64,000 nt of DNA. Origin: an uncultured Flaviramulus sp. (GTDB taxonomy: Bacteria; Bacteroidota; Bacteroidia; Flavobacteriales; Flavobacteriaceae). The first letter of the stretch is position 1. Each line of letters starts with the position of its first letter. The notes beneath the pieces are model-generated. The model saw nothing but the letters and a program-made list of their open reading frames with translations. It made no database searches and was not told the DNA's origin. Below, piece after piece: positions 1 through 64,000 of this stretch. The stretch is from the NCBI GenBank assembly GCA_947495125.1, contig CANLXL010000004.1:210322-274321 (forward strand), in the 5' to 3' direction. Both the position numbers and the translations under genes were made by a program.

Positions 1-33
1 CTGTAATTTTCAAAAGATCCAAAATCATAGTTT

Positions 34-1257
34 TTGCATAAACATGTAGCGCTTTATATTTCCAATAAAAATAATAAGTACCAGCTTATTGAGCGTATTG
101 TGTCCGGGCAGTTTATTGTCGACTTATCGCATTTAAAATGTGCCGAGTTCTCTGAAAGGGCATTGAATAAGTTTATTGATGAAGAAGTTCGTCATGGTGA
201 TTTTAATGTCATTACAAGCACAAAAAACAGCTTATTACATTCCTCTGAAGGTGAACGTAAAAAGGCATTGCTAAAGCATCTTCTTTTACAAAAACCGGAA
301 TATCTTATTGCGGATAATGTTTACGGAAACCTGGATATTACAGCTCAAAAAGACGTTGAAAAGGAGTTGACAAACTTAGGTTTAAGCATCCCAATTATTC
401 AAATAACAAAACGAAGAAGGGAAGTTTTATCTTTTATAGAAGACGTCTATGTCTTTGAAAGTGACGACTTTGTTTTATACAATGATGAAGAAGGCTTTAA
501 TGAGAAAGAAGCTAAAGGTTTTACAAAGGCTTTACCTCAACCATATCATCAAATTAACGACCAATATAATCCGTTAATAAAGTTTAATAATGTTACCGTT
601 GCCTATGGAGACAGAACGATTGTAAATGGAATAACCTGGGAAATTAAATCAGGTGAATTTTGGCAATTGGTGGGGCCTAATGGCTCTGGAAAAAGTACCT
701 TGCTAAGCCTTATATCGGGTGATAACCCAAAAGCTTATAATCAAGATATTACCTTGTTCGGGATTAAAAAGGGTAGTGGTGAAAGTGTTTGGGACCTTAA
801 AAAGAAAATAGGTTATTTTTCATCAGAATTTTTAAGAGGTTTTGCACGTTTGCATGCTATTGAAAATATGATAATTTCTGGTTTTTTTGATTCTATAGGT
901 CTTTATAAAATTCCAACAGATAGACAAATGATGATTGCCCAAGAGTGGTTACACGTACTAGGAATGTATAGCATTAAAAATAAACCTTTTTTATCCTTGT
1001 CACGAGGGCATCAACGTTTGGTGTTAATCGCCAGAGCCATGGTAAAACATCCCCCATTGCTTATTTTAGATGAACCCACAAACGGGCTTGATGATGGCGA
1101 TGCCGCATTATTTTCAAAATTGGTAAACAAAATTGCCATAGAAACGAATACGGCAATACTCTATGTGTCTCACAGAAAAGAAGAAAACCTTTTGAATCCT
1201 GATTTTATTTATGAATTGCAACCTCAGGAAACAGGTTCTATTGGTAAATTGCTTTAG
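34..1257 (+). CDS. ModF-like ABC ATP-binding protein with degenerate N-terminal half
   Basis: Cytoplasmic ATP-binding cassette protein of 407 residues with no membrane segment. The C-terminal half (about residues 185-400) is a complete ABC domain: Walker A GPNGSGKST near residue 228, signature LSRGHQ (a variant of LSGGQ) and Walker B LLILDEPTNGLDD. The N-terminal half (about 1-150) keeps only a signature-like SSEGERKK and a Walker B-like stretch (YLIADNVYGNLD) and has no P-loop, so it looks like a degenerate ABC domain. The two-domain layout recalls ModF/PhrA-type soluble ABC proteins, but no molybdate transport gene is nearby, so the role is open. The start is a TTG: an in-frame TAG lies just upstream at 28-30 and no ATG occurs before the conserved region. 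Confident on family, not on function. Confidence 0.85.
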   Translation: MHKHVALYISNKNNKYQLIERIVSGQFIVDLSHLKCAEFSERALNKFIDEEVRHGDFNVITSTKNSLLHSSEGERKKALLKHLLLQKPEYLIADNVYGNLDITAQKDVEKELTNLGLSIPIIQITKRRREVLSFIEDVYVFESDDFVLYNDEEGFNEKEAKGFTKALPQPYHQINDQYNPLIKFNNVTVAYGDRTIVNGITWEIKSGEFWQLVGPNGSGKSTLLSLISGDNPKAYNQDITLFGIKKGSGESVWDLKKKIGYFSSEFLRGFARLHAIENMIISGFFDSIGLYKIPTDRQMMIAQEWLHVLGMYSIKNKPFLSLSRGHQRLVLIARAMVKHPPLLILDEPTNGLDDGDAALFSKLVNKIAIETNTAILYVSHRKEENLLNPDFIYELQPQETGSIGKLL

Positions 1258-1275
1258 TAGCTAACGCTGTTGTAA

Positions 1276-2316
1276 TCACTCCTTATAAACTTGATTTTCC
1301 TGTTCAGCAACCCTTATAAACGTGGTACGTTTCGTAAGTTCTTTTAAGCGTTGAGCTCCTACATAGGTACAAGTACTTCGCAATCCGCCTAAAATGTCCT
1401 GTAATGTTGTTTCGACATTGCCACGGTAAGGAACATTAACCGTTTTTCCTTCACTTGCTCTATATTCAGCAACGCTCCCAACATGTTTTTCCATAGCTGT
1501 AGACGAGCTCATACCGTAGAACCTTCTAAAGGCTTTACCATTATGTTCAACAATATCACCACCACTTTCATCATGTCCGGAGAGCATGCCTCCAAGCATG
1601 ACAAAATCTGCTCCGGCACCAAAGGCTTTAGCGATATCTCCAGGACTCGAGCAACCGCCGTCACTAATAATTTGGCCTCCCAAACCATGTGCTGCATCGG
1701 CACATTCTATAATGGCAGAAAGCTGTGGATAGCCAACACCCGTTTTAACCCTTGTTGTACATACAGAACCCGGTCCAATACCCACCTTCACAATATCGGC
1801 ACCGGACAATAAAAGCTCCTCGACCATTTCACCAGTAACGACATTTCCAGCTATAATTACCTTGTCAGGGTATTGTGACCTCGTATGTTTCACAAAACCG
1901 GCAAAATGTTCAGAATACCCATTGGCAACATCAATGCAAATAAATTTTAAACGCGGGTTAGCTTTAAAAAGTGCTGATAATTTTTCAGAATCCGGACCTC
2001 CAATCCCGGTACTTACAGCAATATAATCTTCTATATTTTTTGGCGCATTAGATAAAAAATTACTCCAATCGTCCAAAGTGTAATGTTTGTGAACAGCTGT
2101 AAAAAGCTTTTTCTTGGATAGCGCTATCGCCATTTCAAAAGTGCCTACCGTATCCATATTAGCCGCCATGATTGGTACTCCTGACCACACTAACGGACTA
2201 TGTAAAAACTTAAAATCACGTTCTAAATTTACCTGAGACCTGCTTTTTAGGGTAGAACGCTTCGGGCGAATCATGACATCTTTAAATCCTAACTTTATAT
2301 CGTATTCAATGCGCAT
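1276..2316 (-). CDS. guaC: GMP reductase
   Basis: NADPH-dependent GMP reductase, converting GMP to IMP and ammonia in purine salvage. The 346-residue length is that of classical GuaC/human GMPR, without the CBS insert of IMP dehydrogenase. Visible family features are the N-terminal [13 protein letters not shown] segment, the substrate loop [10 protein letters not shown] with catalytic Cys186, and the phosphate-binding [20 protein letters not shown] region. It converges on the ABC ATPase gene (19 bp between the two ends) and is divergent from the histidine kinase. Assignment is firm. Confidence 0.95.
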
Positions 2317-2458
2317 ACTTTAATTATTTTTAATGACTTTCTAAAAATACGATTTTTCGACCTTATATTTTTAGAGCATACTATAAATTATAACAATTAA
2401 ATAGGTGCTTTCTTTTACTATTTAATATCTTTATGGAGAAGTTTATAAAATCCTTTTA

Positions 2459-3871
2459 ATGTCCGTCTTTCAAAGAATAATTACATCTTCTAAAATAAAT
2501 TATCTGTTGGCATTTTTTATTTTAATAGTGACCATTGTGGTGTTCTTAATTGGCCTTAACACTATTGAAGCAGGTGATACTTTGAAAAACACGGCATTAT
2601 TGCTATCCGTTTTTCTTATTATAACACTCGTTGCTATATTTTATGTTTTGAATAAAAAAAAGGAAAGTGATGTAGAATTATCAAATCTATTGAATGTTAT
2701 AAAGGATTTGGAGTTGAAACTGGAAGAAGCCAACGATTTTTCCGATCATCAAGCCGTTTATTTGGCGAATATGAGTCATGAGATTCGTACCCCTTTAAAT
2801 ACGATCGTTGGTATGTTAAATATGCTTAATCACACCGATTTAGATGAAGATCAACAGATACAGGTTGAAATAGCAGAATATTCGTCACAACACTTGTTGC
2901 AATTAGTGAATATGATTTTAGATAATGCCGAAGTAAGTTCTGAAGCTATTAAACTGAATTTTGTGGCCATTAATTTAGTACCGGATCTTACCAAACTTTT
3001 TAAAGTTTTTGAATATCAGGCCTGGGATAAAGGTTTGGAATTTGAGTTTAAATTTCTTTCTGAGGAGCGAAAGAAAATCTTATTACTTGCAGACTCAACG
3101 CGTATTCAGCAAGTATTAATTAATTTGATAAATAATGCCATTAAATTCACCAATACTGGAAAAATATCGATTATTGTGGATCAAACTGTAGGTATTGACG
3201 AAGATCAAATCATTTCATTTTACGTTAAAGATACGGGGATTGGGATGCGCCCTTATGAAGTGAGAAATATTTTTGAAAACTCTAAAAAATTAGAATCTCC
3301 GGCAAGTAAAGACTATAGAGGGCGTGGGATAGGGCTTTCTATTTCGCACCAACTCGTAAAATTAATGGGAGGAGAACTCAAAATTGAAAGTAAGGAAAAT
3401 GAAGGCACAACATTCTATTTTAGCCTTCAACTTAAAAAGACCTTAAATGTACAGGAAGAAATTGAAGAATTAAAACCTATAACCTTAAATAAACTTAATG
3501 TGCTTGTTGCCGAAGACAACAGGATGAATCAAAAAGTGATTAAATTCTTACTGGAAAAGCAAGGTGCCGATTGTACGTTTGCAAAAAATGGATTAGAAGC
3601 CGTTGAGTTATATAAAATCCTTGATTTTGATATGATCTTTATGGATATTTATATGCCGGACTTAGATGGTTATCAAGCGACTAAAAAAATTAAGCGAAGT
3701 CGAAAATATGCGAAACACAATATCCCAATAATTGCAGTGTCCGCTAGTGCATTTAAAGAAGATATTACCAGTGCTAAACAAGCGGGAATCGATGACTTTT
3801 TGGCTAAACCAATTGAGGCTTTAAAGTTAGAAGCCTTATTAAATAAATATACACTAAAAGATAAGGTTTAA
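2459..3871 (+). CDS. Hybrid sensor histidine kinase/response regulator
   Basis: Inner-membrane two-component protein of 470 residues. Two membrane segments (about 14-32 and 42-64) are joined by only a very short loop, so there is no periplasmic sensor domain. A short coiled coil leads to a HisKA domain with the phospho-His in MSHEIRTPLN (His107), then an HATPase domain with N box (NLINNAIKF), DTGIGM and GRGIGLS. A C-terminal receiver domain (about 350-465) has its acceptor Asp396 in MDIYMP and the conserved Lys in AKPI. There is no output domain or Hpt domain, and no partner regulator nearby. The stimulus cannot be inferred; it may sense a membrane or redox signal or work with another protein. 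Confidence 0.9.
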   Translation: MSVFQRIITSSKINYLLAFFILIVTIVVFLIGLNTIEAGDTLKNTALLLSVFLIITLVAIFYVLNKKKESDVELSNLLNVIKDLELKLEEANDFSDHQAVYLANMSHEIRTPLNTIVGMLNMLNHTDLDEDQQIQVEIAEYSSQHLLQLVNMILDNAEVSSEAIKLNFVAINLVPDLTKLFKVFEYQAWDKGLEFEFKFLSEERKKILLLADSTRIQQVLINLINNAIKFTNTGKISIIVDQTVGIDEDQIISFYVKDTGIGMRPYEVRNIFENSKKLESPASKDYRGRGIGLSISHQLVKLMGGELKIESKENEGTTFYFSLQLKKTLNVQEEIEELKPITLNKLNVLVAEDNRMNQKVIKFLLEKQGADCTFAKNGLEAVELYKILDFDMIFMDIYMPDLDGYQATKKIKRSRKYAKHNIPIIAVSASAFKEDITSAKQAGIDDFLAKPIEALKLEALLNKYTLKDKV

Positions 3872-3874
3872 TAG

Positions 3875-4258
3875 CTATTTTACGGCAATCATACTTATTT
3901 CAACATTTACGTTTTTTGGAAGTTTGGCAACTTGCACCGTTTCACGCGCCGGAGCATTAGCTTCATCAAAATAGCTTCCGTAAACGTCATTTATTACTGA
4001 AAAATCATTCATATCACTAATAAAAATGGACGATTTAATAACATGCTCAAAAGTCATATCAGCCGCTTCTAAAACGGCTTTCATGTTGGTCATCACCTGG
4101 TTTGTTTCAGCTTTAATATCGTCTAAAACAAGTTCTCCTGTTTCCGGATGTAGTGCAATTTGACCTGAGGTGTATAGGGTGTTTCCACTTAAAATGGCCT
4201 GGTTGTACGGGCCAATAGGAGCGGGGGCATTTGGAGTTGTGATAATTTTTTTCATCAA
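3875..4258 (-). CDS. RidA family reactive intermediate deaminase
   Basis: Small cytosolic enzyme (127 residues) of the YjgF/YER057c/UK114 family, which hydrolyses reactive enamine/imine intermediates such as 2-aminoacrylate released by PLP enzymes. The sequence shows the family pattern: APAPIGPYNQA at the N terminus, the TSGQIALHPETGEL stretch, and the catalytic Arg in PARETVQVAKLP near residue 105, followed by VEISMIAVK at the C terminus. It converges on the histidine kinase gene with 3 bp between ends and sits downstream of the LptD-like gene on the same strand. Firm family call; the exact in vivo substrate is not visible. Confidence 0.93.
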   Translation of the reverse strand: MMKKIITTPNAPAPIGPYNQAILSGNTLYTSGQIALHPETGELVLDDIKAETNQVMTNMKAVLEAADMTFEHVIKSSIFISDMNDFSVINDVYGSYFDEANAPARETVQVAKLPKNVNVEISMIAVK

Positions 4259-4320
4259 ATTAATGGTTTTAACATTCCCTATGAACCCGTAGTTTTCGGA
4301 AGAGAATCCTTAATTATTTA

Positions 4321-7077
4321 TTACAATTGTTGATCTGGTTGTCGGCGTTTTTCATATTTAAGATCCTTTAGGATACTCGATTTTATACCAATAAAGAAAT
4401 TCCAATTACTTCTGGGGCCAAAAGGCGTCCAGCTAAAATCCATTTTCCAACTTAACAGATCACGACTAAATCGCAATTGTGTATATGTAAAGCCTTTGTC
4501 TTTTAAATCGTACCCGGAAGAGCCGCCAACAGACCATTTTGGTGATAACTTTATATCGCCCGAAAACATCAGTGAATGTGATGATATTTCATTTTGGCGC
4601 CTGGAATTTGCATAATTCACGACATAGGCAATTCTTAAATCCCAGGGTATTTTATAATTATATAGTTCCCCGGGTTTTTCTTCTTCCTCATTTTCATCAT
4701 TGTTTTGCTGGTTGCTAAAGTCTTGCCCTATACCAAACAAATCGTCATCACGACCTCCACTGTTCAGATTTTCCTGGATACCACGTTGCTTATCGCTGTC
4801 ATCACCTTTATTATCACCATCTTTACTGGACAAAGACCAGGACAGGTTCAGATTTGCGCTGGTTAGTCTAAATAAGCTCCCACCATTATCAATATTAAAT
4901 TTATCGATGCGATTGTTGTTGCTATCCAGAGCATAAGGGTCTAGAACAGCCCCAAAGTTTACACTAAGTTTATTATCTAATAACTGGGTGCCACCGGTCA
5001 TTCTAACGGGACTCCATTGTAATGAATCACCGGCAAAATTATACGAGGTAGAAAAATTTAAGTTATTAAGCAGTATTATTTTTTTAGGTTCTGTGGCTGT
5101 ACTGTCTTTATCTCTTACTTTGGCTTCAAAGTTATTCGACACAGCAATTCCCATCGAGCTGGAGAAATTCTTATTCGGAACACCAAAAACCCCTTGTTCA
5201 AATCTTGTAAAATCTACATCTTCTGTCGTGAGTCCATCGGCACTAACCACTTCGTATGTGTCGTAATATTTATCAAAGGAAGGATTGATATTGTAACTTA
5301 TAGAGGGGCGAATAACATGTCTTATTTTCTGTATTTTTTTATCATCTCCAAAATCGAACATCCCATAAATGGTGGTTCCTATACTTGTGCTAAAATTATA
5401 CGTTCTAAAAGAATCAAAACCGTTAACATCTTCAATTACAGTTTCTCTGTTTATAGCATCAAAGGATTTATTTATCGTTTTAAAAGTCCAAACTTCATTA
5501 AAACTACTTGAAGCACTCAGACTAAAATATTTAAACAATTTAAAATTTGTACTCAAAGGGATAGAATGTTGAAACCCTGCTTTGGCATCATCGAACATTT
5601 CCTTTTTAAAGAAAAGAGAATCCGTGGTTTGTATTCTGTTTTCTCCTCTAACACTGTATTGAAGATTAATATTTTGAATAATACCCTTCTTGGTACCGTT
5701 TTTTGGAGCTAAGGGATATATTCTACTAACATTTCCTTGAAATGTTGGAAGGGTCATATTAATCTGTTCGGTATTCGTGTTTTGAGAGTGTGTTGCTGTT
5801 ACACTAAAATTAACAGATGGTTCGCCATCAAACGTTTTAGAGTAAGACACCGATGATGATAAGGTGTTGTTTAAAAAAGCGCCAGAATTGATCTGATTTA
5901 AGGATGTACGATAATAGGTGCTGCTACCAAGGTTAACCGAGGCAGAAAAACGTGAATTCGGATTGGCTTTAGAGTCCTGACTATGCGACCAGCGTAGATT
6001 GTAAACCGTAGATCTTCCATAATCGGGAAAACCGCGCTCACTGGTTATTAAATTCTCGTATCTAAAGCCAAAATTTCCGCTAAACTTATAGCGTTTTCTA
6101 TACGCGCTTTCTAGTCGCATCCCGTAACTTCCATTAGTGTAATAGTCTCCTAGTACTGTCAAGTCAAAATAATCGCTAATGGCGAAATAATACCCGCCAT
6201 TTTGCAAAAAGTACCCGCGATCGTTTTGTTCTCCAAAACTTGGAATAACAACACCAGAGGTTTGCTTTTCAGATTGTGGAAAAAAACCAAAAGGCAATCC
6301 AATGGGAGTAGGAACATCATAGATGAAAAGATTTGCCAATCCAGTTACAATTTTTTTACCCGGCACAATTTTGGCCTTTCGCAATTTTATATAATACTCT
6401 GGATCCTCCAAATCTTCTGCTGTAGTATACTTTGCATTTTTAATGAAATACACCGAATCATTTTCTTTTTTTGTAATATTAGCAATGACAGTACCTCCAG
6501 ATTGCTCTGTTTTAGAGTTATAAATCAGTGCTTTTTTGGTTTTTACATTAAACACGATGGAATCAGGTTCAACAACTTGTGCACCCTGTGTAAAGACCGG
6601 AGCTTGAGAGTAATTTCCAATGGAGTCTGTAATTCCTTTGGCGTAAACAACATTTTTGTTGTTGTCTACAATAATACTACCCGCCTTAATATTCATATCG
6701 ACCTGTGTGATTTCTGCATTGTTATATAAATACAGCTTTCCTTCCTTATTTTTAAACGACGTGTAATCGGTAGCAGAATAAGTTACAATATCTGTTAAAA
6801 GGCCTTTTTTAGGCTTTATAGAATCTATGGTAACGGTATCTTGATTTTTTTCAGTGGTTTCAAGAGCAACTCCCGTAGTGTCTATCTTTTTGGTGTTAAC
6901 CGGCTTCTCTTTTGTAATTGGAGGAATACTATCCGACTTTTTACGAATGTCCTGTGCAAAGCTAAACGTGTTAATAAACACTGTAAAACTTAATGCAAAA
7001 AGTATTTTAAAGTTGTTTGTGTGCAACGCTTTTAAATGTATTTTTGTAAAAGTATGGCTCGGTTTTTGAAAAGCCAA
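4321..7077 (-). CDS. lptD: LptD-like LPS assembly outer-membrane protein
   Basis: Predicted outer-membrane beta-barrel of 918 residues inserting lipopolysaccharide or its Bacteroidota equivalent at the cell surface. After a signal sequence ending near FSFAQ (residue 41) comes an OstA-like periplasmic part (about 95-260) with repeats of the form VVYAKGITDS and KKALIYNSKTEQ, then a long region of alternating aromatic/polar strands from about residue 280 to the end, typical of a barrel. A low-complexity acidic segment (NNDENEEEEKPGE, near residue 795) lies between strands. It is divergent from an amidase gene (164 bp apart), a common flavobacterial arrangement. Family is clear from architecture; the symbol is used in the sense of putative LptD. 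Confidence 0.85.
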   Translation of the reverse strand: MAFQKPSHTFTKIHLKALHTNNFKILFALSFTVFINTFSFAQDIRKKSDSIPPITKEKPVNTKKIDTTGVALETTEKNQDTVTIDSIKPKKGLLTDIVTYSATDYTSFKNKEGKLYLYNNAEITQVDMNIKAGSIIVDNNKNVVYAKGITDSIGNYSQAPVFTQGAQVVEPDSIVFNVKTKKALIYNSKTEQSGGTVIANITKKENDSVYFIKNAKYTTAEDLEDPEYYIKLRKAKIVPGKKIVTGLANLFIYDVPTPIGLPFGFFPQSEKQTSGVVIPSFGEQNDRGYFLQNGGYYFAISDYFDLTVLGDYYTNGSYGMRLESAYRKRYKFSGNFGFRYENLITSERGFPDYGRSTVYNLRWSHSQDSKANPNSRFSASVNLGSSTYYRTSLNQINSGAFLNNTLSSSVSYSKTFDGEPSVNFSVTATHSQNTNTEQINMTLPTFQGNVSRIYPLAPKNGTKKGIIQNINLQYSVRGENRIQTTDSLFFKKEMFDDAKAGFQHSIPLSTNFKLFKYFSLSASSSFNEVWTFKTINKSFDAINRETVIEDVNGFDSFRTYNFSTSIGTTIYGMFDFGDDKKIQKIRHVIRPSISYNINPSFDKYYDTYEVVSADGLTTEDVDFTRFEQGVFGVPNKNFSSSMGIAVSNNFEAKVRDKDSTATEPKKIILLNNLNFSTSYNFAGDSLQWSPVRMTGGTQLLDNKLSVNFGAVLDPYALDSNNNRIDKFNIDNGGSLFRLTSANLNLSWSLSSKDGDNKGDDSDKQRGIQENLNSGGRDDDLFGIGQDFSNQQNNDENEEEEKPGELYNYKIPWDLRIAYVVNYANSRRQNEISSHSLMFSGDIKLSPKWSVGGSSGYDLKDKGFTYTQLRFSRDLLSWKMDFSWTPFGPRSNWNFFIGIKSSILKDLKYEKRRQPDQQL

Positions 7078-7241
7078 AATTACATATATTTTTCTGTGTA
7101 CAATTTATTATTCATCGAAAAATTTAAAATTAAACTTATACGCTTTTTAATTGAGTAATAAACAGGGTTTTTTAGTCGTTAAAGCATTGAATTTAGGTTT
7201 TCCAAACAAAACAAAATGATTTAATCATATTCATACACCAC

Positions 7242-8372
7242 ATGAAAACGTACAAAGCACTACTTTTCGTATTATTTATAATAGCATTAACATTTGGTTC
7301 GGCTGTGCCTGGCTATTCTCAATCTAAGGCAGAACCTTATGTTGTTATGATTGATCCCGGACACGGAGGTAGAGATACGGGTACCCCTGGAACGGGTCGC
7401 TATAAGACTACAGAAAAAGATATTGCTTTAGATGTTTCGGTGGCCTTAGGAAAGATGTTAGAATCTAAATTAGAAAACGTTAAGGTAGTATATACACGTA
7501 AAACAGATATTTTTCCGAGTTTAAATGGTAGAGCTCAAGTTGCGAATAAAAAGGATGTTGATTTATTTATTTCCATACACTGTAATGCCCAACCCGGAAA
7601 AAAAGGTACGGCCTATGGATCTGAAACCTATGTATTGGGAACCACTAAGAATAAACAGAATCTGGAAGTTGCTAAAAGAGAAAATTCGGTGATTATGATG
7701 GAAGATAATCATACAGAAGTCTATAAAGATTTCGATCCAAACTCTCCGGAGTCCCTCATGGGATTAGTTTTAGCCCAGGAAGATTATTTGGACCATAGTA
7801 TTAAATTGGCGAGATATATTGAAGACGAGTTTCAAATTACGGCAAAAAGAAAGAGCCGGGGCGTAAAACAAAATGTATTTTATGTTTTAGCATATACTTA
7901 TATGCCCAGTGTACTGGTGGAATTGGGGTTTCTGACACATAAAAAAGAGGAGGACTTTTTAAATTCCAGAAAGGGTAAAGCTGTAATGACAAAATCATTA
8001 TTTATAGCTATAAAAAAATATCTGGACTATCTAGATATTTCTTCAAATAAGTCCATTGAGGCGATGATTGCCGATGAGGATAGCGCTGTTAGTGACGATT
8101 TTAAAAACCACATTCAATACAAAGTCCAGATAGCAACAGGATCCAGTGCCCTGGAAACTAAGCCGTATAACTTTAAAGGCTTAAAGGATGTTACAAGAAT
8201 TAAAGATGGGAATCTTTATAAATATTTTTACGGGGCAACTTCGGATTATAATGAAATTAGCGAGTTCGAGAAAACTGCAAAGCAGAAAGGGTATAAATCA
8301 AGTTATATTGTAGCCTTTAAGGATGGAAAAAAAATACCATTATCTGAAGCCTTAAAATCAATGGCGAATTAA
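7242..8372 (+). CDS. N-acetylmuramoyl-L-alanine amidase
   Basis: Secreted zinc amidase of the Amidase_3 (AmiC) family, cleaving the bond between MurNAc and the stem peptide for cell separation or wall turnover. A signal peptide ends at about residue 27 (GYSQS). The catalytic domain (about 32-260) shows zinc ligands in IDPGHGGRDTG, SIHCNAQ and the catalytic Glu in LVELGFLTHKKEE. The C-terminal 100 residues (about 285-376) look like a SPOR-type peptidoglycan-binding domain (YKVQIATGS start), though I cannot confirm that. It is the first gene of a co-directional envelope group with the MCE gene 51 bp downstream. Confidence 0.9.
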   Translation: MKTYKALLFVLFIIALTFGSAVPGYSQSKAEPYVVMIDPGHGGRDTGTPGTGRYKTTEKDIALDVSVALGKMLESKLENVKVVYTRKTDIFPSLNGRAQVANKKDVDLFISIHCNAQPGKKGTAYGSETYVLGTTKNKQNLEVAKRENSVIMMEDNHTEVYKDFDPNSPESLMGLVLAQEDYLDHSIKLARYIEDEFQITAKRKSRGVKQNVFYVLAYTYMPSVLVELGFLTHKKEEDFLNSRKGKAVMTKSLFIAIKKYLDYLDISSNKSIEAMIADEDSAVSDDFKNHIQYKVQIATGSSALETKPYNFKGLKDVTRIKDGNLYKYFYGATSDYNEISEFEKTAKQKGYKSSYIVAFKDGKKIPLSEALKSMAN

Positions 8373-8423
8373 AGGTGTTCTTTTTAAATTTATTTTAAAT
8401 TTGTACATCTAAAGACATTTATT

Positions 8424-9368
8424 TTGCAAATATCAAAAGAAGTAAAAACAGGCATACTCGTTTTATTAGGAATCATTCTCTTTATTTTTGGGTTTAATTA
8501 TTTAAAAGGTCAAAACTTACTTGGCAATTCACGTACATTTTATGCGGTCTATGATAATGTGGAAGGGGTAACGGCATCAACGCCCATTACTATTAATGGG
8601 AATATTGTTGGGAAAGTTGCAGAAATTGGTTTTAAAGGAGACGGTTCTGGCAAGTTACTAATAAAGTTGATTGTGGATACGGAGTTTCAATTTTCAAAGA
8701 ATAGTTCTGCAGAAATATATGAAACCGGGCTCATAGGTGGAAAAGCGATCGCTATTGTTCCTGCTTTTGATAAAGCAGAAATTGCTAAAAACGAAACCTA
8801 TCTTAAAGGTACTGTTAAAGCTGGTTTAAGTGAATTGGTAAATCAAAAATTAACACCACTTCAAGAGAAATTAGTAAAGATGCTCGACAGTGCCGATAAG
8901 TTACTGGTTAATATGAATGAGGTTTTCGATGATAATACGAAAGCAAATTTAAGAGAGAGTGTCGCGGGTTTAAATGACGTAATTAACAACTTTAAAAAGA
9001 CTTCAAAATCTATAGATGCTATAGTTGCGGGTAATCAGGAAAAACTTAATAATACATTGACCAACGTTGATAAAATAGCGAATAACCTCTCACGTGTGAC
9101 AGATTCTATTGCTGATGCAAATTTCAGTAAGACTCTTAAAAGCTTAGAATCGACCCTTCAGAATTTTGATAGTATTATTGCCGGCCTGGAAAAGGGGGAA
9201 GGTACTATGGGAAAACTGCTTAAAGACGACGCTTTGTATAATAACCTTAGGGGAACAACCAAGGAAATGGAAGAGCTTCTAAGAGATATCAAGTTGCATC
9301 CTAAACGATACTTTCGCATTTTATCCAGAAAAGAAATTCCTTATACTGAAGAAAAAACCAACGAATAG
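8424..9368 (+). CDS. MCE (MlaD-like) lipid transport protein
   Basis: Inner-membrane anchored substrate-binding component of an Mla-type phospholipid transport system (314 residues). One N-terminal membrane segment (about 10-27, VLLGIILFIFGFNYL) is followed by an MCE domain (about 38-115) with the characteristic NVEGVTASTPITINGNIVGKV, then a long helical, coiled-coil-like tail of Asn/Lys-rich heptads to the C terminus. The reading starts with TTG; no nearby upstream ATG is in frame and the next Met would remove most of the protein, so TTG is the best start. The permease and ATPase (MlaE/F) are not in this window. Confidence 0.9.
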   Translation: MQISKEVKTGILVLLGIILFIFGFNYLKGQNLLGNSRTFYAVYDNVEGVTASTPITINGNIVGKVAEIGFKGDGSGKLLIKLIVDTEFQFSKNSSAEIYETGLIGGKAIAIVPAFDKAEIAKNETYLKGTVKAGLSELVNQKLTPLQEKLVKMLDSADKLLVNMNEVFDDNTKANLRESVAGLNDVINNFKKTSKSIDAIVAGNQEKLNNTLTNVDKIANNLSRVTDSIADANFSKTLKSLESTLQNFDSIIAGLEKGEGTMGKLLKDDALYNNLRGTTKEMEELLRDIKLHPKRYFRILSRKEIPYTEEKTNE

Positions 9369-9371
9369 TTT

Positions 9372-10679
9372 ATGGAATATTTGCCAAATGTGCTCTTCGC
9401 AATCGCCTTAATTGTAGGTATCGGTTATTTTACAAAAAATGTAAAAAAACTGATACGCAATATTAAATTGGGTCAAGATGTTGATGTTGGTGGTCATAAA
9501 TCACAACGATGGAAAAACATGGCGATGATTGCACTTGGGCAAAGTAAAATGGTGAATAGGCCTATTGCCGGCATCTTACATATCATTGTTTACGTCGGCT
9601 TTATAATCATTAATATTGAAGTTTTAGAAATTATTATTGATGGTTTAATGGGGAGTCATCGTATTTTTTCAGGAATCGGAGCTCTTTACGGGGTGCTAAT
9701 AGGGTCTTTTGAAGTTTTGGCAGTACTTGTTTTTATTGCAGTTGTGCTATTTTGGGTACGTAGAAATATTATAAGGCTTAAGCGTTTTTGGAACAGTGAA
9801 ATGACCAGCTGGCCAAAGAATGATGGAAACTATATCCTGTATTTCGAAATGGTTTTGATGACTTTGTTTTTAATAATGAATGCAACAGATGTTCATTTTC
9901 AAGCCATGAATTCAGGAAATGTTGTAAGTCAGTTTATAGCAGCTTGGTTCGATGGTGTATCTGAATCAGGACTCCATCTTATTGAAAGAAGCGCATGGTG
10001 GCTGCACATTTTAGGGATATTGGTGTTTTTAAACTATTTATATTTTTCTAAGCATTTACATATTTTATTGGCTTTTCCAAATACTTACTACGGAAAGTTA
10101 GTACCTAAAGGGCAACTCAATAACTTAGATTCCGTTACTAGTGAAGTGAAAATGATGATGGATCCTAATGCCGATCCGTTTGCCACACCGGCGGAAGGAG
10201 CAGACACCGAAGAACCTGCAAAATTCGGCGCCAGTGATGTTCAGGATTTAAACTGGGTACAACTGTTAAATGCTTATACATGTACTGAGTGCGGTAGGTG
10301 TACATCCGCTTGCCCTGCAAATTTAACCGGTAAAAAGTTATCGCCCCGAAAAATTATGATGGATACCAGAGATCGTTTAGAGGAGGTAGGTAAAAATATA
10401 GATGCGAATCATGGGGAGTTCAAAGATGATGGCAAGCAACTATTAGGTGATTATGTTACCCATGAAGAACTCTGGGCATGCACCACTTGCAATGCTTGTG
10501 TAGAAGAATGCCCCGTAAGTATAGACCCGTTATCAATTATTTTAGAAATGCGTCGTTACTTGGTTATGGAGCAATCGGCAGCTCCTGTAGAATTAAATAA
10601 TATGATGACAAATATTGAGAATAATGGCGCACCCTGGCCGTATAATCAAATGGATAGGTTAAATTGGAAAAACGAATAA
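9372..10679 (+). CDS. Membrane (Fe-S)-binding protein, HdrD/GlpC-like
   Basis: Integral membrane electron carrier of 435 residues. Five or so membrane segments occupy residues 1-235 in the style of a nitrate reductase gamma/HdrE-like cytochrome module, followed by a cytoplasmic dicluster ferredoxin domain with CTECGRCTSACP (near 300) and CTTCNACVEECP (near 375). It starts 3 bp after the MCE gene. With the CCG-domain protein encoded at 11373 it resembles a split heterodisulfide-reductase DE-type or succinate/lactate-type oxidoreductase that passes electrons to or from the quinone pool. The donor is unknown. Similar pairs are widespread in Flavobacteriaceae. Confidence 0.85.
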   Translation: MEYLPNVLFAIALIVGIGYFTKNVKKLIRNIKLGQDVDVGGHKSQRWKNMAMIALGQSKMVNRPIAGILHIIVYVGFIIINIEVLEIIIDGLMGSHRIFSGIGALYGVLIGSFEVLAVLVFIAVVLFWVRRNIIRLKRFWNSEMTSWPKNDGNYILYFEMVLMTLFLIMNATDVHFQAMNSGNVVSQFIAAWFDGVSESGLHLIERSAWWLHILGILVFLNYLYFSKHLHILLAFPNTYYGKLVPKGQLNNLDSVTSEVKMMMDPNADPFATPAEGADTEEPAKFGASDVQDLNWVQLLNAYTCTECGRCTSACPANLTGKKLSPRKIMMDTRDRLEEVGKNIDANHGEFKDDGKQLLGDYVTHEELWACTTCNACVEECPVSIDPLSIILEMRRYLVMEQSAAPVELNNMMTNIENNGAPWPYNQMDRLNWKNE

Positions 10680-10688
10680 ATTGAGATA

Positions 10689-11360
10689 ATGAAGATAAGA
10701 CGAATGATTAAAGCAAATAGCTTCAAGAATATTGTATTTGACTTATTGTTTTTGTTAATGGCTTTTGGTGGGTTCTCACAAAATAGTCAGACGAGCTCAA
10801 TAGATTTGGATGGTATAGCCAAACAAATATTTGTTGACATGAACAATAGGGATTTTGATGCTATTTTAGACATGACTCACCCCAAGGTATTCGATATTGT
10901 TCCAAAAGAACAAATGAAAACTGTTTTAAAGACTATGTTTGAAGGAACAGAGCAATTTTCTATTGAAATCCCTAAGATCATTCCGAAATATAAAGTATCT
11001 GAAATTTATAGTGGTGAAAAGGATAATTTAAAATACGCTTTTGTTTCTTATAATATGAAAATGAAAATGACTTTTCATGATCAGGAGTTTGATGATGAAG
11101 CAAAAAAAATGATGGCATCTGTTATGAAAGCTAAGGAGATGGATGTAGAATTCATCTCTAATAATAGTATGGATGTTTTAATGAATGATCGATTAACAAT
11201 CATTTTAAAAGATGATTCTACAGCTAATAAGTGGGTGATGATAAACTATGATCCGGATTCCCCTTTATTTTATCAGGTTTTATCGTCGGAGTTGTTAGAA
11301 GAAGCAAAAGAATATAAGCAAAATTTGATGCTAGAAAGTAAAAAGAACAGTGAAAACTAA
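10689..11360 (+). CDS. Secreted hypothetical protein inside Fe-S gene pair
   Basis: Unrecognised protein of 223 residues. A hydrophobic N-terminal stretch (FDLLFLLMAFGGFSQ, about 18-31) looks like a signal peptide, with a possible second start at Met6. The mature part is predicted alpha/beta and rich in Lys, Met and Asp; a segment of NNRDFDAILDMTHP type is reminiscent of NTF2/SnoaL-like folds used for ligand binding, but this is only an impression. It lies 9 bp after the membrane Fe-S gene and 12 bp before the CCG-domain gene, so it is transcribed with both and may accompany their complex. Confidence 0.6.
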   Translation: MKIRRMIKANSFKNIVFDLLFLLMAFGGFSQNSQTSSIDLDGIAKQIFVDMNNRDFDAILDMTHPKVFDIVPKEQMKTVLKTMFEGTEQFSIEIPKIIPKYKVSEIYSGEKDNLKYAFVSYNMKMKMTFHDQEFDDEAKKMMASVMKAKEMDVEFISNNSMDVLMNDRLTIILKDDSTANKWVMINYDPDSPLFYQVLSSELLEEAKEYKQNLMLESKKNSEN

Positions 11361-11372
11361 TACCTTTATTGA

Positions 11373-12164
11373 ATGAGCGAATTACTAAAAGTACCGACCA
11401 TGGCGGAATTTATGGCTCAAGGCAAACAGCCTGAAGTGCTGTTTTGGGTTGGGTCTGCCGGTAGTTTTGATGATCGAGCAAAAAAAATCACGAAGGCATT
11501 TGTTAAAATATTGAATAGCGCTAATGTGGAATTTGCTGTGTTGGGAACAGAGGAAAGCTGCACCGGTGATATCGCTAAACGTGCTGGTAATGAATTTTTG
11601 TTTCAAATGCAGGCGGTAACTAATATAGAAGTTTTAAATGCATACGAAGTAAAAAAAATTGTGACCTGCGACCCCCATTCGTTCAATTGCTTAAAAAACG
11701 AATATCCTGGATTGGGGGGAAATTATGAAGTATTGCATCATACACAATTTATAAAAGAGCTTATTAACTCGAGGCGTTTAGCAGTGCAACAAGACGTCTA
11801 CAAAGATAAGCGTATTACATTTCATGATCCCTGCTATCTGGGACGCGCTAATAACGAGTACGATGCGCCTAGAGATCTCTTAAAGCTTATAAATGCACGT
11901 ATTTTTGAGATGAGAAGGCATAAACAAACAGCACTGTGCTGTGGAGCGGGAGGAGCGCAAATGTTTAAAGAACCTGAAAAAGGTGATATGGATATCAATG
12001 TACTTAGAACCGAAGATGCTTTAGAAACCAGACCAAATATTATTGCCACAGGATGCCCCTATTGTAATACGATGATGACAGATGGTATTAAGGCCAAAGA
12101 AAAGGAAAATGACGTTGTGGTCATGGACGTAGCCGAACTTATCGCTAACGCTCAAAATTTATAG
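11373..12164 (+). CDS. CCG-domain (Fe-S)-binding protein, HdrB/GlpC-like
   Basis: Cytoplasmic protein of 263 residues with two cysteine-rich CCG domains that bind a noncubane or [4Fe-4S] cluster in heterodisulfide reductases, glycolate oxidase GlcF and LutA. Visible cysteines are CDPHSFNCLKNEYPG (about residue 95), HDPCYLGRANNEYD (about 155), ALCCGAGGAQMF (about 190) and TGCPYCNTMM (about 228). It is likely the catalytic partner of the membrane dicluster protein encoded at 9372-10679, the pair being separated by a small secreted protein gene. The physiological substrate is not visible from sequence. Confidence 0.85.
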   Translation: MSELLKVPTMAEFMAQGKQPEVLFWVGSAGSFDDRAKKITKAFVKILNSANVEFAVLGTEESCTGDIAKRAGNEFLFQMQAVTNIEVLNAYEVKKIVTCDPHSFNCLKNEYPGLGGNYEVLHHTQFIKELINSRRLAVQQDVYKDKRITFHDPCYLGRANNEYDAPRDLLKLINARIFEMRRHKQTALCCGAGGAQMFKEPEKGDMDINVLRTEDALETRPNIIATGCPYCNTMMTDGIKAKEKENDVVVMDVAELIANAQNL

Positions 12165-12171
12165 TTGAATT

Positions 12172-12678
12172 ATGGAGCATAAAATTTGCCCTGCGTGCAA
12201 GAATGAAAACAATAGTTCGAATACGTTGTGCGACAAATGTGAATTTCCATTTGAAGGGACCGAAAAAGAAAAATCAATTCACATTGGACGATTTATAGGG
12301 GATAAAGGAATTATTTTTGATGCTGAAGACGCCTTGAAGAAAAGTCAGTACTTGCTTTTTTTAGCAGCAGGACTTTATACCTTACCCGTAATAATCAATT
12401 TTTCATTCTTATTAAATGATCCATTTGCTTTGGCTTTTAATGGTCTTATAATAATAACTTTTATCGTTTGTAGCTTGTTCATTAAGAAGTCGCCTTTAAC
12501 TTTTTTAATTCTTCCATTGGTTTTACTCTTAGCTGTTTATACTATTAATTTTATAGTAGATCCGAATACTTTGGTTCAAGGCATTCTTTTTAAAGTTTTA
12601 ATAATAAGTAGCCTTATTTATAGTATTTATAACTTTGTAGTTTCAGAGAAATTTAAAAGAAAATTCAACCTCAAATAA
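12172..12678 (+). CDS. Small zinc-ribbon membrane protein
   Basis: Hypothetical protein of 168 residues. The N terminus has a zinc-ribbon of the form CPACKN then CDKCEFPF (residues 6-26), followed by a soluble linker and four hydrophobic segments between about 60 and 155. This layout is common in bacterial membrane proteins of unknown role in which the ribbon faces the cytoplasm. It follows the CCG-domain gene by 7 bp and precedes the next gene by 21 bp, so it is probably part of the same transcript. No function assigned. Confidence 0.65.
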   Translation: MEHKICPACKNENNSSNTLCDKCEFPFEGTEKEKSIHIGRFIGDKGIIFDAEDALKKSQYLLFLAAGLYTLPVIINFSFLLNDPFALAFNGLIIITFIVCSLFIKKSPLTFLILPLVLLLAVYTINFIVDPNTLVQGILFKVLIISSLIYSIYNFVVSEKFKRKFNLK

Positions 12679-12699
12679 TCATAATCTTTAAATCAAAAA

Positions 12700-13185
12700 A
12701 TGCTAGTCGATTTTAATACTTTACCTAAAGAATCTCGAGTTTGGATTTACCAAGCCAATCGTTCATTTACCGAAGAAGAACTTGAAGAAATTCAATTGAA
12801 ATTAAATCGTTTTATAGAAAACTGGACAGCTCACGGAAGTGATTTGCAGTCAGGTTACCTTATTAAATATAAGCGATTTATAGTTATTGGATTAAATCAA
12901 AACTTAAATTCAGCTACCGGTTGCTCTATTGATGCTTCCGTACATTTTATCCAGCAATTGGAGAAGGATTATAATGTTGACTTGATGGATAAAATGAATG
13001 TATCCTATAAACAAGGAGAGTATATTGCTTACAAGTCCCTTTCGGACTTCAGAAAAATGGCAAAAGATAAAGCAGTTTCAAAAAAAACCATAGTGTTTAA
13101 TAATTTGGTGGCCAGCATAGCGGAATTCAATGAAAACTGGGAAGTCCCGGCTAGTGAAAGTTGGCATGGCCGATTTATTAAATAA
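12700..13185 (+). CDS. Conserved flavobacterial protein of unknown function (often named ABC transporter ATPase)
   Basis: Soluble acidic protein of 161 residues starting MLVDFNTLPKESRVWIYQAN. Homologues in Flavobacteriaceae are commonly labelled ABC transporter ATPase, but no Walker A, signature or Walker B motif is present, so that label is not supported by this sequence. Visible features are a helical FTEEELEEIQ segment, a conserved TGCSIDASVHFIQQLE stretch (about residues 85-100) and a Trp-rich C terminus (ESWHGRFIK). It is the last gene of the run beginning at 7242. The role is unknown. Confidence 0.7.
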   Translation: MLVDFNTLPKESRVWIYQANRSFTEEELEEIQLKLNRFIENWTAHGSDLQSGYLIKYKRFIVIGLNQNLNSATGCSIDASVHFIQQLEKDYNVDLMDKMNVSYKQGEYIAYKSLSDFRKMAKDKAVSKKTIVFNNLVASIAEFNENWEVPASESWHGRFIK

Positions 13186-13355
13186 TTGTATTAAGGGTTA
13201 CTACATTTCAACTAATGCTTTTTTATTAATATTCTACCATTATTATTATGAGATTCTTAATTTTTTTAAATGGAAATGGAATTAGCCTGTAAAAACTTTT
13301 ATATATCAAGTAGAATATTGATTTTTATAGCGAACAAAGCGTAAATGTATACACT

Positions 13356-14579
13356 ATGGCTAATGAGATTATCTTACTAAATATTTCAGGGCAAGACAAA
13401 CCGGGATTAACATCTAACCTAACTTCTGTTTTAGCAGAATATGGTGCTAAGGTATTGGATATAGGTCAGGCAAATATTCATGATACACTGTCCTTGGGTA
13501 TATTATTTGAGATTCAATCAGGAAAAAAATCCGCAGCGGTATTAAAAGACTTGCTTTTTAAAGCTTACGAATTGGGTATAACGGCTAAGTTTACGCCAAT
13601 TACCCTGAAAAATTATGAAAAGTGGGTAACCCTTCAAGGTAAAGATAGATACATTGTTACCATTTTAGGCGAAAAGTTAGCAGCCAAGCAAATATCGGAA
13701 GTGACCAAAGTGATTTCGGAAAAAAATCTGAATATTGATGCCATAAAGCGGCTTACAGGACGATTGTCTTTGGTTAAGAAAGAAGAATATCCCAGGGCTT
13801 CAATCCAATTATCCATTCGAGGAGAAATCAAAGATAAAGTAGAGGTTACTGCAAAATTTATGGAGATTTCACATGAATTAGACGTAGATATCGCATTTCA
13901 AGAGGATAATATATTCAGAAGAAACAGACGTTTGGTTTGTTTCGATATGGATTCTACATTAATTCAAACCGAAGTTATCGATGAGTTGGCAGAATTGGCA
14001 GGAGTGGGAGACGAGGTTAAGGCCATCACCGAATCGGCCATGCAGGGGGAAATTGATTTTAAAGAAAGCTTTGTAAGACGAATGAAGCTTTTAAAGGGAT
14101 TGAGCGAAGAAGTGCTTCATGATGTTGCTGTTAATTTACCTATAACTAAAGGAGCAAAAAGACTCATTGATACCTTAAACAGTTACGGTTTTAAAACCGC
14201 TATTTTGTCTGGTGGGTTTTCGTATTTTGGAAACTACTTGAAAAAAGAACTCGGTATGGATTATGTTTATGCCAATCAATTGGAAATTAAAGATGGCGTT
14301 TTAACTGGTGGCTATCTTGGAGATATTGTCGATGGCAATAAAAAGGCAGAGTTCTTAAAAGAAATAGCTCAAAAAGAAGGCATAGATATTAGTCAGACGA
14401 TCGCCGTTGGAGATGGCGCAAATGATTTGCAAATGCTTAACCTTGCTGGATTAGGTATCGCTTTCCATGCCAAACCAACAGTTAAGGACAATGCACAAAA
14501 CTCAATTTCCAGTATTGGGTTGGATGGGGTGTTATACTTGTTAGGGTATCATGACAGGCATATAGATTTAATGGACTAG
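13356..14579 (+). CDS. serB: Phosphoserine phosphatase with N-terminal ACT domains
   Basis: Catalyses the last step of serine synthesis, phosphoserine to serine. The 407-residue protein has two ACT-like regulatory regions (about 5-80 and 95-180; ISGQDKPGLTSNLTSVL) and a C-terminal HAD phosphatase domain with the nucleophile motif DMDSTL (Asp197, Asp199), SGGFSYF and GDGANDLQM. This arrangement matches SerB of many bacteria, where ACT domains bind amino acids to regulate activity. It is a monocistronic-looking gene preceded by a 170-bp AT-rich gap and followed by a 186-bp gap. Assignment is firm. Confidence 0.92.
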   Translation: MANEIILLNISGQDKPGLTSNLTSVLAEYGAKVLDIGQANIHDTLSLGILFEIQSGKKSAAVLKDLLFKAYELGITAKFTPITLKNYEKWVTLQGKDRYIVTILGEKLAAKQISEVTKVISEKNLNIDAIKRLTGRLSLVKKEEYPRASIQLSIRGEIKDKVEVTAKFMEISHELDVDIAFQEDNIFRRNRRLVCFDMDSTLIQTEVIDELAELAGVGDEVKAITESAMQGEIDFKESFVRRMKLLKGLSEEVLHDVAVNLPITKGAKRLIDTLNSYGFKTAILSGGFSYFGNYLKKELGMDYVYANQLEIKDGVLTGGYLGDIVDGNKKAEFLKEIAQKEGIDISQTIAVGDGANDLQMLNLAGLGIAFHAKPTVKDNAQNSISSIGLDGVLYLLGYHDRHIDLMD

Positions 14580-14765
14580 AATAGGTTATTATTTCTAAAC
14601 GCTTAAATGTATTACAACACCATAAATCTAATTAGGTTTTATTGTTAAAGGTTTCTTTATAAATCTATCTTAAAGTCTTTTTATCTTCTTTTCAAAAGTA
14701 GTATTTTGGCATAGTTTTTAGTATTAAAGTATTTTAATATATTAAACTGTAAATTCATTCTTTTT

Positions 14766-17723
14766 ATGTGTCACTTCATTTTAAAATGCGCTCTCGTTTT
14801 TGTAACTACATTATCCATTGCTCAAACTAATTCAAATCCGTTAATTACGGAGGATAAAGAAATGCAACAAAAATGGGTAGATAGTGTATATACATCAATG
14901 TCACTAGAAGAGAAGGTAGGGCAGTTGTATATGATCATGATTTTCACCAATCAGGATGAAAAAGTTATTAGCGAAAAGGTTAAACTTATTCAGGATCATA
15001 AATTAGGAGGTGTTATATATTCACTGGGAGGTCCAGTTCGACAGGCAAAGTTGAATAATGAATTACAAGCAACCGCCAAAGTCCCGCTTTTAGTAGGTAT
15101 GGATGCCGAATGGGGTTTAGGGATGCGTCTAGATTCAACCTATGCTTTTCCATGGAATATGACCCTTGGAGCTATAAAGGAAGACAAACTTATTGAGCAA
15201 ACCGGCAGACAAATAGGGGAACATTGTAAACGCCTGGGGGTTCATTTTAACTTTGCACCGGTGGTCGATATTAATACAAACCCCAAAAACCCTATTATTG
15301 GAAACAGGTCTTTTGGTGAAGATCGCGATAATGTTACAAGCAAGGCTTCGGCTTTTATGAAGGGTATGCAAAGTGCTGGTGTTCTGGCAACAGCAAAGCA
15401 CTTCCCTGGACATGGTGATACCGATCAAGACTCACACAAAACATTACCAAGTATAAGTTTTAGTGAAAAACGGATTGATTCTATCGAATTGTACCCCTAT
15501 AAAAAATTAATTACAGAAGGACTTTCCAGTGTTATGGTAGCGCATTTAAATGTGCCAAGTTTAGAGCCCCGCGAAGGACACCCTTCATCATTATCAGAGC
15601 ACATCGTTACTGATATTTTAAAAGATTCTTTGGCCTTTGAAGGTCTCATTTTTACCGATGCCTTAAATATGAAAGGGGTTGCAGATTATGTTGAACCTAC
15701 AATAGATGGAAGCAAATCCAGAGAATTCATAACCGGCGGAAACATAGATCTGGCGGCATTTAAAGCGGGTAATGACGTTTTGTTGATTTCGGAGGACGTC
15801 CCTATGGGGATTTCTAAAATAGTGGAAGCCTGCAATAATGGTGATATCACTGAAGAACGTCTGGCACATTCAGTTAAAAAGGTACTTCAAGCAAAATATA
15901 AAGTTGGGTTAAACAATTATAAGCCCATTGGTTTGTATAATTTATATCAGGACCTTAATCGAATTAAAGACGATGTTTTATATGAAGATCTTATTGAAAA
16001 TGCCATAACGGTTACAAAAAACAAAGGCGATTTATTGCCATTGCAACAGTTAGAAACGAAGAGCATCGCCTATGTGGAATTAGGAGATGATAGCGGAATG
16101 CCTTTTTTTAGAGAATTAAAAAAGTATGCTAAAGTCCATAAAATTGAATCTGATAATTTAGATGATCTATTAAAAAAATTGCAACCTTATAACACCGTGA
16201 TTATTGGATTTCATCGTTCCAATGAAAACCCTTGGAAAAGCTATAAATTAAGTAATTTGGAGCTGGTGTGGTTGTACGAAATCGCAAGAACCCATACTGT
16301 AATTCTAGATGTATTTGTGAAACCCTATGCGCTTTTGGATATAAAATCCTTCGAAAACATTGAAAGCGTAGTGGTGAGTTATCAAAATAGCGTTATTGCT
16401 CAACAAAAATCGGCACAACTTATTTTTGGAGCAATCCCCTCAAAAGGAACATTACCCGTTTCTATTGCGCCTTTTTTTAAGGCTGGAGACGGTATAAAAA
16501 ATAATGCGATTAAAAGATTAAGTTATACGATTCCGGAGCGTGCAGGGATGAGTTCGGAAAAGTTAAAAAAGGTGGATTCTGTGGCGCGGGCAGCTGTAAA
16601 GTTGAAAATGACCCCGGGAATTCAGTTGTTGATAGCCAGAGCGGGAAAAGTAATTTATAACAAGAATTTCGGTAAGCATACATACGACGGAAAGGAGAAA
16701 GTCGGGTTTGATGATATTTATGATGTAGCTTCACTGACTAAAATATTGGCAACCTTACCACTACTCATGGAATTGGAAGAACAGGGTATAGTCTCCTTAG
16801 ATTCTAAGCTTTCAGATATTTTGCCGGAGTATAAAGGATCCAATAAAGAAACAATTACGATTAAGAGTATGCTGTCGCATTATGCAAAATTAAGACCGTG
16901 GGAGCCCTTTTATTATCATACCCTAGATTCGGTTACAAAAAAGCCTCATCCCAAATATTATAGAAAAACTTTAAGTGAGAAATTCAATATTAAAGTCGCA
17001 AATAATTTGTACTTAAGGAGTGATTATCAGGACTCTATACAAGCTACTATTAAAGATTCAGAATTGTTGGAGCGCCTACGTTATAGATACAGTGATTTTC
17101 CATATTATATATTGAAGAAATTTATAGAAAATCATTACGACAAACCATTGAATGAGGTTGTTCAAGATCATTTTTTTCAGTCATTAGGAGCTAATTATAC
17201 CTTGTATAATCCATATGAAAGAATAAGTAATAAAAAGATCGTTCCAACTGAAATTGACGATTATTTTCGCTATCAAAAAATACATGGTTATGTTCATGAT
17301 ATGGGTGCTGCAATGCAAAATGGTGTAGGAGGTCATGCGGGGGTATTTAGTAATGCTAACGACGTTGCTAAAATTATGCAGATGTATTTACAGAAAGGGT
17401 TTTATGGTGGCAAACGTTATCTGAAACGTAAAACAATAAATACCTTTAATACCTGTTATTATTGTGAAAAAAACAACAGACGTGGTGTGGGTTTTGATAA
17501 GCCTCAATTAGGTGATGAAGGACCTACATGCGGATGTGTAGCTATGACCAGTTTTGGACATTCCGGATTTACCGGAACCTATGCTTGGGCCGACCCGGAC
17601 GAAGATATTGTTTACGTGTTTTTAGCAAATCGAACATACCCTAAAGCAAGAAAAAATGTATTATTAAAAGAGAATATTAGAACCAATATACAACGCTTTA
17701 TATACGAAGCTATCGTTGAATAA
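14766..17723 (+). CDS. NagZ-like GH3 beta-N-acetylglucosaminidase fused to a serine beta-lactamase-type hydrolase
   Basis: Exported two-enzyme fusion of 985 residues. After a short signal peptide (to about residue 19) comes a GH3 catalytic domain with the NagZ hallmark KHFPGHGDTDQDSH at about 212-225, where the His acts in acid/base catalysis, and the nucleophile Asp near 297 in FTDALNMKG. A GH3 C-terminal-like region (about 400-580) follows. The last 385 residues are a serine hydrolase of the beta-lactamase/DD-peptidase fold with SLTK (Ser656, Lys659), an atypical YSD in place of YxN, and GHSGFTGT. The pairing suggests trimming of peptidoglycan sugars and peptides in the periplasm. It precedes bshA by 58 bp. 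Substrates are inferred from family only. Confidence 0.88.
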   Translation: MCHFILKCALVFVTTLSIAQTNSNPLITEDKEMQQKWVDSVYTSMSLEEKVGQLYMIMIFTNQDEKVISEKVKLIQDHKLGGVIYSLGGPVRQAKLNNELQATAKVPLLVGMDAEWGLGMRLDSTYAFPWNMTLGAIKEDKLIEQTGRQIGEHCKRLGVHFNFAPVVDINTNPKNPIIGNRSFGEDRDNVTSKASAFMKGMQSAGVLATAKHFPGHGDTDQDSHKTLPSISFSEKRIDSIELYPYKKLITEGLSSVMVAHLNVPSLEPREGHPSSLSEHIVTDILKDSLAFEGLIFTDALNMKGVADYVEPTIDGSKSREFITGGNIDLAAFKAGNDVLLISEDVPMGISKIVEACNNGDITEERLAHSVKKVLQAKYKVGLNNYKPIGLYNLYQDLNRIKDDVLYEDLIENAITVTKNKGDLLPLQQLETKSIAYVELGDDSGMPFFRELKKYAKVHKIESDNLDDLLKKLQPYNTVIIGFHRSNENPWKSYKLSNLELVWLYEIARTHTVILDVFVKPYALLDIKSFENIESVVVSYQNSVIAQQKSAQLIFGAIPSKGTLPVSIAPFFKAGDGIKNNAIKRLSYTIPERAGMSSEKLKKVDSVARAAVKLKMTPGIQLLIARAGKVIYNKNFGKHTYDGKEKVGFDDIYDVASLTKILATLPLLMELEEQGIVSLDSKLSDILPEYKGSNKETITIKSMLSHYAKLRPWEPFYYHTLDSVTKKPHPKYYRKTLSEKFNIKVANNLYLRSDYQDSIQATIKDSELLERLRYRYSDFPYYILKKFIENHYDKPLNEVVQDHFFQSLGANYTLYNPYERISNKKIVPTEIDDYFRYQKIHGYVHDMGAAMQNGVGGHAGVFSNANDVAKIMQMYLQKGFYGGKRYLKRKTINTFNTCYYCEKNNRRGVGFDKPQLGDEGPTCGCVAMTSFGHSGFTGTYAWADPDEDIVYVFLANRTYPKARKNVLLKENIRTNIQRFIYEAIVE

Positions 17724-17781
17724 GGTCTAGATATTTATAAATTAAAAAGAATCCATCCGTTAACTATCAGGATTCAAGGAA

Positions 17782-18936
17782 ATGACAAAGAAAAAATATA
17801 TGAAAATAGGTATTGTTTGCTATCCTACATTTGGAGGCAGTGGTGTAGTGGCTACAGAGCTTGGGTTAGAGCTTTCCAAACGCGGACATGAAATACATTT
17901 TATCACTTATAATCAGCCGGTAAGGTTGGAATTGCTCAGTAATCATGTGCATTATCATGAGGTTAATGTGCCAGAATATCCTTTATTTCATTATCAACCC
18001 TATGAGTTGGCTTTATCAAGTAAGCTCGTAGATATGGTTAAATTGCACGGTATAGAAATATTGCATGTACATTATGCTATACCTCATGCATACGCAGCGT
18101 ATATGGCAAAAAAAATATTGCAAGAAGATGGGATATATGTGCCTATAGTGACAACTTTGCATGGCACCGATATAACCTTGGTTGGAAGTCATCCATTTTA
18201 TAAACCTGCAGTTACATTCAGTATTAATAAGTCTGATGCAGTCACTGCGGTATCTAAAAGTTTAAAGGAAGACACTTTGAGACTGTTTGATATCAAGAAT
18301 GATATACATGTCGTGCCTAATTTTATTGATTTAGATAAGTATAATCATGGATTTACGGATTGTCAGCGCGCCATGATGGCAAATGATGATGAAAAAATAA
18401 TAACCCACATTAGTAATTTTCGCGAAGTCAAGCGTGTGCAAGATGTGGTGTCTGTGTTTTATAATATTCAAAGCGCAATGCCTGCGAAATTGATGCTAGT
18501 GGGGGAAGGCCCGGAACGGGAAAGGATAGAATGTCAGTGTAAAGAATTAGGAATTTTAGACAAAGTTGTTTTCTTCGGAAAGAGTAACGAAATTGATAAA
18601 ATACTATGTTTTAGTGATTTGTTCCTATTACCTTCTGAAACGGAAAGTTTTGGTTTAGCAGCTTTAGAAGCAATGGCTTCAGGGGTGCCTGTTATTTCAA
18701 GTAATACCGGAGGGATTCCAGAAGTTAATATACAGGGTGTTTCCGGATTTTTAAGTGCTGTTGGGGATATCGACGATATGACTAAAAACGCCCTTCATAT
18801 TTTAAGTAATCAATCTGTTTTGGAAACATTTAAACAGAATGCAAAGCAGGCGTCTTTAAAATTTGATTTGCATAGTATTGTGCCTCAATATGAAACCATT
18901 TATGCGGATACTTTAACAAAATGCTTAGTGTTGTAG
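17782..18936 (+). CDS. bshA: N-acetyl-alpha-D-glucosaminyl L-malate synthase
   Basis: GT4 glycosyltransferase that joins GlcNAc from UDP-GlcNAc to L-malate, the first step of bacillithiol synthesis. It has 384 residues. Family signs are the N-terminal KIGIVCYPTFGGSGVVATELG, LHGTDITLVG near residue 125, and the donor-site ESFGLAALEAMASGVPVI with the E-x7-E pattern, then SNTGGIPEVN. An AAGG-like ribosome site precedes the ATG at 17782; a second ATG at 17800 gives the commoner N terminus MKIGIVCYP. Its presence implies this organism uses bacillithiol rather than glutathione as main thiol. BshB and BshC are not in the window. Confidence 0.92.
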   Translation: MTKKKYMKIGIVCYPTFGGSGVVATELGLELSKRGHEIHFITYNQPVRLELLSNHVHYHEVNVPEYPLFHYQPYELALSSKLVDMVKLHGIEILHVHYAIPHAYAAYMAKKILQEDGIYVPIVTTLHGTDITLVGSHPFYKPAVTFSINKSDAVTAVSKSLKEDTLRLFDIKNDIHVVPNFIDLDKYNHGFTDCQRAMMANDDEKIITHISNFREVKRVQDVVSVFYNIQSAMPAKLMLVGEGPERERIECQCKELGILDKVVFFGKSNEIDKILCFSDLFLLPSETESFGLAALEAMASGVPVISSNTGGIPEVNIQGVSGFLSAVGDIDDMTKNALHILSNQSVLETFKQNAKQASLKFDLHSIVPQYETIYADTLTKCLVL

Positions 18937-18998
18937 CTTCATGTGACTTGTCAGTCACAGATTTTAGTCCATCAGCATTTATGGGAAGAGATTTCACC

Positions 18999-20078
18999 TT
19001 ATTTTGTGAATATTCGTTTCATGACTTCGGTTTTTTTGTCATCATTAGCTATGGCTGAAGCCGTAAACATCATCACACCACTAGACTTTCCGGCCAATCC
19101 ACCTTCAAGAACAGTTTCGAGTTCTTCATGTGAGGTGTCAGATGCCTGAACGATGGGCCACACTTTTGGATACGTGTCTTCTTTGATGTCTAGCCGATCA
19201 CTAAACCAGAGTATATTCTCTTTTACCCAATCGGGGGATCTTTCCATTCTTTCATGATATACCATAGGAGAAAATACATCAATGGTTTTCTTTAGCATGT
19301 CGTAGTCGAGACCCAATATGCGACGTCTCGCACCGTTAAATTCCTGATCATTCCACGGACAATGATAAAGCCCCAGCAGTGCCTCGGGCTTAATGCTCTT
19401 AATAATATTTTTCATACTATAGCTCCAATCATAAATAACTTTACATCTCCAATCTCGCCATGATTTATCTTGATTACTTAATATCCATTGCGCTTTTCCG
19501 GAGGTCGTTCCGTCAGGTATTGTAATTCCGGAATCTTTAGAGAATTGATCGAGACAATGATCGCAAAAACAGGTTTCAGGTAATATGGGTTCCGGGTCTT
19601 CGAACTGAGCATGCCAGTGGACATAATCCATCCAAACCCCATCTAAATCATATTTTAGGAGCAAATCTCGTAATTGGTTAAAGCGATACTGACGAAAACC
19701 GGGCTCGGTTGGACAAACACCCATAAACCATGTGGCGGCTTCTACTTTTTCACCGTTTTCATTTATCGCCCAGGCTTCGGGATGCTTTTGAACGTAATTC
19801 TTACCATTCAAGGTGGCAAATTCAGCAAAGACCTTTAATCCTTCAGATTTGGCTCTATCAATCATATCATGATTTATGGAATGGCTTCGGACAAAAATAG
19901 CATTAACACCAAGGTTATTGAGGTTTAAGCCTTTATCCCATAAAGGCTTAGGGCTTCCGTAAACCCCTTGAATCTTAGATGTTTTAGATGAATCCTGCTG
20001 GCATGAGATGAATAATAGCAGCGGTAAAACCATATAAAGCAAAATGTGCCGTGGGTAACGTTTTTCGTTTAAATGCAT
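18999..20078 (-). CDS. Glycosidase-like TIM-barrel lipoprotein
   Basis: Exported lipoprotein of 359 residues with lipobox LLLFISC (Cys about 26). The body reads like the catalytic barrel of hypothetical glycoside hydrolases of the GHL/family-10-like and alpha-galactosidase superfamily: a DGVWMDYVHWH stretch (about 155) with candidate acidic residues, a cysteine pair CFCDHC (about 180), LGLYHCPWND and IDVFSPMVYHERM. No carbohydrate-uptake genes lie beside it; it converges on bshA with a 62-bp gap. Family membership is moderately sure; substrate and activity are not known. Confidence 0.65.
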   Translation of the reverse strand: MHLNEKRYPRHILLYMVLPLLLFISCQQDSSKTSKIQGVYGSPKPLWDKGLNLNNLGVNAIFVRSHSINHDMIDRAKSEGLKVFAEFATLNGKNYVQKHPEAWAINENGEKVEAATWFMGVCPTEPGFRQYRFNQLRDLLLKYDLDGVWMDYVHWHAQFEDPEPILPETCFCDHCLDQFSKDSGITIPDGTTSGKAQWILSNQDKSWRDWRCKVIYDWSYSMKNIIKSIKPEALLGLYHCPWNDQEFNGARRRILGLDYDMLKKTIDVFSPMVYHERMERSPDWVKENILWFSDRLDIKEDTYPKVWPIVQASDTSHEELETVLEGGLAGKSSGVMMFTASAIANDDKKTEVMKRIFTK

Positions 20079-20158
20079 GGTGATCCTTGTTTTAAAACAT
20101 TTTCTGTAGGTGCAATTTGACTATGAAATTGATTTTATTAAAGATACATAAAAACAAA

Positions 20159-20186
20159 AAACCAGAGAAGCAAACGTCTCTGGTTC
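20159..20186 (-). terminator. Rho-independent terminator of the gene at 20232-20723
   Basis: Perfect stem ACCAGAGA (20161-20168) / TCTCTGGT (20177-20184), extendable by one A-T pair, with an 8-nt loop. Read on the minus strand it is followed by a T-rich run (complement of the A tract just before 20161). It sits downstream of the beta-barrel gene on that strand. Confidence 0.75.
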
Positions 20187-20231
20187 ATTAAAACTTATTA
20201 AATCTATAGTTTTTATAGGCTAAATGCGGTG

Positions 20232-20723
20232 TTAAAATTGATAACGAATACCTAAAGCAATATCAAAATCTAAATCGTTATTATCGTAGGTGTCATCACC
20301 AAAGCCAATTTCCGGTCTAAAATCTAAAGATAAAAGTAACGGAATATCAAAACTATATTCTATACCAATATCACCTGCGGCAAAAACAAAGGTATCTGTT
20401 ATATCTCCTCCTCCGGGAACGTCGAAATTAAAAGAGCCAATACCTCCACCGGCACCAACATACCAATTAAAATCGCCATCAAGAGGCATTACCCATTGGT
20501 ATAAACCTGCAAGCTTAAAACCACTGTAATTGTTGCCGTCTCTCCATCCCAAATCTAATTCCAAACGGTTGTCTAGGCCTAAAGCCTTTTGGTACGATAC
20601 TTCTGCACCTAAACCGTCGCTGTCACCCAAACGTAAACCAATGGCGTTGTCTGCAATGTTTTGAGAACTGGCACTAAAAGTAAATCCAATTAATGCTAAG
20701 GATAATAAAAATAATTTTTTCAT
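20232..20723 (-). CDS. Small outer-membrane beta-barrel protein
   Basis: Exported protein of 163 residues with a signal peptide cleaved after about residue 20 (SASSQN). The mature part consists of alternating hydrophobic and polar strands with Gly/Asp turns (LDLGWRDGNNYSGFKLAG, WYVGAGGGIG, IGIEYSF) and ends in IRYQF, a C-terminal aromatic typical of outer-membrane barrels. It looks like an eight-stranded OmpA/OmpW-type barrel without a peptidoglycan-binding domain. A clear terminator follows it. The function, possibly structural or small-molecule permeation, cannot be read from sequence. Confidence 0.8.
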   Translation of the reverse strand: MKKLFLLSLALIGFTFSASSQNIADNAIGLRLGDSDGLGAEVSYQKALGLDNRLELDLGWRDGNNYSGFKLAGLYQWVMPLDGDFNWYVGAGGGIGSFNFDVPGGGDITDTFVFAAGDIGIEYSFDIPLLLSLDFRPEIGFGDDTYDNNDLDFDIALGIRYQF

Positions 20724-20850
20724 AAAGTTAAATTTTGTTATTTGTTTTGGACACTATTATATAAATACGTCACATTTCGTAATTCAGATTACCATTACAA
20801 AAATAACGCCAAAACTCAATATTTATTTATTTTATGAAATAAAAAATAAC

Positions 20851-21654
20851 TTAATTCAAAACCATATCGGTACTTTCAAAAATCTTATCAGCAGAATCGG
20901 CAATAAAACCTTTAAAAAGTTTTCCGCCGATTTTATAGCGATATGCAAATTCGTAGTAGCATGATGTGATGTTGTAAATACCTTCTTGAAATTCAATACT
21001 TATTTTATCTGCCAAAATGCTGGATTGTTCTAAAAACTGATTTGGTGTTCCCTTGATCTCTCCACCCGACGTATTCATTTTAAAGCCATTGGTCTTTAAA
21101 AAAGAGTTAACATCTTGCAAATTGTTAAATGTGCTTAGTTTGTTGACATTTACAGTAAAATGGTTGGGGCAAAATCCGTTGACATAGAGCCATGCGGCAT
21201 ATTCTGATTCTGCCAGTAATTTCAAGTAAAGCGCATAGCTGGGCTTATCCCAAAGACGCCCGGAATAAATAAGTGATTCGGGAGTTACAGTACTAAAGTC
21301 GGCCGTGTTTAAAATGCTTTTAATAGCGTTTTGTAATTCACTGGAAAGCGCTCTGGTAATAAGTTGACTAATAAATATTAAAGGTGCGTTTTTGTCGGTT
21401 TTATGCTCAAAATGTTTTGCATATAGTTTCTTTTTTTTAAAATGATAATCTGCTTTGAATACATATCCGTTTTTAGTGAAAGCCGTTGCTAAAACATCAA
21501 TATTAATTTTATCGTCATCGAAAGTTCTGAATGCAATATGGTCGTTTGCAACATGGTTTCCTTCAGATTCAAATAAGTCTTTTACTTTTTGAGCAGATGG
21601 TGTTCGTTGGGAGTAATCGTTCCATAGTTTTTTCAATAATTGTATGTTATCCAT
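20851..21654 (-). CDS. DUF1338 protein, HglS-like 2-oxoadipate dioxygenase/decarboxylase
   Basis: Cytosolic non-heme iron enzyme family (DUF1338/YdcJ) that includes Pseudomonas HglS, which turns 2-oxoadipate into D-2-hydroxyglutarate in lysine breakdown. The 267-residue protein shows a candidate metal triad: His39 in NDHIAFRTF, His165 in CPNHFTVNV and Glu235 in YYEFAYRY, with Arg43 four residues after the first His, the spacing I recall for HglS His70/Arg74. It is shorter than the 464-residue HglS but typical for the small DUF1338 type. It is divergent from an Lrp regulator and a YdiJ-like dehydrogenase that would consume D-2-hydroxyglutarate. Family firm, reaction inferred from context. Confidence 0.88.
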   Translation of the reverse strand: MDNIQLLKKLWNDYSQRTPSAQKVKDLFESEGNHVANDHIAFRTFDDDKINIDVLATAFTKNGYVFKADYHFKKKKLYAKHFEHKTDKNAPLIFISQLITRALSSELQNAIKSILNTADFSTVTPESLIYSGRLWDKPSYALYLKLLAESEYAAWLYVNGFCPNHFTVNVNKLSTFNNLQDVNSFLKTNGFKMNTSGGEIKGTPNQFLEQSSILADKISIEFQEGIYNITSCYYEFAYRYKIGGKLFKGFIADSADKIFESTDMVLN

Positions 21655-21813
21655 GATTGTAGAGTTTTATGATGCAAAAATAATTCATATTAATTTTTAT
21701 AATGATATAAAACAGTTAATTTCGTTCTTTAATACATTGTATTTTTTATAATATATTATTATTTAATATTTTTATAATCAAATTAACTATATTGATTTAA
21801 AATTTTAGAAATT
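21655..21813. promoter_or_regulatory. Divergent AT-rich control region between DUF1338 and lrp-type genes
   Basis: A 159-bp, extremely AT-rich gap holds the promoters of both divergent genes. It contains short palindromic AT stretches such as ATAATATATTAT at 21748-21759. Lrp/AsnC proteins favour such AT-rich, bendable DNA, so the adjacent regulator probably acts here. No specific operator can be defined by eye. Confidence 0.4.
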
Positions 21814-22278
21814 ATGAGTCAACTTGATTTTATAAATCAGCAAATTATTTTGGCCTTAAAAGCTGATGCGAGAACATCGTATTCGAAAATTGCCGAAGAT
21901 TTAAAGATTTCAAACTCTTTGGTGCATCAACGCATAAAAAAAATGAAGGAGGAAGGCATTGTAAAAAAAGCCGATTTAATCGTAGATGAAAAGAAAATAG
22001 GTTATCATACCAAAGCTTATGTTGGTATCAGACTCAAAGAAGCGCGTTTTGCCGGCAAAGTTGTAGACGCTCTGCATAAGGTTTCGGAAATAACAGAATG
22101 CAATTACGTATCCGGAAAATATGCTATTTTTATATTAATATATGCCAAAAACAACGATCATTTAAGATCAATTTTATATAATGAGGTTCATCAGATAGAT
22201 GGTGTTGCAGGAACAGATTCTTTTATTTGTTTTTCAACTAACTTTGACAGATCTGTACCAATAATTCTAGAAGCCTAA
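21814..22278 (+). CDS. Lrp/AsnC family transcriptional regulator
   Basis: Amino-acid responsive DNA-binding protein of 154 residues. An N-terminal winged helix (about 3-60; DARTSYSKIAEDLKISNSLV then HQRIKKMKEEGIV) is followed by a RAM/Lrp ligand domain (about 65-150). The downstream YdiJ-like gene starts 1 bp after its stop, so the two are translationally linked. Divergent orientation to the DUF1338 gene fits local control of a lysine or 2-oxoadipate breakdown module, with lysine or 2-aminoadipate as likely effector (inference). Confidence 0.92.
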   Translation: MSQLDFINQQIILALKADARTSYSKIAEDLKISNSLVHQRIKKMKEEGIVKKADLIVDEKKIGYHTKAYVGIRLKEARFAGKVVDALHKVSEITECNYVSGKYAIFILIYAKNNDHLRSILYNEVHQIDGVAGTDSFICFSTNFDRSVPIILEA

Positions 22279-22279
22279 T

Positions 22280-25210
22280 ATGAGTGATAATTTAGAAGTG
22301 TTAAATCAACAATTATCTGGTGAATTAAAGTTCGATAATCTTTATAAATCCGTTTATGCTACAGATGCTTCGGTATATAGAATGTTACCCCTCGCTGTGG
22401 CTTACCCAAAGCACAGTGATGACATTAAAAAACTCATTCGATTTGCGAAAGCACATAATACGTCGCTAATTCCCAGGACGGCAGGGACATCTCTCGCCGG
22501 ACAATGTGTTGGTAATGGGATTGTTGTTGATGTTTCCAAATATTTTACCAAGATTATAGAAGTTGATGAAAAGAACAAAACGGTAACGGTGCAACCCGGA
22601 GTTGTACGCGATCAATTGAATAATTATTTAAAACCTTTTGGGTTGTTTTTCGGGCCAAATACATCCACATCAAATCGCTGTATGATTGGTGGCATGGTGG
22701 GTAATAACTCTTCAGGGACAACATCCATTCAATATGGAGTGACCCGAGATAAAGTTTTAGAGTTACAAACCATTTTAAGTGATGGGAGTGAGGCTGTTTT
22801 TGGTCATATATCTTCAGAAGAGTTTTCAAAGAAAATGGAAGAAGATTCATTAGAAGGACATATATACAAAACAGTTCATGCTGAATTACTTCCAGAGACT
22901 GTTCAAAAAAACATCATTGATAATTTTCCAAAACCGGAAATCCATCGAAGAAATACGGGGTATGCTATTGACGAATTAATAAACTCTGAGGTGTTTTCTG
23001 AATCTACCGAAAGCTTTAATATGTGTAAACTACTTTCCGGTAGTGAAGGAACCTTGGCATTTACAACCCAGATTACTTTAAAATTGGATAAGTTGCCACC
23101 TTCAGAAAGCATCATGGTTGCGGCGCATTTTGATAGTATTGAAAATTGTTTAAGTGCTGTTATCCCTGTAATGAAGCATAATTTATTCACTTGTGAAATG
23201 ATGGATAAAACCATCCTGGATTGTACCAGGCAGAATAAAACGCAACAAGCGAATAGAACCTTTTTACAGGGTGATCCTGTGGCTATTTTAATGTGTGAAA
23301 TAAAGTCTGAAACCAAAGCTGATGCGAATGAAAAGGCAAAAGCTCTAGTTGAAAATTTAGAGCGTTCAGGGTTGAGTTATGCCTTTCCATTATTGGTTGG
23401 AAAGGACATAGATAAAGCCTTAGAGCTACGTAAAGCCGGGCTGGGGTTGCTGGGAAACATCATTGGCGATAAAAAAGCAGTGGCCTGTATTGAAGATACA
23501 GCAGTTACGCTACCGGATCTGGCAAATTTTATTGCAGAGTTCACAGCTTTAATGAAAGCATATAATCAGGATGCGGTGTATTATGCCCATGCCGGGGCCG
23601 GAGAATTGCATTTACGACCAATTCTCGATTTGAAAAAGCGGGAAGATGTTGAATTGTTTAGAAAGATAACTACCGATGTAGCACTCTTGGTAAAGAAGTA
23701 TAAAGGGTCTTTTAGTGGTGAGCATGGTGATGGAATTGTTCGTGCGGAGTTTATTCCTCTAATGATAGGCGACGATAACTATGCTATTTTGAAACGCATA
23801 AAAGCAGCATTTGATCCGGATAATATATTTAACCCGGGAAAAATAGTGGATGCGTTTCCTATGGACCAATCATTGCGCTATATACCGAATAGAGAAGAAC
23901 CAAATATTAAAACGGTATTGGATTTTTCTAAATCTGGAGGGATTCTCCGTGAAGCTGAAAAATGCAATGGTTCCGGTGATTGTAGAAAATTACCCGAGTT
24001 TGGAGGTGTTATGTGTCCAAGTTATAGAGCAACACGTAACGAAAAAGATACGACTCGTGCCCGAGCCAATGCATTACGTGAATTTTTAACCATCCCGATG
24101 GCTATCGGGACGGATAAGACGAACAAATTTGACCATAAAGAACTCAAAGATGTTTTTGATTTGTGTTTAAGTTGTAAAGCTTGTGCAAGTGAATGTCCTA
24201 GTAGTGTCGATGTGGCAAGTTTAAAAGCAGAGTTTCAATACCAATATCAAATGGCTAATGGTGTGTCTTTGCGTACTAAACTATTCGCATATAACAACCT
24301 ACTAAATAAATTGGGAAGGCTATCAACGGGCTTAACGAATTTTGTGTTTTCTAATGCCATTTCTGCATCTATTTTAAAGAAATCTCTGCATATTGCAAAA
24401 GAAAGAAGCTTACCTTTATTGTCAAGTAAAAGTTTAAATAAAGAGTATCAATTATTTAAAAATAAAATAGTTACAAATAACTCAATAAAAACCGTTTACC
24501 TTTTTAATGATGAGTTTACCAATCATTTGGATACGGCCATTGGTGTTGATGCCTTGGCGTTATTACATGCCTTAAATTATGAAGTAAGACTTATAGAACA
24601 TTCAGAATCCGGACGTGCATTTTTATCTAAAGGTTTATTAGAACAGGCTAAAGATTTTGCCAATAAAAATGTTTCGGTTTTTAAAGATAAAGTTTCAAAA
24701 GAAACACCTCTTATCGGAATTGAGCCATCGGCGATCTTAACTTTCAAAGATGAATATTTGAAATTGGCTGATGATAGAGCGTCTGCGGAAGCGATAGCCG
24801 AGAATACCTTCTTAATTGAAGAGTTTATTCAAAATGAAATAGCATTGGGAAATGTAAGATCTGAACAATTTACCTCAGATGAAAAAACCATCAAATTTCA
24901 TGGACATTGCCATCAGAAGGCGCTTTCAAATCAACTCTCAAGTTTTAAGGTTCTGAATCTCCCTAAAAATTATAAGATCACCATTATTCCAAGTGGATGC
25001 TGTGGCATGGCGGGAAGTTTTGGATATGAAAAGGAGCATTATAAAGTTAGTATGCAGGTTGGTGAACAAACACTATTCCCCGCTGTAAGAAGAGCACCGG
25101 AAGATAGTATTATCTCAGCAAATGGAACCAGTTGCAGACATCAGATCAAAGACGGTACGCAACGGGAAGCTAAACATCCTATTACGATTTTAAAAGAAGC
25201 ACTACTTTAG
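22280..25210 (+). CDS. YdiJ/D2HGDH-like FAD and Fe-S dehydrogenase
   Basis: Large flavin/iron-sulfur enzyme (976 residues) of the type that oxidises D-2-hydroxyglutarate or D-lactate to the 2-oxo acid. In order: FAD-binding_4 domain (about 35-265) with PRTAGTSLAGQCVGNG, FAD-oxidase C domain (about 270-535) with HAGAGELHLRP and FSGEHGDGIVR, a 4Fe-4S dicluster region (about 555-655) with CNGSGDCRK and CLSCKACASECP, and a CCG-type C-terminal domain with FHGHCHQKAL and SGCCGMAGSFGYEKEH. Length matches YdiJ (about 1000). Next to a HglS-like gene, D-2-hydroxyglutarate is the most likely substrate. A palindromic repeat appears to be embedded in frame near residue 607. The gene overlaps the next, convergent gene by 9 bp. 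Confidence 0.9.
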   Translation: MSDNLEVLNQQLSGELKFDNLYKSVYATDASVYRMLPLAVAYPKHSDDIKKLIRFAKAHNTSLIPRTAGTSLAGQCVGNGIVVDVSKYFTKIIEVDEKNKTVTVQPGVVRDQLNNYLKPFGLFFGPNTSTSNRCMIGGMVGNNSSGTTSIQYGVTRDKVLELQTILSDGSEAVFGHISSEEFSKKMEEDSLEGHIYKTVHAELLPETVQKNIIDNFPKPEIHRRNTGYAIDELINSEVFSESTESFNMCKLLSGSEGTLAFTTQITLKLDKLPPSESIMVAAHFDSIENCLSAVIPVMKHNLFTCEMMDKTILDCTRQNKTQQANRTFLQGDPVAILMCEIKSETKADANEKAKALVENLERSGLSYAFPLLVGKDIDKALELRKAGLGLLGNIIGDKKAVACIEDTAVTLPDLANFIAEFTALMKAYNQDAVYYAHAGAGELHLRPILDLKKREDVELFRKITTDVALLVKKYKGSFSGEHGDGIVRAEFIPLMIGDDNYAILKRIKAAFDPDNIFNPGKIVDAFPMDQSLRYIPNREEPNIKTVLDFSKSGGILREAEKCNGSGDCRKLPEFGGVMCPSYRATRNEKDTTRARANALREFLTIPMAIGTDKTNKFDHKELKDVFDLCLSCKACASECPSSVDVASLKAEFQYQYQMANGVSLRTKLFAYNNLLNKLGRLSTGLTNFVFSNAISASILKKSLHIAKERSLPLLSSKSLNKEYQLFKNKIVTNNSIKTVYLFNDEFTNHLDTAIGVDALALLHALNYEVRLIEHSESGRAFLSKGLLEQAKDFANKNVSVFKDKVSKETPLIGIEPSAILTFKDEYLKLADDRASAEAIAENTFLIEEFIQNEIALGNVRSEQFTSDEKTIKFHGHCHQKALSNQLSSFKVLNLPKNYKITIIPSGCCGMAGSFGYEKEHYKVSMQVGEQTLFPAVRRAPEDSIISANGTSCRHQIKDGTQREAKHPITILKEALL
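24093..24110. repeat. Palindromic REP-like element inside the dehydrogenase coding sequence
   Basis: Imperfect palindrome TCCCGAT-GGCT-ATCGGGA within codons for about residues 605-611. It matches the intergenic palindromes at 58683-58706 and 62941-62958, and it falls in the variable linker between the FAD part and the second Fe-S motif. Confidence 0.6.
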
Positions 25211-26080
25211 TTTTTTAATATTTTGCTCTACAATCGTAATAGCCGCGATAAGATCTTGTATTTCGGTATTTTCGAACACTTCTTCCTCAGTTTCCGTATA
25301 AAAAGGTAGAAGTTTGTCTTTGTTGTATTGATATATTTTCCAACGTTTAAATTGATATTCTAAAGCTGTGAAATTTTCTACCCAATCACCCGAATTCAGA
25401 TATATGGTGTTGCCGTGTTTGTTTTCTTTGTGTTCTTTTTTAGGTTGATGTATATGTCCGCAAACCACATAATCATAACCATTTTCGATGGCTAGATCCG
25501 AGATTACAGTTTCGTAATCGTTGATATACTTTATAGCACCTTTCACGCTGTTTTTTACTTTTTTTGATAATGAATAACGTTCTTTACCACGCTTTTCGAG
25601 ATACCAATTGACCATCCTGTTGATTAGTGTTAAAAAATCGTATCCATAGCCTCCAAGTCTTGCCAGCCATTTAGCATTTTGAATAGAAACATCGAAAACA
25701 TCACCATGAAAAAACCAGGCTTTTTTCCCATTTAAGTCCAGTACAGCCTTATCTACAATAGAAATATTACCGATGGTCGTACCACTGAATTTCCTTAGCA
25801 TTTCGTCATGATTCCCCGTAATGTATATAATTTCAACACCATGGGACGCCATATCCATGATTTTTTTGATAACTTTTAAATGGGATTTTGGAAAATACCG
25901 TTTGTTAAATTGCCAAATATCAATAATATCTCCGTTCAGAATAAGCTTTTTAGGTGCAATACTATTCAAATAGGTTAGTAGATGTTTCGCATGACAACCG
26001 TAAGTCCCTAAATGCACATCGGAAATTACGGCAATTTCAATTTTACGTTTAATTTTCAAAGGTGTGTATTTAAGCAACAT
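25202..26080 (-). CDS. LpxH-like UDP-2,3-diacylglucosamine diphosphatase / metallophosphoesterase
   Basis: Calcineurin-type metallophosphoesterase of 292 residues with the full metal motif set: ISDVHLG (about 20), NGDIIDIW (about 50), TGNHDEM (about 86), FHGDVFD and VCGHIHQP (about 205). LpxH removes UMP from UDP-2,3-diacylglucosamine in lipid A synthesis; Bacteroidota enzymes of this size and motif set are usually assigned that role, but other phosphoesterase substrates remain possible. Its 3' end overlaps the convergent dehydrogenase gene by 9 bp, and it is divergent from aroC. Confidence 0.8.
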   Translation of the reverse strand: MLLKYTPLKIKRKIEIAVISDVHLGTYGCHAKHLLTYLNSIAPKKLILNGDIIDIWQFNKRYFPKSHLKVIKKIMDMASHGVEIIYITGNHDEMLRKFSGTTIGNISIVDKAVLDLNGKKAWFFHGDVFDVSIQNAKWLARLGGYGYDFLTLINRMVNWYLEKRGKERYSLSKKVKNSVKGAIKYINDYETVISDLAIENGYDYVVCGHIHQPKKEHKENKHGNTIYLNSGDWVENFTALEYQFKRWKIYQYNKDKLLPFYTETEEEVFENTEIQDLIAAITIVEQNIKKLK

Positions 26081-26233
26081 AAATTAATAACATTCATATT
26101 ATTTAATCATTAAGCCATTATTATTTAAGTATGAGTATAACGTTAAATGGATGTTATGCGTTTTGATGGTGGCTTTCTATAATTTCATTTTCGTATGTCT
26201 TAGAATAGATTTACTTTAGCATAAAATTTTTTT

Positions 26234-27295
26234 ATGGCGGGAAATTCTTTCGGAAAACTATTTAATTTGACCACATATGGCGAATCTCATGGCCCTGCAT
26301 TAGGCGGTGTTATTGATGGGTGCCCTCCTGGAATTGAACTTGATTTAGAGGCTATACAACATGAGCTGAATAGAAGAAAGCCAGGGCAGTCTGCCATTGT
26401 TACACAGCGTAAGGAACCGGATACGGTAAAGTTCTACTCTGGAATTTTTGAAGGCAAAACAACAGGAACCTCCATAGGTTTTGTGATTGAAAATACCAAT
26501 CAAAAATCTCACGATTACTCACATATCAAAGACAGTTACAGGCCAAGTCATGCCGATTACACTTACGATCAAAAATATGGTATTCGCGACTATCGAGGCG
26601 GAGGGCGTAGCTCTGCTCGCGAAACGGCATGTCGTGTTGTAGCTGGCGCTATTGCTAAACAAATGCTAAAAGATATTGAGATTACGGCTTATGTTTCCGG
26701 TGTCGGTACTTTAAAACTTGAGAAACCTTATTCTGAATTGGATTTAACAAAAACAGAATCTAATATCGTGCGATGTCCTGACGAGGCTATGGCAATAACC
26801 ATGGAAAAATATATTAAAGAAGTTCGTAGCAAAGGGGATACCGTTGGTGGTATTGTAAGTTGCGTAGTAAAAAATGTACCTGTTGGTTTAGGTGAGCCTG
26901 TCTTCGACAAGTTGCATGCAGAATTGGGTAAGGCCATGTTATCTATAAATGCGGTAAAAGGATTTGAATACGGTAGTGGATTCCATGGAAGTACCATGTA
27001 CGGTAGTGATCATAATGATGCTTTTAATACAGATGGAACGACAAAAACGAATCATTCGGGAGGCATTCAAGGAGGTATAAGCAACGGTATGGATATTTAT
27101 TTTAATGTAGCTTTTAAACCTGTAGCCACGCTTATTCAAAAATATGAGACCATCGATAAGGAAGGAAATACAGTTGAAATGCAAGGAAAAGGACGTCATG
27201 ATCCTTGTGTTGTGCCTAGAGCGGTACCTATAGTAGAAGCGATGGCTGCATTGGTTTTGGCTGATTTTTATGTGCTTAACAAAATTTATAAGTAA
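26234..27295 (+). CDS. aroC: Chorismate synthase
   Basis: Final shikimate-pathway enzyme, converting 5-enolpyruvylshikimate-3-phosphate to chorismate with reduced FMN. The 353-residue protein carries all family signatures: [18 protein letters not shown] at residues 16-33, the [19 protein letters not shown] segment (about 125) and the [15 protein letters not shown] region (about 275). Length is standard. It is followed by a 152-bp gap before the symporter gene and seems to be transcribed alone. Assignment is firm. Confidence 0.97.
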
Positions 27296-27447
27296 TCCCC
27301 ATTTTAGGTTTCATTACTTTCTTTAGTATCCCGCATTAAAAAAATGGATATCACATTAATCGGTGCTAAAAAATAATTATATTGTGCTTGTTTGTTCGAA
27401 TAATTATCGATTTTAAAAAAATAACCTTTATTAACCATATTTTATAG

Positions 27448-28773
27448 ATGAAAAAATTAGCACTGCATTGGAAGATTATTATAGGAATGATTCTCGGAAT
27501 CATTTTTGGTTTTATTATGAATGGTGTTGATGGCGGAAAAGGATTTGTAACCGATTGGGTTTCGCCTTTTGGAACGATCTTCATTAACCTTTTAAAGCTT
27601 ATCGCGGTCCCGCTAATTTTGGCATCTCTAATTAAAGGTATTTCAGATCTCAAAGATATTTCTAAAATAAAATCGATGGGCTTACGTACTATTGGTATTT
27701 ATATTGGAACGACATTAGTGGCCATAGTGATTGGTTTGAGCATTGTTAATACGCTCAAACCCGGAAATGGGATGCCACAGGAAACCATTGAAAAAATCAA
27801 ACTTAAATATGAGAATGACGCCGGTGTAGTAGATAAACTAACCAAAGCCAGTGCACAGCAAGATGCAGGGCCATTACAAGCTTTGGTGGATATTTTTCCA
27901 AGTAATATTTTTAGATCTTTTGCAGAAGCTTCTATGCTACAGGTGATCTTTTTCGCTTTATTTGTTGGTATATGTTTGTTACTGATCGGAGAGAAGAAGG
28001 CTAAACCTCTGGTAAACTTTTTTGATTCCCTTAATGAGGTGGTTATGAAGATGGTAGATTTGATCATGCTTTTTGCACCTTATGCTGTTTTCGCTTTATT
28101 AGCCAATGTGATTATTGCTTTCGATGATACTGAGATTTTGGTAAAACTATTGTATTATGCTTTATGTGTGGTTGGCGGATTAATTTTAATGATCGGCTTT
28201 TATCTTCTTTTGATTAGCATTTATGTGAAAAAGTCGCCCCTATGGTTTTTAAAAGAAATAAGTCCGGCACAACTGCTGGCCTTTTCAACGAGCAGTAGTG
28301 CCGCCACTTTACCGGTTACCATGGAACGTGTTGAAGAGCATTTGGGTGTAGACAAAGAAGTGACTGGTTTCGTTTTACCAGTTGGAGCCACGGTCAATAT
28401 GGATGGAACAAGTTTATATCAAGGCATTGCAGCGGTATTCATTATGCAGGTTATTTGGCCTGAAGGTCTAACCTTTACAAATCAATTGGTTATTGTGGCA
28501 ACGGCGCTATTAGCTTCTATAGGAAGTGCAGCGGTACCGAGTGCAGGAATGGTTATGCTCGTTATTGTGTTGGAATCTATTGGTTTTCCGGCGGAATTAT
28601 TACCCATAGGCCTGGCGCTTATTTTTGCTGTAGATAGACCATTAGACATGTGTAGAACGGTTGTAAATGTTACCGGAGATGCTACAGTTTCAATGATGGT
28701 TGCGAAGTCTTTGGACAAACTTCATGATCCAAAACCCAAAGAATGGGACGATCACTACGATGAAGTAAAATAA
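27448..28773 (+). CDS. Dicarboxylate/amino acid:cation symporter (DAACS, GltP-like)
   Basis: Inner-membrane secondary transporter of 441 residues with about eight membrane helices and two re-entrant loops. Family hallmarks are the serine-rich hairpin FSTSSSAATLPVTM (about 285), VGATVNMDGTSLYQG (about 310) and DRPLDMCRTVVNVTGD (about 395) in the substrate and cation site. Likely substrates are glutamate, aspartate or C4-dicarboxylates with sodium or protons. The Asp and Arg in the last motif fit an acidic amino acid carrier, but the choice is inferred. It precedes the ATP-grasp gene by 126 bp. Confidence 0.92.
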   Translation: MKKLALHWKIIIGMILGIIFGFIMNGVDGGKGFVTDWVSPFGTIFINLLKLIAVPLILASLIKGISDLKDISKIKSMGLRTIGIYIGTTLVAIVIGLSIVNTLKPGNGMPQETIEKIKLKYENDAGVVDKLTKASAQQDAGPLQALVDIFPSNIFRSFAEASMLQVIFFALFVGICLLLIGEKKAKPLVNFFDSLNEVVMKMVDLIMLFAPYAVFALLANVIIAFDDTEILVKLLYYALCVVGGLILMIGFYLLLISIYVKKSPLWFLKEISPAQLLAFSTSSSAATLPVTMERVEEHLGVDKEVTGFVLPVGATVNMDGTSLYQGIAAVFIMQVIWPEGLTFTNQLVIVATALLASIGSAAVPSAGMVMLVIVLESIGFPAELLPIGLALIFAVDRPLDMCRTVVNVTGDATVSMMVAKSLDKLHDPKPKEWDDHYDEVK

Positions 28774-28899
28774 ATTTTTTAAATTTAAACCGTAAGAGTT
28801 TTAGAACCCCATGTTAAAGGTTCACTTTAGATTTTCGTTTAATTAAAAATAAGGCTCTGCAACTAAAACTCTTGAATTAATTATCCAATATATTAAAAT

Positions 28900-29940
28900 A
28901 TGAACATTTGTTTTTTAATGTATCCTTGGGAAGACATCGATCCGGACAACGATACAAGTTTAGCATTAATTAAAGAATGTGTTAAACGAGGGCATGGGGT
29001 AGCTATGTGTACACCTGCAAATTTAACTATTAGAAATAGTGTGACTAATGCGACCTGTATGGTTATTAAGCGCATGGAGAAAACTCCAAGCTCTTTAAAG
29101 TCCTTTTATAAAAAAGCAGAATTGCGTGAAGAGATGTTGCCTCTCGCCGGGTTCGATGTTATCTTTTTTAGAGCAAACCCGCCATTAGATCCAATTATGC
29201 TTAATTTCTTAGATTCTGTTAAAGATGATGTGTTTATAATGAATTCGCTAGAAGGTATGCGAGAGGCTAATAATAAGCTCTATACGGCTGCTTTTGGAGA
29301 TGCTCACAGCAATATTATTCCGGCAACTCATGTCTCTAAAAGTAAAAGATATTTAATCAAACAAATTAAAGAATCTACGGCCGATAGAATGATTTTAAAA
29401 CCTCTTAACGGCTTTGGTGGTTCTGGTGTTATTTTAATAGAAAAATCGGCGATGAGTAATATCAACTCACTTCTCGATTTTTATATTAATAGCAGTGGTG
29501 ACGGGACGTCTAACTATGTCATTTTACAGGATTATATTGAAGGTGCAGATCAAGGTGATGTTCGTATTTTAATTTTAAATGGTGAACCGGTTGGGGCGAT
29601 GAAACGCGTGCCGGGATCTGATGACCATCGTTCTAATGTTTCTGCCGGCGGTAGTGTGCAAAAACATACTTTAACTAAAGCGGAAAAGGCTTTATGCAAA
29701 CAGATCGGACCGAAATTAGTTAACGACGGATTGTTCTTTGTGGGCATTGATGTTATCGGAGGGAAACTGGTTGAAGTGAATGTGATGTCGCCGGGAGGTA
29801 TAACCTATATCAATAAAGTGTATAAACTAAAAACCAAGATAGAAGAAAAGGTCATAGACTTCTTGGAAATGAAAGTTTTAGATAAACTTCAGGCTTTCGA
29901 CAGAAGAACTAGGCTTAGAAAAACGGTTCAGGATGCCTAG
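28900..29940 (+). CDS. GshB-like ATP-grasp amide ligase
   Basis: ATP-grasp protein of 346 residues related to prokaryotic glutathione synthetase. The N terminus (MNICFLMYPWEDIDPDNDTS) resembles the GshB start, the ATP-grasp core has ILKPLNGFGGSGVILIEK (about 165-185), ADQGDVRILILNG (about 215-228) and the Mg-binding EVNVMSPGGITYIN near residue 290. No gamma-glutamylcysteine synthetase is in the window, and bshA indicates bacillithiol, so glutathione is an unlikely product. It begins a run with rhodanese, N-formylglutamate amidohydrolase-like and DUF1704 genes, suggesting ligation of an amino acid to an unknown carboxylate. Fold is sure; substrate unknown. Confidence 0.85.
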   Translation: MNICFLMYPWEDIDPDNDTSLALIKECVKRGHGVAMCTPANLTIRNSVTNATCMVIKRMEKTPSSLKSFYKKAELREEMLPLAGFDVIFFRANPPLDPIMLNFLDSVKDDVFIMNSLEGMREANNKLYTAAFGDAHSNIIPATHVSKSKRYLIKQIKESTADRMILKPLNGFGGSGVILIEKSAMSNINSLLDFYINSSGDGTSNYVILQDYIEGADQGDVRILILNGEPVGAMKRVPGSDDHRSNVSAGGSVQKHTLTKAEKALCKQIGPKLVNDGLFFVGIDVIGGKLVEVNVMSPGGITYINKVYKLKTKIEEKVIDFLEMKVLDKLQAFDRRTRLRKTVQDA

Positions 29941-29981
29941 GGCATTGACGGGCGTATTTGACTTCCATAAACACCTATTTA

Positions 29982-30803
29982 ATGAATTCTAAAATAGATT
30001 TAACATCCCCGATCGTTTCAGTAGACTGGTTGCACGATCATTTGGATGCTGGGGATATCGTTGTGTTAGATGGTACTATTAATAAGGTATTCGATGACTC
30101 TCAAAGTCAAATTCCCAATGCACGATTTTTTGATATAAAAAAGGTGTTTAGCGATACCACAAATCCGTTCCCAAGTGCCTTTCCTTCTACGGAGCAGTTT
30201 CAAAGAGAAGCCAGAAAATTAGGAATTAATACAGACAGTGCTATTATTGTGTATGACGATAAAGGGATCTATTCCAGTGCACGGGTATGGTGGCTCTTTA
30301 AAGCTTTCGGGTATAACAATGTTTCAGTTCTAAATGGTGGTTTTCCGGCCTGGCTAAAAGCCGGATATCCGGTAGAACCTATGAGAGTATACCATGACGC
30401 AAGTGGTAATTTTACGGCGAATCTTCGACCGGGCTACATGAGGTTTTTTAAAGACATGGAACAGGCTTCAAAGCACAAAACACATACTATTATAGACGCG
30501 CGTTCAGATGATAGATTTAATGCTATCACGCCCGAGCCCAGAGAAGGCTTGCGTATGGGGACCATCCCAAACTCGGTTAATCTGCCCTATACGACTTTAT
30601 TAGAAGATGGTATTTTGAAACCTAAGGCTGTATTAGAAACTTTATTTGGAAAGTTAGCACAAGTCGAAGATGAAATCATTTTTTCTTGTGGATCTGGCAT
30701 AACGGCTTGTGTTTTGGCATTGGGCGCGGAATTGTCGGGTTACCAGAACATATCTATATATGATGGTTCATGGACAGAATGGGGTAGTTTGGTTAAGGAA
30801 TAA
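29982..30803 (+). CDS. Two-domain rhodanese-like sulfurtransferase (SseA-like)
   Basis: Thiosulfate/3-mercaptopyruvate sulfurtransferase family protein with two rhodanese domains (about 10-130 and 150-273). The active loop is CGSGITA with catalytic Cys236, as in mercaptopyruvate sulfurtransferases. I take the ATG at 29982 as start; a TTG at 29958 would add eight residues before the conserved start and is less likely. It lies 41 bp after the ATP-grasp gene and 7 bp before the amidohydrolase gene. It could deliver sulfur for a thioamide or thiol product of this cluster, but a general detoxification role is equally possible. Confidence 0.88.
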   Translation: MNSKIDLTSPIVSVDWLHDHLDAGDIVVLDGTINKVFDDSQSQIPNARFFDIKKVFSDTTNPFPSAFPSTEQFQREARKLGINTDSAIIVYDDKGIYSSARVWWLFKAFGYNNVSVLNGGFPAWLKAGYPVEPMRVYHDASGNFTANLRPGYMRFFKDMEQASKHKTHTIIDARSDDRFNAITPEPREGLRMGTIPNSVNLPYTTLLEDGILKPKAVLETLFGKLAQVEDEIIFSCGSGITACVLALGAELSGYQNISIYDGSWTEWGSLVKE

Positions 30804-30810
30804 ATAATCT

Positions 30811-31641
30811 ATGTTAAAGTTATCAGTTGAAGGTATTATAAACAAAATTAAAGCTGAAGATGTTTTTGAAGCCATATCTTCAGATTATTCATTCACTATA
30901 AAAATTGAGGAGTTCGTTCCATATGTTTGTGGTGCAATACATGACGGGCATCAATTTAGAAAAGAACTATGGTCTAATTGTATTCATACGGAGTACGATC
31001 GATGGTACGAAGAAGACCCCGAGACTAAAAATATGGTAAGATCGCATCCCATTGTCATCGCCGGGTGCGATTCACGTTTCGAGTATGACCTGAACAGAGC
31101 CCCTGAAGACGCTGTTTTTGAAACGGCCTGGGGTAAACAATTATGGCATAAACCACTATCGCAAGAGATGAAAGCAAAAAGCCTTCAAAAACATACCAAC
31201 TTTTATGATGTTGTGCATGCGCTTATTTCAACAATAGAATCAAAATTTGGTTTTTGCACGGTTTACGATATGCACAGCTATAACTGGAAGCGCTGGGATA
31301 GACCTGTTCCAACCTGGAATTTAGGAACAATGAATGTTGATAGTTCGCGATTTGGAAGGGTTATTGAAAATTGGAGGCAAAGTCTTTCAGAAATTGATTT
31401 CCCAAATGCCATAAAATCTACTTCGAAAATTAATGATACCTTCCAGGGCAATGGTTATTTTTTGAAATTTATAACGAAAAATTTCAATAATACCTTAGTT
31501 TTGGCAACAGAAATAGCCAAAGTGTATTGTGATGAGTACGAACATATTATTTTTCCGGAAGTTGTTAGTACGGTAGAACGGGCGTTGAAGGTAAGAATTC
31601 CCGAGCACGCCTTAAACGTGTACAATACCTTTAAAACATAG
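30811..31641 (+). CDS. N-formylglutamate amidohydrolase-like protein
   Basis: Metal-dependent amidohydrolase family protein of 276 residues, related to HutG of histidine breakdown. Visible motifs are IHDGHQFRKE (about 43), AGCDSRFEYDLNR (about 85), the metal/catalytic DMHSYNWKRW (about 153) and a C-terminal FPEVVSTVERAL region. No hut genes are nearby, and it is packed between a rhodanese gene (7 bp before) and a DUF1704 gene (6 bp after), so its role is probably hydrolysis of an N-acyl or gamma-glutamyl-type amide made or used by the cluster. Family is sure, substrate inferred. Confidence 0.85.
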   Translation: MLKLSVEGIINKIKAEDVFEAISSDYSFTIKIEEFVPYVCGAIHDGHQFRKELWSNCIHTEYDRWYEEDPETKNMVRSHPIVIAGCDSRFEYDLNRAPEDAVFETAWGKQLWHKPLSQEMKAKSLQKHTNFYDVVHALISTIESKFGFCTVYDMHSYNWKRWDRPVPTWNLGTMNVDSSRFGRVIENWRQSLSEIDFPNAIKSTSKINDTFQGNGYFLKFITKNFNNTLVLATEIAKVYCDEYEHIIFPEVVSTVERALKVRIPEHALNVYNTFKT

Positions 31642-31647
31642 GTTTTT

Positions 31648-32808
31648 ATGAAAATTGATAATAATGTTGCGGTTAAAACCCTTTTGCAAATCGATAAAAA
31701 TATTGATGCGTTGGTTAAGCAAATAGAATTGCTTAGTTATGTAAATCCTACGAATATTGAAGAAGAGAAAGAACGGTTTTTTTCTTCCAAGTATCTTACA
31801 GATCCTGTTTTTAAATATCCAAATATTAATTTTGACCGTTTTAAACTGCACAGAAAATTATTCGAAAATAACTTAGAGATCATTGAAAACGAAAAGATCA
31901 GGAAGTTATATGAAGATATTATTTATACGTATTCGGGCTTAATACAATGTATAGAAACCATTGGTAGTGGAAAAAAATTCTACTACAACTGCTTGCATTG
32001 TTTCGGTACACCAACGGAAAATGATGTTGAAAATGCGAAGTTCATCCTTCATTTTGAGGATGAAGCTAAAGACACTTCGCCTTTGCAGCCTAAATATAGT
32101 GCTAAAGAAGCTGAATCTTTCTTTAGATCATTTTCCAAGCAATACGATTTTAGTTATGACATCGCGTATTCCGATAAGATTTCGGCAATAGCCATGGTAT
32201 TAAATAATATTAAAACCCTGGTTTTAAATACCAATCATAGGTATTCGGATAATGAAATAGCTGTATTGACCAATCATGAAATTGGTGTTCATATGGTAAC
32301 GACGATGAATGGTTTATTACATCCTTTAAAAATATTTTCTCATGGCTTTCCAAATAATGAAGAAACACAAGAGGGTCTTGCTGTTTTTTCAGAATATATG
32401 AGTAATAATTTAACCGTTACGCGTTTAAAAGAGTTGGCATACCGAGTGATTGCAGTAGATAGCCTGGCAAAGGGCTATTCATTTTCCAAAACCTTTAGAT
32501 TGCTTCATAATCAATACGATCTGGATAGAGAAAACGCATATTATATAACGCTTAGGGCACACCGTGGGGGTGGTTTTACAAAGGACTATTTGTATTTAAC
32601 AGGACTTAAAAAAGTTTACGATTACTACCATGAAGGGAAAGACCTGAGTTTATTACTAACCGGAAAAGTGACTTTGGAATATGCATATGAGGTCAAAGTA
32701 CTAATCGCTAAAGGACTGGCTGTTCCTGCAAAGCATATCACAGATGCTTATGCCGTAAATAGTAATACAAATAAAACCGTAGATTTTATATTGCGGAATC
32801 TAAAATAG
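31648..32808 (+). CDS. DUF1704 (QEGLA motif, MATCAP-like) metallopeptidase
   Basis: Protein of 386 residues of the DUF1704 family, often called flavohemoglobin expression-modulating QEGLA motif protein. It carries HEIGVH (His210, Glu211, His215), the HExxxH zinc motif of the family, and the eponymous QEGLA with Glu242 as likely third ligand. The animal member KIAA0895L/MATCAP1 is a tubulin tyrosine carboxypeptidase, so a carboxypeptidase acting on a peptide C terminus is the best guess. A conserved YITLRAHRGGGFTKD segment follows near residue 300. It lies between the amidohydrolase (6 bp) and the CPBP gene (3 bp), clearly one transcript. Confidence 0.85.
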   Translation: MKIDNNVAVKTLLQIDKNIDALVKQIELLSYVNPTNIEEEKERFFSSKYLTDPVFKYPNINFDRFKLHRKLFENNLEIIENEKIRKLYEDIIYTYSGLIQCIETIGSGKKFYYNCLHCFGTPTENDVENAKFILHFEDEAKDTSPLQPKYSAKEAESFFRSFSKQYDFSYDIAYSDKISAIAMVLNNIKTLVLNTNHRYSDNEIAVLTNHEIGVHMVTTMNGLLHPLKIFSHGFPNNEETQEGLAVFSEYMSNNLTVTRLKELAYRVIAVDSLAKGYSFSKTFRLLHNQYDLDRENAYYITLRAHRGGGFTKDYLYLTGLKKVYDYYHEGKDLSLLLTGKVTLEYAYEVKVLIAKGLAVPAKHITDAYAVNSNTNKTVDFILRNLK

Positions 32809-32811
32809 CCT

Positions 32812-34680
32812 ATGACTAAAACGATTCAGTATTTCGTATGTTTTTTAATCTCATTTTCTTTTTTCGGACAGGAAAACATAAGGGTAGATCAGAAAAACAG
32901 TCATGAATTATTTGTTGAAATACTTACAAAGTCAAAAGACTTAAAATACCAGGAAATATTAGATTTTTATGACCATTACGTTGCTATACATCCGGAAGAT
33001 ATAGCGGTGAAAATTTATAAATGTAAATTTATAGGAAGTGCCTATTACGACGCGTACGAGGACTATAATTTAAAGTATGATGAAACTCAGGACTGTATTG
33101 AACATTTGTATGAAACATATCCAAACCATCCGGAAGTTCTACTTTACAAATTAGAGAATACCTATGGCGAGGAAGGGCTAGCACTTATTGATCAAACCAT
33201 AGAGGCTTATGATTTTGAAAGCACTGAGGAACCGGGATGGAATACAGAACAGATAAGTCGGTTTTACGAAGTTTGCTCGAATCGTTTTTATGATGATGAC
33301 TATAAGTCCATTATGTATGCAAAAAAGGCTGAATCTTTTAATGACACGCTAGACCTTTCCGTTTCAATTTCGAAGTCCTATATAAACCTTAATAATATAA
33401 AAAAGGCCAAAGAGCGATTACTGTCTTCTCTTGACGTTGAACATGAGGCATGGGTTTTAAATGAAAAAGGAAAGCTTTTGGTTGAATTGGATGAGCATGA
33501 AAAGGCGCTAACCATGTTTGACCGTGTTTCTGAAAAGGATTCCACCTTTGCTAATAGTGAAAGTCTATACAAGATTTTTTTAGAACAAGAAAACTACGAA
33601 CAGGCGAGAACTTATTTGTTGAAGGATACATTGCAAACATGGAATAAAGTCATGAATATTCAAAAATTGGCTAACCATGATCTCTTGTATTCAAGTCCGG
33701 AATTGGCTCTTGAAAGTTACAGGAGAATGCAGCAGGAAAGCTATTACGATGATTTTTTCGGAATTAAGAGGTTGAAAATATGCTTAAGAACGCCTTTTGA
33801 ACCCTGGACATTTTCTGAAGCGTCTCATGTTCTGATTTTGATGGCGCTCGTAGTCATCTTGTTTTTAATACCCTACCTATGGATTTTACCCATCTATGGT
33901 GTGAGTAATTTTTTTAAGTTGAAAAAAGTGAAATTGGAAGAGCAATTACCGGTCAATTGGTCTCTTAAACACTTTTGGATGATTAGCTTCATCTATTTGA
34001 TGTGTCAGGTTGTTTTAGTACTCTTTTTATATTACCAAGACTATATTAACTACCTTTTTGATATCGGCTATTCTTATGTCGATGAAAGCGTTGCAGAAAG
34101 TCAATTGGATTCGGCAAACTCGATCATCATTTATGCAGCAATCATGTTTATTACGGTATTATTCTTTTTGAATAAAGCACGGCTAAAATTTACCTTCAGC
34201 TCAATATTCCGCTACAGGCAGATTATTGGATTCAGTATACTTTTTGTGATATTCAATGGCATCATATTACGAATTTTAGGAAATTTTGTTGACCTCACTG
34301 ATGCCGCAAACATTATAAGGTCCTTGAGCGCCAGAGAGGAGATCGTGGCCGTTTTTAATGAATATGGATTTACCATTACCGTACTTGTAGTCGCCTTGAT
34401 TGTACCCTTTTATGAAGAGATTATATTTAGAGGAATTATTTTGTCTTCCACCGAGAAATATTTAGGGTTTAAAGGAGCTAACGTTATACAGGCATTCTTG
34501 TTCGCAACGGTTCATTTTAGTTTGTCGCTATTTGTGTTTTACTTTATTTTTGGCTTGATAACAGGGTATGCGGCAAAACGCACTAATGGTTTATTTATGG
34601 GGATTGCTTGTCATGCCGTTAATAATTTTGCAGCGGTACTAGCTATATATGCAGCAAGTCGGCTTTTAATAGGACTCTGA
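32812..34680 (+). CDS. TPR-CPBP family intramembrane protease
   Basis: Protein of 622 residues. A signal sequence (to about 20) leads into a helical repeat half (about 20-330) of TPR character, then about eight membrane segments from residue 335 on. The last 150 residues form a CPBP (CAAX protease and bacteriocin-processing, Abi) domain with motif 1 FYEEIIFRG (two Glu and Arg), motif 2 FATVHFS and motif 3 CHAVNNF. The Rce1-like fold cleaves or processes membrane-bound peptides; bacterial members serve in peptide maturation or immunity. It starts 3 bp after the DUF1704 gene, suggesting it belongs to that pathway. The TPR half may recruit the substrate. Confidence 0.85.
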   Translation: MTKTIQYFVCFLISFSFFGQENIRVDQKNSHELFVEILTKSKDLKYQEILDFYDHYVAIHPEDIAVKIYKCKFIGSAYYDAYEDYNLKYDETQDCIEHLYETYPNHPEVLLYKLENTYGEEGLALIDQTIEAYDFESTEEPGWNTEQISRFYEVCSNRFYDDDYKSIMYAKKAESFNDTLDLSVSISKSYINLNNIKKAKERLLSSLDVEHEAWVLNEKGKLLVELDEHEKALTMFDRVSEKDSTFANSESLYKIFLEQENYEQARTYLLKDTLQTWNKVMNIQKLANHDLLYSSPELALESYRRMQQESYYDDFFGIKRLKICLRTPFEPWTFSEASHVLILMALVVILFLIPYLWILPIYGVSNFFKLKKVKLEEQLPVNWSLKHFWMISFIYLMCQVVLVLFLYYQDYINYLFDIGYSYVDESVAESQLDSANSIIIYAAIMFITVLFFLNKARLKFTFSSIFRYRQIIGFSILFVIFNGIILRILGNFVDLTDAANIIRSLSAREEIVAVFNEYGFTITVLVVALIVPFYEEIIFRGIILSSTEKYLGFKGANVIQAFLFATVHFSLSLFVFYFIFGLITGYAAKRTNGLFMGIACHAVNNFAAVLAIYAASRLLIGL

Positions 34681-34766
34681 TCGGTACTTAATAATTGATA
34701 AGCCTTAATAAAACACTCAGTGTATTAGAAAGACAGCCCGACATAAAAATGTTAGTAGCTGATAGA

Positions 34767-35615
34767 TTACTGGTATACTTTGACATAATCTATAATCATC
34801 TGAACCGGTAAATCCTCTGGGTTTACCTTTCCAACCCATGAGCCTCCAAGTTGTTGATCAATAAGAATATAAAAAGGTTGATCGTAGGGCCACTGCGATG
34901 GATCAACACCAGTCAATCTGGGATACCTAAAGGTTTCCCTTCCGTTTAAGGTAAATACTAATTTGTCAGTATACCACTCAAGTCCGTAGGTATTAAATTC
35001 GGAAACATTGAGCTTTGTAGTTCCGTGATGCGGCGGGTTACTCTTTTCCTTCAACTCCAGGGTATAATACGAATGCGTTGTTTGATAAATAACGTCATCA
35101 AAATTAAGATGTTCCATAATATCAATTTCGCCATTCCTTGGGTATTTACCATATTTTTTTTGTTCTGCAAGCATCCACATGGCAGGCCAGGACCCTTGGG
35201 CACTTTCTAGTTTAGCATGTATTTCAATTTTGCCGTATTGAAACGCGAATTTCCCTTTACTGTAAATCCCTCCTGTTAAGAATGGTCTTGGATCATTTAG
35301 TGTATCCTTATTTACGATCCCTTTTAAGAAGAGTTTTCCATCCAAAATATCGTAGCACCTATCATCAGTGGTCATATGTCTGCCCCAGTCGGCTTTGTTA
35401 GGTGTTATTCTGGTCCATTTGGTGGTATCTAGTTCTGGAGTTTCAAAATGATCTTGCCATATAATTTGCCAATCCTTTTTTTCGCGATCGGCCTTTTGAA
35501 TATATAGATAAGAGTCAATAATTTCGGACGGCGCTTTTCTACATCCTATGGATAAGATAAAGGCCATTGATGTTATCCAAAGGTATTTTTGCATAGTAAT
35601 TTTATTAAATGTCAT
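34767..35615 (-). CDS. GH16 family beta-glucanase-like lipoprotein
   Basis: Secreted, lipid-anchored glycoside hydrolase of 282 residues. The lipobox FILSIGC puts the anchored Cys at about 24; a second ATG seven codons in would give a shorter signal. The GH16 catalytic motif EIDIME (about 165) holds the nucleophile and acid/base Glu, preceded by the substrate-cleft Trp stretch GSWPAMWML and followed by HHGTTKLNVSEFNTYGLEWY. This family cuts laminarin, agarose or related beta-glycans common in marine algae. No SusC/SusD-like genes adjoin it, so it is not within a typical utilisation locus. Substrate cannot be assigned. Confidence 0.9.
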   Translation of the reverse strand: MTFNKITMQKYLWITSMAFILSIGCRKAPSEIIDSYLYIQKADREKKDWQIIWQDHFETPELDTTKWTRITPNKADWGRHMTTDDRCYDILDGKLFLKGIVNKDTLNDPRPFLTGGIYSKGKFAFQYGKIEIHAKLESAQGSWPAMWMLAEQKKYGKYPRNGEIDIMEHLNFDDVIYQTTHSYYTLELKEKSNPPHHGTTKLNVSEFNTYGLEWYTDKLVFTLNGRETFRYPRLTGVDPSQWPYDQPFYILIDQQLGGSWVGKVNPEDLPVQMIIDYVKVYQ

Positions 35616-35643
35616 GTTTTATAGACTAATAAAAATTGATGAG

Positions 35644-36063
35644 TTACTCTAGAAATTTACTTTTTAATTCAGGTGTGGGAATCATACAAGCCTCTCTTTT
35701 CCCATACCATTTATACCGGTTTTTAGCAATATAATCATAAACCCAGTTTCGAATAAAGGGTGGGATGATAAAGAATATACTCATTAAATTCCTTGGAAAT
35801 CCAAGTTTTGAAGCAATTTTTAATGCAGCAGTGGATTTATAGGAAATGCCCTTTTCAGGATGGTATAGCAGTATGGAGTCTATTTTTGTGGTATCGATAT
35901 CGAAAGTTTTAATAATATCTTTTCCTGTGTCACTTTGTAATGCCGTAAACATAAAGATGTCTTTTTTATCATGCCTAATAACGTACTGAACGCTAGAGTT
36001 GCAAAGATTACAAACACCATCAAATAAGAGGAGCCTTTTATGTTTTGGTAACTCGAAATTCAT
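35644..36063 (-). CDS. DCC family thiol-disulfide oxidoreductase-like protein
   Basis: Small protein of 139 residues of the DUF393/DCC family, named for the N-terminal DGVCNLC motif (D-x-x-C-x-x-C, about residues 15-21), a thioredoxin-like CxxC. Other family features are the SSVQYVIRHDKKDIFMF segment and the C-terminal RYKWYGKREACMIP with a third Cys. Members are poorly characterised; redox activity is inferred from the CxxC. It is 28 bp downstream of nothing on its own strand but is followed by the GH16 gene, possibly in the same transcript. Confidence 0.85.
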   Translation of the reverse strand: MNFELPKHKRLLLFDGVCNLCNSSVQYVIRHDKKDIFMFTALQSDTGKDIIKTFDIDTTKIDSILLYHPEKGISYKSTAALKIASKLGFPRNLMSIFFIIPPFIRNWVYDYIAKNRYKWYGKREACMIPTPELKSKFLE

Positions 36064-36183
36064 ATTATAAAGATACCACTTTAAAATGTTTAGGCGTAAC
36101 GAATAAAACTTTAACGAAGGTGAATTAAGAACTGCTTGACAGATTCCGTAATATTCATAATAATTTGAGGCGTTAACCAGCTA

Positions 36184-38349
36184 CTATTTTTTAGTTTCAA
36201 CAAGTTCCAATTGTTCTAAACTGACATTCGTCGTAAAGATACCATAATTAACAACCGCTTTGTTTTTTTCAATCTTATCAATACTTCCTATAGCGCGCCC
36301 CTCTTCCATACGTACACGATCTCCAACTTTTAAAAGAGGTTTTGGTTTTGGAGCTTCAATGGCTTTTTGTTTGGCTACTTTTTTCTTTTTCCTAATAACT
36401 TCAACCTTTTTCTCAGCCTCTTTTTTTACTTGCTGGGCTTTAGCCTTTATAACCCTCTTCTGTTTTGCCGAAACCTTTTTACGTTTAGAGTTTTCTATTT
36501 GAACAAGCTTGAATAGTTCATCCATTAAAGGACGTTTCTTCTTATTTTCAAAATACTTTTCTGCAATGTCATTTACTTTTTGACCCAAATATATAAGACG
36601 TTGATTACTGTCATAAAGTTCTTGGTAGCTTTCTAATTTCTTCTGAATCTTATTATTTATTTCTTCTAGCTTATCTGCTTCTTCAATTTTTTTCTTTTCA
36701 TTGAGCTTAAGTGATTGCCCGGTTTTTTCAAGCCGGGACCGTTCCTTTTGAAGTTTGGCAATGGTCGCATCGAAACGTACTTTACTGCGTTCAATCTTCT
36801 TTTTAGCGCGATTGATAAGGCTGTAGGGAATACCATTCTTTTGAGCAACTTCAAAGGTAAATGAACTTCCTGCCTGACCAATAACTAATTTAAAAAGAGG
36901 CTCTAAAGAACGTTCATCAAATAGCATATTGGCGTTGAGCATATATGGAAGCTCGTTGGCCAATATCTTTAAGTTTGAATAGTGGGTGGTTATGATACCA
37001 AAAGCTTCTCGATGGTAAAACTCTTCCAAAAATGTTTCAGCTAAAGCACCGCCAAGTTCGGGGTCACTACCCGTACCGAATTCATCAATTAAAAACAAGG
37101 TGTTTTTATTGCATTTTTTTAAGAAATAGTTCATTTGTTTTAAACGATAACTATAAGTGCTCAGGTGATTTTCAATGGATTGATTATCCCCAATATCGCT
37201 TAGAATTCTATCAAACAAACAAACATGACTGCGCTCGTGTACAGGGATTAGCATACCGCTTTGCAACATAACCTGCAATAAGCCAACCGTTTTTAGGGTA
37301 ATACTTTTTCCACCGGCGTTAGGACCGGAGATGACTATAATTCTACTATTTTGTTTAAGCGTTATGGTTTGGGGAAATGTTTTTTCTTTCTTTTCTAAAT
37401 TATTCAAATAGAGTAGTGGATGGAAAGCATCCCGTAAAAACAGGGTTTTCTCTTCCGAAATTTGAGGAAGAATCCCATTCATAGATTTGGCGTATTTTGC
37501 TTTCGCGGAAATTACATCAATGTCTATTAAAAAGGATTGATACTTTTCTAACAAAGGTAAAAACGGGCGAATAAAATTAGTAACATCTTTTAAAATACGA
37601 ATAACTTCTTCTTGTTCTTCATATTCTAAATTATTGAGTTCTCGCGAATATTGAAGTGTTGTTTCAGGCTCGACATATACTATACTGCCCGTTTTACTGC
37701 CTCCCATTATGGCGCCTTTAACTTTGCGACGATACATCGCTTTTACGGCTAAAACACGTTTGTTATCAACTACAGATTCTCTAATATCATCTAAATATTC
37801 AAGATGATGATAGGTATTTAAAGCAGTAGAAAAACTAGCGTTAATTTTCCCTTTTATTTTATTGATCGATTGTCTTAGTTCATAAAGTAACGCAGACGCA
37901 TTGTCTTTTATATCACCAAAGCGGTCTACAATAGCATCCACCTTTTCAATAATAACCTTGGTGACTTCAATGTGTGATGCGAAATCATTTAAGCCTGGAT
38001 AATATTCCTCGAATTTTTTAAGATAATTTACAATCTCATTGGTCGTTAACGAAATTGAAACGAGCTTTTTTAAACTATGCACTTCGAGATAGGTGTTTTC
38101 TATGTGCAATAATTTAAGCTCCTTGGTAATCGTGTCGAACCCATGATTTGGAATACGATTATCGTTGTGAAAAGACGATAGATATTCATAGGTTAACTGC
38201 AAGGCAACAAGTAATTCTTCCTTAGATTTGAAAGGTAAAAGCTTAAGTGCTTTATCATTACCCAAAGGTGTTACACAATGTTCGGAGACCTGTTGTAAAA
38301 CCGTGGAGAATTCTAAATCCTGTAATGTCTTTTCGTGAATGTGTATCAT
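36184..38349 (-). CDS. MutS2-like ATPase lacking the Smr nuclease domain
   Basis: Member of the MutS2 family (721 residues), which in other bacteria limits recombination or rescues collided ribosomes. In order: MutS core helices (about 1-300), ATPase domain (about 310-520) with Walker A SGPNAGGKSITLK, Walker B LFLIDEFGTGSDPE and a switch region with TTHYSNLK, then a long Lys/Glu coiled coil (about 520-650) and a C-terminal KOW-like segment (LLKVGDRVRM). Canonical MutS2 is near 780-790 residues and ends in an Smr nuclease domain; none is present here and the gene ends cleanly, so this is the Smr-less type. Flanking genes give no functional hint. Confidence 0.9.
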   Translation of the reverse strand: MIHIHEKTLQDLEFSTVLQQVSEHCVTPLGNDKALKLLPFKSKEELLVALQLTYEYLSSFHNDNRIPNHGFDTITKELKLLHIENTYLEVHSLKKLVSISLTTNEIVNYLKKFEEYYPGLNDFASHIEVTKVIIEKVDAIVDRFGDIKDNASALLYELRQSINKIKGKINASFSTALNTYHHLEYLDDIRESVVDNKRVLAVKAMYRRKVKGAIMGGSKTGSIVYVEPETTLQYSRELNNLEYEEQEEVIRILKDVTNFIRPFLPLLEKYQSFLIDIDVISAKAKYAKSMNGILPQISEEKTLFLRDAFHPLLYLNNLEKKEKTFPQTITLKQNSRIIVISGPNAGGKSITLKTVGLLQVMLQSGMLIPVHERSHVCLFDRILSDIGDNQSIENHLSTYSYRLKQMNYFLKKCNKNTLFLIDEFGTGSDPELGGALAETFLEEFYHREAFGIITTHYSNLKILANELPYMLNANMLFDERSLEPLFKLVIGQAGSSFTFEVAQKNGIPYSLINRAKKKIERSKVRFDATIAKLQKERSRLEKTGQSLKLNEKKKIEEADKLEEINNKIQKKLESYQELYDSNQRLIYLGQKVNDIAEKYFENKKKRPLMDELFKLVQIENSKRKKVSAKQKRVIKAKAQQVKKEAEKKVEVIRKKKKVAKQKAIEAPKPKPLLKVGDRVRMEEGRAIGSIDKIEKNKAVVNYGIFTTNVSLEQLELVETKK

Positions 38350-38532
38350 TCTTAGCTTAAACTATTAATAAAGAGGGCAAAGTTAAAAATTCTTTGCTGA
38401 TAATAACTTGATTGTATATTTATTATGGGTGTATAATGCGATTAACTCATTGAAAGAGGGAGTTTACTCATTGGTAGTTTTTTGTTATTCATTTAGAGAA
38501 TAGTTTTATGCTAAACTTTAAAATCGACTATT

Positions 38533-40848
38533 ATGAAAGCATTAATGAAATTTATAATTGCCTTATTAGTATCAATGCAATTCCAGGCTCAAGAAAGACT
38601 AATCTCTGGTCAGGTAACTTCAGTCAGCGATAAATACCCATTGCCAGGAGTGACCGTTTTGATTAAAGGATCGACAACAGGTACTCAAACTGATTTTGAT
38701 GGCATGTATCAAATAAAAGCGAAGGATACTGATGTATTGGTTTTTAGTTACATTGGATTCATGGCTGTAGAAAAGGCCGTAGGTAAATTGAATACAATTT
38801 CGGTTTCGCTAAAGGAGGACATAACAAGGTTGGAAGAAGTTGTAGTAATGGCATATGGAACCACAATGAAAAGGGAGCATACGGCATCGGTTTCTCAAAT
38901 AAAGCGACAAAAGCGAAAAGCTTATCATAATAAGTTGGCTAAGCAGATTCAACCTAACTCAGTTTCAAGAGCACTACAGGGTAAAGTTTCCGGAATTCAC
39001 ATAACTAATTCGTCGGGCAATCTAGGATACAATTCTCGTATCGTTATCAGAGGTGCATCACCTATTAATAATAAATCCGAACCAATGGTTATTGTTGATG
39101 GTAAGGTGTCCTCATATCATAATTTAGGAAAGATCAATCCAAGTCATATTAGTAATATTAATATTTTAAAGGATGCTAGTGCGACATCAATATATGGAAG
39201 TCGAGCAGGAAATGGTGTCATTGTTATCTCAACAAAGGGTAATAACACAAAAACAAGTAAACAGCCCTTGTATATTGTAGATGGCTTACCCATTGCCAGG
39301 GAAAATAATCATATTATTAAGAGTCTTCCGGAATCGGATATTGATCATAAAAAAATATATAATAAAGGAGAAGCAAAAAACAAGTTTGGAAAAATAGCAA
39401 AACATGGCTGTGTAGTTATTACAACGCACCAGGGAAATTTCAGGTTAAATAATCAGGAAAGTTATGCGGTTATCGAGGAAAATAGTTTTGAGAGAACATC
39501 ACTTTCTCCATTATCAACCTTTTCCATCGATGTAGATAAGGCATCTTATAGTAATGTAAGACGTATGATAAACAATGGAATGTCTATTGAACCAAATGCA
39601 GTTAAAATTGAAGAAATGATTAATTATTTTGACTATAATTACCCGCAGCCAACTGGTAATCATCCATTCTCGATTCATACGGAAGCTTCAAACACACCTT
39701 GGAACGCGAATACAAAAATTGCAAAAATTGGCCTTCAGGGGAAAACGTATTTAAGCGATGAGTTACCTGATTCTAATCTAACGTTTTTAATTGATGTTTC
39801 TGGTTCTATGGGGTCTCAAAATAAGTTGCCATTGCTAAAATCTGCGTTTAAACTATTGGTCAATCAATTACGGGAAAAAGATAAAGTATCTATTGTGGTT
39901 TACGCGGGTGCTGCGGGAGTGGTTTTAGAACCGACATCAGGAAACAAGAAAGAGAAAATACTAGCAGCTTTGGAACATCTGAACTCTGGCGGTTCAACGG
40001 CCGGAGGTGCCGGAATAAAATTAGCTTATAAATTAGCCGAAAAGCATTTTAAAAAGCATGGAAATAATCGTGTAATTTTGGCAACGGATGGCGATTTTAA
40101 TGTTGGGGCTTCAAGCGATAATGCCATGGAAAAACTAATCGAAGATAAACGTAAATCTGGGGTCTTCTTGTCCGTTTTAGGGTTTGGCTACGGAAATTAT
40201 AAAGATTCAAAGTTAGAAACTTTAGCGGATAAAGGTAATGGCAATCATGCTTATATTGATAATATACAGGAGGCTCGGAAAGTATTTGGAAAAGAATTCG
40301 GAGGAACACTTTATACTATTGCTAAAGATGTAAAAATTCAAGTAGAGTTCAATCCAAATAAGGTTCAGGCATATAGGTTAATTGGTTATGAAAACAGAAT
40401 GCTCGAAGATGAAGATTTTATTGATGACACCAAAGATGCCGGAGAATTAGGTAGCGGACATACGGTTACCGCACTCTATGAAATAATCCCGGTAGGTGTA
40501 AACAGTAGATATCTAAAGGATGTTGCAGATTTAAAGTATACTAAAACTACAAACGGAGCTGAGCACTCAGATGAATTATTCACGGTGAAATTCAGATATA
40601 AGAAACCAGCAGGAAAAGAAAGTATTGAAATGGTACATGTCCAGAAAGAACTATATTCCAAAGCTTCTGAAGATTTGAAATTTGCATCAGCAGTGGCCTT
40701 ATTTGGTATGCAATTACGCCAATCTAAATATCTTAATAATTCAAAGATCAATGATATTATAACACTAGCCAAAGAAGGTAGGGGGCAGGACTCAGAAGGT
40801 TATAAAGCTGAGTTTATTAGATTGGTGTCTTCCTATAAAAACATATAA
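38533..40848 (+). CDS. Carboxypeptidase-like/TonB-plug/VWA fusion protein (YfbK-like)
   Basis: Exported protein of 771 residues with an unusual order. A signal peptide (to about 19) is followed by a CarboxypepD_reg-like beta sandwich (about 22-95) as in SusC receptors, then a TonB-plug-like domain (about 130-240; ALQGKVSGIHITNSSG, GVIVISTKG), a second degenerate plug-like repeat (about 250-305; LYIVDGLPIA, CVVITTHQG), and a von Willebrand A domain (about 410-590) with the MIDAS motif DVSGSMGS. The C-terminal part resembles the DUF3520/YfbK C-terminal region. There is no outer-membrane barrel. It is probably a periplasmic or surface protein using a plug-type domain for binding and a metal-dependent VWA domain for interaction. 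Confidence 0.88.
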   Translation: MKALMKFIIALLVSMQFQAQERLISGQVTSVSDKYPLPGVTVLIKGSTTGTQTDFDGMYQIKAKDTDVLVFSYIGFMAVEKAVGKLNTISVSLKEDITRLEEVVVMAYGTTMKREHTASVSQIKRQKRKAYHNKLAKQIQPNSVSRALQGKVSGIHITNSSGNLGYNSRIVIRGASPINNKSEPMVIVDGKVSSYHNLGKINPSHISNINILKDASATSIYGSRAGNGVIVISTKGNNTKTSKQPLYIVDGLPIARENNHIIKSLPESDIDHKKIYNKGEAKNKFGKIAKHGCVVITTHQGNFRLNNQESYAVIEENSFERTSLSPLSTFSIDVDKASYSNVRRMINNGMSIEPNAVKIEEMINYFDYNYPQPTGNHPFSIHTEASNTPWNANTKIAKIGLQGKTYLSDELPDSNLTFLIDVSGSMGSQNKLPLLKSAFKLLVNQLREKDKVSIVVYAGAAGVVLEPTSGNKKEKILAALEHLNSGGSTAGGAGIKLAYKLAEKHFKKHGNNRVILATDGDFNVGASSDNAMEKLIEDKRKSGVFLSVLGFGYGNYKDSKLETLADKGNGNHAYIDNIQEARKVFGKEFGGTLYTIAKDVKIQVEFNPNKVQAYRLIGYENRMLEDEDFIDDTKDAGELGSGHTVTALYEIIPVGVNSRYLKDVADLKYTKTTNGAEHSDELFTVKFRYKKPAGKESIEMVHVQKELYSKASEDLKFASAVALFGMQLRQSKYLNNSKINDIITLAKEGRGQDSEGYKAEFIRLVSSYKNI

Positions 40849-40855
40849 GGCTCAA

Positions 40856-40897
40856 AATGTCAGAAAGAGCAACTATGAAATCGCTCTTTCTGACATT
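40856..40897. terminator. Bidirectional hairpin between convergent genes
   Basis: A perfect 15-bp inverted repeat, AATGTCAGAAAGAGC (40856-40870) and its complement at 40883-40897, with a 12-nt loop. It sits between the convergent VWA and DoxX genes and overlaps the DoxX stop codon. There is no strong T-run on either side, so it may act as an RNA stabiliser or barrier as much as a terminator. Confidence 0.65.
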
Positions 40898-41318
40898 ACT
40901 GCTGCATCTTAAAATAATAATCTGCCGATCGTTTACCGGAGCCATAAAGCATAAAAAAAATACAAATAAGGAAGACGATTATAGCTTGGAGGAGGTTGGA
41001 TGAATTCATCTCCCCGGCAAAATTAATCATTATAGCTCCAATCAATATCGGTAATTGCGCGATAATAGCCCACCTGGTTAATAGTCCAAAAGCGATTAAA
41101 ATACCACCTATAAAGTGCGCCGGAGCTACATAATGTACTACAATCATGCCTCCGGCCAAATTTTGGATAGGTTTGAAAAGCGTCATTAGCATTTCGCTGT
41201 CAGACATAAAACTTATGCCTTTAACAAATAAGAAAACGCCAAGCGCAATTCTTAACAAATCAAGAGGCAAATAGGTGTGACGGTTGGCCCATTTGTTGAG
41301 CGATTTTATTGTTCCCAT
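40896..41318 (-). CDS. DoxX family membrane protein
   Basis: Integral membrane protein of 140 residues with four helices (about 18-36, 58-80, 85-105, 115-132). The pattern LDLLRIALGVFLFVKGISFM followed by VHYVAPAHFIGGILIAFGLLTRW is typical of DoxX/SURF4-like proteins. Members have been linked to thiosulfate:quinone oxidation and to redox stress; no partner is visible here apart from a second DoxX-like gene at 44495. It lies 87 bp downstream of the MFS gene on the same strand. Confidence 0.85.
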   Translation of the reverse strand: MGTIKSLNKWANRHTYLPLDLLRIALGVFLFVKGISFMSDSEMLMTLFKPIQNLAGGMIVVHYVAPAHFIGGILIAFGLLTRWAIIAQLPILIGAIMINFAGEMNSSNLLQAIIVFLICIFFMLYGSGKRSADYYFKMQQ

Positions 41319-41405
41319 GATTAAAAGTTGTTGATTTTCAATCTAAAAGGTACAAAATAATCATGAGAAAACCGATTTGAACATGCAAACCTAGTTGGGT
41401 GAAAT

Positions 41406-42680
41406 TTATAATATTTCCTTTTTCTTGGAATACTTAAAAAACAAAATTGAAGCCATTAACCCAATAACGCTAAACAAGCCCAGTGCCCAAAAAGCATTTT
41501 GGAGTCCTGCAACTTTATCTGGGTTATCAACGAGTATTCCGAATAAAGGCCCGGAAAAGATATCGGGAGTATAACCAACAATGGAAACAAGCCCCACAGC
41601 GGTTCCAGTTAAAACTATAGGGATTTTAGCTTCTTCAAGCGTGGCAAAATACAGAACACGACATGAATATATGCCTATGGCAATAAGTAAGATGTTTATA
41701 ACGAATAAAGCAATTGTGCTATCATTAATAATTCCAAGAGCAAAAACCAGGCTAGATATTGTAGTTAATGTAAAACCTATTATTAGCCATAAGGAGGCAC
41801 GGGTTTTATCAGCGAGAAACCCGATAACCACTCCAATAACCGGTCTGATGTATAGGAGAGATGTGCCAACTCCGGCAGATCTTATTGCATCATATTTCAT
41901 AACATCCGTAGCATATAATGTGAACAAATCGGTGCCTTTATAACCCGTGTACGCACATAAAATAATAAGCATTAACAGGCGTATAGAAGGAACCTTTAGC
42001 AATAACTTAAAGGCTGATAGGTCAAAAAAATGTTGATTCGTATCTGAGTTGTCTTCAATTTTTAATGCTTTCAAAAATATAAAAACCAAAACCCCAATAA
42101 TCCCCACAATAACAGAAGATGTTAATATGACTTGCTTAAATGCATTTTGACGCTCGGGCAATGTGCTTTCTGAAATGTCGACATCTATAAACAAAGCAAA
42201 TACAAAAACGCCAAGTGAGCCGAAAGCCGCAGCAACTAATCCACGCCCTCCATCCAAAAACCCAAATGCAATGCCCTGTTTCTTTTTTCCTCCCCAGAGA
42301 CGCGTTGCTTTAATCATGGCGGCCCAAAATAAGAAGATGGTTGTAAAGCCCCAGTAACCATAGAGAACCTTTAATTCGGTATATGCCGGAAAAGTAGCCA
42401 GATAGAAGCCTCCTAACGCTGTTAGTATTAAGGCTATTGACATCAAGTTCTTGGGATGGAATCTATCTGCCAATGGTCCTCCAAACACATACGAAAACAG
42501 GGCGATAATGCCATAAAAAGAGAAACAATAGCCAAGGTTCTCGTTGTTTATTGCAAAACTTTCTAAAAAAGTTGGTCTAAAAATACGCTGTAAAACAAAT
42601 GGTAAAATAAAGACCGATTCTCCCGCCAGAATAAGAAGTATAATGATGTAAAGAGGTTGTTTGGTTTCAGTATTATTCAT
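41406..42680 (-). CDS. Major facilitator superfamily transporter
   Basis: Inner-membrane carrier of 424 residues with twelve predicted helices. Family signs are the loop-2 motif GGPLADRFHPKNLMS (about 68) and its counterpart FLADKTRAS in the second half (about 285). The KATRLWGGKKKQGIAFGFLDG stretch (about 128-148) resembles organophosphate/nitrate-type MFS carriers, but no substrate can be named. The gene starts 2 bp downstream of the end of the carboxylase gene on the same strand, so both may share a transcript. Confidence 0.85.
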   Translation of the reverse strand: MNNTETKQPLYIIILLILAGESVFILPFVLQRIFRPTFLESFAINNENLGYCFSFYGIIALFSYVFGGPLADRFHPKNLMSIALILTALGGFYLATFPAYTELKVLYGYWGFTTIFLFWAAMIKATRLWGGKKKQGIAFGFLDGGRGLVAAAFGSLGVFVFALFIDVDISESTLPERQNAFKQVILTSSVIVGIIGVLVFIFLKALKIEDNSDTNQHFFDLSAFKLLLKVPSIRLLMLIILCAYTGYKGTDLFTLYATDVMKYDAIRSAGVGTSLLYIRPVIGVVIGFLADKTRASLWLIIGFTLTTISSLVFALGIINDSTIALFVINILLIAIGIYSCRVLYFATLEEAKIPIVLTGTAVGLVSIVGYTPDIFSGPLFGILVDNPDKVAGLQNAFWALGLFSVIGLMASILFFKYSKKKEIL

Positions 42681-42682
42681 AC

Positions 42683-44311
42683 CTAAACCTGTAAAACTCC
42701 CATGTTAAAAGGTTTTTCAATAGGCGCATGGTTTGCTGCTTCAATACCCATAGAAACCCATTTCCGCGTCTCTAATGGATCAATAATGGCGTCTGTCCAA
42801 ATACGAGCGGCAGCGTAATAGGGCGATACTTGATTGTCATATCTATCTTTTATCTTATTAAAGAGTTCAGCCTCTTTTTCAGGAGTTATCTTTTCTCCTT
42901 TCTTCTTTAATGAAGCTTTTTCAATTTGCATAAGCACTTTAGCTGCTGAATTTCCACTCATTACGGCAAGTTCTGCACTAGGCCATGCTACAATCAACCT
43001 GGGATCGTAAGCTTTGCCACACATCGCATAATTACCGGCACCATAACTATTTCCAATGATGATCGTAAACTTTGGAACTACAGAATTACTAACGGCATTA
43101 ACCATTTTCGCGCCATCCTTTATAATACCACCATGTTCAGATTTACTACCAACCATAAAACCTGTAACATCCTGTAAAAACACTAAAGGGATTTTCTTCT
43201 GATTACAATTTGCAATAAAACGTGTGGCTTTATCTGCACTGTCATTATAAATAACTCCTCCAAACTGCATTTCCCCTTTCTTGGTTTTCACCAGTGATCT
43301 TTGATTGGCAACAATGCCAACAGCCCAACCGTCAATTCTCGCATAACAGGTGATAATCGTTTGTCCGTAGCCAGCTTTATATTCATCGAATTCAGACTGA
43401 TCTACGAGACGTTTAATGATGTCATACATATCGTACTGGTCAGCTCTTGATTTAGGAAGAATACCATAAATATCCTCTGGGTTTTCCATTGGTTTTTTAG
43501 AATCAGTTCTATTAAATCCCGCTTTATCAAAATCACCAATTTTTTCTATAAGATTTTTTATAGTGTCTAATGCGTCTTTATCATCCTTAGACTTGTAATC
43601 CGTAACACCGGAAATTTCACAATGTGTTGTTGCACCACCTAAGGTTTCATTATCTATACTTTCTCCAATAGCGGCTTTTACCAAATAACTGCCTGCTAAG
43701 AAAATACTGCCTGTTTTATCGACAATTAGAGCTTCATCACTCATAATGGGTAAGTAGGCCCCACCGGCAACACAGCTCCCCATAACCGCTGAGATTTGGG
43801 TGATACCCATACTGCTCATTATAGCATTATTTCTGAATATGCGCCCAAAGTGTTCCTTATCCGGGAAGATTTCATCCTGCATAGGTAAATACACTCCGGC
43901 AGAATCTACCAGGTATATAATTGGAAGCTTATTTTCAATAGCGATTTCCTGAGCTCTTAGATTCTTTTTTCCCGTAATAGGAAACCATGCACCGGCCTTC
44001 ACCGTAGCGTCATTAGCAACCACAATACACTGCTTTCCCTTTATATACCCAATCTTAACCACAACACCTCCGGAAGGACAGCCACCATGTTCGGTATACA
44101 TGCCTTCACCGGCAAAGGCTGCGATTTCAATAGCTTCAGATTTAGAATCTAAGAGGTAATCTATGCGCTCTCTGGCCGTCATTTTACCTTTAGCATGATG
44201 TTTTTCAATACGGGATTTCCCACCGCCAAGACTAACTTTGGCTATGCGATTGTTGAGTTCAGAGAGTAAAAGTTTATTATGATCTTCGTTCTTATTGAAG
44301 TTTATATCCAT
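42683..44311 (-). CDS. Acyl-CoA carboxylase beta (carboxyltransferase) subunit
   Basis: Carboxyltransferase of 542 residues of the PCC/MCC beta type, moving CO2 from carboxybiotin to an acyl-CoA. Motifs: KMTARERIDYLLD, the first oxyanion/CoA region SAGVYLPMQDEIFPDKEHFG (very like methylcrotonyl-CoA carboxylase), MGSCVAGGAYLPIMSDE, and the C-terminal NSYGAGNYAMCGKAYDP. The best start is the ATG at 44311 giving MDINFNKNEDH; an ATG at 44404 would add 31 residues not typical of the family. No biotin carboxylase subunit is in the window. MCC-type substrate is favoured by the motif but propionyl-CoA cannot be excluded. Confidence 0.9.
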   Translation of the reverse strand: MDINFNKNEDHNKLLLSELNNRIAKVSLGGGKSRIEKHHAKGKMTARERIDYLLDSKSEAIEIAAFAGEGMYTEHGGCPSGGVVVKIGYIKGKQCIVVANDATVKAGAWFPITGKKNLRAQEIAIENKLPIIYLVDSAGVYLPMQDEIFPDKEHFGRIFRNNAIMSSMGITQISAVMGSCVAGGAYLPIMSDEALIVDKTGSIFLAGSYLVKAAIGESIDNETLGGATTHCEISGVTDYKSKDDKDALDTIKNLIEKIGDFDKAGFNRTDSKKPMENPEDIYGILPKSRADQYDMYDIIKRLVDQSEFDEYKAGYGQTIITCYARIDGWAVGIVANQRSLVKTKKGEMQFGGVIYNDSADKATRFIANCNQKKIPLVFLQDVTGFMVGSKSEHGGIIKDGAKMVNAVSNSVVPKFTIIIGNSYGAGNYAMCGKAYDPRLIVAWPSAELAVMSGNSAAKVLMQIEKASLKKKGEKITPEKEAELFNKIKDRYDNQVSPYYAAARIWTDAIIDPLETRKWVSMGIEAANHAPIEKPFNMGVLQV

Positions 44312-44423
44312 GGAATATGAGTTTGACGCTAATGTACAAAAGAAGTTTTTCCCTCGAAAGAGGGAATCTTTTAAATTTAATCTCAAATTTGTTAATAAAT
44401 TCATAAAATATATTACACGGAAA

Positions 44424-44441
44424 TATATTCCTAGGAATATA
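44424..44441. promoter_or_regulatory. 18-bp perfect palindrome, likely MarR operator
   Basis: TATATTCCTAGGAATATA is its own reverse complement. It lies 14-31 bp upstream of a perfect -7 box and 54 bp upstream of the start of the DoxX-like gene, covering the -33 region. The operon ends in a MarR regulator gene, and MarR proteins bind palindromes of this size, so autoregulation is likely (inference). Confidence 0.65.
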
Positions 44442-44454
44442 AAATATATTTATC

Positions 44455-44462
44455 TATATTTG
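44455..44462 (+). promoter_or_regulatory. Bacteroidota -7 promoter box for the DoxX-like operon
   Basis: TATATTTG matches the Bacteroidota consensus TAnnTTTG exactly, 32 bp before the ATG at 44495. No TTG-type -33 element stands at the expected distance; the palindrome is there instead. Confidence 0.65.
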
Positions 44463-44494
44463 CATCATAATAACAAAGAACAAATATTAAAAAG

Positions 44495-44851
44495 ATGAAA
44501 AAAGACAAGATCATTTTCTACTTAGCCACGGGGCTACTTACCCTATTAATGCTGTTTTCGGTAAGTATGTATTTTTTTAAGCATGACGATGTTGTTGGTG
44601 CGTTTACAAGTTTTGGATACCCAAGTTATATAATTTACCCTTATGCAGTAGCAAAATTGCTGGGTCTGTTTGCTATTTGGAACCCAAACTTTAAAGTTTT
44701 GAAAGAATGGGCTTATGCCGGCTTCTTTTTTGCATTCATTCTAGCATTTTTTGCACATGTTATGGTCGGAGATGGAGAACAAGGAGGAGCGTTAATGGCT
44801 TTCGTATTATTAATAATATCTTACATATTTAATAAAAGAATAAATCAATGA
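44495..44851 (+). CDS. DoxX-like small membrane protein
   Basis: Membrane protein of 118 residues with four helices (about 8-27, 45-62, 72-90, 95-112). The PSYIIYPYAVAKLLGLFAIW segment is typical of DoxX-like proteins encoded beside quinone- or flavin-linked stress genes. Its last four bases overlap the start of the FMN reductase gene (ATGA), so the pair is translationally coupled. In similar operons MarR-type sensors respond to quinones, electrophiles or hypochlorite; the same is inferred here. Confidence 0.85.
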   Translation: MKKDKIIFYLATGLLTLLMLFSVSMYFFKHDDVVGAFTSFGYPSYIIYPYAVAKLLGLFAIWNPNFKVLKEWAYAGFFFAFILAFFAHVMVGDGEQGGALMAFVLLIISYIFNKRINQ

Positions 44852-45378
44852 AAAAAATTATAGCTTTCGCAGGGAGTAATAGTAGAAATTCCATCAACAA
44901 ACAATTGGTCGAATATGCCGCAACCCTGGTAGATGATGTAGAAGTAACGGTTTTGGATCTTAATGATTTTGAGTTGCCATTATATGGTATTGACTACGAA
45001 TTGGAACATGGTATTCCGGATAATGCTCAAAAGTTTTTAGACACTATTAAATCGTCTGACGGTATCCTATTATCGCTGGCCGAACACAATGGTGCCTATG
45101 CAACCGTTTTCAAAAACATTTTTGACTGGATGTCCAGAATCGATGGAAAACTTTGGAGTGATAAGCCTATGCTATTAATGGCGACCTCACCGGGAGGTAG
45201 AGGAGGAGCAACCGTTCTAGATATCGCTAAAGGACGCTTTCCCTATATGGGCGGAAATATAGTATCTGAGTTTTCCTTGCCATCATTTCATGATAATTTT
45301 TCAAACGGAAAATTGGTAAGTGAAGCATTAAGCTTAGAGCTAAATATGCGTGTAGATATCTTTAACAAAGCACTATAA
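44848..45378 (+). CDS. NAD(P)H-dependent FMN reductase family protein
   Basis: Flavodoxin-like oxidoreductase of 176 residues. The FMN phosphate loop is GSNSRNSIN (residues 8-16), the SLAEHNGAYATVFKNIFDWMSR segment (about 75-96) is the family signature, and TSPGGRGGATV (about 113) completes the isoalloxazine site. Such enzymes reduce quinones, azo compounds or chromate to protect from redox stress. It is the middle gene of the DoxX-like/MarR operon, with a 17-bp gap to the regulator. Confidence 0.9.
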   Translation: MKKIIAFAGSNSRNSINKQLVEYAATLVDDVEVTVLDLNDFELPLYGIDYELEHGIPDNAQKFLDTIKSSDGILLSLAEHNGAYATVFKNIFDWMSRIDGKLWSDKPMLLMATSPGGRGGATVLDIAKGRFPYMGGNIVSEFSLPSFHDNFSNGKLVSEALSLELNMRVDIFNKAL

Positions 45379-45395
45379 AATAAAAGCTTAAAACC

Positions 45396-45836
45396 ATGGG
45401 AGATCTTTCAAAAGACATAAATACGACGTTCGCTAATCATAAAGTTAAAGCCTTATTGAATATTATTTATACCGCAAATTGGATAAATAGCAAGCAGAAC
45501 GCCTTTTTTAAACCTTTTGGAATTTCTCCCCAACAGTACAATATTTTGAGAATCTTGCGTGGTGCCGGAAAAGCTATAAAGGTGCAAACCATAAAGGAAC
45601 GTATGTTGGAAAGAGCTCCCAATGCAACACGTTTAATGGATAAACTTTATGATAAACAATTGATTAATCGATTATCGTGTCCTGATGATAGACGTGCCGT
45701 ACATATAGAAATAACAGATAATGGATTAAAACTTCTAAGCGCCATCGATAAAAGCTTTAAAGATGATTTGTTAGAAAAACTGACAGAAGCCGAAGCAGAA
45801 CAGTTGAGTAATTTTCTTGATAGAATTAGAGCATAG
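45396..45836 (+). CDS. MarR family transcriptional regulator
   Basis: Winged-helix regulator of 146 residues. The DNA-binding part spans about 35-105: ISPQQYNILRILRGAGKAIK, then the recognition helix region APNATRLMDKLYDKQLINR and the wing CPDDRRAVHIEITDNG. The terminal helices form the dimer interface. A single Cys (in RLSCPDDRR) in the wing could be a redox switch, as in some MarR sensors, but this is speculative. It likely represses its own operon through the palindrome at 44424-44441. Confidence 0.92.
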   Translation: MGDLSKDINTTFANHKVKALLNIIYTANWINSKQNAFFKPFGISPQQYNILRILRGAGKAIKVQTIKERMLERAPNATRLMDKLYDKQLINRLSCPDDRRAVHIEITDNGLKLLSAIDKSFKDDLLEKLTEAEAEQLSNFLDRIRA

Positions 45837-45854
45837 ACATCCGGAATATTGTGT

Positions 45855-47633
45855 TTACTCGTTTATCACGCTTATAAAGTGTTTCAGCGATACCGGGTTT
45901 CCGTTATGTGTAAAACCTTCAACGCATATTTCATAATCCCCTGAATTATCCGAAGTATAAAAGGAAATCTGTTGTTCGTCTGTATCCATTGAAAAATCCG
46001 GATGCCATAATAACTGACTTCTAAAATCCGGGATACGGCTTAAATTTAATTTGTTTTTATATTCCTGTTTGAAGTATCTTTTTGGAACCTGTGGATTATC
46101 CAACTTAACTTGTTTTATATAACTTTCATTAGACGCATGATTGTAATTGCCGGTAAGGGTTTCAATTGAAATAATACCCATAAACAATTGCCCTCCGTAA
46201 ACATATTTACTCCTAACGACACCAATTGATTTAACGTTTTTCGCATTATAGGAGATAATGTCATTATGATTTTGAATTAAAACACCATCAATTAAAACTA
46301 AGGGTAATAGATTCGTATTTATTATACCATTATAAAACTTTACATGAAATGTATATGCTCCCTTTTTTTGCAACATATAAACAGCATCTACCACTTCGGT
46401 AATGGTTTCTCTTAGTGTTTTAAATCTGGTATAGTCTTCTAAAAAGTATTTTTTCTCTTTTGATTTGTATAAAGGACTCGCTAACTCTAATGCTTCAAGG
46501 CTATCACTTTTTATCGTATAGTATGCATTTTCTATTTGGTTTGAAATACTCTTTTTTAATATGAGGTCTTTTAAACTTGAGGTCAGTCTAAAATCATTAA
46601 AGGTTAAATCACGATAATCCGGTGATTTATGATTATTAAGCTCAATTTTATAGGCGTCTCTCTCAGAATGGACAACTTGAACAATGGCATCTAAGCTTTC
46701 ATAAGCTTTATCCACATTAAAATAAAACGTGCCGGATTCATTCGTAGTTGCAATCTTAAACGTAAAATTTTTACCGGGTATTGAGAGGCCCACTTTGATA
46801 TTTGAAATAGGCATATTGTTTTTTTTAAGAAGAACTTTACCGGATATTAGTGCTCCTCTTAATTCAGGCAAAAAAGATATGGAATCTTTGCTTATGGTGT
46901 TTAAATGATTTTGGCTGATAAATGTATTTGAATTCCATCTTTCAGGGATATCAATAGTGTCCATGTGTCTAACCGAAATAGAATAATCGCCATAAGACAT
47001 CTTACCTTTTAGGCTTTGTAAATTTAAAATTGCTTTTTCTCGTTTGTGAAAAGATTGTTTGTTCAGTGCTAATTCTAAAAACTCACTTTTATTAGGGGTG
47101 TTTTGGCTTTTTTCATGTTTGTTTTCTTTGGTCACCTGAGAAGAGTTTTCTAAAGAATCACTTGAATTAGATGGTTTCGCGTTAATCGTTTTATTGGCCC
47201 GGTATGGATTTATAACGGTAATGTCGTTCTTAAAAAAAGTGCTTATGCCTTCATTTCTCATCCATTGTGTATAGGCTATGAGCTTATAATTTCCGGAAGG
47301 AATAGAGGCATTAATAAAAAAATCTCCTTTTCCCTGTCCCAATTTCAAACTTATTTTATGCTTAAAAACAGTTTGCTTATTGGCATTAATTAATTCTACA
47401 TAGGCAATTTTACTATGATTACTTAAACTATTCGTTTTAGCATTAAGACAGTAAATTTTATAATATAAATTCTCGCCGGAAACCAAAAAACTACTATTAA
47501 AATGGACGAACACACGTTCTTTGAGGAAGTCTTTAGGGCTTAAGTCATCTCCTTCTTTTATAATAGATTGACTAAATATTGACAAAATATTTAAGCAAAT
47601 AAAAACGATGCTAAGCGTGATACTTTTTTTCAT
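45855..47633 (-). CDS. Exported MG2-like/plug-like surface protein
   Basis: Secreted protein of 592 residues with a signal peptide to about residue 21. The N-terminal third (about 30-140) resembles an alpha-2-macroglobulin MG2 domain (ERVFVHFNSSFLVSGENLYY and SGNYKLIAYTQWMRN). A low-complexity Ser/Asn/Lys linker (about 155-185) follows, then a beta-sandwich regulatory-like domain and a TonB-plug-like part (about 435-495; LVLIDGVLIQNH, GVVRSKYVYGG). It is the last gene of the outer-membrane locus, 15 bp after the DUF4249 gene. Likely periplasmic or surface exposed; no known function. Confidence 0.75.
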   Translation of the reverse strand: MKKSITLSIVFICLNILSIFSQSIIKEGDDLSPKDFLKERVFVHFNSSFLVSGENLYYKIYCLNAKTNSLSNHSKIAYVELINANKQTVFKHKISLKLGQGKGDFFINASIPSGNYKLIAYTQWMRNEGISTFFKNDITVINPYRANKTINAKPSNSSDSLENSSQVTKENKHEKSQNTPNKSEFLELALNKQSFHKREKAILNLQSLKGKMSYGDYSISVRHMDTIDIPERWNSNTFISQNHLNTISKDSISFLPELRGALISGKVLLKKNNMPISNIKVGLSIPGKNFTFKIATTNESGTFYFNVDKAYESLDAIVQVVHSERDAYKIELNNHKSPDYRDLTFNDFRLTSSLKDLILKKSISNQIENAYYTIKSDSLEALELASPLYKSKEKKYFLEDYTRFKTLRETITEVVDAVYMLQKKGAYTFHVKFYNGIINTNLLPLVLIDGVLIQNHNDIISYNAKNVKSIGVVRSKYVYGGQLFMGIISIETLTGNYNHASNESYIKQVKLDNPQVPKRYFKQEYKNKLNLSRIPDFRSQLLWHPDFSMDTDEQQISFYTSDNSGDYEICVEGFTHNGNPVSLKHFISVINE

Positions 47634-47648
47634 TTTATAACTTTTAAC

Positions 47649-48821
47649 TTAATCTATCCAAAAATCAGGTTTAGTACTTGATCCTAATACTCTGCAATCC
47701 ACACAGCCTGTGTTGATCACAGCTTGTGGTTCATTGGGAAGTGGGTCGCCAAACGGAGAGACCTCCCCCGATTCAATTCTTTCATTAAACACATTAATAT
47801 CATCAATTATAAAAGAACTACATTCCACAAAATATGGAGGTAATTCCTCGTTTGGAAAAAAATCAGAAAAATTAAAAAAGATTCTTTTTGACGAAACCGA
47901 TGAAATATCAAAATAACCAATTACCTTTTCACTTGAATTATTTACGGCAAATACATTACCACTAAAAAAGCCGGGTTGATTTTGAGAAAATAAATTCTCT
48001 GAACTTGAAAATTTATTTAAAACGTTATAAAATGTATGGGCTCCAATAGATTGCACATACTGTTTTACTAAAATGCTATACCTTGTTCTTATTATGGCAT
48101 TATCTCTAGAGATCGTTATTACCCTAAATGGCGACGTCGAGCCCTGAGATAATGTACCACTATTTACTTGTATAATACTATCGGAGGCTATTGTATTATA
48201 ACACACTTCCATTTCTAAAGCTTCAGCACAAACTTCGGGCGGTGGCGGTGGTTTGTCTCCTATTGGAGGGCATGGATTTGACCAAGAAGGAGCAATAATT
48301 TTATAAGTTTCTTCATATTCATAACGATAATGCTTCGAATTTCCCGAGGGGTCAAAGCCATCTACATAAATAGTCATACCCAAATTACCGGTATCGGGAT
48401 TAACCTCTTTAGATGCATATAAATCATTTATAGGAACAATGCCGGGTAATTGCGTTGGTTGAGATTGATATACTTTACCATCCTTGGTTGTTATAGATAA
48501 TATATAATCGGTATTTGGAGCAATTCCGAATGCTGTAGTAGCAATATATTTACCATCGTCTGTTTCTTCAAATTCGTAGGTGTTTTGAGAATTATCGGTA
48601 ATAACAACTTTGGCATTTGATTCTGGTGATGGGGTAAACTCTTCCAAGGAAAATGTTCTGGAGAGGTTGATTTCATGCTGTTTTACTTCATCGGTAATTA
48701 TAGCCTCAATGACTAATAGATTCTCAAAAGCTATGGAATTAAGATTCAGTGGTTCTGTACAATTCAGCACAAAAAAAGATATCAGCATCCATGTGATATA
48801 ATATGATGTTGTATGTTTCAT
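47649..48821 (-). CDS. DUF4249 lipoprotein, copy 2
   Basis: Exported lipoprotein of 390 residues (lipobox FFVLNC, Cys about 21) of the Bacteroidota DUF4249 family, usually encoded beside TonB-dependent receptors. Predicted beta-sandwich domains occupy the mature part; a Pro/Cys-rich loop (PPIGDKPPPPPEVC, about 188-202) is unique to this copy. The C terminus has CVDCRVLG and ends in KPDFWID. It is about two thirds identical to the next gene upstream, so both arose by tandem duplication. Its role is presumably substrate capture for the receptor or surface display; not proven. Confidence 0.88.
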   Translation of the reverse strand: MKHTTSYYITWMLISFFVLNCTEPLNLNSIAFENLLVIEAIITDEVKQHEINLSRTFSLEEFTPSPESNAKVVITDNSQNTYEFEETDDGKYIATTAFGIAPNTDYILSITTKDGKVYQSQPTQLPGIVPINDLYASKEVNPDTGNLGMTIYVDGFDPSGNSKHYRYEYEETYKIIAPSWSNPCPPIGDKPPPPPEVCAEALEMEVCYNTIASDSIIQVNSGTLSQGSTSPFRVITISRDNAIIRTRYSILVKQYVQSIGAHTFYNVLNKFSSSENLFSQNQPGFFSGNVFAVNNSSEKVIGYFDISSVSSKRIFFNFSDFFPNEELPPYFVECSSFIIDDINVFNERIESGEVSPFGDPLPNEPQAVINTGCVDCRVLGSSTKPDFWID

Positions 48822-48858
48822 TTGTCTTTAATGACCATTAAAATAATATTTTATTTTC

Positions 48859-50028
48859 TCAATCTACCCAAAAATCAGGTTTTAAGGTTGTCCCTATTTC
48901 TCTACAATCCCAACACTGTATTTCAATATAAAGAACCGGAACACCAGGGGCGTGGCTAAATTCAACTACCTCTCCAGCTTCTAATCTAGCCACAGCTATA
49001 TCAAAATCAGGGATTTCAAAAGGCGTACAATCTCCAAAAAATGGCGGTAATGTTTCGGCTGGGAAAAAATCCGAAAAATTAAAAAAGATTCTTTTAGATG
49101 AAATTGATGAAACATCAAAAAAACCGATTACTTTTTCATTCTTGTTGTCTTCAGAATATATATTACCACTAAAAAACCCAGGTTGATTTTGAGAAAGTAA
49201 ACTTTCTGAACTTGAAAATTTACCTAAAATTTCATAAAACGTAAAAGCTTCTAAAGATTGTGTGTATTGCTTTACTAAAATGCTATATCGTGTTCTTATT
49301 ATTGGATTATCTCTAGATATAACACGTACAGGAAAGGCAGATGATGATCTGCCTTGCTTTAAATTATCAGTTCTTAATTGTATAATACTATCTGATGCCA
49401 CAGTATTATAGCAGAGTCTCCTTGATAGTGCTTCAGCACATGCTTCAGGATCAACTGGACCATATATAGCAAGGCATTCAGGGTTTCTCCAAGCTGGGGC
49501 AATAATTTCATAAGTTTCTTCGTACTCATAACGAAAGTATTTTGAATCTGCTAAGGAATCAAAATCATCTACAAAAATGGTCATATTTTCATTACCAGTA
49601 TCTTGGCTAACCTCTCTAGAGGCGTACAAATTATTTATTGGAACTACACAAGGTAATTGCGTTGGTTGAGATTTATATAATTTACCATTTTTAGTGGTTA
49701 CAGATAATGTGTAATCTTTATTTGGTTGAACTCCAAATGGGATTATAGAGAGATACTTACCATTACTTTTTTCTTCAAACTTATAAATATTTTGAGCATT
49801 ATCAGTAATTGCTACTTCAGCATTACTTTCTTCCGATGGTGTAAATTCTTCTAATGAAAAGGTTCTGGAGAGTTTGATCTCCTGATACTTTACTTCATTT
49901 GTTATAACCGCTTCTACAACTAATACATCTTGAAATTCAATAGATTTAAGATTAAACGGTTCTGTACAACTAAGCGCAAAAAATGGTATTAGCATCCATA
50001 CTCTATAATATGTTTTGGTATGTTTCAT
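48859..50028 (-). CDS. DUF4249 lipoprotein, copy 1
   Basis: Paralogue (389 residues) of the DUF4249 protein encoded immediately downstream, with lipobox FFALSC. Shared blocks include LSRTFSLEEFTPS, YRYEYEETY-type stretches, IIRTRYSILVKQY, and KRIFFNFSDFFP, and both end in KPDFW-hydrophobic-D. The central loop (about 190-205) and the last 60 residues differ most, which could be where ligands differ. It follows the TonB-dependent receptor gene by 17 bp. Tandem DUF4249 copies suggest a dosage or ligand-range effect. Confidence 0.88.
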   Translation of the reverse strand: MKHTKTYYRVWMLIPFFALSCTEPFNLKSIEFQDVLVVEAVITNEVKYQEIKLSRTFSLEEFTPSEESNAEVAITDNAQNIYKFEEKSNGKYLSIIPFGVQPNKDYTLSVTTKNGKLYKSQPTQLPCVVPINNLYASREVSQDTGNENMTIFVDDFDSLADSKYFRYEYEETYEIIAPAWRNPECLAIYGPVDPEACAEALSRRLCYNTVASDSIIQLRTDNLKQGRSSSAFPVRVISRDNPIIRTRYSILVKQYTQSLEAFTFYEILGKFSSSESLLSQNQPGFFSGNIYSEDNKNEKVIGFFDVSSISSKRIFFNFSDFFPAETLPPFFGDCTPFEIPDFDIAVARLEAGEVVEFSHAPGVPVLYIEIQCWDCREIGTTLKPDFWVD

Positions 50029-50045
50029 TTGTATTTTATACGCTA

Positions 50046-52796
50046 TTAAAATTTTATATTATACGTTATTGTCGGTACAGGTATTGAGAAAATTGAACTT
50101 TGATAAGCTTTTAGTTGTCCGTTTTCAGTAACAAAAAATACCGAATAAGGATTGTTTCTGCCAAGCACATTATATACGGAGATATTCCAAAAACTATGTG
50201 CCAGTTTTTTTATTCTATGATTCCCTTCTATATTTAAGCCAAGATCTAGACGGTAATAATCAGGGATTCTAAATTCGTTACGATTGCTATATAAGGCATA
50301 TTCCTTGCCTAAATAGGTATAGGTGCCTACCGGATAAGTTACCGGTCTGCCCGTTTGGTATACAAAATTAAATGAAAAACTAAAACGTTTCGTCATTTTA
50401 TAATTTCCTACCAAACTAATGTCGTGGGGCTTGTCGTAGTTAGAGGGGAAATACGCGCCATTATTTACGCGTTCTTCGCTAAATTCACTATCCAGTTTTA
50501 CGAAAGAACGGGAGTAGCTATAACCCAGCCAGCCATTAAGATTTCCTTTGTTTTTCTTTGCGAGAAACTCGATACCATAGGACTTTCCGGTGCCTTGAAA
50601 AACTTCCGTTTCAATTAACTCATTAAGCAGTAAATCTGCTCCAACCTTATAATCTAAAATATTCTTGGATCTTTTATAGTATGATTCTATACTTAGTTCG
50701 TAATCATCGAAATTCTTATAAATACCAAAGTTGAATTGATTTGCTTGCTGCGGTTTTATATTTATATCTGAAAGCTTCCAAGTGTCTAGAGGAGATTGTG
50801 TGGTATTATTTGATAAGGTGTGAATAAATTGATACGTACTGCTATAACCAGCCTTTAATGAAAGATCTGGTCTTAAAAAATAACGCGCAGAGGTTCGAAT
50901 CTCGGGACCTCCATAGGTCTTTATGACCTCATTTTTTGAATAATCTTTTGTCTCTATTAAGGTCCCTTCATTTCTGGGTTGCCCTTCGGCGTATACGCGT
51001 TGAGAGGCCTCACCCAGCGAAGCATAAAAAGAATAACGTATTCCCATATTTAACGAGAGTTTTTTGTTGATCTCGTAATCATCTGAAATAAAAATGGCGG
51101 ACTCTAATGCTTGTTCTTTAGGAATTATCACCGGGTTAATAGTTGATTGATTATTCAAAGGCTCTTTACTGCCGGGGTTTAAGCTATATAATTTGTTTGA
51201 TAGACCATAATTAAGTTTATGCTTATCGTTTACAATGACATCCATTTTAAGTTTTAGCAGTGTTTCATTTATTTTATAATTAAGATCGAAATCCTTATCG
51301 GAATTAGCTTCAAACCCAATATTAAATTCATACTGACTGTTATTAAGTATTAAACTCCCCTTACTTTTTTCACTAAAATGATGATTCCACTTTAGAGAGG
51401 CTAATTGATTGCTATAACTAAATAAAGAGTCTGAAGTGATGCTAAATTTATCTTTGCTATAATAACCTGTGGCTTCTAAGGTATTATTCTTATTTATGTT
51501 ATGGTTGTATTTAATAATAACATCGTAAAATGAAGCCTGACTATTTTTTAAGGATTCATTATCTAAAGATTTAAGCACCCAATCTGAATACGTACCCCGA
51601 GCTCCAACCATTAGGGATGACTTTTCCTTAATTATTGGGATTTCTAACATCAAATTGCTGGTCACAGGACCAATGGCTGCTTCACCTGAAAATTTCTGGG
51701 TATTACCTTTCTTTGTCTTAATATCAAAAACCGATGATAGCCTACCACCATATTCTACCGGAATGTTTCCTTTATATATTTCAAGGCTACCAACCGTATA
51801 TGGATTTAAGGCTGAAAATATACCAAAGAAATGTGTAGGACTATAAACGACACCTTCATCTATCAGGATAAGGTTCTGGTCTGCTTTTCCTCCTCTTACA
51901 TTATATCCACTGGCACCTTCACCCGCTGTTGAAATGCCCGGTAAGGCTGTAGCTACTTTTAATAAATCACGCTCGCCCAATACCAAAGGGATCGTTTTTA
52001 TTTCTTCAATTTCTATTTTTGTAATTCCTGCTATGACTTCAGCAACGTTTCTATCCTTTTGAGATGTTATAACGATCTCATCTAATAATACTTCAGCATT
52101 TATATCCAAATCAAAATTCACCTTGCCATTATTATAAATAACAATGTTTTTAACGACATCATTTACAACCAAAGATTTAAATTCAATGAGATGGGACCCT
52201 GCTGGCAATTTTAAAGTATAATATCCATCCTGATTCGTAACCGTATTAATGTCTTCATCCTTAACAATTAAAGCCAGGTCTGCTAAAGGTTCCTTTGTTT
52301 TTTTATCTCTAACATAACCCGAAAGTGTAAAATCAACATTAGGAGAAGTACTATTTTCTTTCCCTATTTTTATTATTTCGAGATTTACATTGTTATTATC
52401 CTCCTTAAATAGCACCGGATCTATCTTAGTATCGTCAATTTCTTTATTTTCATTATTAAAATAAAACAGAGGAAGTGCATCGCGTATTAGGCTGTTTTTT
52501 GTTAGAATAATTTTTTTATCACCCGTAATATAATAGTTGATTACCGAGTTTTTAAATAGGTCGTTGAGTATTGTCGTTAGAGGGGTATTCGTATATTCTG
52601 AAGAGATCAAAGCGCTGTCGTCCAACCAGGATTCCATAAAATAGAAACGATAATCAGTCATATCCTCAATTTGCTTTATAGCATCAGCTTTACTTGAGTT
52701 TTCAAAACGTAGGGTAAGTTTCTCGTTGTTTTTTTGAGCAAGCAGGGTCGTCGCAATATTGAAAAATAAACATAGAAGGAGTAATTTTTTCATCAT
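50046..52796 (-). CDS. TonB-dependent receptor with STN domain
   Basis: Outer-membrane active transporter of 916 residues. After a signal peptide (to about 21) comes an STN domain (about 25-100; NTPLTTILNDLFKNSVINYY), a CarboxypepD_reg-like domain (about 157-240; LSGYVRDKKTKEPLADLALI), the plug (about 250-370; GVVYSPTHFFGIFSALN) and a beta-barrel to the end, which closes in TITYNIKF. STN domains usually signal through a FecR/FecI pair, yet none is encoded here. The start codon lies directly beside the stop of the preceding gene. The transported substrate is unknown; DUF4249 partners do not define it. Confidence 0.92.
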   Translation of the reverse strand: MMKKLLLLCLFFNIATTLLAQKNNEKLTLRFENSSKADAIKQIEDMTDYRFYFMESWLDDSALISSEYTNTPLTTILNDLFKNSVINYYITGDKKIILTKNSLIRDALPLFYFNNENKEIDDTKIDPVLFKEDNNNVNLEIIKIGKENSTSPNVDFTLSGYVRDKKTKEPLADLALIVKDEDINTVTNQDGYYTLKLPAGSHLIEFKSLVVNDVVKNIVIYNNGKVNFDLDINAEVLLDEIVITSQKDRNVAEVIAGITKIEIEEIKTIPLVLGERDLLKVATALPGISTAGEGASGYNVRGGKADQNLILIDEGVVYSPTHFFGIFSALNPYTVGSLEIYKGNIPVEYGGRLSSVFDIKTKKGNTQKFSGEAAIGPVTSNLMLEIPIIKEKSSLMVGARGTYSDWVLKSLDNESLKNSQASFYDVIIKYNHNINKNNTLEATGYYSKDKFSITSDSLFSYSNQLASLKWNHHFSEKSKGSLILNNSQYEFNIGFEANSDKDFDLNYKINETLLKLKMDVIVNDKHKLNYGLSNKLYSLNPGSKEPLNNQSTINPVIIPKEQALESAIFISDDYEINKKLSLNMGIRYSFYASLGEASQRVYAEGQPRNEGTLIETKDYSKNEVIKTYGGPEIRTSARYFLRPDLSLKAGYSSTYQFIHTLSNNTTQSPLDTWKLSDINIKPQQANQFNFGIYKNFDDYELSIESYYKRSKNILDYKVGADLLLNELIETEVFQGTGKSYGIEFLAKKNKGNLNGWLGYSYSRSFVKLDSEFSEERVNNGAYFPSNYDKPHDISLVGNYKMTKRFSFSFNFVYQTGRPVTYPVGTYTYLGKEYALYSNRNEFRIPDYYRLDLGLNIEGNHRIKKLAHSFWNISVYNVLGRNNPYSVFFVTENGQLKAYQSSIFSIPVPTITYNIKF

Positions 52797-53525
52797 TTAC
52801 GATTGTTTTTTATACATAATTTGATGTAACTCTTTTATTAACTTTTGAACAAATAGGTCGTAATTTATATTTAATATTTTGCGTTGAGATTTATAAAACA
52901 AGTTAATATCCTGCTTGTACTTTGGAAATAAATTGATCAGACTTTTTTTTGATTTCGTGATTTTATGATACTCACCTTCAACATAGAGCAAATATTGATC
53001 CTTGTTTTTAAAACCATAAAATATTAATTTATCTGAAAAATACTTATTAGCGGTTTTAATATGTTTCTTGTAAAGGGCTAAGTCTGAAGACTCGAAAATA
53101 ACTTCATAAAAGCCATTGTCATACTTGACTTGATCTTTTAATGGAATAAATCTGGAATCACCAATAGTGAAACCATCAACGCCCTCTTTAATTAATTGAA
53201 TAACATAAGAGCTCGATGACGTTGGAATTCTAACAATCACATCATCGCCATGTATATCATATTTCATTTCAATATCGAAATAATGTTGCCCATTATATAT
53301 AATATCTCCGGTTTGATAAGATGAAGATGCATAAAACTTATGATTACCATTTCTGGTTTTAAACATTTCATGATATTCTATTCCATTTAAAAGCCCTGTG
53401 TTTTCTTGCCCCACAGCCGCGTCAAACCAATTATAAAGTGCCTTGCTATCCATTGTTGTTTGAGCATACAGAAAATTAGAAGCAGATAGCGCCCAAAATA
53501 ATAATAATACATTCTTTAGCATCAC
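52797..53525 (-). CDS. Secreted hypothetical protein at head of the TonB receptor locus
   Basis: Unrecognised exported protein of 242 residues (signal peptide to about 21, SNFLYAQ). The mature part is mixed alpha/beta: an N-terminal YHEMFKTRNGNHKFY region, several beta strands, and a Lys/Tyr-rich helical C terminus (about 190-242) ending in KKQS. Its stop codon abuts the start codon of the TonB-dependent receptor, so the two are co-translated and probably co-function. It is divergent from the pirin gene with a 168-bp gap that must hold the locus promoter. Confidence 0.75.
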   Translation of the reverse strand: MMLKNVLLLFWALSASNFLYAQTTMDSKALYNWFDAAVGQENTGLLNGIEYHEMFKTRNGNHKFYASSSYQTGDIIYNGQHYFDIEMKYDIHGDDVIVRIPTSSSSYVIQLIKEGVDGFTIGDSRFIPLKDQVKYDNGFYEVIFESSDLALYKKHIKTANKYFSDKLIFYGFKNKDQYLLYVEGEYHKITKSKKSLINLFPKYKQDINLFYKSQRKILNINYDLFVQKLIKELHQIMYKKQS

Positions 53526-53693
53526 CAGTAATTACGCGTTAAAATAAAGAAACATTGTACATAAATATCGCTAAAAGAAATGTTAAAAATTAAATTTTTC
53601 GACAGAAAACACCTAAACGCACATTAATGGACATGGATAGAACCATTGTTGTATAAATAAATTATCTTTAGACTAATAAAATTCTTTTAAAAG

Positions 53694-54566
53694 ATGAAGC
53701 TTAATACAATAAAATCTGTTGGTAGAAGTGATTTCGTAAACATGGGGCCTGTAAAACTAAGACAGCCCTTACCAACGCAGGATATAGAAATGATAGATCC
53801 GTTTATATTATTGCACCATTACGGACCGTATCAAATAAGTGAAACTAATAATCCTTTCGATTTAGGACCACATCCACATCGGGGATTTGAACCCATTACC
53901 TTTTTAATTCAAGGCGAACAATTGCATAGAGATTCTCTAGGTCATGAAAGTGTTGTAAGGGCCGGAGATGTGCAATGGACAACCGCCGGAAGAGGCATAA
54001 TTCATGCTGAAGGCCCTACTAAGGACTTTGTAAAAAAGGGAGGCACATTAGAAGGTATTCAGTTATGGTTAAATTTACCTGCTGAAAAGAAAATGATTTC
54101 ACCAAATTATCAACATGAAAAAAGTGAAGCATTTAAAGTTGTTTCTTCGGAAGATGGAAAAGTTAAGGTTCAAATTATTGCCGGAAGCTTACAAGGAAAA
54201 AACGGAAGAATTGCAACACAAACGCATGTCAACGCTTTTATGATAGATGTGGAAAAAGAAGGCCATTTTAATATGGCCATTGATAAAAATCAACAATCGA
54301 TGCTGTATTTATTAAATGGAAATGTTACTATAAACAATACTGAAAAGTTAGAATTAAATGAAAACCAGTTGATTCAATTTAATCAAGACGGAGAAGGAAT
54401 TTCTATTCAAGGTGTTCAAGCGAGTAAACTATTATTTCTATCAGGAAAGCCTTTTAATGAAGAGGTTACAAGTTATGGGCCGTATGTGATGAATACACAA
54501 ACCGAAATTTTGGAAGCCATGCGCGATTATCAAATGGGAAAAATGGGATTTCTCCCGGCGAGTTAA
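53694..54566 (+). CDS. Pirin family protein
   Basis: Bicupin iron protein of 290 residues. The N-terminal cupin carries the metal-binding His/Glu set in PHPHRGFEPIT (about 62-72) and GRGIIHAEGP (about 103-112), with the typical DPFILLHHYGP start. A second cupin-like domain (about 175-280) follows. Bacterial pirins include quercetinases and redox-responsive proteins; no activity can be assigned here. A terminator hairpin with a T-run follows directly. Confidence 0.93.
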   Translation: MKLNTIKSVGRSDFVNMGPVKLRQPLPTQDIEMIDPFILLHHYGPYQISETNNPFDLGPHPHRGFEPITFLIQGEQLHRDSLGHESVVRAGDVQWTTAGRGIIHAEGPTKDFVKKGGTLEGIQLWLNLPAEKKMISPNYQHEKSEAFKVVSSEDGKVKVQIIAGSLQGKNGRIATQTHVNAFMIDVEKEGHFNMAIDKNQQSMLYLLNGNVTINNTEKLELNENQLIQFNQDGEGISIQGVQASKLLFLSGKPFNEEVTSYGPYVMNTQTEILEAMRDYQMGKMGFLPAS

Positions 54567-54567
54567 T

Positions 54568-54600
54568 AAAAAAGCATCCTATTTAGGATGTTTTTTTTAA
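54568..54600 (+). terminator. Rho-independent terminator after pirin gene
   Basis: Stem CATCCT (54576-54581) / AGGATG (54586-54591) with an ATTT loop, preceded by an A-run and followed by eight or so T residues. Confidence 0.8.
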
Positions 54601-54656
54601 GTAAAAAAACGATATTTGCGTTTCGACTAACCACCAAAAATTTAAGAATTAAGATT

Positions 54657-54839
54657 ATGGCAATGAATAAAAATACAGTTTTAGCTTGGGCTACATTTAT
54701 CATGATATTTGTAGGACTGGCGTTAATAGCCTTAGGAGCATTTCGATACGATGATGTAGCAGGATGGGGATTTGCAGCAGTAGGTATAGGTTTTTTCGCC
54801 ATTGCATGGGTGTTTAATGCTTTAAAAGGACGCGTATAA
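54657..54839 (+). CDS. CAL67264-type small membrane protein
   Basis: Sixty-residue membrane protein with two helices (about 8-28 and 36-55) around the conserved LIALGAFRYDDVAGWGFAAV turn. It matches the small family named CAL67264 in Flavobacteria. The ATG at 54657 is preferred: a longer reading from 54588 would run through the T-tract of the terminator. Its stop overlaps the ettA start by one base (TAATG), so the two are coupled. Function unknown. Confidence 0.85.
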   Translation: MAMNKNTVLAWATFIMIFVGLALIALGAFRYDDVAGWGFAAVGIGFFAIAWVFNALKGRV

Positions 54840-56530
54840 TGAGTGATGATAAGAAAGTAATCTTCTCAATGTCTGGTTTAACCAAGACATTTCAAGGGGC
54901 GAATACCCCGGTATTGAAGAGCATACATTTAAGTTTTTTCTATGGTGCCAAGATTGGAATTTTAGGACTCAATGGCTCCGGAAAATCAACGCTATTGAAA
55001 ATTATTGCTGGTGTGGATAAGAATTTTCAGGGCGATGTTACCTTTTTACAGGATTATTCCGTAGGCTTTTTGGAGCAAGAACCTATCCTTGATGATTCTA
55101 AAACGGTGATGGAAGTAGTCCGGGAGGGTGCAGCTGAAACCGTTGCTATTCTTGACGAATACAATAAAGTAAATGATATGTTTGGTTTGGAAGAAGTGTA
55201 TTCCGATCCGGACAAAATGGAAAAGCTTATGAATCGTCAGGCAGAGCTTCAAGATCAAATAGATGCTGCCAATGCCTGGGAGTTGGATACGAAGCTGGAG
55301 ATTGCCATGGATGCTTTGCGTACTCCGGATGGTGATAAAAAGATAGGCGTACTTTCAGGTGGAGAACGTCGTCGCGTAGCCTTATGTCGCTTGTTACTTC
55401 AAGAACCTGATGTCCTGTTGTTGGATGAGCCAACCAACCACTTAGATGCCGAATCTGTACACTGGCTAGAGCATCATTTAGCACAATATAAAGGGACTGT
55501 GATTGCGGTAACGCACGATAGATACTTTTTAGATAATGTAGCAGGTTGGATTTTAGAATTAGACAGAGGTGAAGGTATTCCTTGGAAAGGAAACTATTCC
55601 TCTTGGTTAGATCAAAAATCTAAACGTATGGCTCAAGAAGGAAAAGCAGCTTCTAAACGTCAAAAAACCTTAGAGCGTGAGTTAGAATGGGTAAGACAAG
55701 GTGCAAAAGGACGTCAAACCAAACAAAAAGCCCGTCTAAAAAATTACGATAAGTTAATGAGTCAAGATCAAAAGCAGCTTGATGAAAAACTTGAAATCTA
55801 CATTCCCAATGGTCCGCGCTTAGGGACTAATGTTATTGAAGCCAGTGGAGTGAGTAAGGGCTATGATGATAAATTATTGTATGATGATTTGAACTTTAAT
55901 TTACCTCAAGCTGGGATTGTTGGTGTTATTGGACCCAATGGTGCTGGTAAAACAACCATTTTTAGAATGATCATGGGTGAAGAGCAACCTGATAAAGGTG
56001 AATTTAAGGTAGGTGAAACAGCGAAAATTGCTTATGTAGACCAGAGTCATTCAAATATAGATCCTGAGAAATCCATTTGGCAAAATTTTAGTGATGAACA
56101 GGAATTGGTGATGATGGGAGGAAAGCAAGTCAATTCCAGAGCCTATTTGAGCCGTTTTAACTTTAGCGGAAGTGAGCAAAATAAAAAGGTAAAACTGCTT
56201 TCGGGCGGTGAACGTAACCGCTTGCATTTGGCGATGACGCTTAAGGAAGAGGGTAATGTATTACTTTTAGATGAGCCCACTAATGATCTTGATGTCAATA
56301 CGTTAAGAGCATTAGAGGAAGGACTTGAAAACTTTGCCGGCTGTGCCGTGGTTATCAGTCACGATCGATGGTTTTTAGATAGAATATGCACGCACATTTT
56401 GGCATTTGAAGGGGATAGTCAAGTCTATTTTTTTGAAGGGAGCTTTTCCGATTATGAAGAAAATAAAAAGAAACGACTTGGTGGAGACCTTATGCCCAAG
56501 CGAATAAAATATAAGAAACTCGTTAGATAA
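54839..56530 (+). CDS. ettA: Energy-dependent translational throttle ATPase EttA
   Basis: ABC-F protein of 563 residues that binds the ribosomal E site and gates entry into the elongation cycle according to ATP/ADP level. It has two ABC domains: Walker A GLNGSGKSTLLK (about 40) and GPNGAGKTTIFR (about 367), signatures LSGGERRRVAL and LSGGERNRLHL, Walker B LLLDEPTNHLD and LLLDEPTNDLD, and the linker (PtIM) between about 245 and 320. Length equals that of E. coli EttA (555). Coupled to the CAL67264-type gene; a strong bidirectional terminator follows. Confidence 0.95.
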   Translation: MSDDKKVIFSMSGLTKTFQGANTPVLKSIHLSFFYGAKIGILGLNGSGKSTLLKIIAGVDKNFQGDVTFLQDYSVGFLEQEPILDDSKTVMEVVREGAAETVAILDEYNKVNDMFGLEEVYSDPDKMEKLMNRQAELQDQIDAANAWELDTKLEIAMDALRTPDGDKKIGVLSGGERRRVALCRLLLQEPDVLLLDEPTNHLDAESVHWLEHHLAQYKGTVIAVTHDRYFLDNVAGWILELDRGEGIPWKGNYSSWLDQKSKRMAQEGKAASKRQKTLERELEWVRQGAKGRQTKQKARLKNYDKLMSQDQKQLDEKLEIYIPNGPRLGTNVIEASGVSKGYDDKLLYDDLNFNLPQAGIVGVIGPNGAGKTTIFRMIMGEEQPDKGEFKVGETAKIAYVDQSHSNIDPEKSIWQNFSDEQELVMMGGKQVNSRAYLSRFNFSGSEQNKKVKLLSGGERNRLHLAMTLKEEGNVLLLDEPTNDLDVNTLRALEEGLENFAGCAVVISHDRWFLDRICTHILAFEGDSQVYFFEGSFSDYEENKKKRLGGDLMPKRIKYKKLVR

Positions 56531-56531
56531 T

Positions 56532-56567
56532 AAATAAAAAAGCCTGCTTTCGCAGGCTTTTTTATTT
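56532..56567. terminator. Bidirectional rho-independent terminator
   Basis: Perfect 16-bp inverted repeat (56532-56547 and 56552-56567) with core GCCTGC-TTTC-GCAGGC flanked by A- and T-runs on both sides. It ends the plus-strand ettA transcript and the minus-strand gene at 56592-56834. Confidence 0.9.
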
Positions 56568-56591
56568 ATCTTAAATTTATAATTTCTTTGA

Positions 56592-56834
56592 TTATTTATT
56601 ACTATACATATGCCCATCGGTAAAATCTTTATAAGGCTTTTCATTTTCATCTTCAATACTAGTATTCATACTATTTAAGCGCTCATTTTCTTTTTTAAGT
56701 TTATAGGATTTTCTAACACCAAGAATTAATAAAACTAAGAAAATAACAACAACAATAGACAATACGGTAACGATATCAGCTTGTTCAATTAAGGGAATAT
56801 TTAAAATTATGGGAATCTTTAGGTTAAAGAGCAT
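56592..56834 (-). CDS. Small single-pass membrane protein
   Basis: Eighty-residue protein with one strong membrane helix (about 22-41; VTVLSIVVVIFLVLLILGV) followed by a charged cytoplasmic tail (KSYKLKKENERLN) and an acidic stretch ending in KDFTDGHMYSNK. Codon use and the terminator next to its 3' end support a real gene. It is of a type common in Flavobacteriaceae with no known function. Confidence 0.7.
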   Translation of the reverse strand: MLFNLKIPIILNIPLIEQADIVTVLSIVVVIFLVLLILGVRKSYKLKKENERLNSMNTSIEDENEKPYKDFTDGHMYSNK

Positions 56835-57208
56835 GGGTAATACTTGATTTGAGTTAATAGCACCTCAAATATACTATTTTTAATTAACTAACCAACTATA
56901 AATGAAAATATTATAAGCTGTATTGTAGGGGGTGTAATACAAATAGCATCAACTTACAAAGCTTGTTTTCAGGTGTTTAAAGTTAAGATAAGTCTTTTAG
57001 GGTTTGCATATACAATGAAGAAGCATTTACCAGTTCTTTTATTCTTTTAAGTCTTAGCTCTCTCGAAAAACTATATTTATAGCGTTGTAACAATTTATTA
57101 ACTTTTAATACCAATAATTTAAGCAGTATAAATTTTGAAATTGATATTTTTTAACGAAATTGCTTAACTATAAAAATATTTGTTCAATTAAAAAAACACA
57201 TTGATAAT
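56835..57208. other. Gene-free divergent intergenic region
   Basis: This 374-bp AT-rich stretch lies between the small membrane protein gene and the coiled-coil gene. It should hold the promoters of both, but I see no convincing consensus box, hairpin, RNA gene or longer reading frame in it. Confidence 0.5.
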
Positions 57209-58555
57209 ATGTCTGACGATTTTGATTTACTAGAAACCAGTTCAAATGAAAAAACAGAGAAAGTAGATGTTAACTGGGGTAAAGCCATAGACACTATGAA
57301 ATCTAAACTTTCTCAAGAAGACGATCCGGAAGTTAGGCAGAAAATATTGAACGCCACTTTAGATGATGTGGTACATATGGCAGAGAAAGATAGGACGACC
57401 CTTTTAGATGCTATAAAAGATCTAACCGATTATCAAGATGAAGTTGGTATTATTTTTGAAAAATTCTCCTCGCTTAATGCTACAGAGCAAAAAGTAATAG
57501 ATGATGCGCAGAAAGCACTAGAACGTGCCAGGATAGAACTAGAAGATGCCGAAAGCAAACCAGATACCTGGTGGAATAACCTTTGGGGAAGAAAAAGTAA
57601 AATTAAAAAAGAAAGAGAAGAACTTCAAGCCGCTGAAAAACTTCGAGCCGGAGCAGATAATAAGGCAAAAGCTATGTTTCAGGAGCGTATTGAAAGTGCC
57701 GATGTACAAACCTTACTTAGTGAGCTTTCTTTTAAGAGTCAGGCCGCTGTAAGCCGATTGAAGAATAGGGAGGTCGAAATAAAAGAAGTCGAAGAAAAAT
57801 TAAAAGATGCTATTGTTGAAGCATCTAAAAACCATACTAAGGCTCTTGAAAAAAAGAAAGAGGTTGAAGCGAAATTGGAAGAGCAGTACGCCCTATTAAA
57901 ACAGGCGCGTCAAGAGTTGGAAGATATTGCCGACAAACAATCTGCCCAGTATGCCGAAGCCATAGGAAAGGTTACGACATTAGAGCAAAAAGTTGAAGAG
58001 CTTGAGGGTCTTAAAAATGCATACACTACGCTGGCTGCGAGTAAAGATAGTTTTGTCCATAAGCACAATCTAACGATTAAAGTATTAACATCCTTGCGTA
58101 GCAATTTACAAACGCATCGTGCAAAATTAAAGTCAGATACCGAAGAGCGTCTTAAGTATTATGATGGCTATGTGGTGGCATTAAAAGCACGAACAGACCA
58201 AGAGTTTGCAGCCATTTTAGAACATTTGGGTGTAAAAACAGATGAGCATATTGGGGAAACTCTGGCATCAATGCATACGGCGAGTGCTAAAGCACGCCAG
58301 GATATGATGGATAACATTCCGGTTCACGAAAAAGTAATGCAGGGTGTTTACAGCAGTTATGCAGAGGCTTTACAGGAAATTCGGGCTAAGGACAGTGATA
58401 TTCAAAAGAATTTTGCCGAGCGCTATGGTATCGATATGAAAGAGATTTTTGAGGATTATTATAATGTAGATCCTAATAAACCGTCTGAAGGCGAAGGAGG
58501 AGAGCCTGAAGGAAAACCAAAACCGGAGGCTGGCGAGGACGACTTGTTAAGTTAA
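57209..58555 (+). CDS. Coiled-coil protein, first gene of the AAA/Nudix cluster
   Basis: Cytosolic, strongly helical protein of 448 residues with no membrane segment. An acidic N terminus precedes long Glu/Lys/Ala heptads (about 90-330; EVEEKLKDAIVEASKNHTKA and similar), interrupted by a Trp-rich turn TWWNNLWGRKSK (about 118). The C-terminal part (about 335-425) has a conserved MQGVYSSYAEALQEI then a Pro/Gly/Glu tail ending in EDDLLS. It resembles proteins loosely named microtubule-binding or TelA-like in Bacteroidota; those names are not evidence of function. It leads the cluster with the AAA+ ATPase and may be its partner scaffold (inference). Confidence 0.75.
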   Translation: MSDDFDLLETSSNEKTEKVDVNWGKAIDTMKSKLSQEDDPEVRQKILNATLDDVVHMAEKDRTTLLDAIKDLTDYQDEVGIIFEKFSSLNATEQKVIDDAQKALERARIELEDAESKPDTWWNNLWGRKSKIKKEREELQAAEKLRAGADNKAKAMFQERIESADVQTLLSELSFKSQAAVSRLKNREVEIKEVEEKLKDAIVEASKNHTKALEKKKEVEAKLEEQYALLKQARQELEDIADKQSAQYAEAIGKVTTLEQKVEELEGLKNAYTTLAASKDSFVHKHNLTIKVLTSLRSNLQTHRAKLKSDTEERLKYYDGYVVALKARTDQEFAAILEHLGVKTDEHIGETLASMHTASAKARQDMMDNIPVHEKVMQGVYSSYAEALQEIRAKDSDIQKNFAERYGIDMKEIFEDYYNVDPNKPSEGEGGEPEGKPKPEAGEDDLLS

Positions 58556-58682
58556 TTGTCATTCCTGCTAATCCCATCCTGATAATTATCTGAGGCTTTG
58601 GGGAAGGAATCTCATCAAGCGGAATTGTAATTTCTGTGATATACTCACAATGCGTTAAGGATTGAGGCATTTGTTGGAGCTC

Positions 58683-58706
58683 CTCTCCCGATAGTTATCG
58701 GGAGAG
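58683..58706. repeat. REP-like palindrome
   Basis: CTCTCCCGATA-GT-TATCGGGAGAG, an 11-bp perfect stem with a 2-base centre. The core TCCCGATA/TATCGGGA is shared with 62941-62958 and, in part, with 24093-24110. Confidence 0.75.
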
Positions 58707-58782
58707 AGCGACTGCCGAAAGCCTGACCTTTAGGTAACGCCCGAATTATTAAAAGATTTCTGTATTCGTAGCAAAAAAGCTT

Positions 58783-58810
58783 ACTGAATACTGCTAACTG
58801 AAGACTAAAA
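58783..58810 (+). repeat. Heptad repeat array A (ACTGNNN x4)
   Basis: Four head-to-tail 7-bp units: ACTGAAT, ACTGCTA, ACTGAAG, ACTAAAA, ending 2 bp before the ATG at 58813. The last 14 bases are identical to those of array C at 60351-60364. Confidence 0.8.
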
Positions 58811-58812
58811 AC

Positions 58813-59883
58813 ATGTCCATAAACCATATAGTTACACCATTAGATTCCGCAGTTCTGGATTCTAAAGAGCATTATGTGTTTTACCATAAAATGGTTGATT
58901 TTGCTTTTAAAGAACTTATTGTTGCTGTGCAGCGACAGGGTATTTGTAACGATCAAGAAGTTCAGTTATTTAAGCAGTATTCCGATTTGTTATTGTATTC
59001 CATTGAAGCCATGCGTATTAAGTATATGTATGACGATGAGGATCATATGAAAATAGATTTGACCTATTCCGGTTTTCCAAATTATTTGGAATTTCGATAC
59101 TTGTTTAACGATTTGGAATTACGCGATGAGTATTTAGGTCGGCTTACACCAATACCCCAATTAAAGGACGAATTTTTGGATACGCTAATGCGTAAAAAGG
59201 TACCTGTAAAGAAGAGCAAACTTTTTCAGGCGGCTTCTATAGTATACTATTCCTCGGTAAAAAAGGAATATATCTTTAATCGGTTTGTACAAGGTAAAAT
59301 TTTATCTGCGCCTAAGGAATCAAAGGCTGATTTACTCATAAGCTGGAGTTTTTTTGATGTTACACATAACAGACCGTTTATATGTTTTATGTATTTTGAT
59401 TATGATGGCACCCGTGTTAACGATTATAAAGATGAGATCTACGAGGTTTTGAAAATAACGGCCGACAGGGATATGGCATTAGATACGATGGCTTATATCA
59501 TTGACAGAAAATTGGCGAAAGTGTCTCCAAAACTTATCAAGCGAATCGATTTGGGACCGATCCACAATGTCTTTGCAAAAGATGAAAATAGTATTACACA
59601 TGCGATATTAGATGGTATTAGTAAGAAAGAAATACCATTGGAATCATATGCAATTTCTTTGAAGCTGGATGAAGTCAGTTCGGGAGGCGAATTTAAAGAA
59701 GGTGGTTTTTTTAGTAAGCAAATCTTGCAAAAATGGGACGATGTTTTTAAAAAAAAGTATGTGTTTGCTCCACATCGCATCATTCAATTATTGCATAGCA
59801 AGACCCCGGAGATTATGAATAAACTGGCTAAACCACCTGTACAATTGGCAAATTTAAAGATAGATATAAAAAAAGGGAAGTAG
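58813..59883 (+). CDS. Conserved protein of unknown function in the AAA/Nudix cluster
   Basis: Soluble protein of 356 residues that I do not recognise. N-terminal two thirds are helical (KEHYVFYHKMVDFAFKELIV, ELRDEYLGRLTPIPQLKDEF); the middle has a beta-rich DVTHNRPFICFMYFDYDGTR segment; the end is Lys-rich. No signal peptide, membrane helix or nucleotide motif is seen. Its start codon sits 2 bp after heptad array A and its stop codon lies inside the first unit of array B. Without the S23 insert, the AAA+ gene would follow directly, so the two probably formed one operon. Confidence 0.75.
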   Translation: MSINHIVTPLDSAVLDSKEHYVFYHKMVDFAFKELIVAVQRQGICNDQEVQLFKQYSDLLLYSIEAMRIKYMYDDEDHMKIDLTYSGFPNYLEFRYLFNDLELRDEYLGRLTPIPQLKDEFLDTLMRKKVPVKKSKLFQAASIVYYSSVKKEYIFNRFVQGKILSAPKESKADLLISWSFFDVTHNRPFICFMYFDYDGTRVNDYKDEIYEVLKITADRDMALDTMAYIIDRKLAKVSPKLIKRIDLGPIHNVFAKDENSITHAILDGISKKEIPLESYAISLKLDEVSSGGEFKEGGFFSKQILQKWDDVFKKKYVFAPHRIIQLLHSKTPEIMNKLAKPPVQLANLKIDIKKGK

Positions 59884-59905
59884 TAAGCAGTATGCAGTAT
59901 TCAGT
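59878..59905 (-). repeat. Heptad repeat array B (inverted, NNNCAGT x4)
   Basis: Units AAGTAGT, AAGCAGT, ATGCAGT, ATTCAGT; as reverse complement this is ACTGAAT, ACTGCAT, ACTGCTT, ACTACTT, the same pattern as arrays A and C in opposite orientation. The TAG stop of the 58813 gene lies in the first unit. Confidence 0.8.
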
Positions 59906-59926
59906 GCATCCTCAAAACAGCGTTAA

Positions 59927-60247
59927 ATGAGTTTTAAAACATTATTGGCATATCAAAAAGGGTTTGGACTAGCAATGGAAATATTTCATTTGACTAAAGG
60001 TTTTCCTAAGTCTGAAGTATTTGGATTGAGTTCTCAAATGATAAGGTCCAGTCGTGCTGTCTGCTCAGCTATTGCAAAGAGTTATAGAAAAGGGCAATAT
60101 GACAAACATTTCAAAAGTGAGCTTTCGGATGCTGACAGCGAAAACTCAGAAACGCAATTATGGTTAGATTTTGCATTAGCATGTGAATATATAACAACCA
60201 ACAAAAAAATGGAGTTACAAAGTAAAAGCGAAGAGGTTGGAAATTAA
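59927..60247 (+). CDS. Four-helix bundle S23 family protein, C-terminal frameshift
   Basis: Small S23/Avd-like protein of 106 residues, from the family found in 23S rRNA intervening sequences and related to the Avd factor of retroelements. Typical blocks are FKTLLAYQKGFGLAMEIFHL, KSEVFGLSSQMIRSSRAV and SDADSENSETQLWLDFALAC. Family members usually run to about 115-120 residues and end in a GKLLNYMINNPEKF-like tail. Here the frame stops after EEVGN, while the next frame reads LINYMINNPSKFN then stops at 60285; one missing A in the run at 60241-60243 explains this. The gene is bracketed by inverted heptad arrays B and C, as if carried in as a unit. The product may still fold with a short last helix. 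Confidence 0.8.
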   Translation: MSFKTLLAYQKGFGLAMEIFHLTKGFPKSEVFGLSSQMIRSSRAVCSAIAKSYRKGQYDKHFKSELSDADSENSETQLWLDFALACEYITTNKKMELQSKSEEVGN

Positions 60248-60329
60248 TCAATTATATGATTAATAATCCGAGTAAATTTAATTAAAAGAATTATGAATCT
60301 AGTCAAAGTTATATAGAGCAAAAGCAAGC

Positions 60330-60364
60330 ACTGAAAACTGAGGACTGCATACTGAAGACTAAAA
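60330..60364 (+). repeat. Heptad repeat array C (ACTGNNN x5)
   Basis: Units ACTGAAA, ACTGAGG, ACTGCAT, ACTGAAG, ACTAAAA, ending 4 bp before the ATG of the AAA+ gene at 60369. It is the inverted partner of array B across the S23 gene. Confidence 0.8.
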
Positions 60365-60368
60365 AACC

Positions 60369-62333
60369 ATGGAACACAATTCAACATTCCCCATAAAACA
60401 ATCTGAACTTGATATGCTTCGTGATGAGGCTTCATCTTATTTAAAAAGTGTACAATGGGAACAAGGTATACGTGCCAAAAACAAAGATAAAGAGACCAAA
60501 GATGAATCTATTTTATTATATCTATCCAGAGCTAATAATGGGAGTAATACCACTGAAATCACTTCAGTCTCTAAAACCATATTGGCTTTAAAAAAGCGTT
60601 TACTACCGGATTCTGTGGCAATTCCTATGTATTTAAACCAAACTTTATATGCCGTACAAGAAGGTATTACATTGGGGATTTGGATTAAGGATAGTTATTA
60701 TGATGCTTCAGGTTTATCGAGTTTAACTGAAAATAAATCGGCACTTGATACCAGCGGAAAACGTGAGTTTGAAAGTAAAATGCACACGGCAACGGCATTT
60801 ATGCTTTTTTCGATGGCTTATAAAATATTGCACGATTTGAAACCTCATGCTTCTGATGATTTAAGTGTCATGAAGCAGAAATTTGCAGGCATTCCGGAAG
60901 TATCGTTATTGTCTCCAATGAAAAGCATTTCATGTAGCTTATTTTATTTTGATAAATATTTGGGGCATCCGGAAATTATAAAGTCGGACAAGGACGTCAT
61001 TAATTTTACGGTTGTTTATTTTGAAGCTTTAATTGATGAAATCCAATTGCGCAAAAGCGCTTTAGAGTATACCGAAACTATAGAGGATAGAACCTATAAG
61101 CTAGAACATTCTGAGTTTGCGGTGTCGGGCTGGAGCAATGTGTTTTCCGGTACAGCTAAGAGTGTTGAATTCAATAAAATTAAGTTTGAACAGATTGTTG
61201 GAAATCGTGATGCCAAACATTTTGCCCGCCGTTTAACCGAACGTCTATTAAGCTACGATTTTATTGCAAAGAAGAATCCTTTTCAGGAGTTGGGAGGTTT
61301 TATGCCGGTATTTATGGGTTATGGTATTCCGGGAACCGGAAAAAGTATGCTCATCGCTGCCATAGCAACACGTCTTAAAGAGCATTGCGATAATATGGAT
61401 ATCCCGTTTTTGTTTCACCCCATGCCAGACACCTTGATTAGTACTTTTCAAGGGGGATCAGCTGAAAAAATGGTGGAATGGATGAAGCCTTTACAAGACC
61501 CATCGAAGTTAATCTTTGCACCTATTGATGATGCCGAAAACAACTTACAGGAACGTACCGCTCAAGGCGTTTCTGCCGGTGTTAAAGAAGTAATCGGTGT
61601 ATTTTTAAGATATACTGAAGGTGCTTATGCGGTGAACTATGGGAATAGTTCCATTGGGTTGTTTACGAATCTTCCGGAAATGCTGGATAAGGCTGTGATA
61701 TCCCGTGTACAAGGCCGTTTTAAAATTGATGGTGCCCGAACAGAACATGACTTTTTAGACCAGGATCACTTATGGTGGCGAAAGCTACAGGAGACGATGC
61801 CGGATTTTGTGAATATGCAAGATCCCTTAGCTTATAAATATTTAGAAGATCAAGGTCTTGCCAAAAATATGGGTGATATTTTAGAGGCTGTTGAAAAACC
61901 GTCAGAAGAACGTATTTTAGAAACTTTTGAAAAAGTGAATAAAATGCATGATGCTAGTGAGCATATGTTCTATGCCAGCTTATATACTGAAGTACAAAAG
62001 GTATTTCCATTCTTTTCGTCACGTGATGTACGTAATATTCAGTCGGCCATATCATTGCGATTGACCGATTTTGATTTGGAAGATGATTGGTTTGAAAATC
62101 CGGAAACGTATTTCAAAAAAGATTATGATACGAAATTTGAGATGCTTAAAGAATTGATGAAATCGAATATGAAAGGCCTGGATTTTTCTGAAATAAGGAG
62201 ACAGGAAGTGATAAGATATTTGGATAACGTCGCTACTATTGCGGATACTGATTTCAAACGAAAGGTAGATGCACGAATAAATCAATTGAATATTGAAACC
62301 GAGGCCAGAGTGCAGTTCGATAATGAAAAATAA
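60369..62333 (+). CDS. AAA+ ATPase with altered Walker B
   Basis: Cytosolic AAA+ protein of 654 residues. The N-terminal half (about 1-290) is helical with no known domain. The ATPase core (about 300-470) has Walker A GYGIPGTGKS at 317-326, a pore-loop-like STFQGGSAEKMVEW segment, a Walker B position reading LIFAPIDDAEN (Asp387, Asp388, Glu390) rather than the usual DE, sensor 1 in GLFTNLPEMLD, and Arg residues in VISRVQGRFKID fit for arginine fingers. A helical C-terminal part (about 520-650) follows. It resembles classical hexameric AAA remodelling enzymes; ATP hydrolysis may be slow or use a neighbouring acid. Its end overlaps the Nudix gene by 11 bp. Confidence 0.85.
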   Translation: MEHNSTFPIKQSELDMLRDEASSYLKSVQWEQGIRAKNKDKETKDESILLYLSRANNGSNTTEITSVSKTILALKKRLLPDSVAIPMYLNQTLYAVQEGITLGIWIKDSYYDASGLSSLTENKSALDTSGKREFESKMHTATAFMLFSMAYKILHDLKPHASDDLSVMKQKFAGIPEVSLLSPMKSISCSLFYFDKYLGHPEIIKSDKDVINFTVVYFEALIDEIQLRKSALEYTETIEDRTYKLEHSEFAVSGWSNVFSGTAKSVEFNKIKFEQIVGNRDAKHFARRLTERLLSYDFIAKKNPFQELGGFMPVFMGYGIPGTGKSMLIAAIATRLKEHCDNMDIPFLFHPMPDTLISTFQGGSAEKMVEWMKPLQDPSKLIFAPIDDAENNLQERTAQGVSAGVKEVIGVFLRYTEGAYAVNYGNSSIGLFTNLPEMLDKAVISRVQGRFKIDGARTEHDFLDQDHLWWRKLQETMPDFVNMQDPLAYKYLEDQGLAKNMGDILEAVEKPSEERILETFEKVNKMHDASEHMFYASLYTEVQKVFPFFSSRDVRNIQSAISLRLTDFDLEDDWFENPETYFKKDYDTKFEMLKELMKSNMKGLDFSEIRRQEVIRYLDNVATIADTDFKRKVDARINQLNIETEARVQFDNEK

Positions 62334-62913
62334 AAGAATTAAGAACATAACATCGACAGTATTGTCTCAGTTTTGGGGCAAGTTAGAGCGTGTAGATTTT
62401 GATTTTAAATTTAGAACAGGAGCATGGAAACATCTGTCTCACGAAGCCTATGGGAAAAGTGATGGTGTGGCGATATTGTTGTATAATAAAACCTCAAAAA
62501 AGGTTGTATTATCAAAACAATTTAGAATTCCTGTTTATATAGCTGGTGTTTCCGAAGGTTTTTCCATTGAAGTTTGTGGAGGGGCTTTAGATGCAGGTGA
62601 ATCTCCGGAAACTTGTGTCATACGAGAAGCAAGAGAGGAATTAGGATACGATGTTTCAAATTTAAAAGCACTCGGTACCGTCTTTTTATCACCGGGCATC
62701 GTAAGAGAGCGCGTGCATCTTTTTATTGGAACATATACCGATTCAGATAGAACAGGTCGCGGTGGCGGTTTGGATATTGAAAATGAAGAAATCGAAGTTT
62801 TAGAAATGTCATTTGAGGACGCCTTGAAAATGGTAGAAAAAGGAGATATTATTGATGCGAGAACGATTATGCTATTGCAATATGTTCAAATAAATGGATT
62901 GTTGAATGGTTGA
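62323..62913 (+). CDS. NudK-like Nudix hydrolase
   Basis: Nudix pyrophosphohydrolase of 196 residues with a complete Nudix box: G-x5-E-x7-REAREELG in GALDAGESPETC through EELGYD. The region before it (GVAILLYNKTSKKVVLSKQF) is like NudK, which hydrolyses GDP-mannose, and ADP-ribose-type enzymes. The ATG at 62323 overlaps the AAA+ stop codon; a TTG at 62293 is an alternative but adds ten residues not typical for the family. As a coupled gene in the AAA cluster it might turn over a nucleotide-linked metabolite or signal used by the system (inference). Confidence 0.88.
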   Translation: MKNKRIKNITSTVLSQFWGKLERVDFDFKFRTGAWKHLSHEAYGKSDGVAILLYNKTSKKVVLSKQFRIPVYIAGVSEGFSIEVCGGALDAGESPETCVIREAREELGYDVSNLKALGTVFLSPGIVRERVHLFIGTYTDSDRTGRGGGLDIENEEIEVLEMSFEDALKMVEKGDIIDARTIMLLQYVQINGLLNG

Positions 62914-62940
62914 ATTTAACAATGTTGTCGGGTTGAACGC

Positions 62941-62958
62941 TCCCGATAATTATCGGGA
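62941..62958. repeat. REP-like palindrome
   Basis: TCCCGATAATTATCGGGA, a perfect 18-bp palindrome downstream of the Nudix gene. Same core as 58683-58706. Confidence 0.75.
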
Positions 62959-63030
62959 CGAAACCTATTTTAATAAATAATTATTGGTGAATTCGCGGCA
63001 AATAAAAATAACAGATTAAATTAAAATAAG

Positions 63031-63050
63031 ATTCCGACTTTCGTGGGAAT
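63031..63050. repeat. Imperfect hairpin just before the last gene
   Basis: ATTCCGAC-TTTC-GTGGGAAT forms an 8-bp stem with one mismatch, resembling the ATTCCTGC...GCAGGAAT dispersed hairpin of Flavobacteriaceae. It ends 7 bp before the ATG at 63058 and may affect translation of that gene. Confidence 0.5.
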
Positions 63051-63057
63051 GAATAAA

Positions 63058-64000
63058 ATGGATAAACTAATACAAGCCAATTTATATAGAAGCGAACTAA
63101 TCCCCGTAAGTGGGAAATTGGTAGAGCGTTATAATGCCTGTTTGGTAAAACTTGGGTTTACCAAAACGAAACTTAAAACATTTTCTATAGACGGGATAGG
63201 ATGGAGCCCGGAAATAGCCGATGAAAAAGGTGAGCTTCATTATTTGAATAATGGTGACGCCAACCCGCATGGGATCATTATTTCTCCCCTCCAAAAAGGA
63301 AAGCCGGTTTATGTACCGTTTCACACGTTCGATAGAGACATGATGAAATTTGTTTTCAAAATTCATGGAAATAAAATAAACGATATCACCCGAGATTGTG
63401 CTATTTGCCTGGATTTCGACCAGAATATTGATGCCTTTTATGAGCCTTTAGATGTTTTAAAATACAATACCATTACGATAAGTTTTCACTTAATCAATGA
63501 TTTAGATAAAATTAAAGAACAGCAGTTAGAACTCATAGAAACCTTTAATAGAGGGCATAACTTCATAGATGAGTCCATTCATAAACAATTGCTGGAATCG
63601 GCTAAAACTCATGGCGATTTACGTCATCGTGATTTAGATTTGCATGAGTTACAGTTTACTACAGATTCTTTCTATACCAGGGCTTTTGGTGGTGTTTATG
63701 TGTTGCGCGATTTTATCACACCCATCATTGTTTTTGAAGACAATAAATGGCATAAAGAAGCCATTAGAGATGTGAGCTATCAGGTACTGATATATCATAT
63801 ACATCAGCCCGAACTCATGGATAAACTCCGGGATCATGTGATTATTGAATATGATTTGGAAGCGGTTGTAAATACAAAGCGATATCATCGGATTAGGAAA
63901 TTTGAGATGTCTCAATATTTAGAAAAACCACAGCACCCTATAAAGAATATTTTGAACGATCCTTTATTATACAAGAGTTATCTTAATAAATTGGATATTG
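63058..64000 (+). CDS. Unknown cluster protein, cut off by the window end
   Basis: An open frame from the ATG at 63058 continues past the last base, giving at least 314 residues (MDKLIQANLYRSELIPVSGK at the start). It is soluble with no signal peptide. Recognisable features are limited: a GIGWSPEIADEKGELHYLN stretch (about 42), ISPLQKGKPVYVPFHTFDR (about 75) and a HRDLDLHELQFTTDSFYTRA region (about 190). It may belong to a Bacteroidota family of unknown function that I believe is catalogued as DUF6638, which I cannot verify. Same strand and spacing put it with the coiled-coil/AAA+/Nudix cluster. Confidence 0.75.
   Translation, partial: MDKLIQANLYRSELIPVSGKLVERYNACLVKLGFTKTKLKTFSIDGIGWSPEIADEKGELHYLNNGDANPHGIIISPLQKGKPVYVPFHTFDRDMMKFVFKIHGNKINDITRDCAICLDFDQNIDAFYEPLDVLKYNTITISFHLINDLDKIKEQQLELIETFNRGHNFIDESIHKQLLESAKTHGDLRHRDLDLHELQFTTDSFYTRAFGGVYVLRDFITPIIVFEDNKWHKEAIRDVSYQVLIYHIHQPELMDKLRDHVIIEYDLEAVVNTKRYHRIRKFEMSQYLEKPQHPIKNILNDPLLYKSYLNKLDI

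Follow-up and report, generated by a model that had tools for sequence, protein, structure and literature searches.

A GshB-like ligase, an FGase-type amidohydrolase and a MATCAP metallopeptidase form a conserved trio that may build and break a peptide-like molecule

Three genes, encoding a GshB-like ATP-grasp ligase, an amidohydrolase of the FGase family and a MATCAP metallopeptidase, form the conserved core of a row of five genes in an uncultured Flaviramulus sp. and are inherited largely together across distant bacteria. Judging from the sequences, this core probably builds and breaks a peptide-like molecule. More specifically, and tentatively, we favor a cycle in which the three enzymes make and break an amide other than glutathione; its product would be a small acidic peptide bearing an acyl group.

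A conserved core of three genes

The window (the whole stretch of 64,000 nucleotides analyzed) contains five open reading frames on the same strand (Table 1; coordinates from the ORF listing), preceded by aroC and an SDF symporter gene transcribed in the same direction. Gene 2 might start at a TTG (29958) or at an ATG (29982), both reading to the stop ending at 30803; counted from the ATG, the intergenic gaps are 41, 7, 6 and 3 bp, bearing out the row of five closely spaced genes in one direction that a sequence-only reading of this DNA had described. Promoter-like sites were not in excess at the locus (18, versus a mean of 21.5 in shuffled sequences), and the sole terminator-like site lies within the CPBP gene, in a terminator scan that returned nothing above chance; a single predicted transcript is thus not contradicted.

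Table 1. Genes at the locus, with positions in the window
Feature	Position	Strand	Profile matches
SDF glutamate/dicarboxylate-type symporter, upstream neighbor	27448..28773	+	Pfam SDF 1.2e-124
GshB-like ATP-grasp amide ligase, core gene 1	28900..29940	+	Pfam GSH-S_ATP 4.6e-54, GSH-S_N 1.1e-23; NCBIfam PRK12458 6.2e-138
Two-domain rhodanese/mercaptopyruvate-sulfurtransferase-like protein, non-core neighbor	29958..30803	+	Pfam Rhodanese 3.8e-30 (2 stretches)
FGase-family M14-fold amidohydrolase, core gene 2	30811..31641	+	Pfam FGase 6.3e-13
MATCAP/DUF1704 (QEGLA) metallopeptidase, HEIGVH and QEGLA motifs, core gene 3	31648..32808	+	Pfam MATCAP 6e-95
CPBP-family membrane protease, TPR-like N-terminal half, accessory in window genome	32812..34680	+	Pfam Rce1-like/CPBP 6.2e-19

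In the window's family, Flavobacteriaceae, 199 genera were sampled and MATCAP was present in 96; a GshB-type ligase was found in 89 of these 96 genomes versus none of the 103 MATCAP-negative ones (raw counts, kinship ignored). The order GshB-(rhodanese)-FGase-MATCAP is kept within the family, with median gaps, start codons being assigned mechanically, of -8 bp between GshB and FGase (36 pairs) and 0 bp between FGase and MATCAP (68 pairs). The trio was also found in Alphaproteobacteria (rhizobia) and Gammaproteobacteria (Photobacterium), and in two lineages, represented by a class-level relative (L014) and a Photobacterium (L178), FGase and MATCAP are fused into one protein, which suggests one substrate for both hydrolases. 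The clustering of the three genes is not due to chance. Since the trio keeps its order and recurs in Proteobacteria, the core does not scatter in relatives, and the proposal that an amide ligase and two hydrolases are inherited as one unit stands, whereas the rhodanese and CPBP genes do not share this conservation.

No ligase-bearing genome is without MATCAP (0/89), while MATCAP occurs without the ligase in 7 of 96 genomes, including one (G212) whose locus is cut by the contig start. Loci with a lone MATCAP require just five parsimony events, on a tree whose branch supports are weak, so that this asymmetry is only suggestive. In 8 of 90 loci MATCAP follows the symporter without ligase or FGase, so that it can serve a separate use. 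One relative has a ligase reduced to a 67-residue remnant, with both hydrolases absent; another (G157) carries, near a contig end, an FGase gene without a recognizable ligase, and in its product the conserved His is lost, as is the Arg in DLNR. The family site, aroC-SDF-[...]-DCC-mutS2, is often the same and varies by the presence or absence of the bracketed part, a pattern more suggestive of recurrent loss or gain at a single position than of a roaming mobile island. A search of viral contigs with a single query, one long MATCAP, returned no relative.

The neighboring genes behave differently. The rhodanese, which falls below the cut-off of the NCBIfam 3-mercaptopyruvate sulfurtransferase equivalog (216.7 versus 250 bits), occurs in 26 of 90 loci and in 32 of 80 loci of a second sample, partly dependent on the first in that five of its loci (L184, L194, L232, L233 and L247) share DNA with the other sample of 89. 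The CPBP protein, whose N-terminal half gave only sub-threshold TPR matches (Pfam), has a relative at 4 of the 90 loci, wherever in the locus it may lie, and at 2 of the 80, adjoins MATCAP in the window only, and was not found in the six nearest relatives of the 80-locus sample (L182 to L187, of which L183 offers just 1.4 kb of downstream sequence); as a core gene it was ruled out on these grounds. Twelve MATCAP-negative loci were extended, and in 5 of them the rhodanese still follows the symporter although the trio is missing; as CPBP is rare, neither gene belongs to the core. Of the MATCAP-negative genomes, 30 were selected, and an SDF gene adjoins aroC in 21 of these (in 4 of the 21 it is only about 30% identical to that of the window); this pairing is independent of the trio, and the symporter, too, was ruled out as a member.

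Properties of the three enzymes

The window ligase scores higher with GSH-S_ATP than with RimK models (Pfam, NCBIfam), and it passes the cut-off of the NCBIfam glutathione synthase equivalog NF003573 (277.4 versus 272 bits) but misses that of TIGR01380 (234.5 versus 299 bits). It is 31% identical to E. coli GshB, 60% to the operonic ligase of Photobacterium and 31% to that of S. meliloti. Seven positions (E. coli K125, K160, R210, R225, D273, E281 and N283), which we take to be the ATP-grasp catalytic residues of GshB, are invariant among 89 operonic and 5 canonical sequences, whereas all 89 operonic ligases have G in place of T288; these ligases form a clade of their own (support 0.999), apart from a canonical GshB set of only five sequences. 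Glu_cys_ligase (PF04262) was detected in 0 of 199 genomes (2 of 14 controls positive) and GCS2 (PF04107) had no match in the genome of the window (5 of 14 controls positive). Elsewhere, GCS2 occurs in 35 of the 199 genomes, 20 of 96 with MATCAP and 15 of 103 others, indicating no clear partnership. PF08886 gave no match in 20 genomes, its control being likewise silent. According to PMC7063052, a gshB (SMc00419) mutant of Sinorhizobium meliloti 2011 contained no glutathione by HPLC. This is so although pSymB of strain 2011 encodes an operonic ligase. The absence of both γ-glutamylcysteine ligase families from the window's genome, the separate clade and this mutant phenotype make it likely that the operonic ligase is something other than a glutathione synthetase and that its database label is wrong.

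The amidohydrolase, which had no NCBIfam match, yielded an AlphaFold model (pLDDT 94.5) with the fold of N-formylglutamate deformylase (HutG), the nearest solved structure being N-formylglutamate amidohydrolase 2q7s (Z 24.6, rmsd 2.5, 238 aligned). The motifs S-R-F-x-x-D-x-N-R and D-x-H-S-Y-N are kept in 25 of 25 aligned rows. Its Pfam FGase score is 49.8 bits, versus 217.1 for a further FGase encoded on contig C2 of this genome, and we infer the high-scoring class to be HutG. In one arrangement FGase is replaced: a long MATCAP occurs at 17 loci, where its partner is a member of an aspartoacylase-type cluster in 10 (so labeled because the L119 member matches the Succinylglutamate desuccinylase/Aspartoacylase domain) and FGase in 5, while 2 have neither, the genomes of both of the latter having a second complete set (L076, L087). 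Both kinds of partner belong to enzyme groups known to act on N-acyl-Glu/Asp.

The metallopeptidase clearly belongs to its family (Pfam MATCAP, 318.7 bits versus a cut-off of 27), although it missed the narrower NCBIfam QEGLA model TIGR02421 (303.5 versus 338.65 bits). Besides the profile, the window protein has both HEIGVH and the downstream glutamate motif QEGLA, and HExxxH is present in MATCAP of 89 of 90 loci. Its predicted model (pLDDT 90.7) has the solved MATCAP fold, with human MATCAP as best matches (7z5g and 7z6s; E about 1e-8, TM 0.53 to 0.67, and 0.58 to 0.67 for chains 7z5g_B and 7z6s_C). Human MATCAP relatives were identified as tubulin carboxypeptidases only in 2022-2023 and, to our knowledge, the only relatives tested all act on protein tails. 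The human enzymes (MATCAP/TMCP) cleave Tyr and Glu off the C-terminal ends of tubulin tails (PMC10499314). In the literature searched, no substrate for bacterial MATCAP proteins turned up, and an earlier description of the trio neighborhood may exist; databases annotate the bacterial proteins as "flavohemoglobin expression-modulating QEGLA motif protein." Distant relatives in Pseudoalteromonas and Legionella have neither ligase nor FGase beside them, the divergent one in Pseudoalteromonas lying near betaine genes.

A possible make-and-break cycle and its alternatives

In the cycle that we favor, the GshB-like ligase would join a carboxylate and an amino acid in an ATP-driven reaction, MATCAP would take the terminal amino acid off again, and the FGase-type amidohydrolase would next cut the remaining amide, most likely that of an N-acyl group on glutamate or aspartate. 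We consider this quite possible, if somewhat short of probable. Direct observation covers the enzyme families, the predicted folds of FGase and MATCAP and the tight linkage; we also count in its favor the ligase/MATCAP co-occurrence, the hydrolase fusions, the swap of FGase for an aspartoacylase-type partner, the intact ligase residues, the FGase motifs, the HExxxH of MATCAP and the relative in which a ligase remnant is left without either hydrolase. From these we infer the activities, the reaction order, the acyl-acidic substrate and the small-molecule nature of the product. An amide other than glutathione is favored by the lack of Glu_cys_ligase in all 199 genomes, by the absence of GCS2 from the window's genome and of any clear GCS2 partnership, and by the S. 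meliloti mutant. Against the cycle stand the protein-tail substrates of the tested MATCAP relatives, the lone and the distant, partnerless MATCAPs, the two long-MATCAP loci with neither partner, the passed NF003573 cut-off and the 20 GCS2-positive MATCAP genomes; moreover, no N-acyltransferase was noticed linked to the trio (no systematic search), and the S. meliloti ligase, just 31% identical to ours, may be unexpressed under the conditions tested.

The main rival, which we judge possible but rather less likely, is a C-terminal protein tag, with the ligase adding an amino acid (e.g., Glu or Tyr) to a bacterial protein and MATCAP and the M14-fold hydrolase removing it, much as in tubulin tyrosination/glutamylation (TTL/TTLL, CCP, MATCAP/TMCP) or with RimK/RimB on ribosomal protein S6. 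All of the trio's fold types reappear among the enzymes of the tubulin code (TTLL, CCP and MATCAP), and human MATCAP strips Tyr and Glu from tubulin tails; a ligase never found without MATCAP would suit a tag as well, with the reservation about the tree given above. Likewise, a peptidase accompanies an ATP-grasp protein in RimK/RimB and in the Pseudomonas rlo operon, and in the latter the effect of losing the peptidases is rescued when the ATP-grasp gene is deleted (PMC12239564). However, in the cases known to us, partners of the FGase and aspartoacylase types work on small molecules, the ligase fits GSH-S_ATP better than RimK models, and no candidate target protein is linked to the trio. We further speculate, as an unlikely idea, that part of the toolkit that modifies tubulin has its bacterial counterpart in the trio and may even have evolved from it; here MATCAP would erase what a linked ATP-grasp ligase writes on a protein or peptide end, with an M14-fold protein as second eraser, all in one operon in Bacteroidota and Proteobacteria. 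A hypo-osmotic role, with Glu/Asp stored in peptides when salt falls and released by the hydrolases when it rises, seems less likely still, but it could be a physiological layer compatible with the make-and-break cycle. In Photobacterium damselae at 1% NaCl, the gshB-named A0J47_RS17020 is up 38-fold, the QEGLA gene A0J47_RS17025 27-fold and RimK 52-fold (PMC10308900); the former two have consecutive locus tags. Another Photobacterium has the trio, the Pseudoalteromonas relative lies near betaine genes, and rlo peptidase mutants fail to grow under hypo-osmotic stress (PMC12239564). Yet many P. damselae genes shift at low salt, that species lies outside Flavobacteriaceae and its locus is known from the published table only, and the Pseudoalteromonas gene is divergent and without ligase or FGase alongside.

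Two further readings strike us as highly improbable. Ordinary glutathione metabolism, with a true GshB and hydrolases degrading glutathione or its conjugates, would agree with the database names, the NF003573 score, the conserved ATP-grasp residues and the GCS2-positive MATCAP genomes, but it conflicts with the γ-glutamylcysteine ligase survey, the missed TIGR01380 cut-off, the separate clade with its T288G replacement and the S. meliloti mutant. Equally doubtful is the five-gene pathway of the sequence-only reading, in which the rhodanese would add sulfur and the CPBP protease process the product: the tight spacing in the window and a rhodanese gene that at times overlaps its neighbors speak for it, but the rhodanese also occurs without the trio and was not found in most trio loci, and CPBP is scarce; sulfur modification and membrane proteolysis thus find no support.

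By showing that bacterial MATCAPs travel alongside a ligase and a hydrolase of amides, the comparison gives an orphan family a three-step cycle that lends itself to testing. The name gshB or glutathione synthetase, widely given to the ligase gene, is probably wrong for these loci, which could touch conclusions such as that on the low-salt "GshB" response of P. damselae (PMC10308900).

Comparison with known systems

With canonical bacterial GshB, the trio's ligase shares domain order and ATP-grasp residues but differs in its separate operonic clade, in T288 being G, and in that no GshA-type partner was found in the window's genome. An RLAN-ATP-grasp/GCS2/FGase cluster in relatives (L272 to L274) also has FGase beside an ATP-grasp ligase; unlike the trio, it has GCS2 as a second ligase, no MATCAP and a different FGase subfamily. 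RimK and RimB modify the C-terminus of ribosomal protein S6. Their operons and the rlo operons likewise combine an ATP-grasp protein with an opposing peptidase gene, but RimB and RloA are retropepsin-like aspartic peptidases, and no FGase or MATCAP is described in the available portion of PMC12239564; at the window locus no retropepsin-like partner was found, the partners being FGase and MATCAP (Pfam). MATCAP/TMCP with TTL/TTLL offers the same peptidase family (PF08014, HExxxH, same fold) plus an ATP-grasp ligase, although the substrate there is eukaryotic tubulin, while the trio has a GshB-like ligase and an extra FGase or aspartoacylase-type protein. Finally, in the vertebrate NAAG cycle three steps are performed by a RimK-like ligase (RIMKL), glutamate carboxypeptidase II and aspartoacylase. 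That cycle is vertebrate, its carboxypeptidase GCPII belongs to another family than MATCAP, and the trio's product is putative, but in both cases an ATP-grasp-type ligase, a zinc carboxypeptidase and an M14-type N-acyl-amino-acid hydrolase act, or in the trio would act, sequentially on one acidic dipeptide.

Gene content and the extent of the unit

The five genes claimed by the sequence-only reading were all present as open reading frames of the window, with Pfam matches to GSH-S_N/GSH-S_ATP, Rhodanese (two stretches), FGase, MATCAP (the former DUF1704) and Rce1-like/CPBP. The nearest named MATCAP among the matches listed, from an uncultured Flaviramulus, was 88% identical to that of the window, whose genome measures 5.36 Mb and, judged by its named matches, probably belongs to Flavobacteriaceae. 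Sampling detected MATCAP in 10 of 148 genomes across the phylum and in 96 of 199 genera within the family. Together with the window, 89 of the 110 other MATCAP places from these samples formed a set of 90 loci (mostly 18 to 19 kb; 25 kb for the window), in which single-sequence phmmer, which misses distant relatives, detected the ligase in 82, the SDF symporter in 71, FGase in 69, AroC in 67, rhodanese in 26 and CPBP in 4; CPBP directly followed MATCAP on its 3' side in the window only. The 80 named loci (the best 80 of 569 relatives, several on cut contigs and five sharing DNA with the 90-locus set) contained FGase in 78, ligase in 75, SDF in 61, rhodanese in 32 and CPBP in 2. The core genes overlap or almost touch, with median gaps, for mechanically chosen start codons, of -8 bp between ligase and FGase (36 pairs) and 0 bp between FGase and MATCAP (68 pairs).

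A GshB-type ligase, defined by a PF02955 match of at least 130 bits, occurred in 89 of 96 MATCAP genomes versus none of 103 MATCAP-negative genomes (Fisher p 8e-49, a value that ignores shared descent). Among 30 chosen MATCAP-negative genomes, an SDF gene adjoined aroC in 21 (4 of these SDF genes being only ~30% identical to that of the window), and a short ligase match was seen at one locus. The latter was a 67-residue ligase remnant 5' of rhodanese, accompanied by neither FGase nor MATCAP, a sign of decay at that locus. When 12 MATCAP-negative loci were extended (contig ends truncated two), rhodanese was found 3' of SDF in five, and ligase, FGase and MATCAP in none. These loci and the co-occurrence counts therefore delimit a unit of three genes, ligase, FGase and MATCAP, which tend to be present or absent as a group, whereas SDF and rhodanese can persist; the proposed five-gene unit thus stands for the trio, but not for rhodanese, which can stay without it, or for CPBP (4/90 and 2/80 loci). 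Exceptions are the 8 of 90 loci with MATCAP alone 3' of SDF: six of these genomes lack the GshB type, and the other two carry it beside a long MATCAP (locus L120; genome G177). HExxxH is kept in 7 and the QEGLA motif in 6 of the eight lone MATCAPs, for which parsimony on a weakly supported tree gave 5 events.

Upstream of the trio in the named loci (L182 to L261), SDF identity to the window copy jumps between ~48% and 95%, almost independently of how similar the neighbouring genes are, as would be expected if two types of SDF were exchanged at a single site. The SDF-ligase interval is an insertion hot spot; secreted-looking proteins of ~260 to 390 aa with a QVGIGT-like start lie there in loci L085, L098, L103, L113 and others, and some loci have a mechanosensitive-channel-like protein (named by eye). 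A small protein without a Pfam match, found in or beside the rhodanese slot, resembles, by eye, the C-terminal extension of longer rhodaneses (~385 aa).

Coordinates of features in the compared loci
Feature	Locus	Coordinates	Remark
RLAN-type ATP-grasp/GCS2/FGase cluster	L272	2837-6201	Pfam run on this one of the three
RLAN-type ATP-grasp/GCS2/FGase cluster	L273	4852-8206	
RLAN-type ATP-grasp/GCS2/FGase cluster	L274	3084-6432	
gshB-named ligase in a different cluster	L267	3419-9681	Desulfocapsa sulfexigens plasmid
Locus compared with P. damselae	L178	5317-8308	Photobacterium
Small protein of rhodanese slot	L067	10483-10803	~106 aa
Rhodanese slot (small protein/longer rhodanese)	L082	6306-7466	

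Arrangements and predicted enzymes

The arrangements (ARRANGEMENTS) differ in their MATCAP: a short MATCAP (~390 residues) lies 3' of ligase and FGase, and a long MATCAP (~610 residues; N-terminal part without a Pfam match in locus L119) lies 5' of its own ligase. The 17 long-MATCAP loci held FGase in 5, a member of an aspartoacylase-type cluster (so named from a match of its representative in L119 to the Succinylglutamate desuccinylase/Aspartoacylase domain) in 10 and neither in 2 (L117 and L118), whose genomes have a second, complete set elsewhere. Rhizobial plasmids (Mesorhizobium, Aminobacter, Pararhizobium and S. meliloti pSymB) carry FGase first, then a long MATCAP and then the ligase. 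When 89 operonic ligases were placed in a tree, the 21 encoded 3' of a long MATCAP grouped with support of 1.0 and the other 68 with support of 0.973. FGase and MATCAP form one protein in locus L014 and also in Photobacterium sp. DA100; in the latter, the fusion is overlapped by the ligase ORF. Neither ligase nor FGase adjoined the more distant relatives of MATCAP in Pseudoalteromonas and Legionella.

Positions K125, K160, R210, R225, D273, E281 and N283 (E. coli GshB numbering; ATP-grasp catalytic residues) were invariant in the 89 operonic and 5 canonical ligases, and T288 was replaced by G in all 89 operonic sequences. In FGase, H44 and the SRF..D.NR and D.HSYN stretches were invariant in 25 of 25 aligned rows; its model (pLDDT 94.5) matched the N-formylglutamate amidohydrolase 2q7s (Z 24.6) and Atu2144 (2odf; Z 21.9), and much more weakly M14-type carboxypeptidases (Z ~10 to 13) and succinylglutamate desuccinylase 1yw4 (Z 11.2). 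MATCAP had HExxxH in 89 of 90 loci; the best structural match of its model (pLDDT 90.7) was human MATCAP, followed by weaker matches to carboxypeptidases such as 3hq2 and 5wvu.

Relation to glutathione synthesis

The operonic ligase is probably not a glutathione enzyme. Glu_cys_ligase was absent from all 199 genomes, with a positive E. coli control, and GCS2 was found in 35, of which 20 belong to the 96 MATCAP genomes and 15 to the 103 others, the genome of the window not being among them; PF08886, without a match in 20 genomes, adds nothing because its control was silent. In the part of the study consulted, loss of GSH in a chromosomal gshB (SMc00419) mutant of S. meliloti 2011 was validated by HPLC (PMC7063052). 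GSH was lacking although pSymB of this strain encodes an operonic ligase; that ligase is only 31% identical to that of the window, however, and may have been silent under the conditions of that study. Against this reading, however, the ligase passes the NF003573 cut-off, and some trio genomes do encode a GCS2 protein.

GCS2 (408 aa) also belongs to a second three-gene cluster, with an RLAN-type ATP-grasp protein (481 to 482 aa) and an FGase of another subfamily (225 to 237 aa); by-eye comparison of lists placed such an FGase near GCS2 in 22 of 23 genomes with a GCS2 of 406 to 450 aa (open frame). The D. sulfexigens gshB-named ligase accompanies a gamma-glutamyl-GABA hydrolase family protein, an oxidoreductase, a C45 peptidase and a radical SAM protein.

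Possible function and known systems

Our best reading, a tentative one drawn by analogy, is that the trio would make and then break an acylated acidic peptide, mainly because FGase alternates with the aspartoacylase-type protein and is fused to MATCAP in places. That it instead writes and erases a protein tag seems somewhat less likely; parts of the tubulin work on MATCAP/TMCP (PMC10499314) and of that on rlo and RimK/RimB (PMC12239564) speak for such a role. As excerpted, a study of P. damselae at low salt lists an annotated gshB up 38-fold and, at the adjacent following locus tag, a QEGLA gene up 27-fold (PMC10308900). This rise hints at a hypo-osmotic role of the trio, with the P. damselae locus judged by locus tags and a related Photobacterium; the reported "glutathione synthase GshB" may be the operonic ligase rather than a glutathione enzyme.

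The peptide cycle proposed here resembles the NAAG cycle, in which, according to the sections consulted, the peptide is synthesized from glutamate and NAA and cleaved by GCPII (PMC8836185); according to published abstracts, aspartoacylase also takes part. Iyer et al. (2009) may have listed such neighbourhoods in their work on amidoligases. The MATCAP/TMCP paper, in the portion consulted, surveys eukaryotes and does not mention bacterial homologues (PMC10499314). On these two grounds, we place the trio among amidoligase-peptidase operons already known as a kind, with its core delimited anew here and a proposed mechanism that can be tested.
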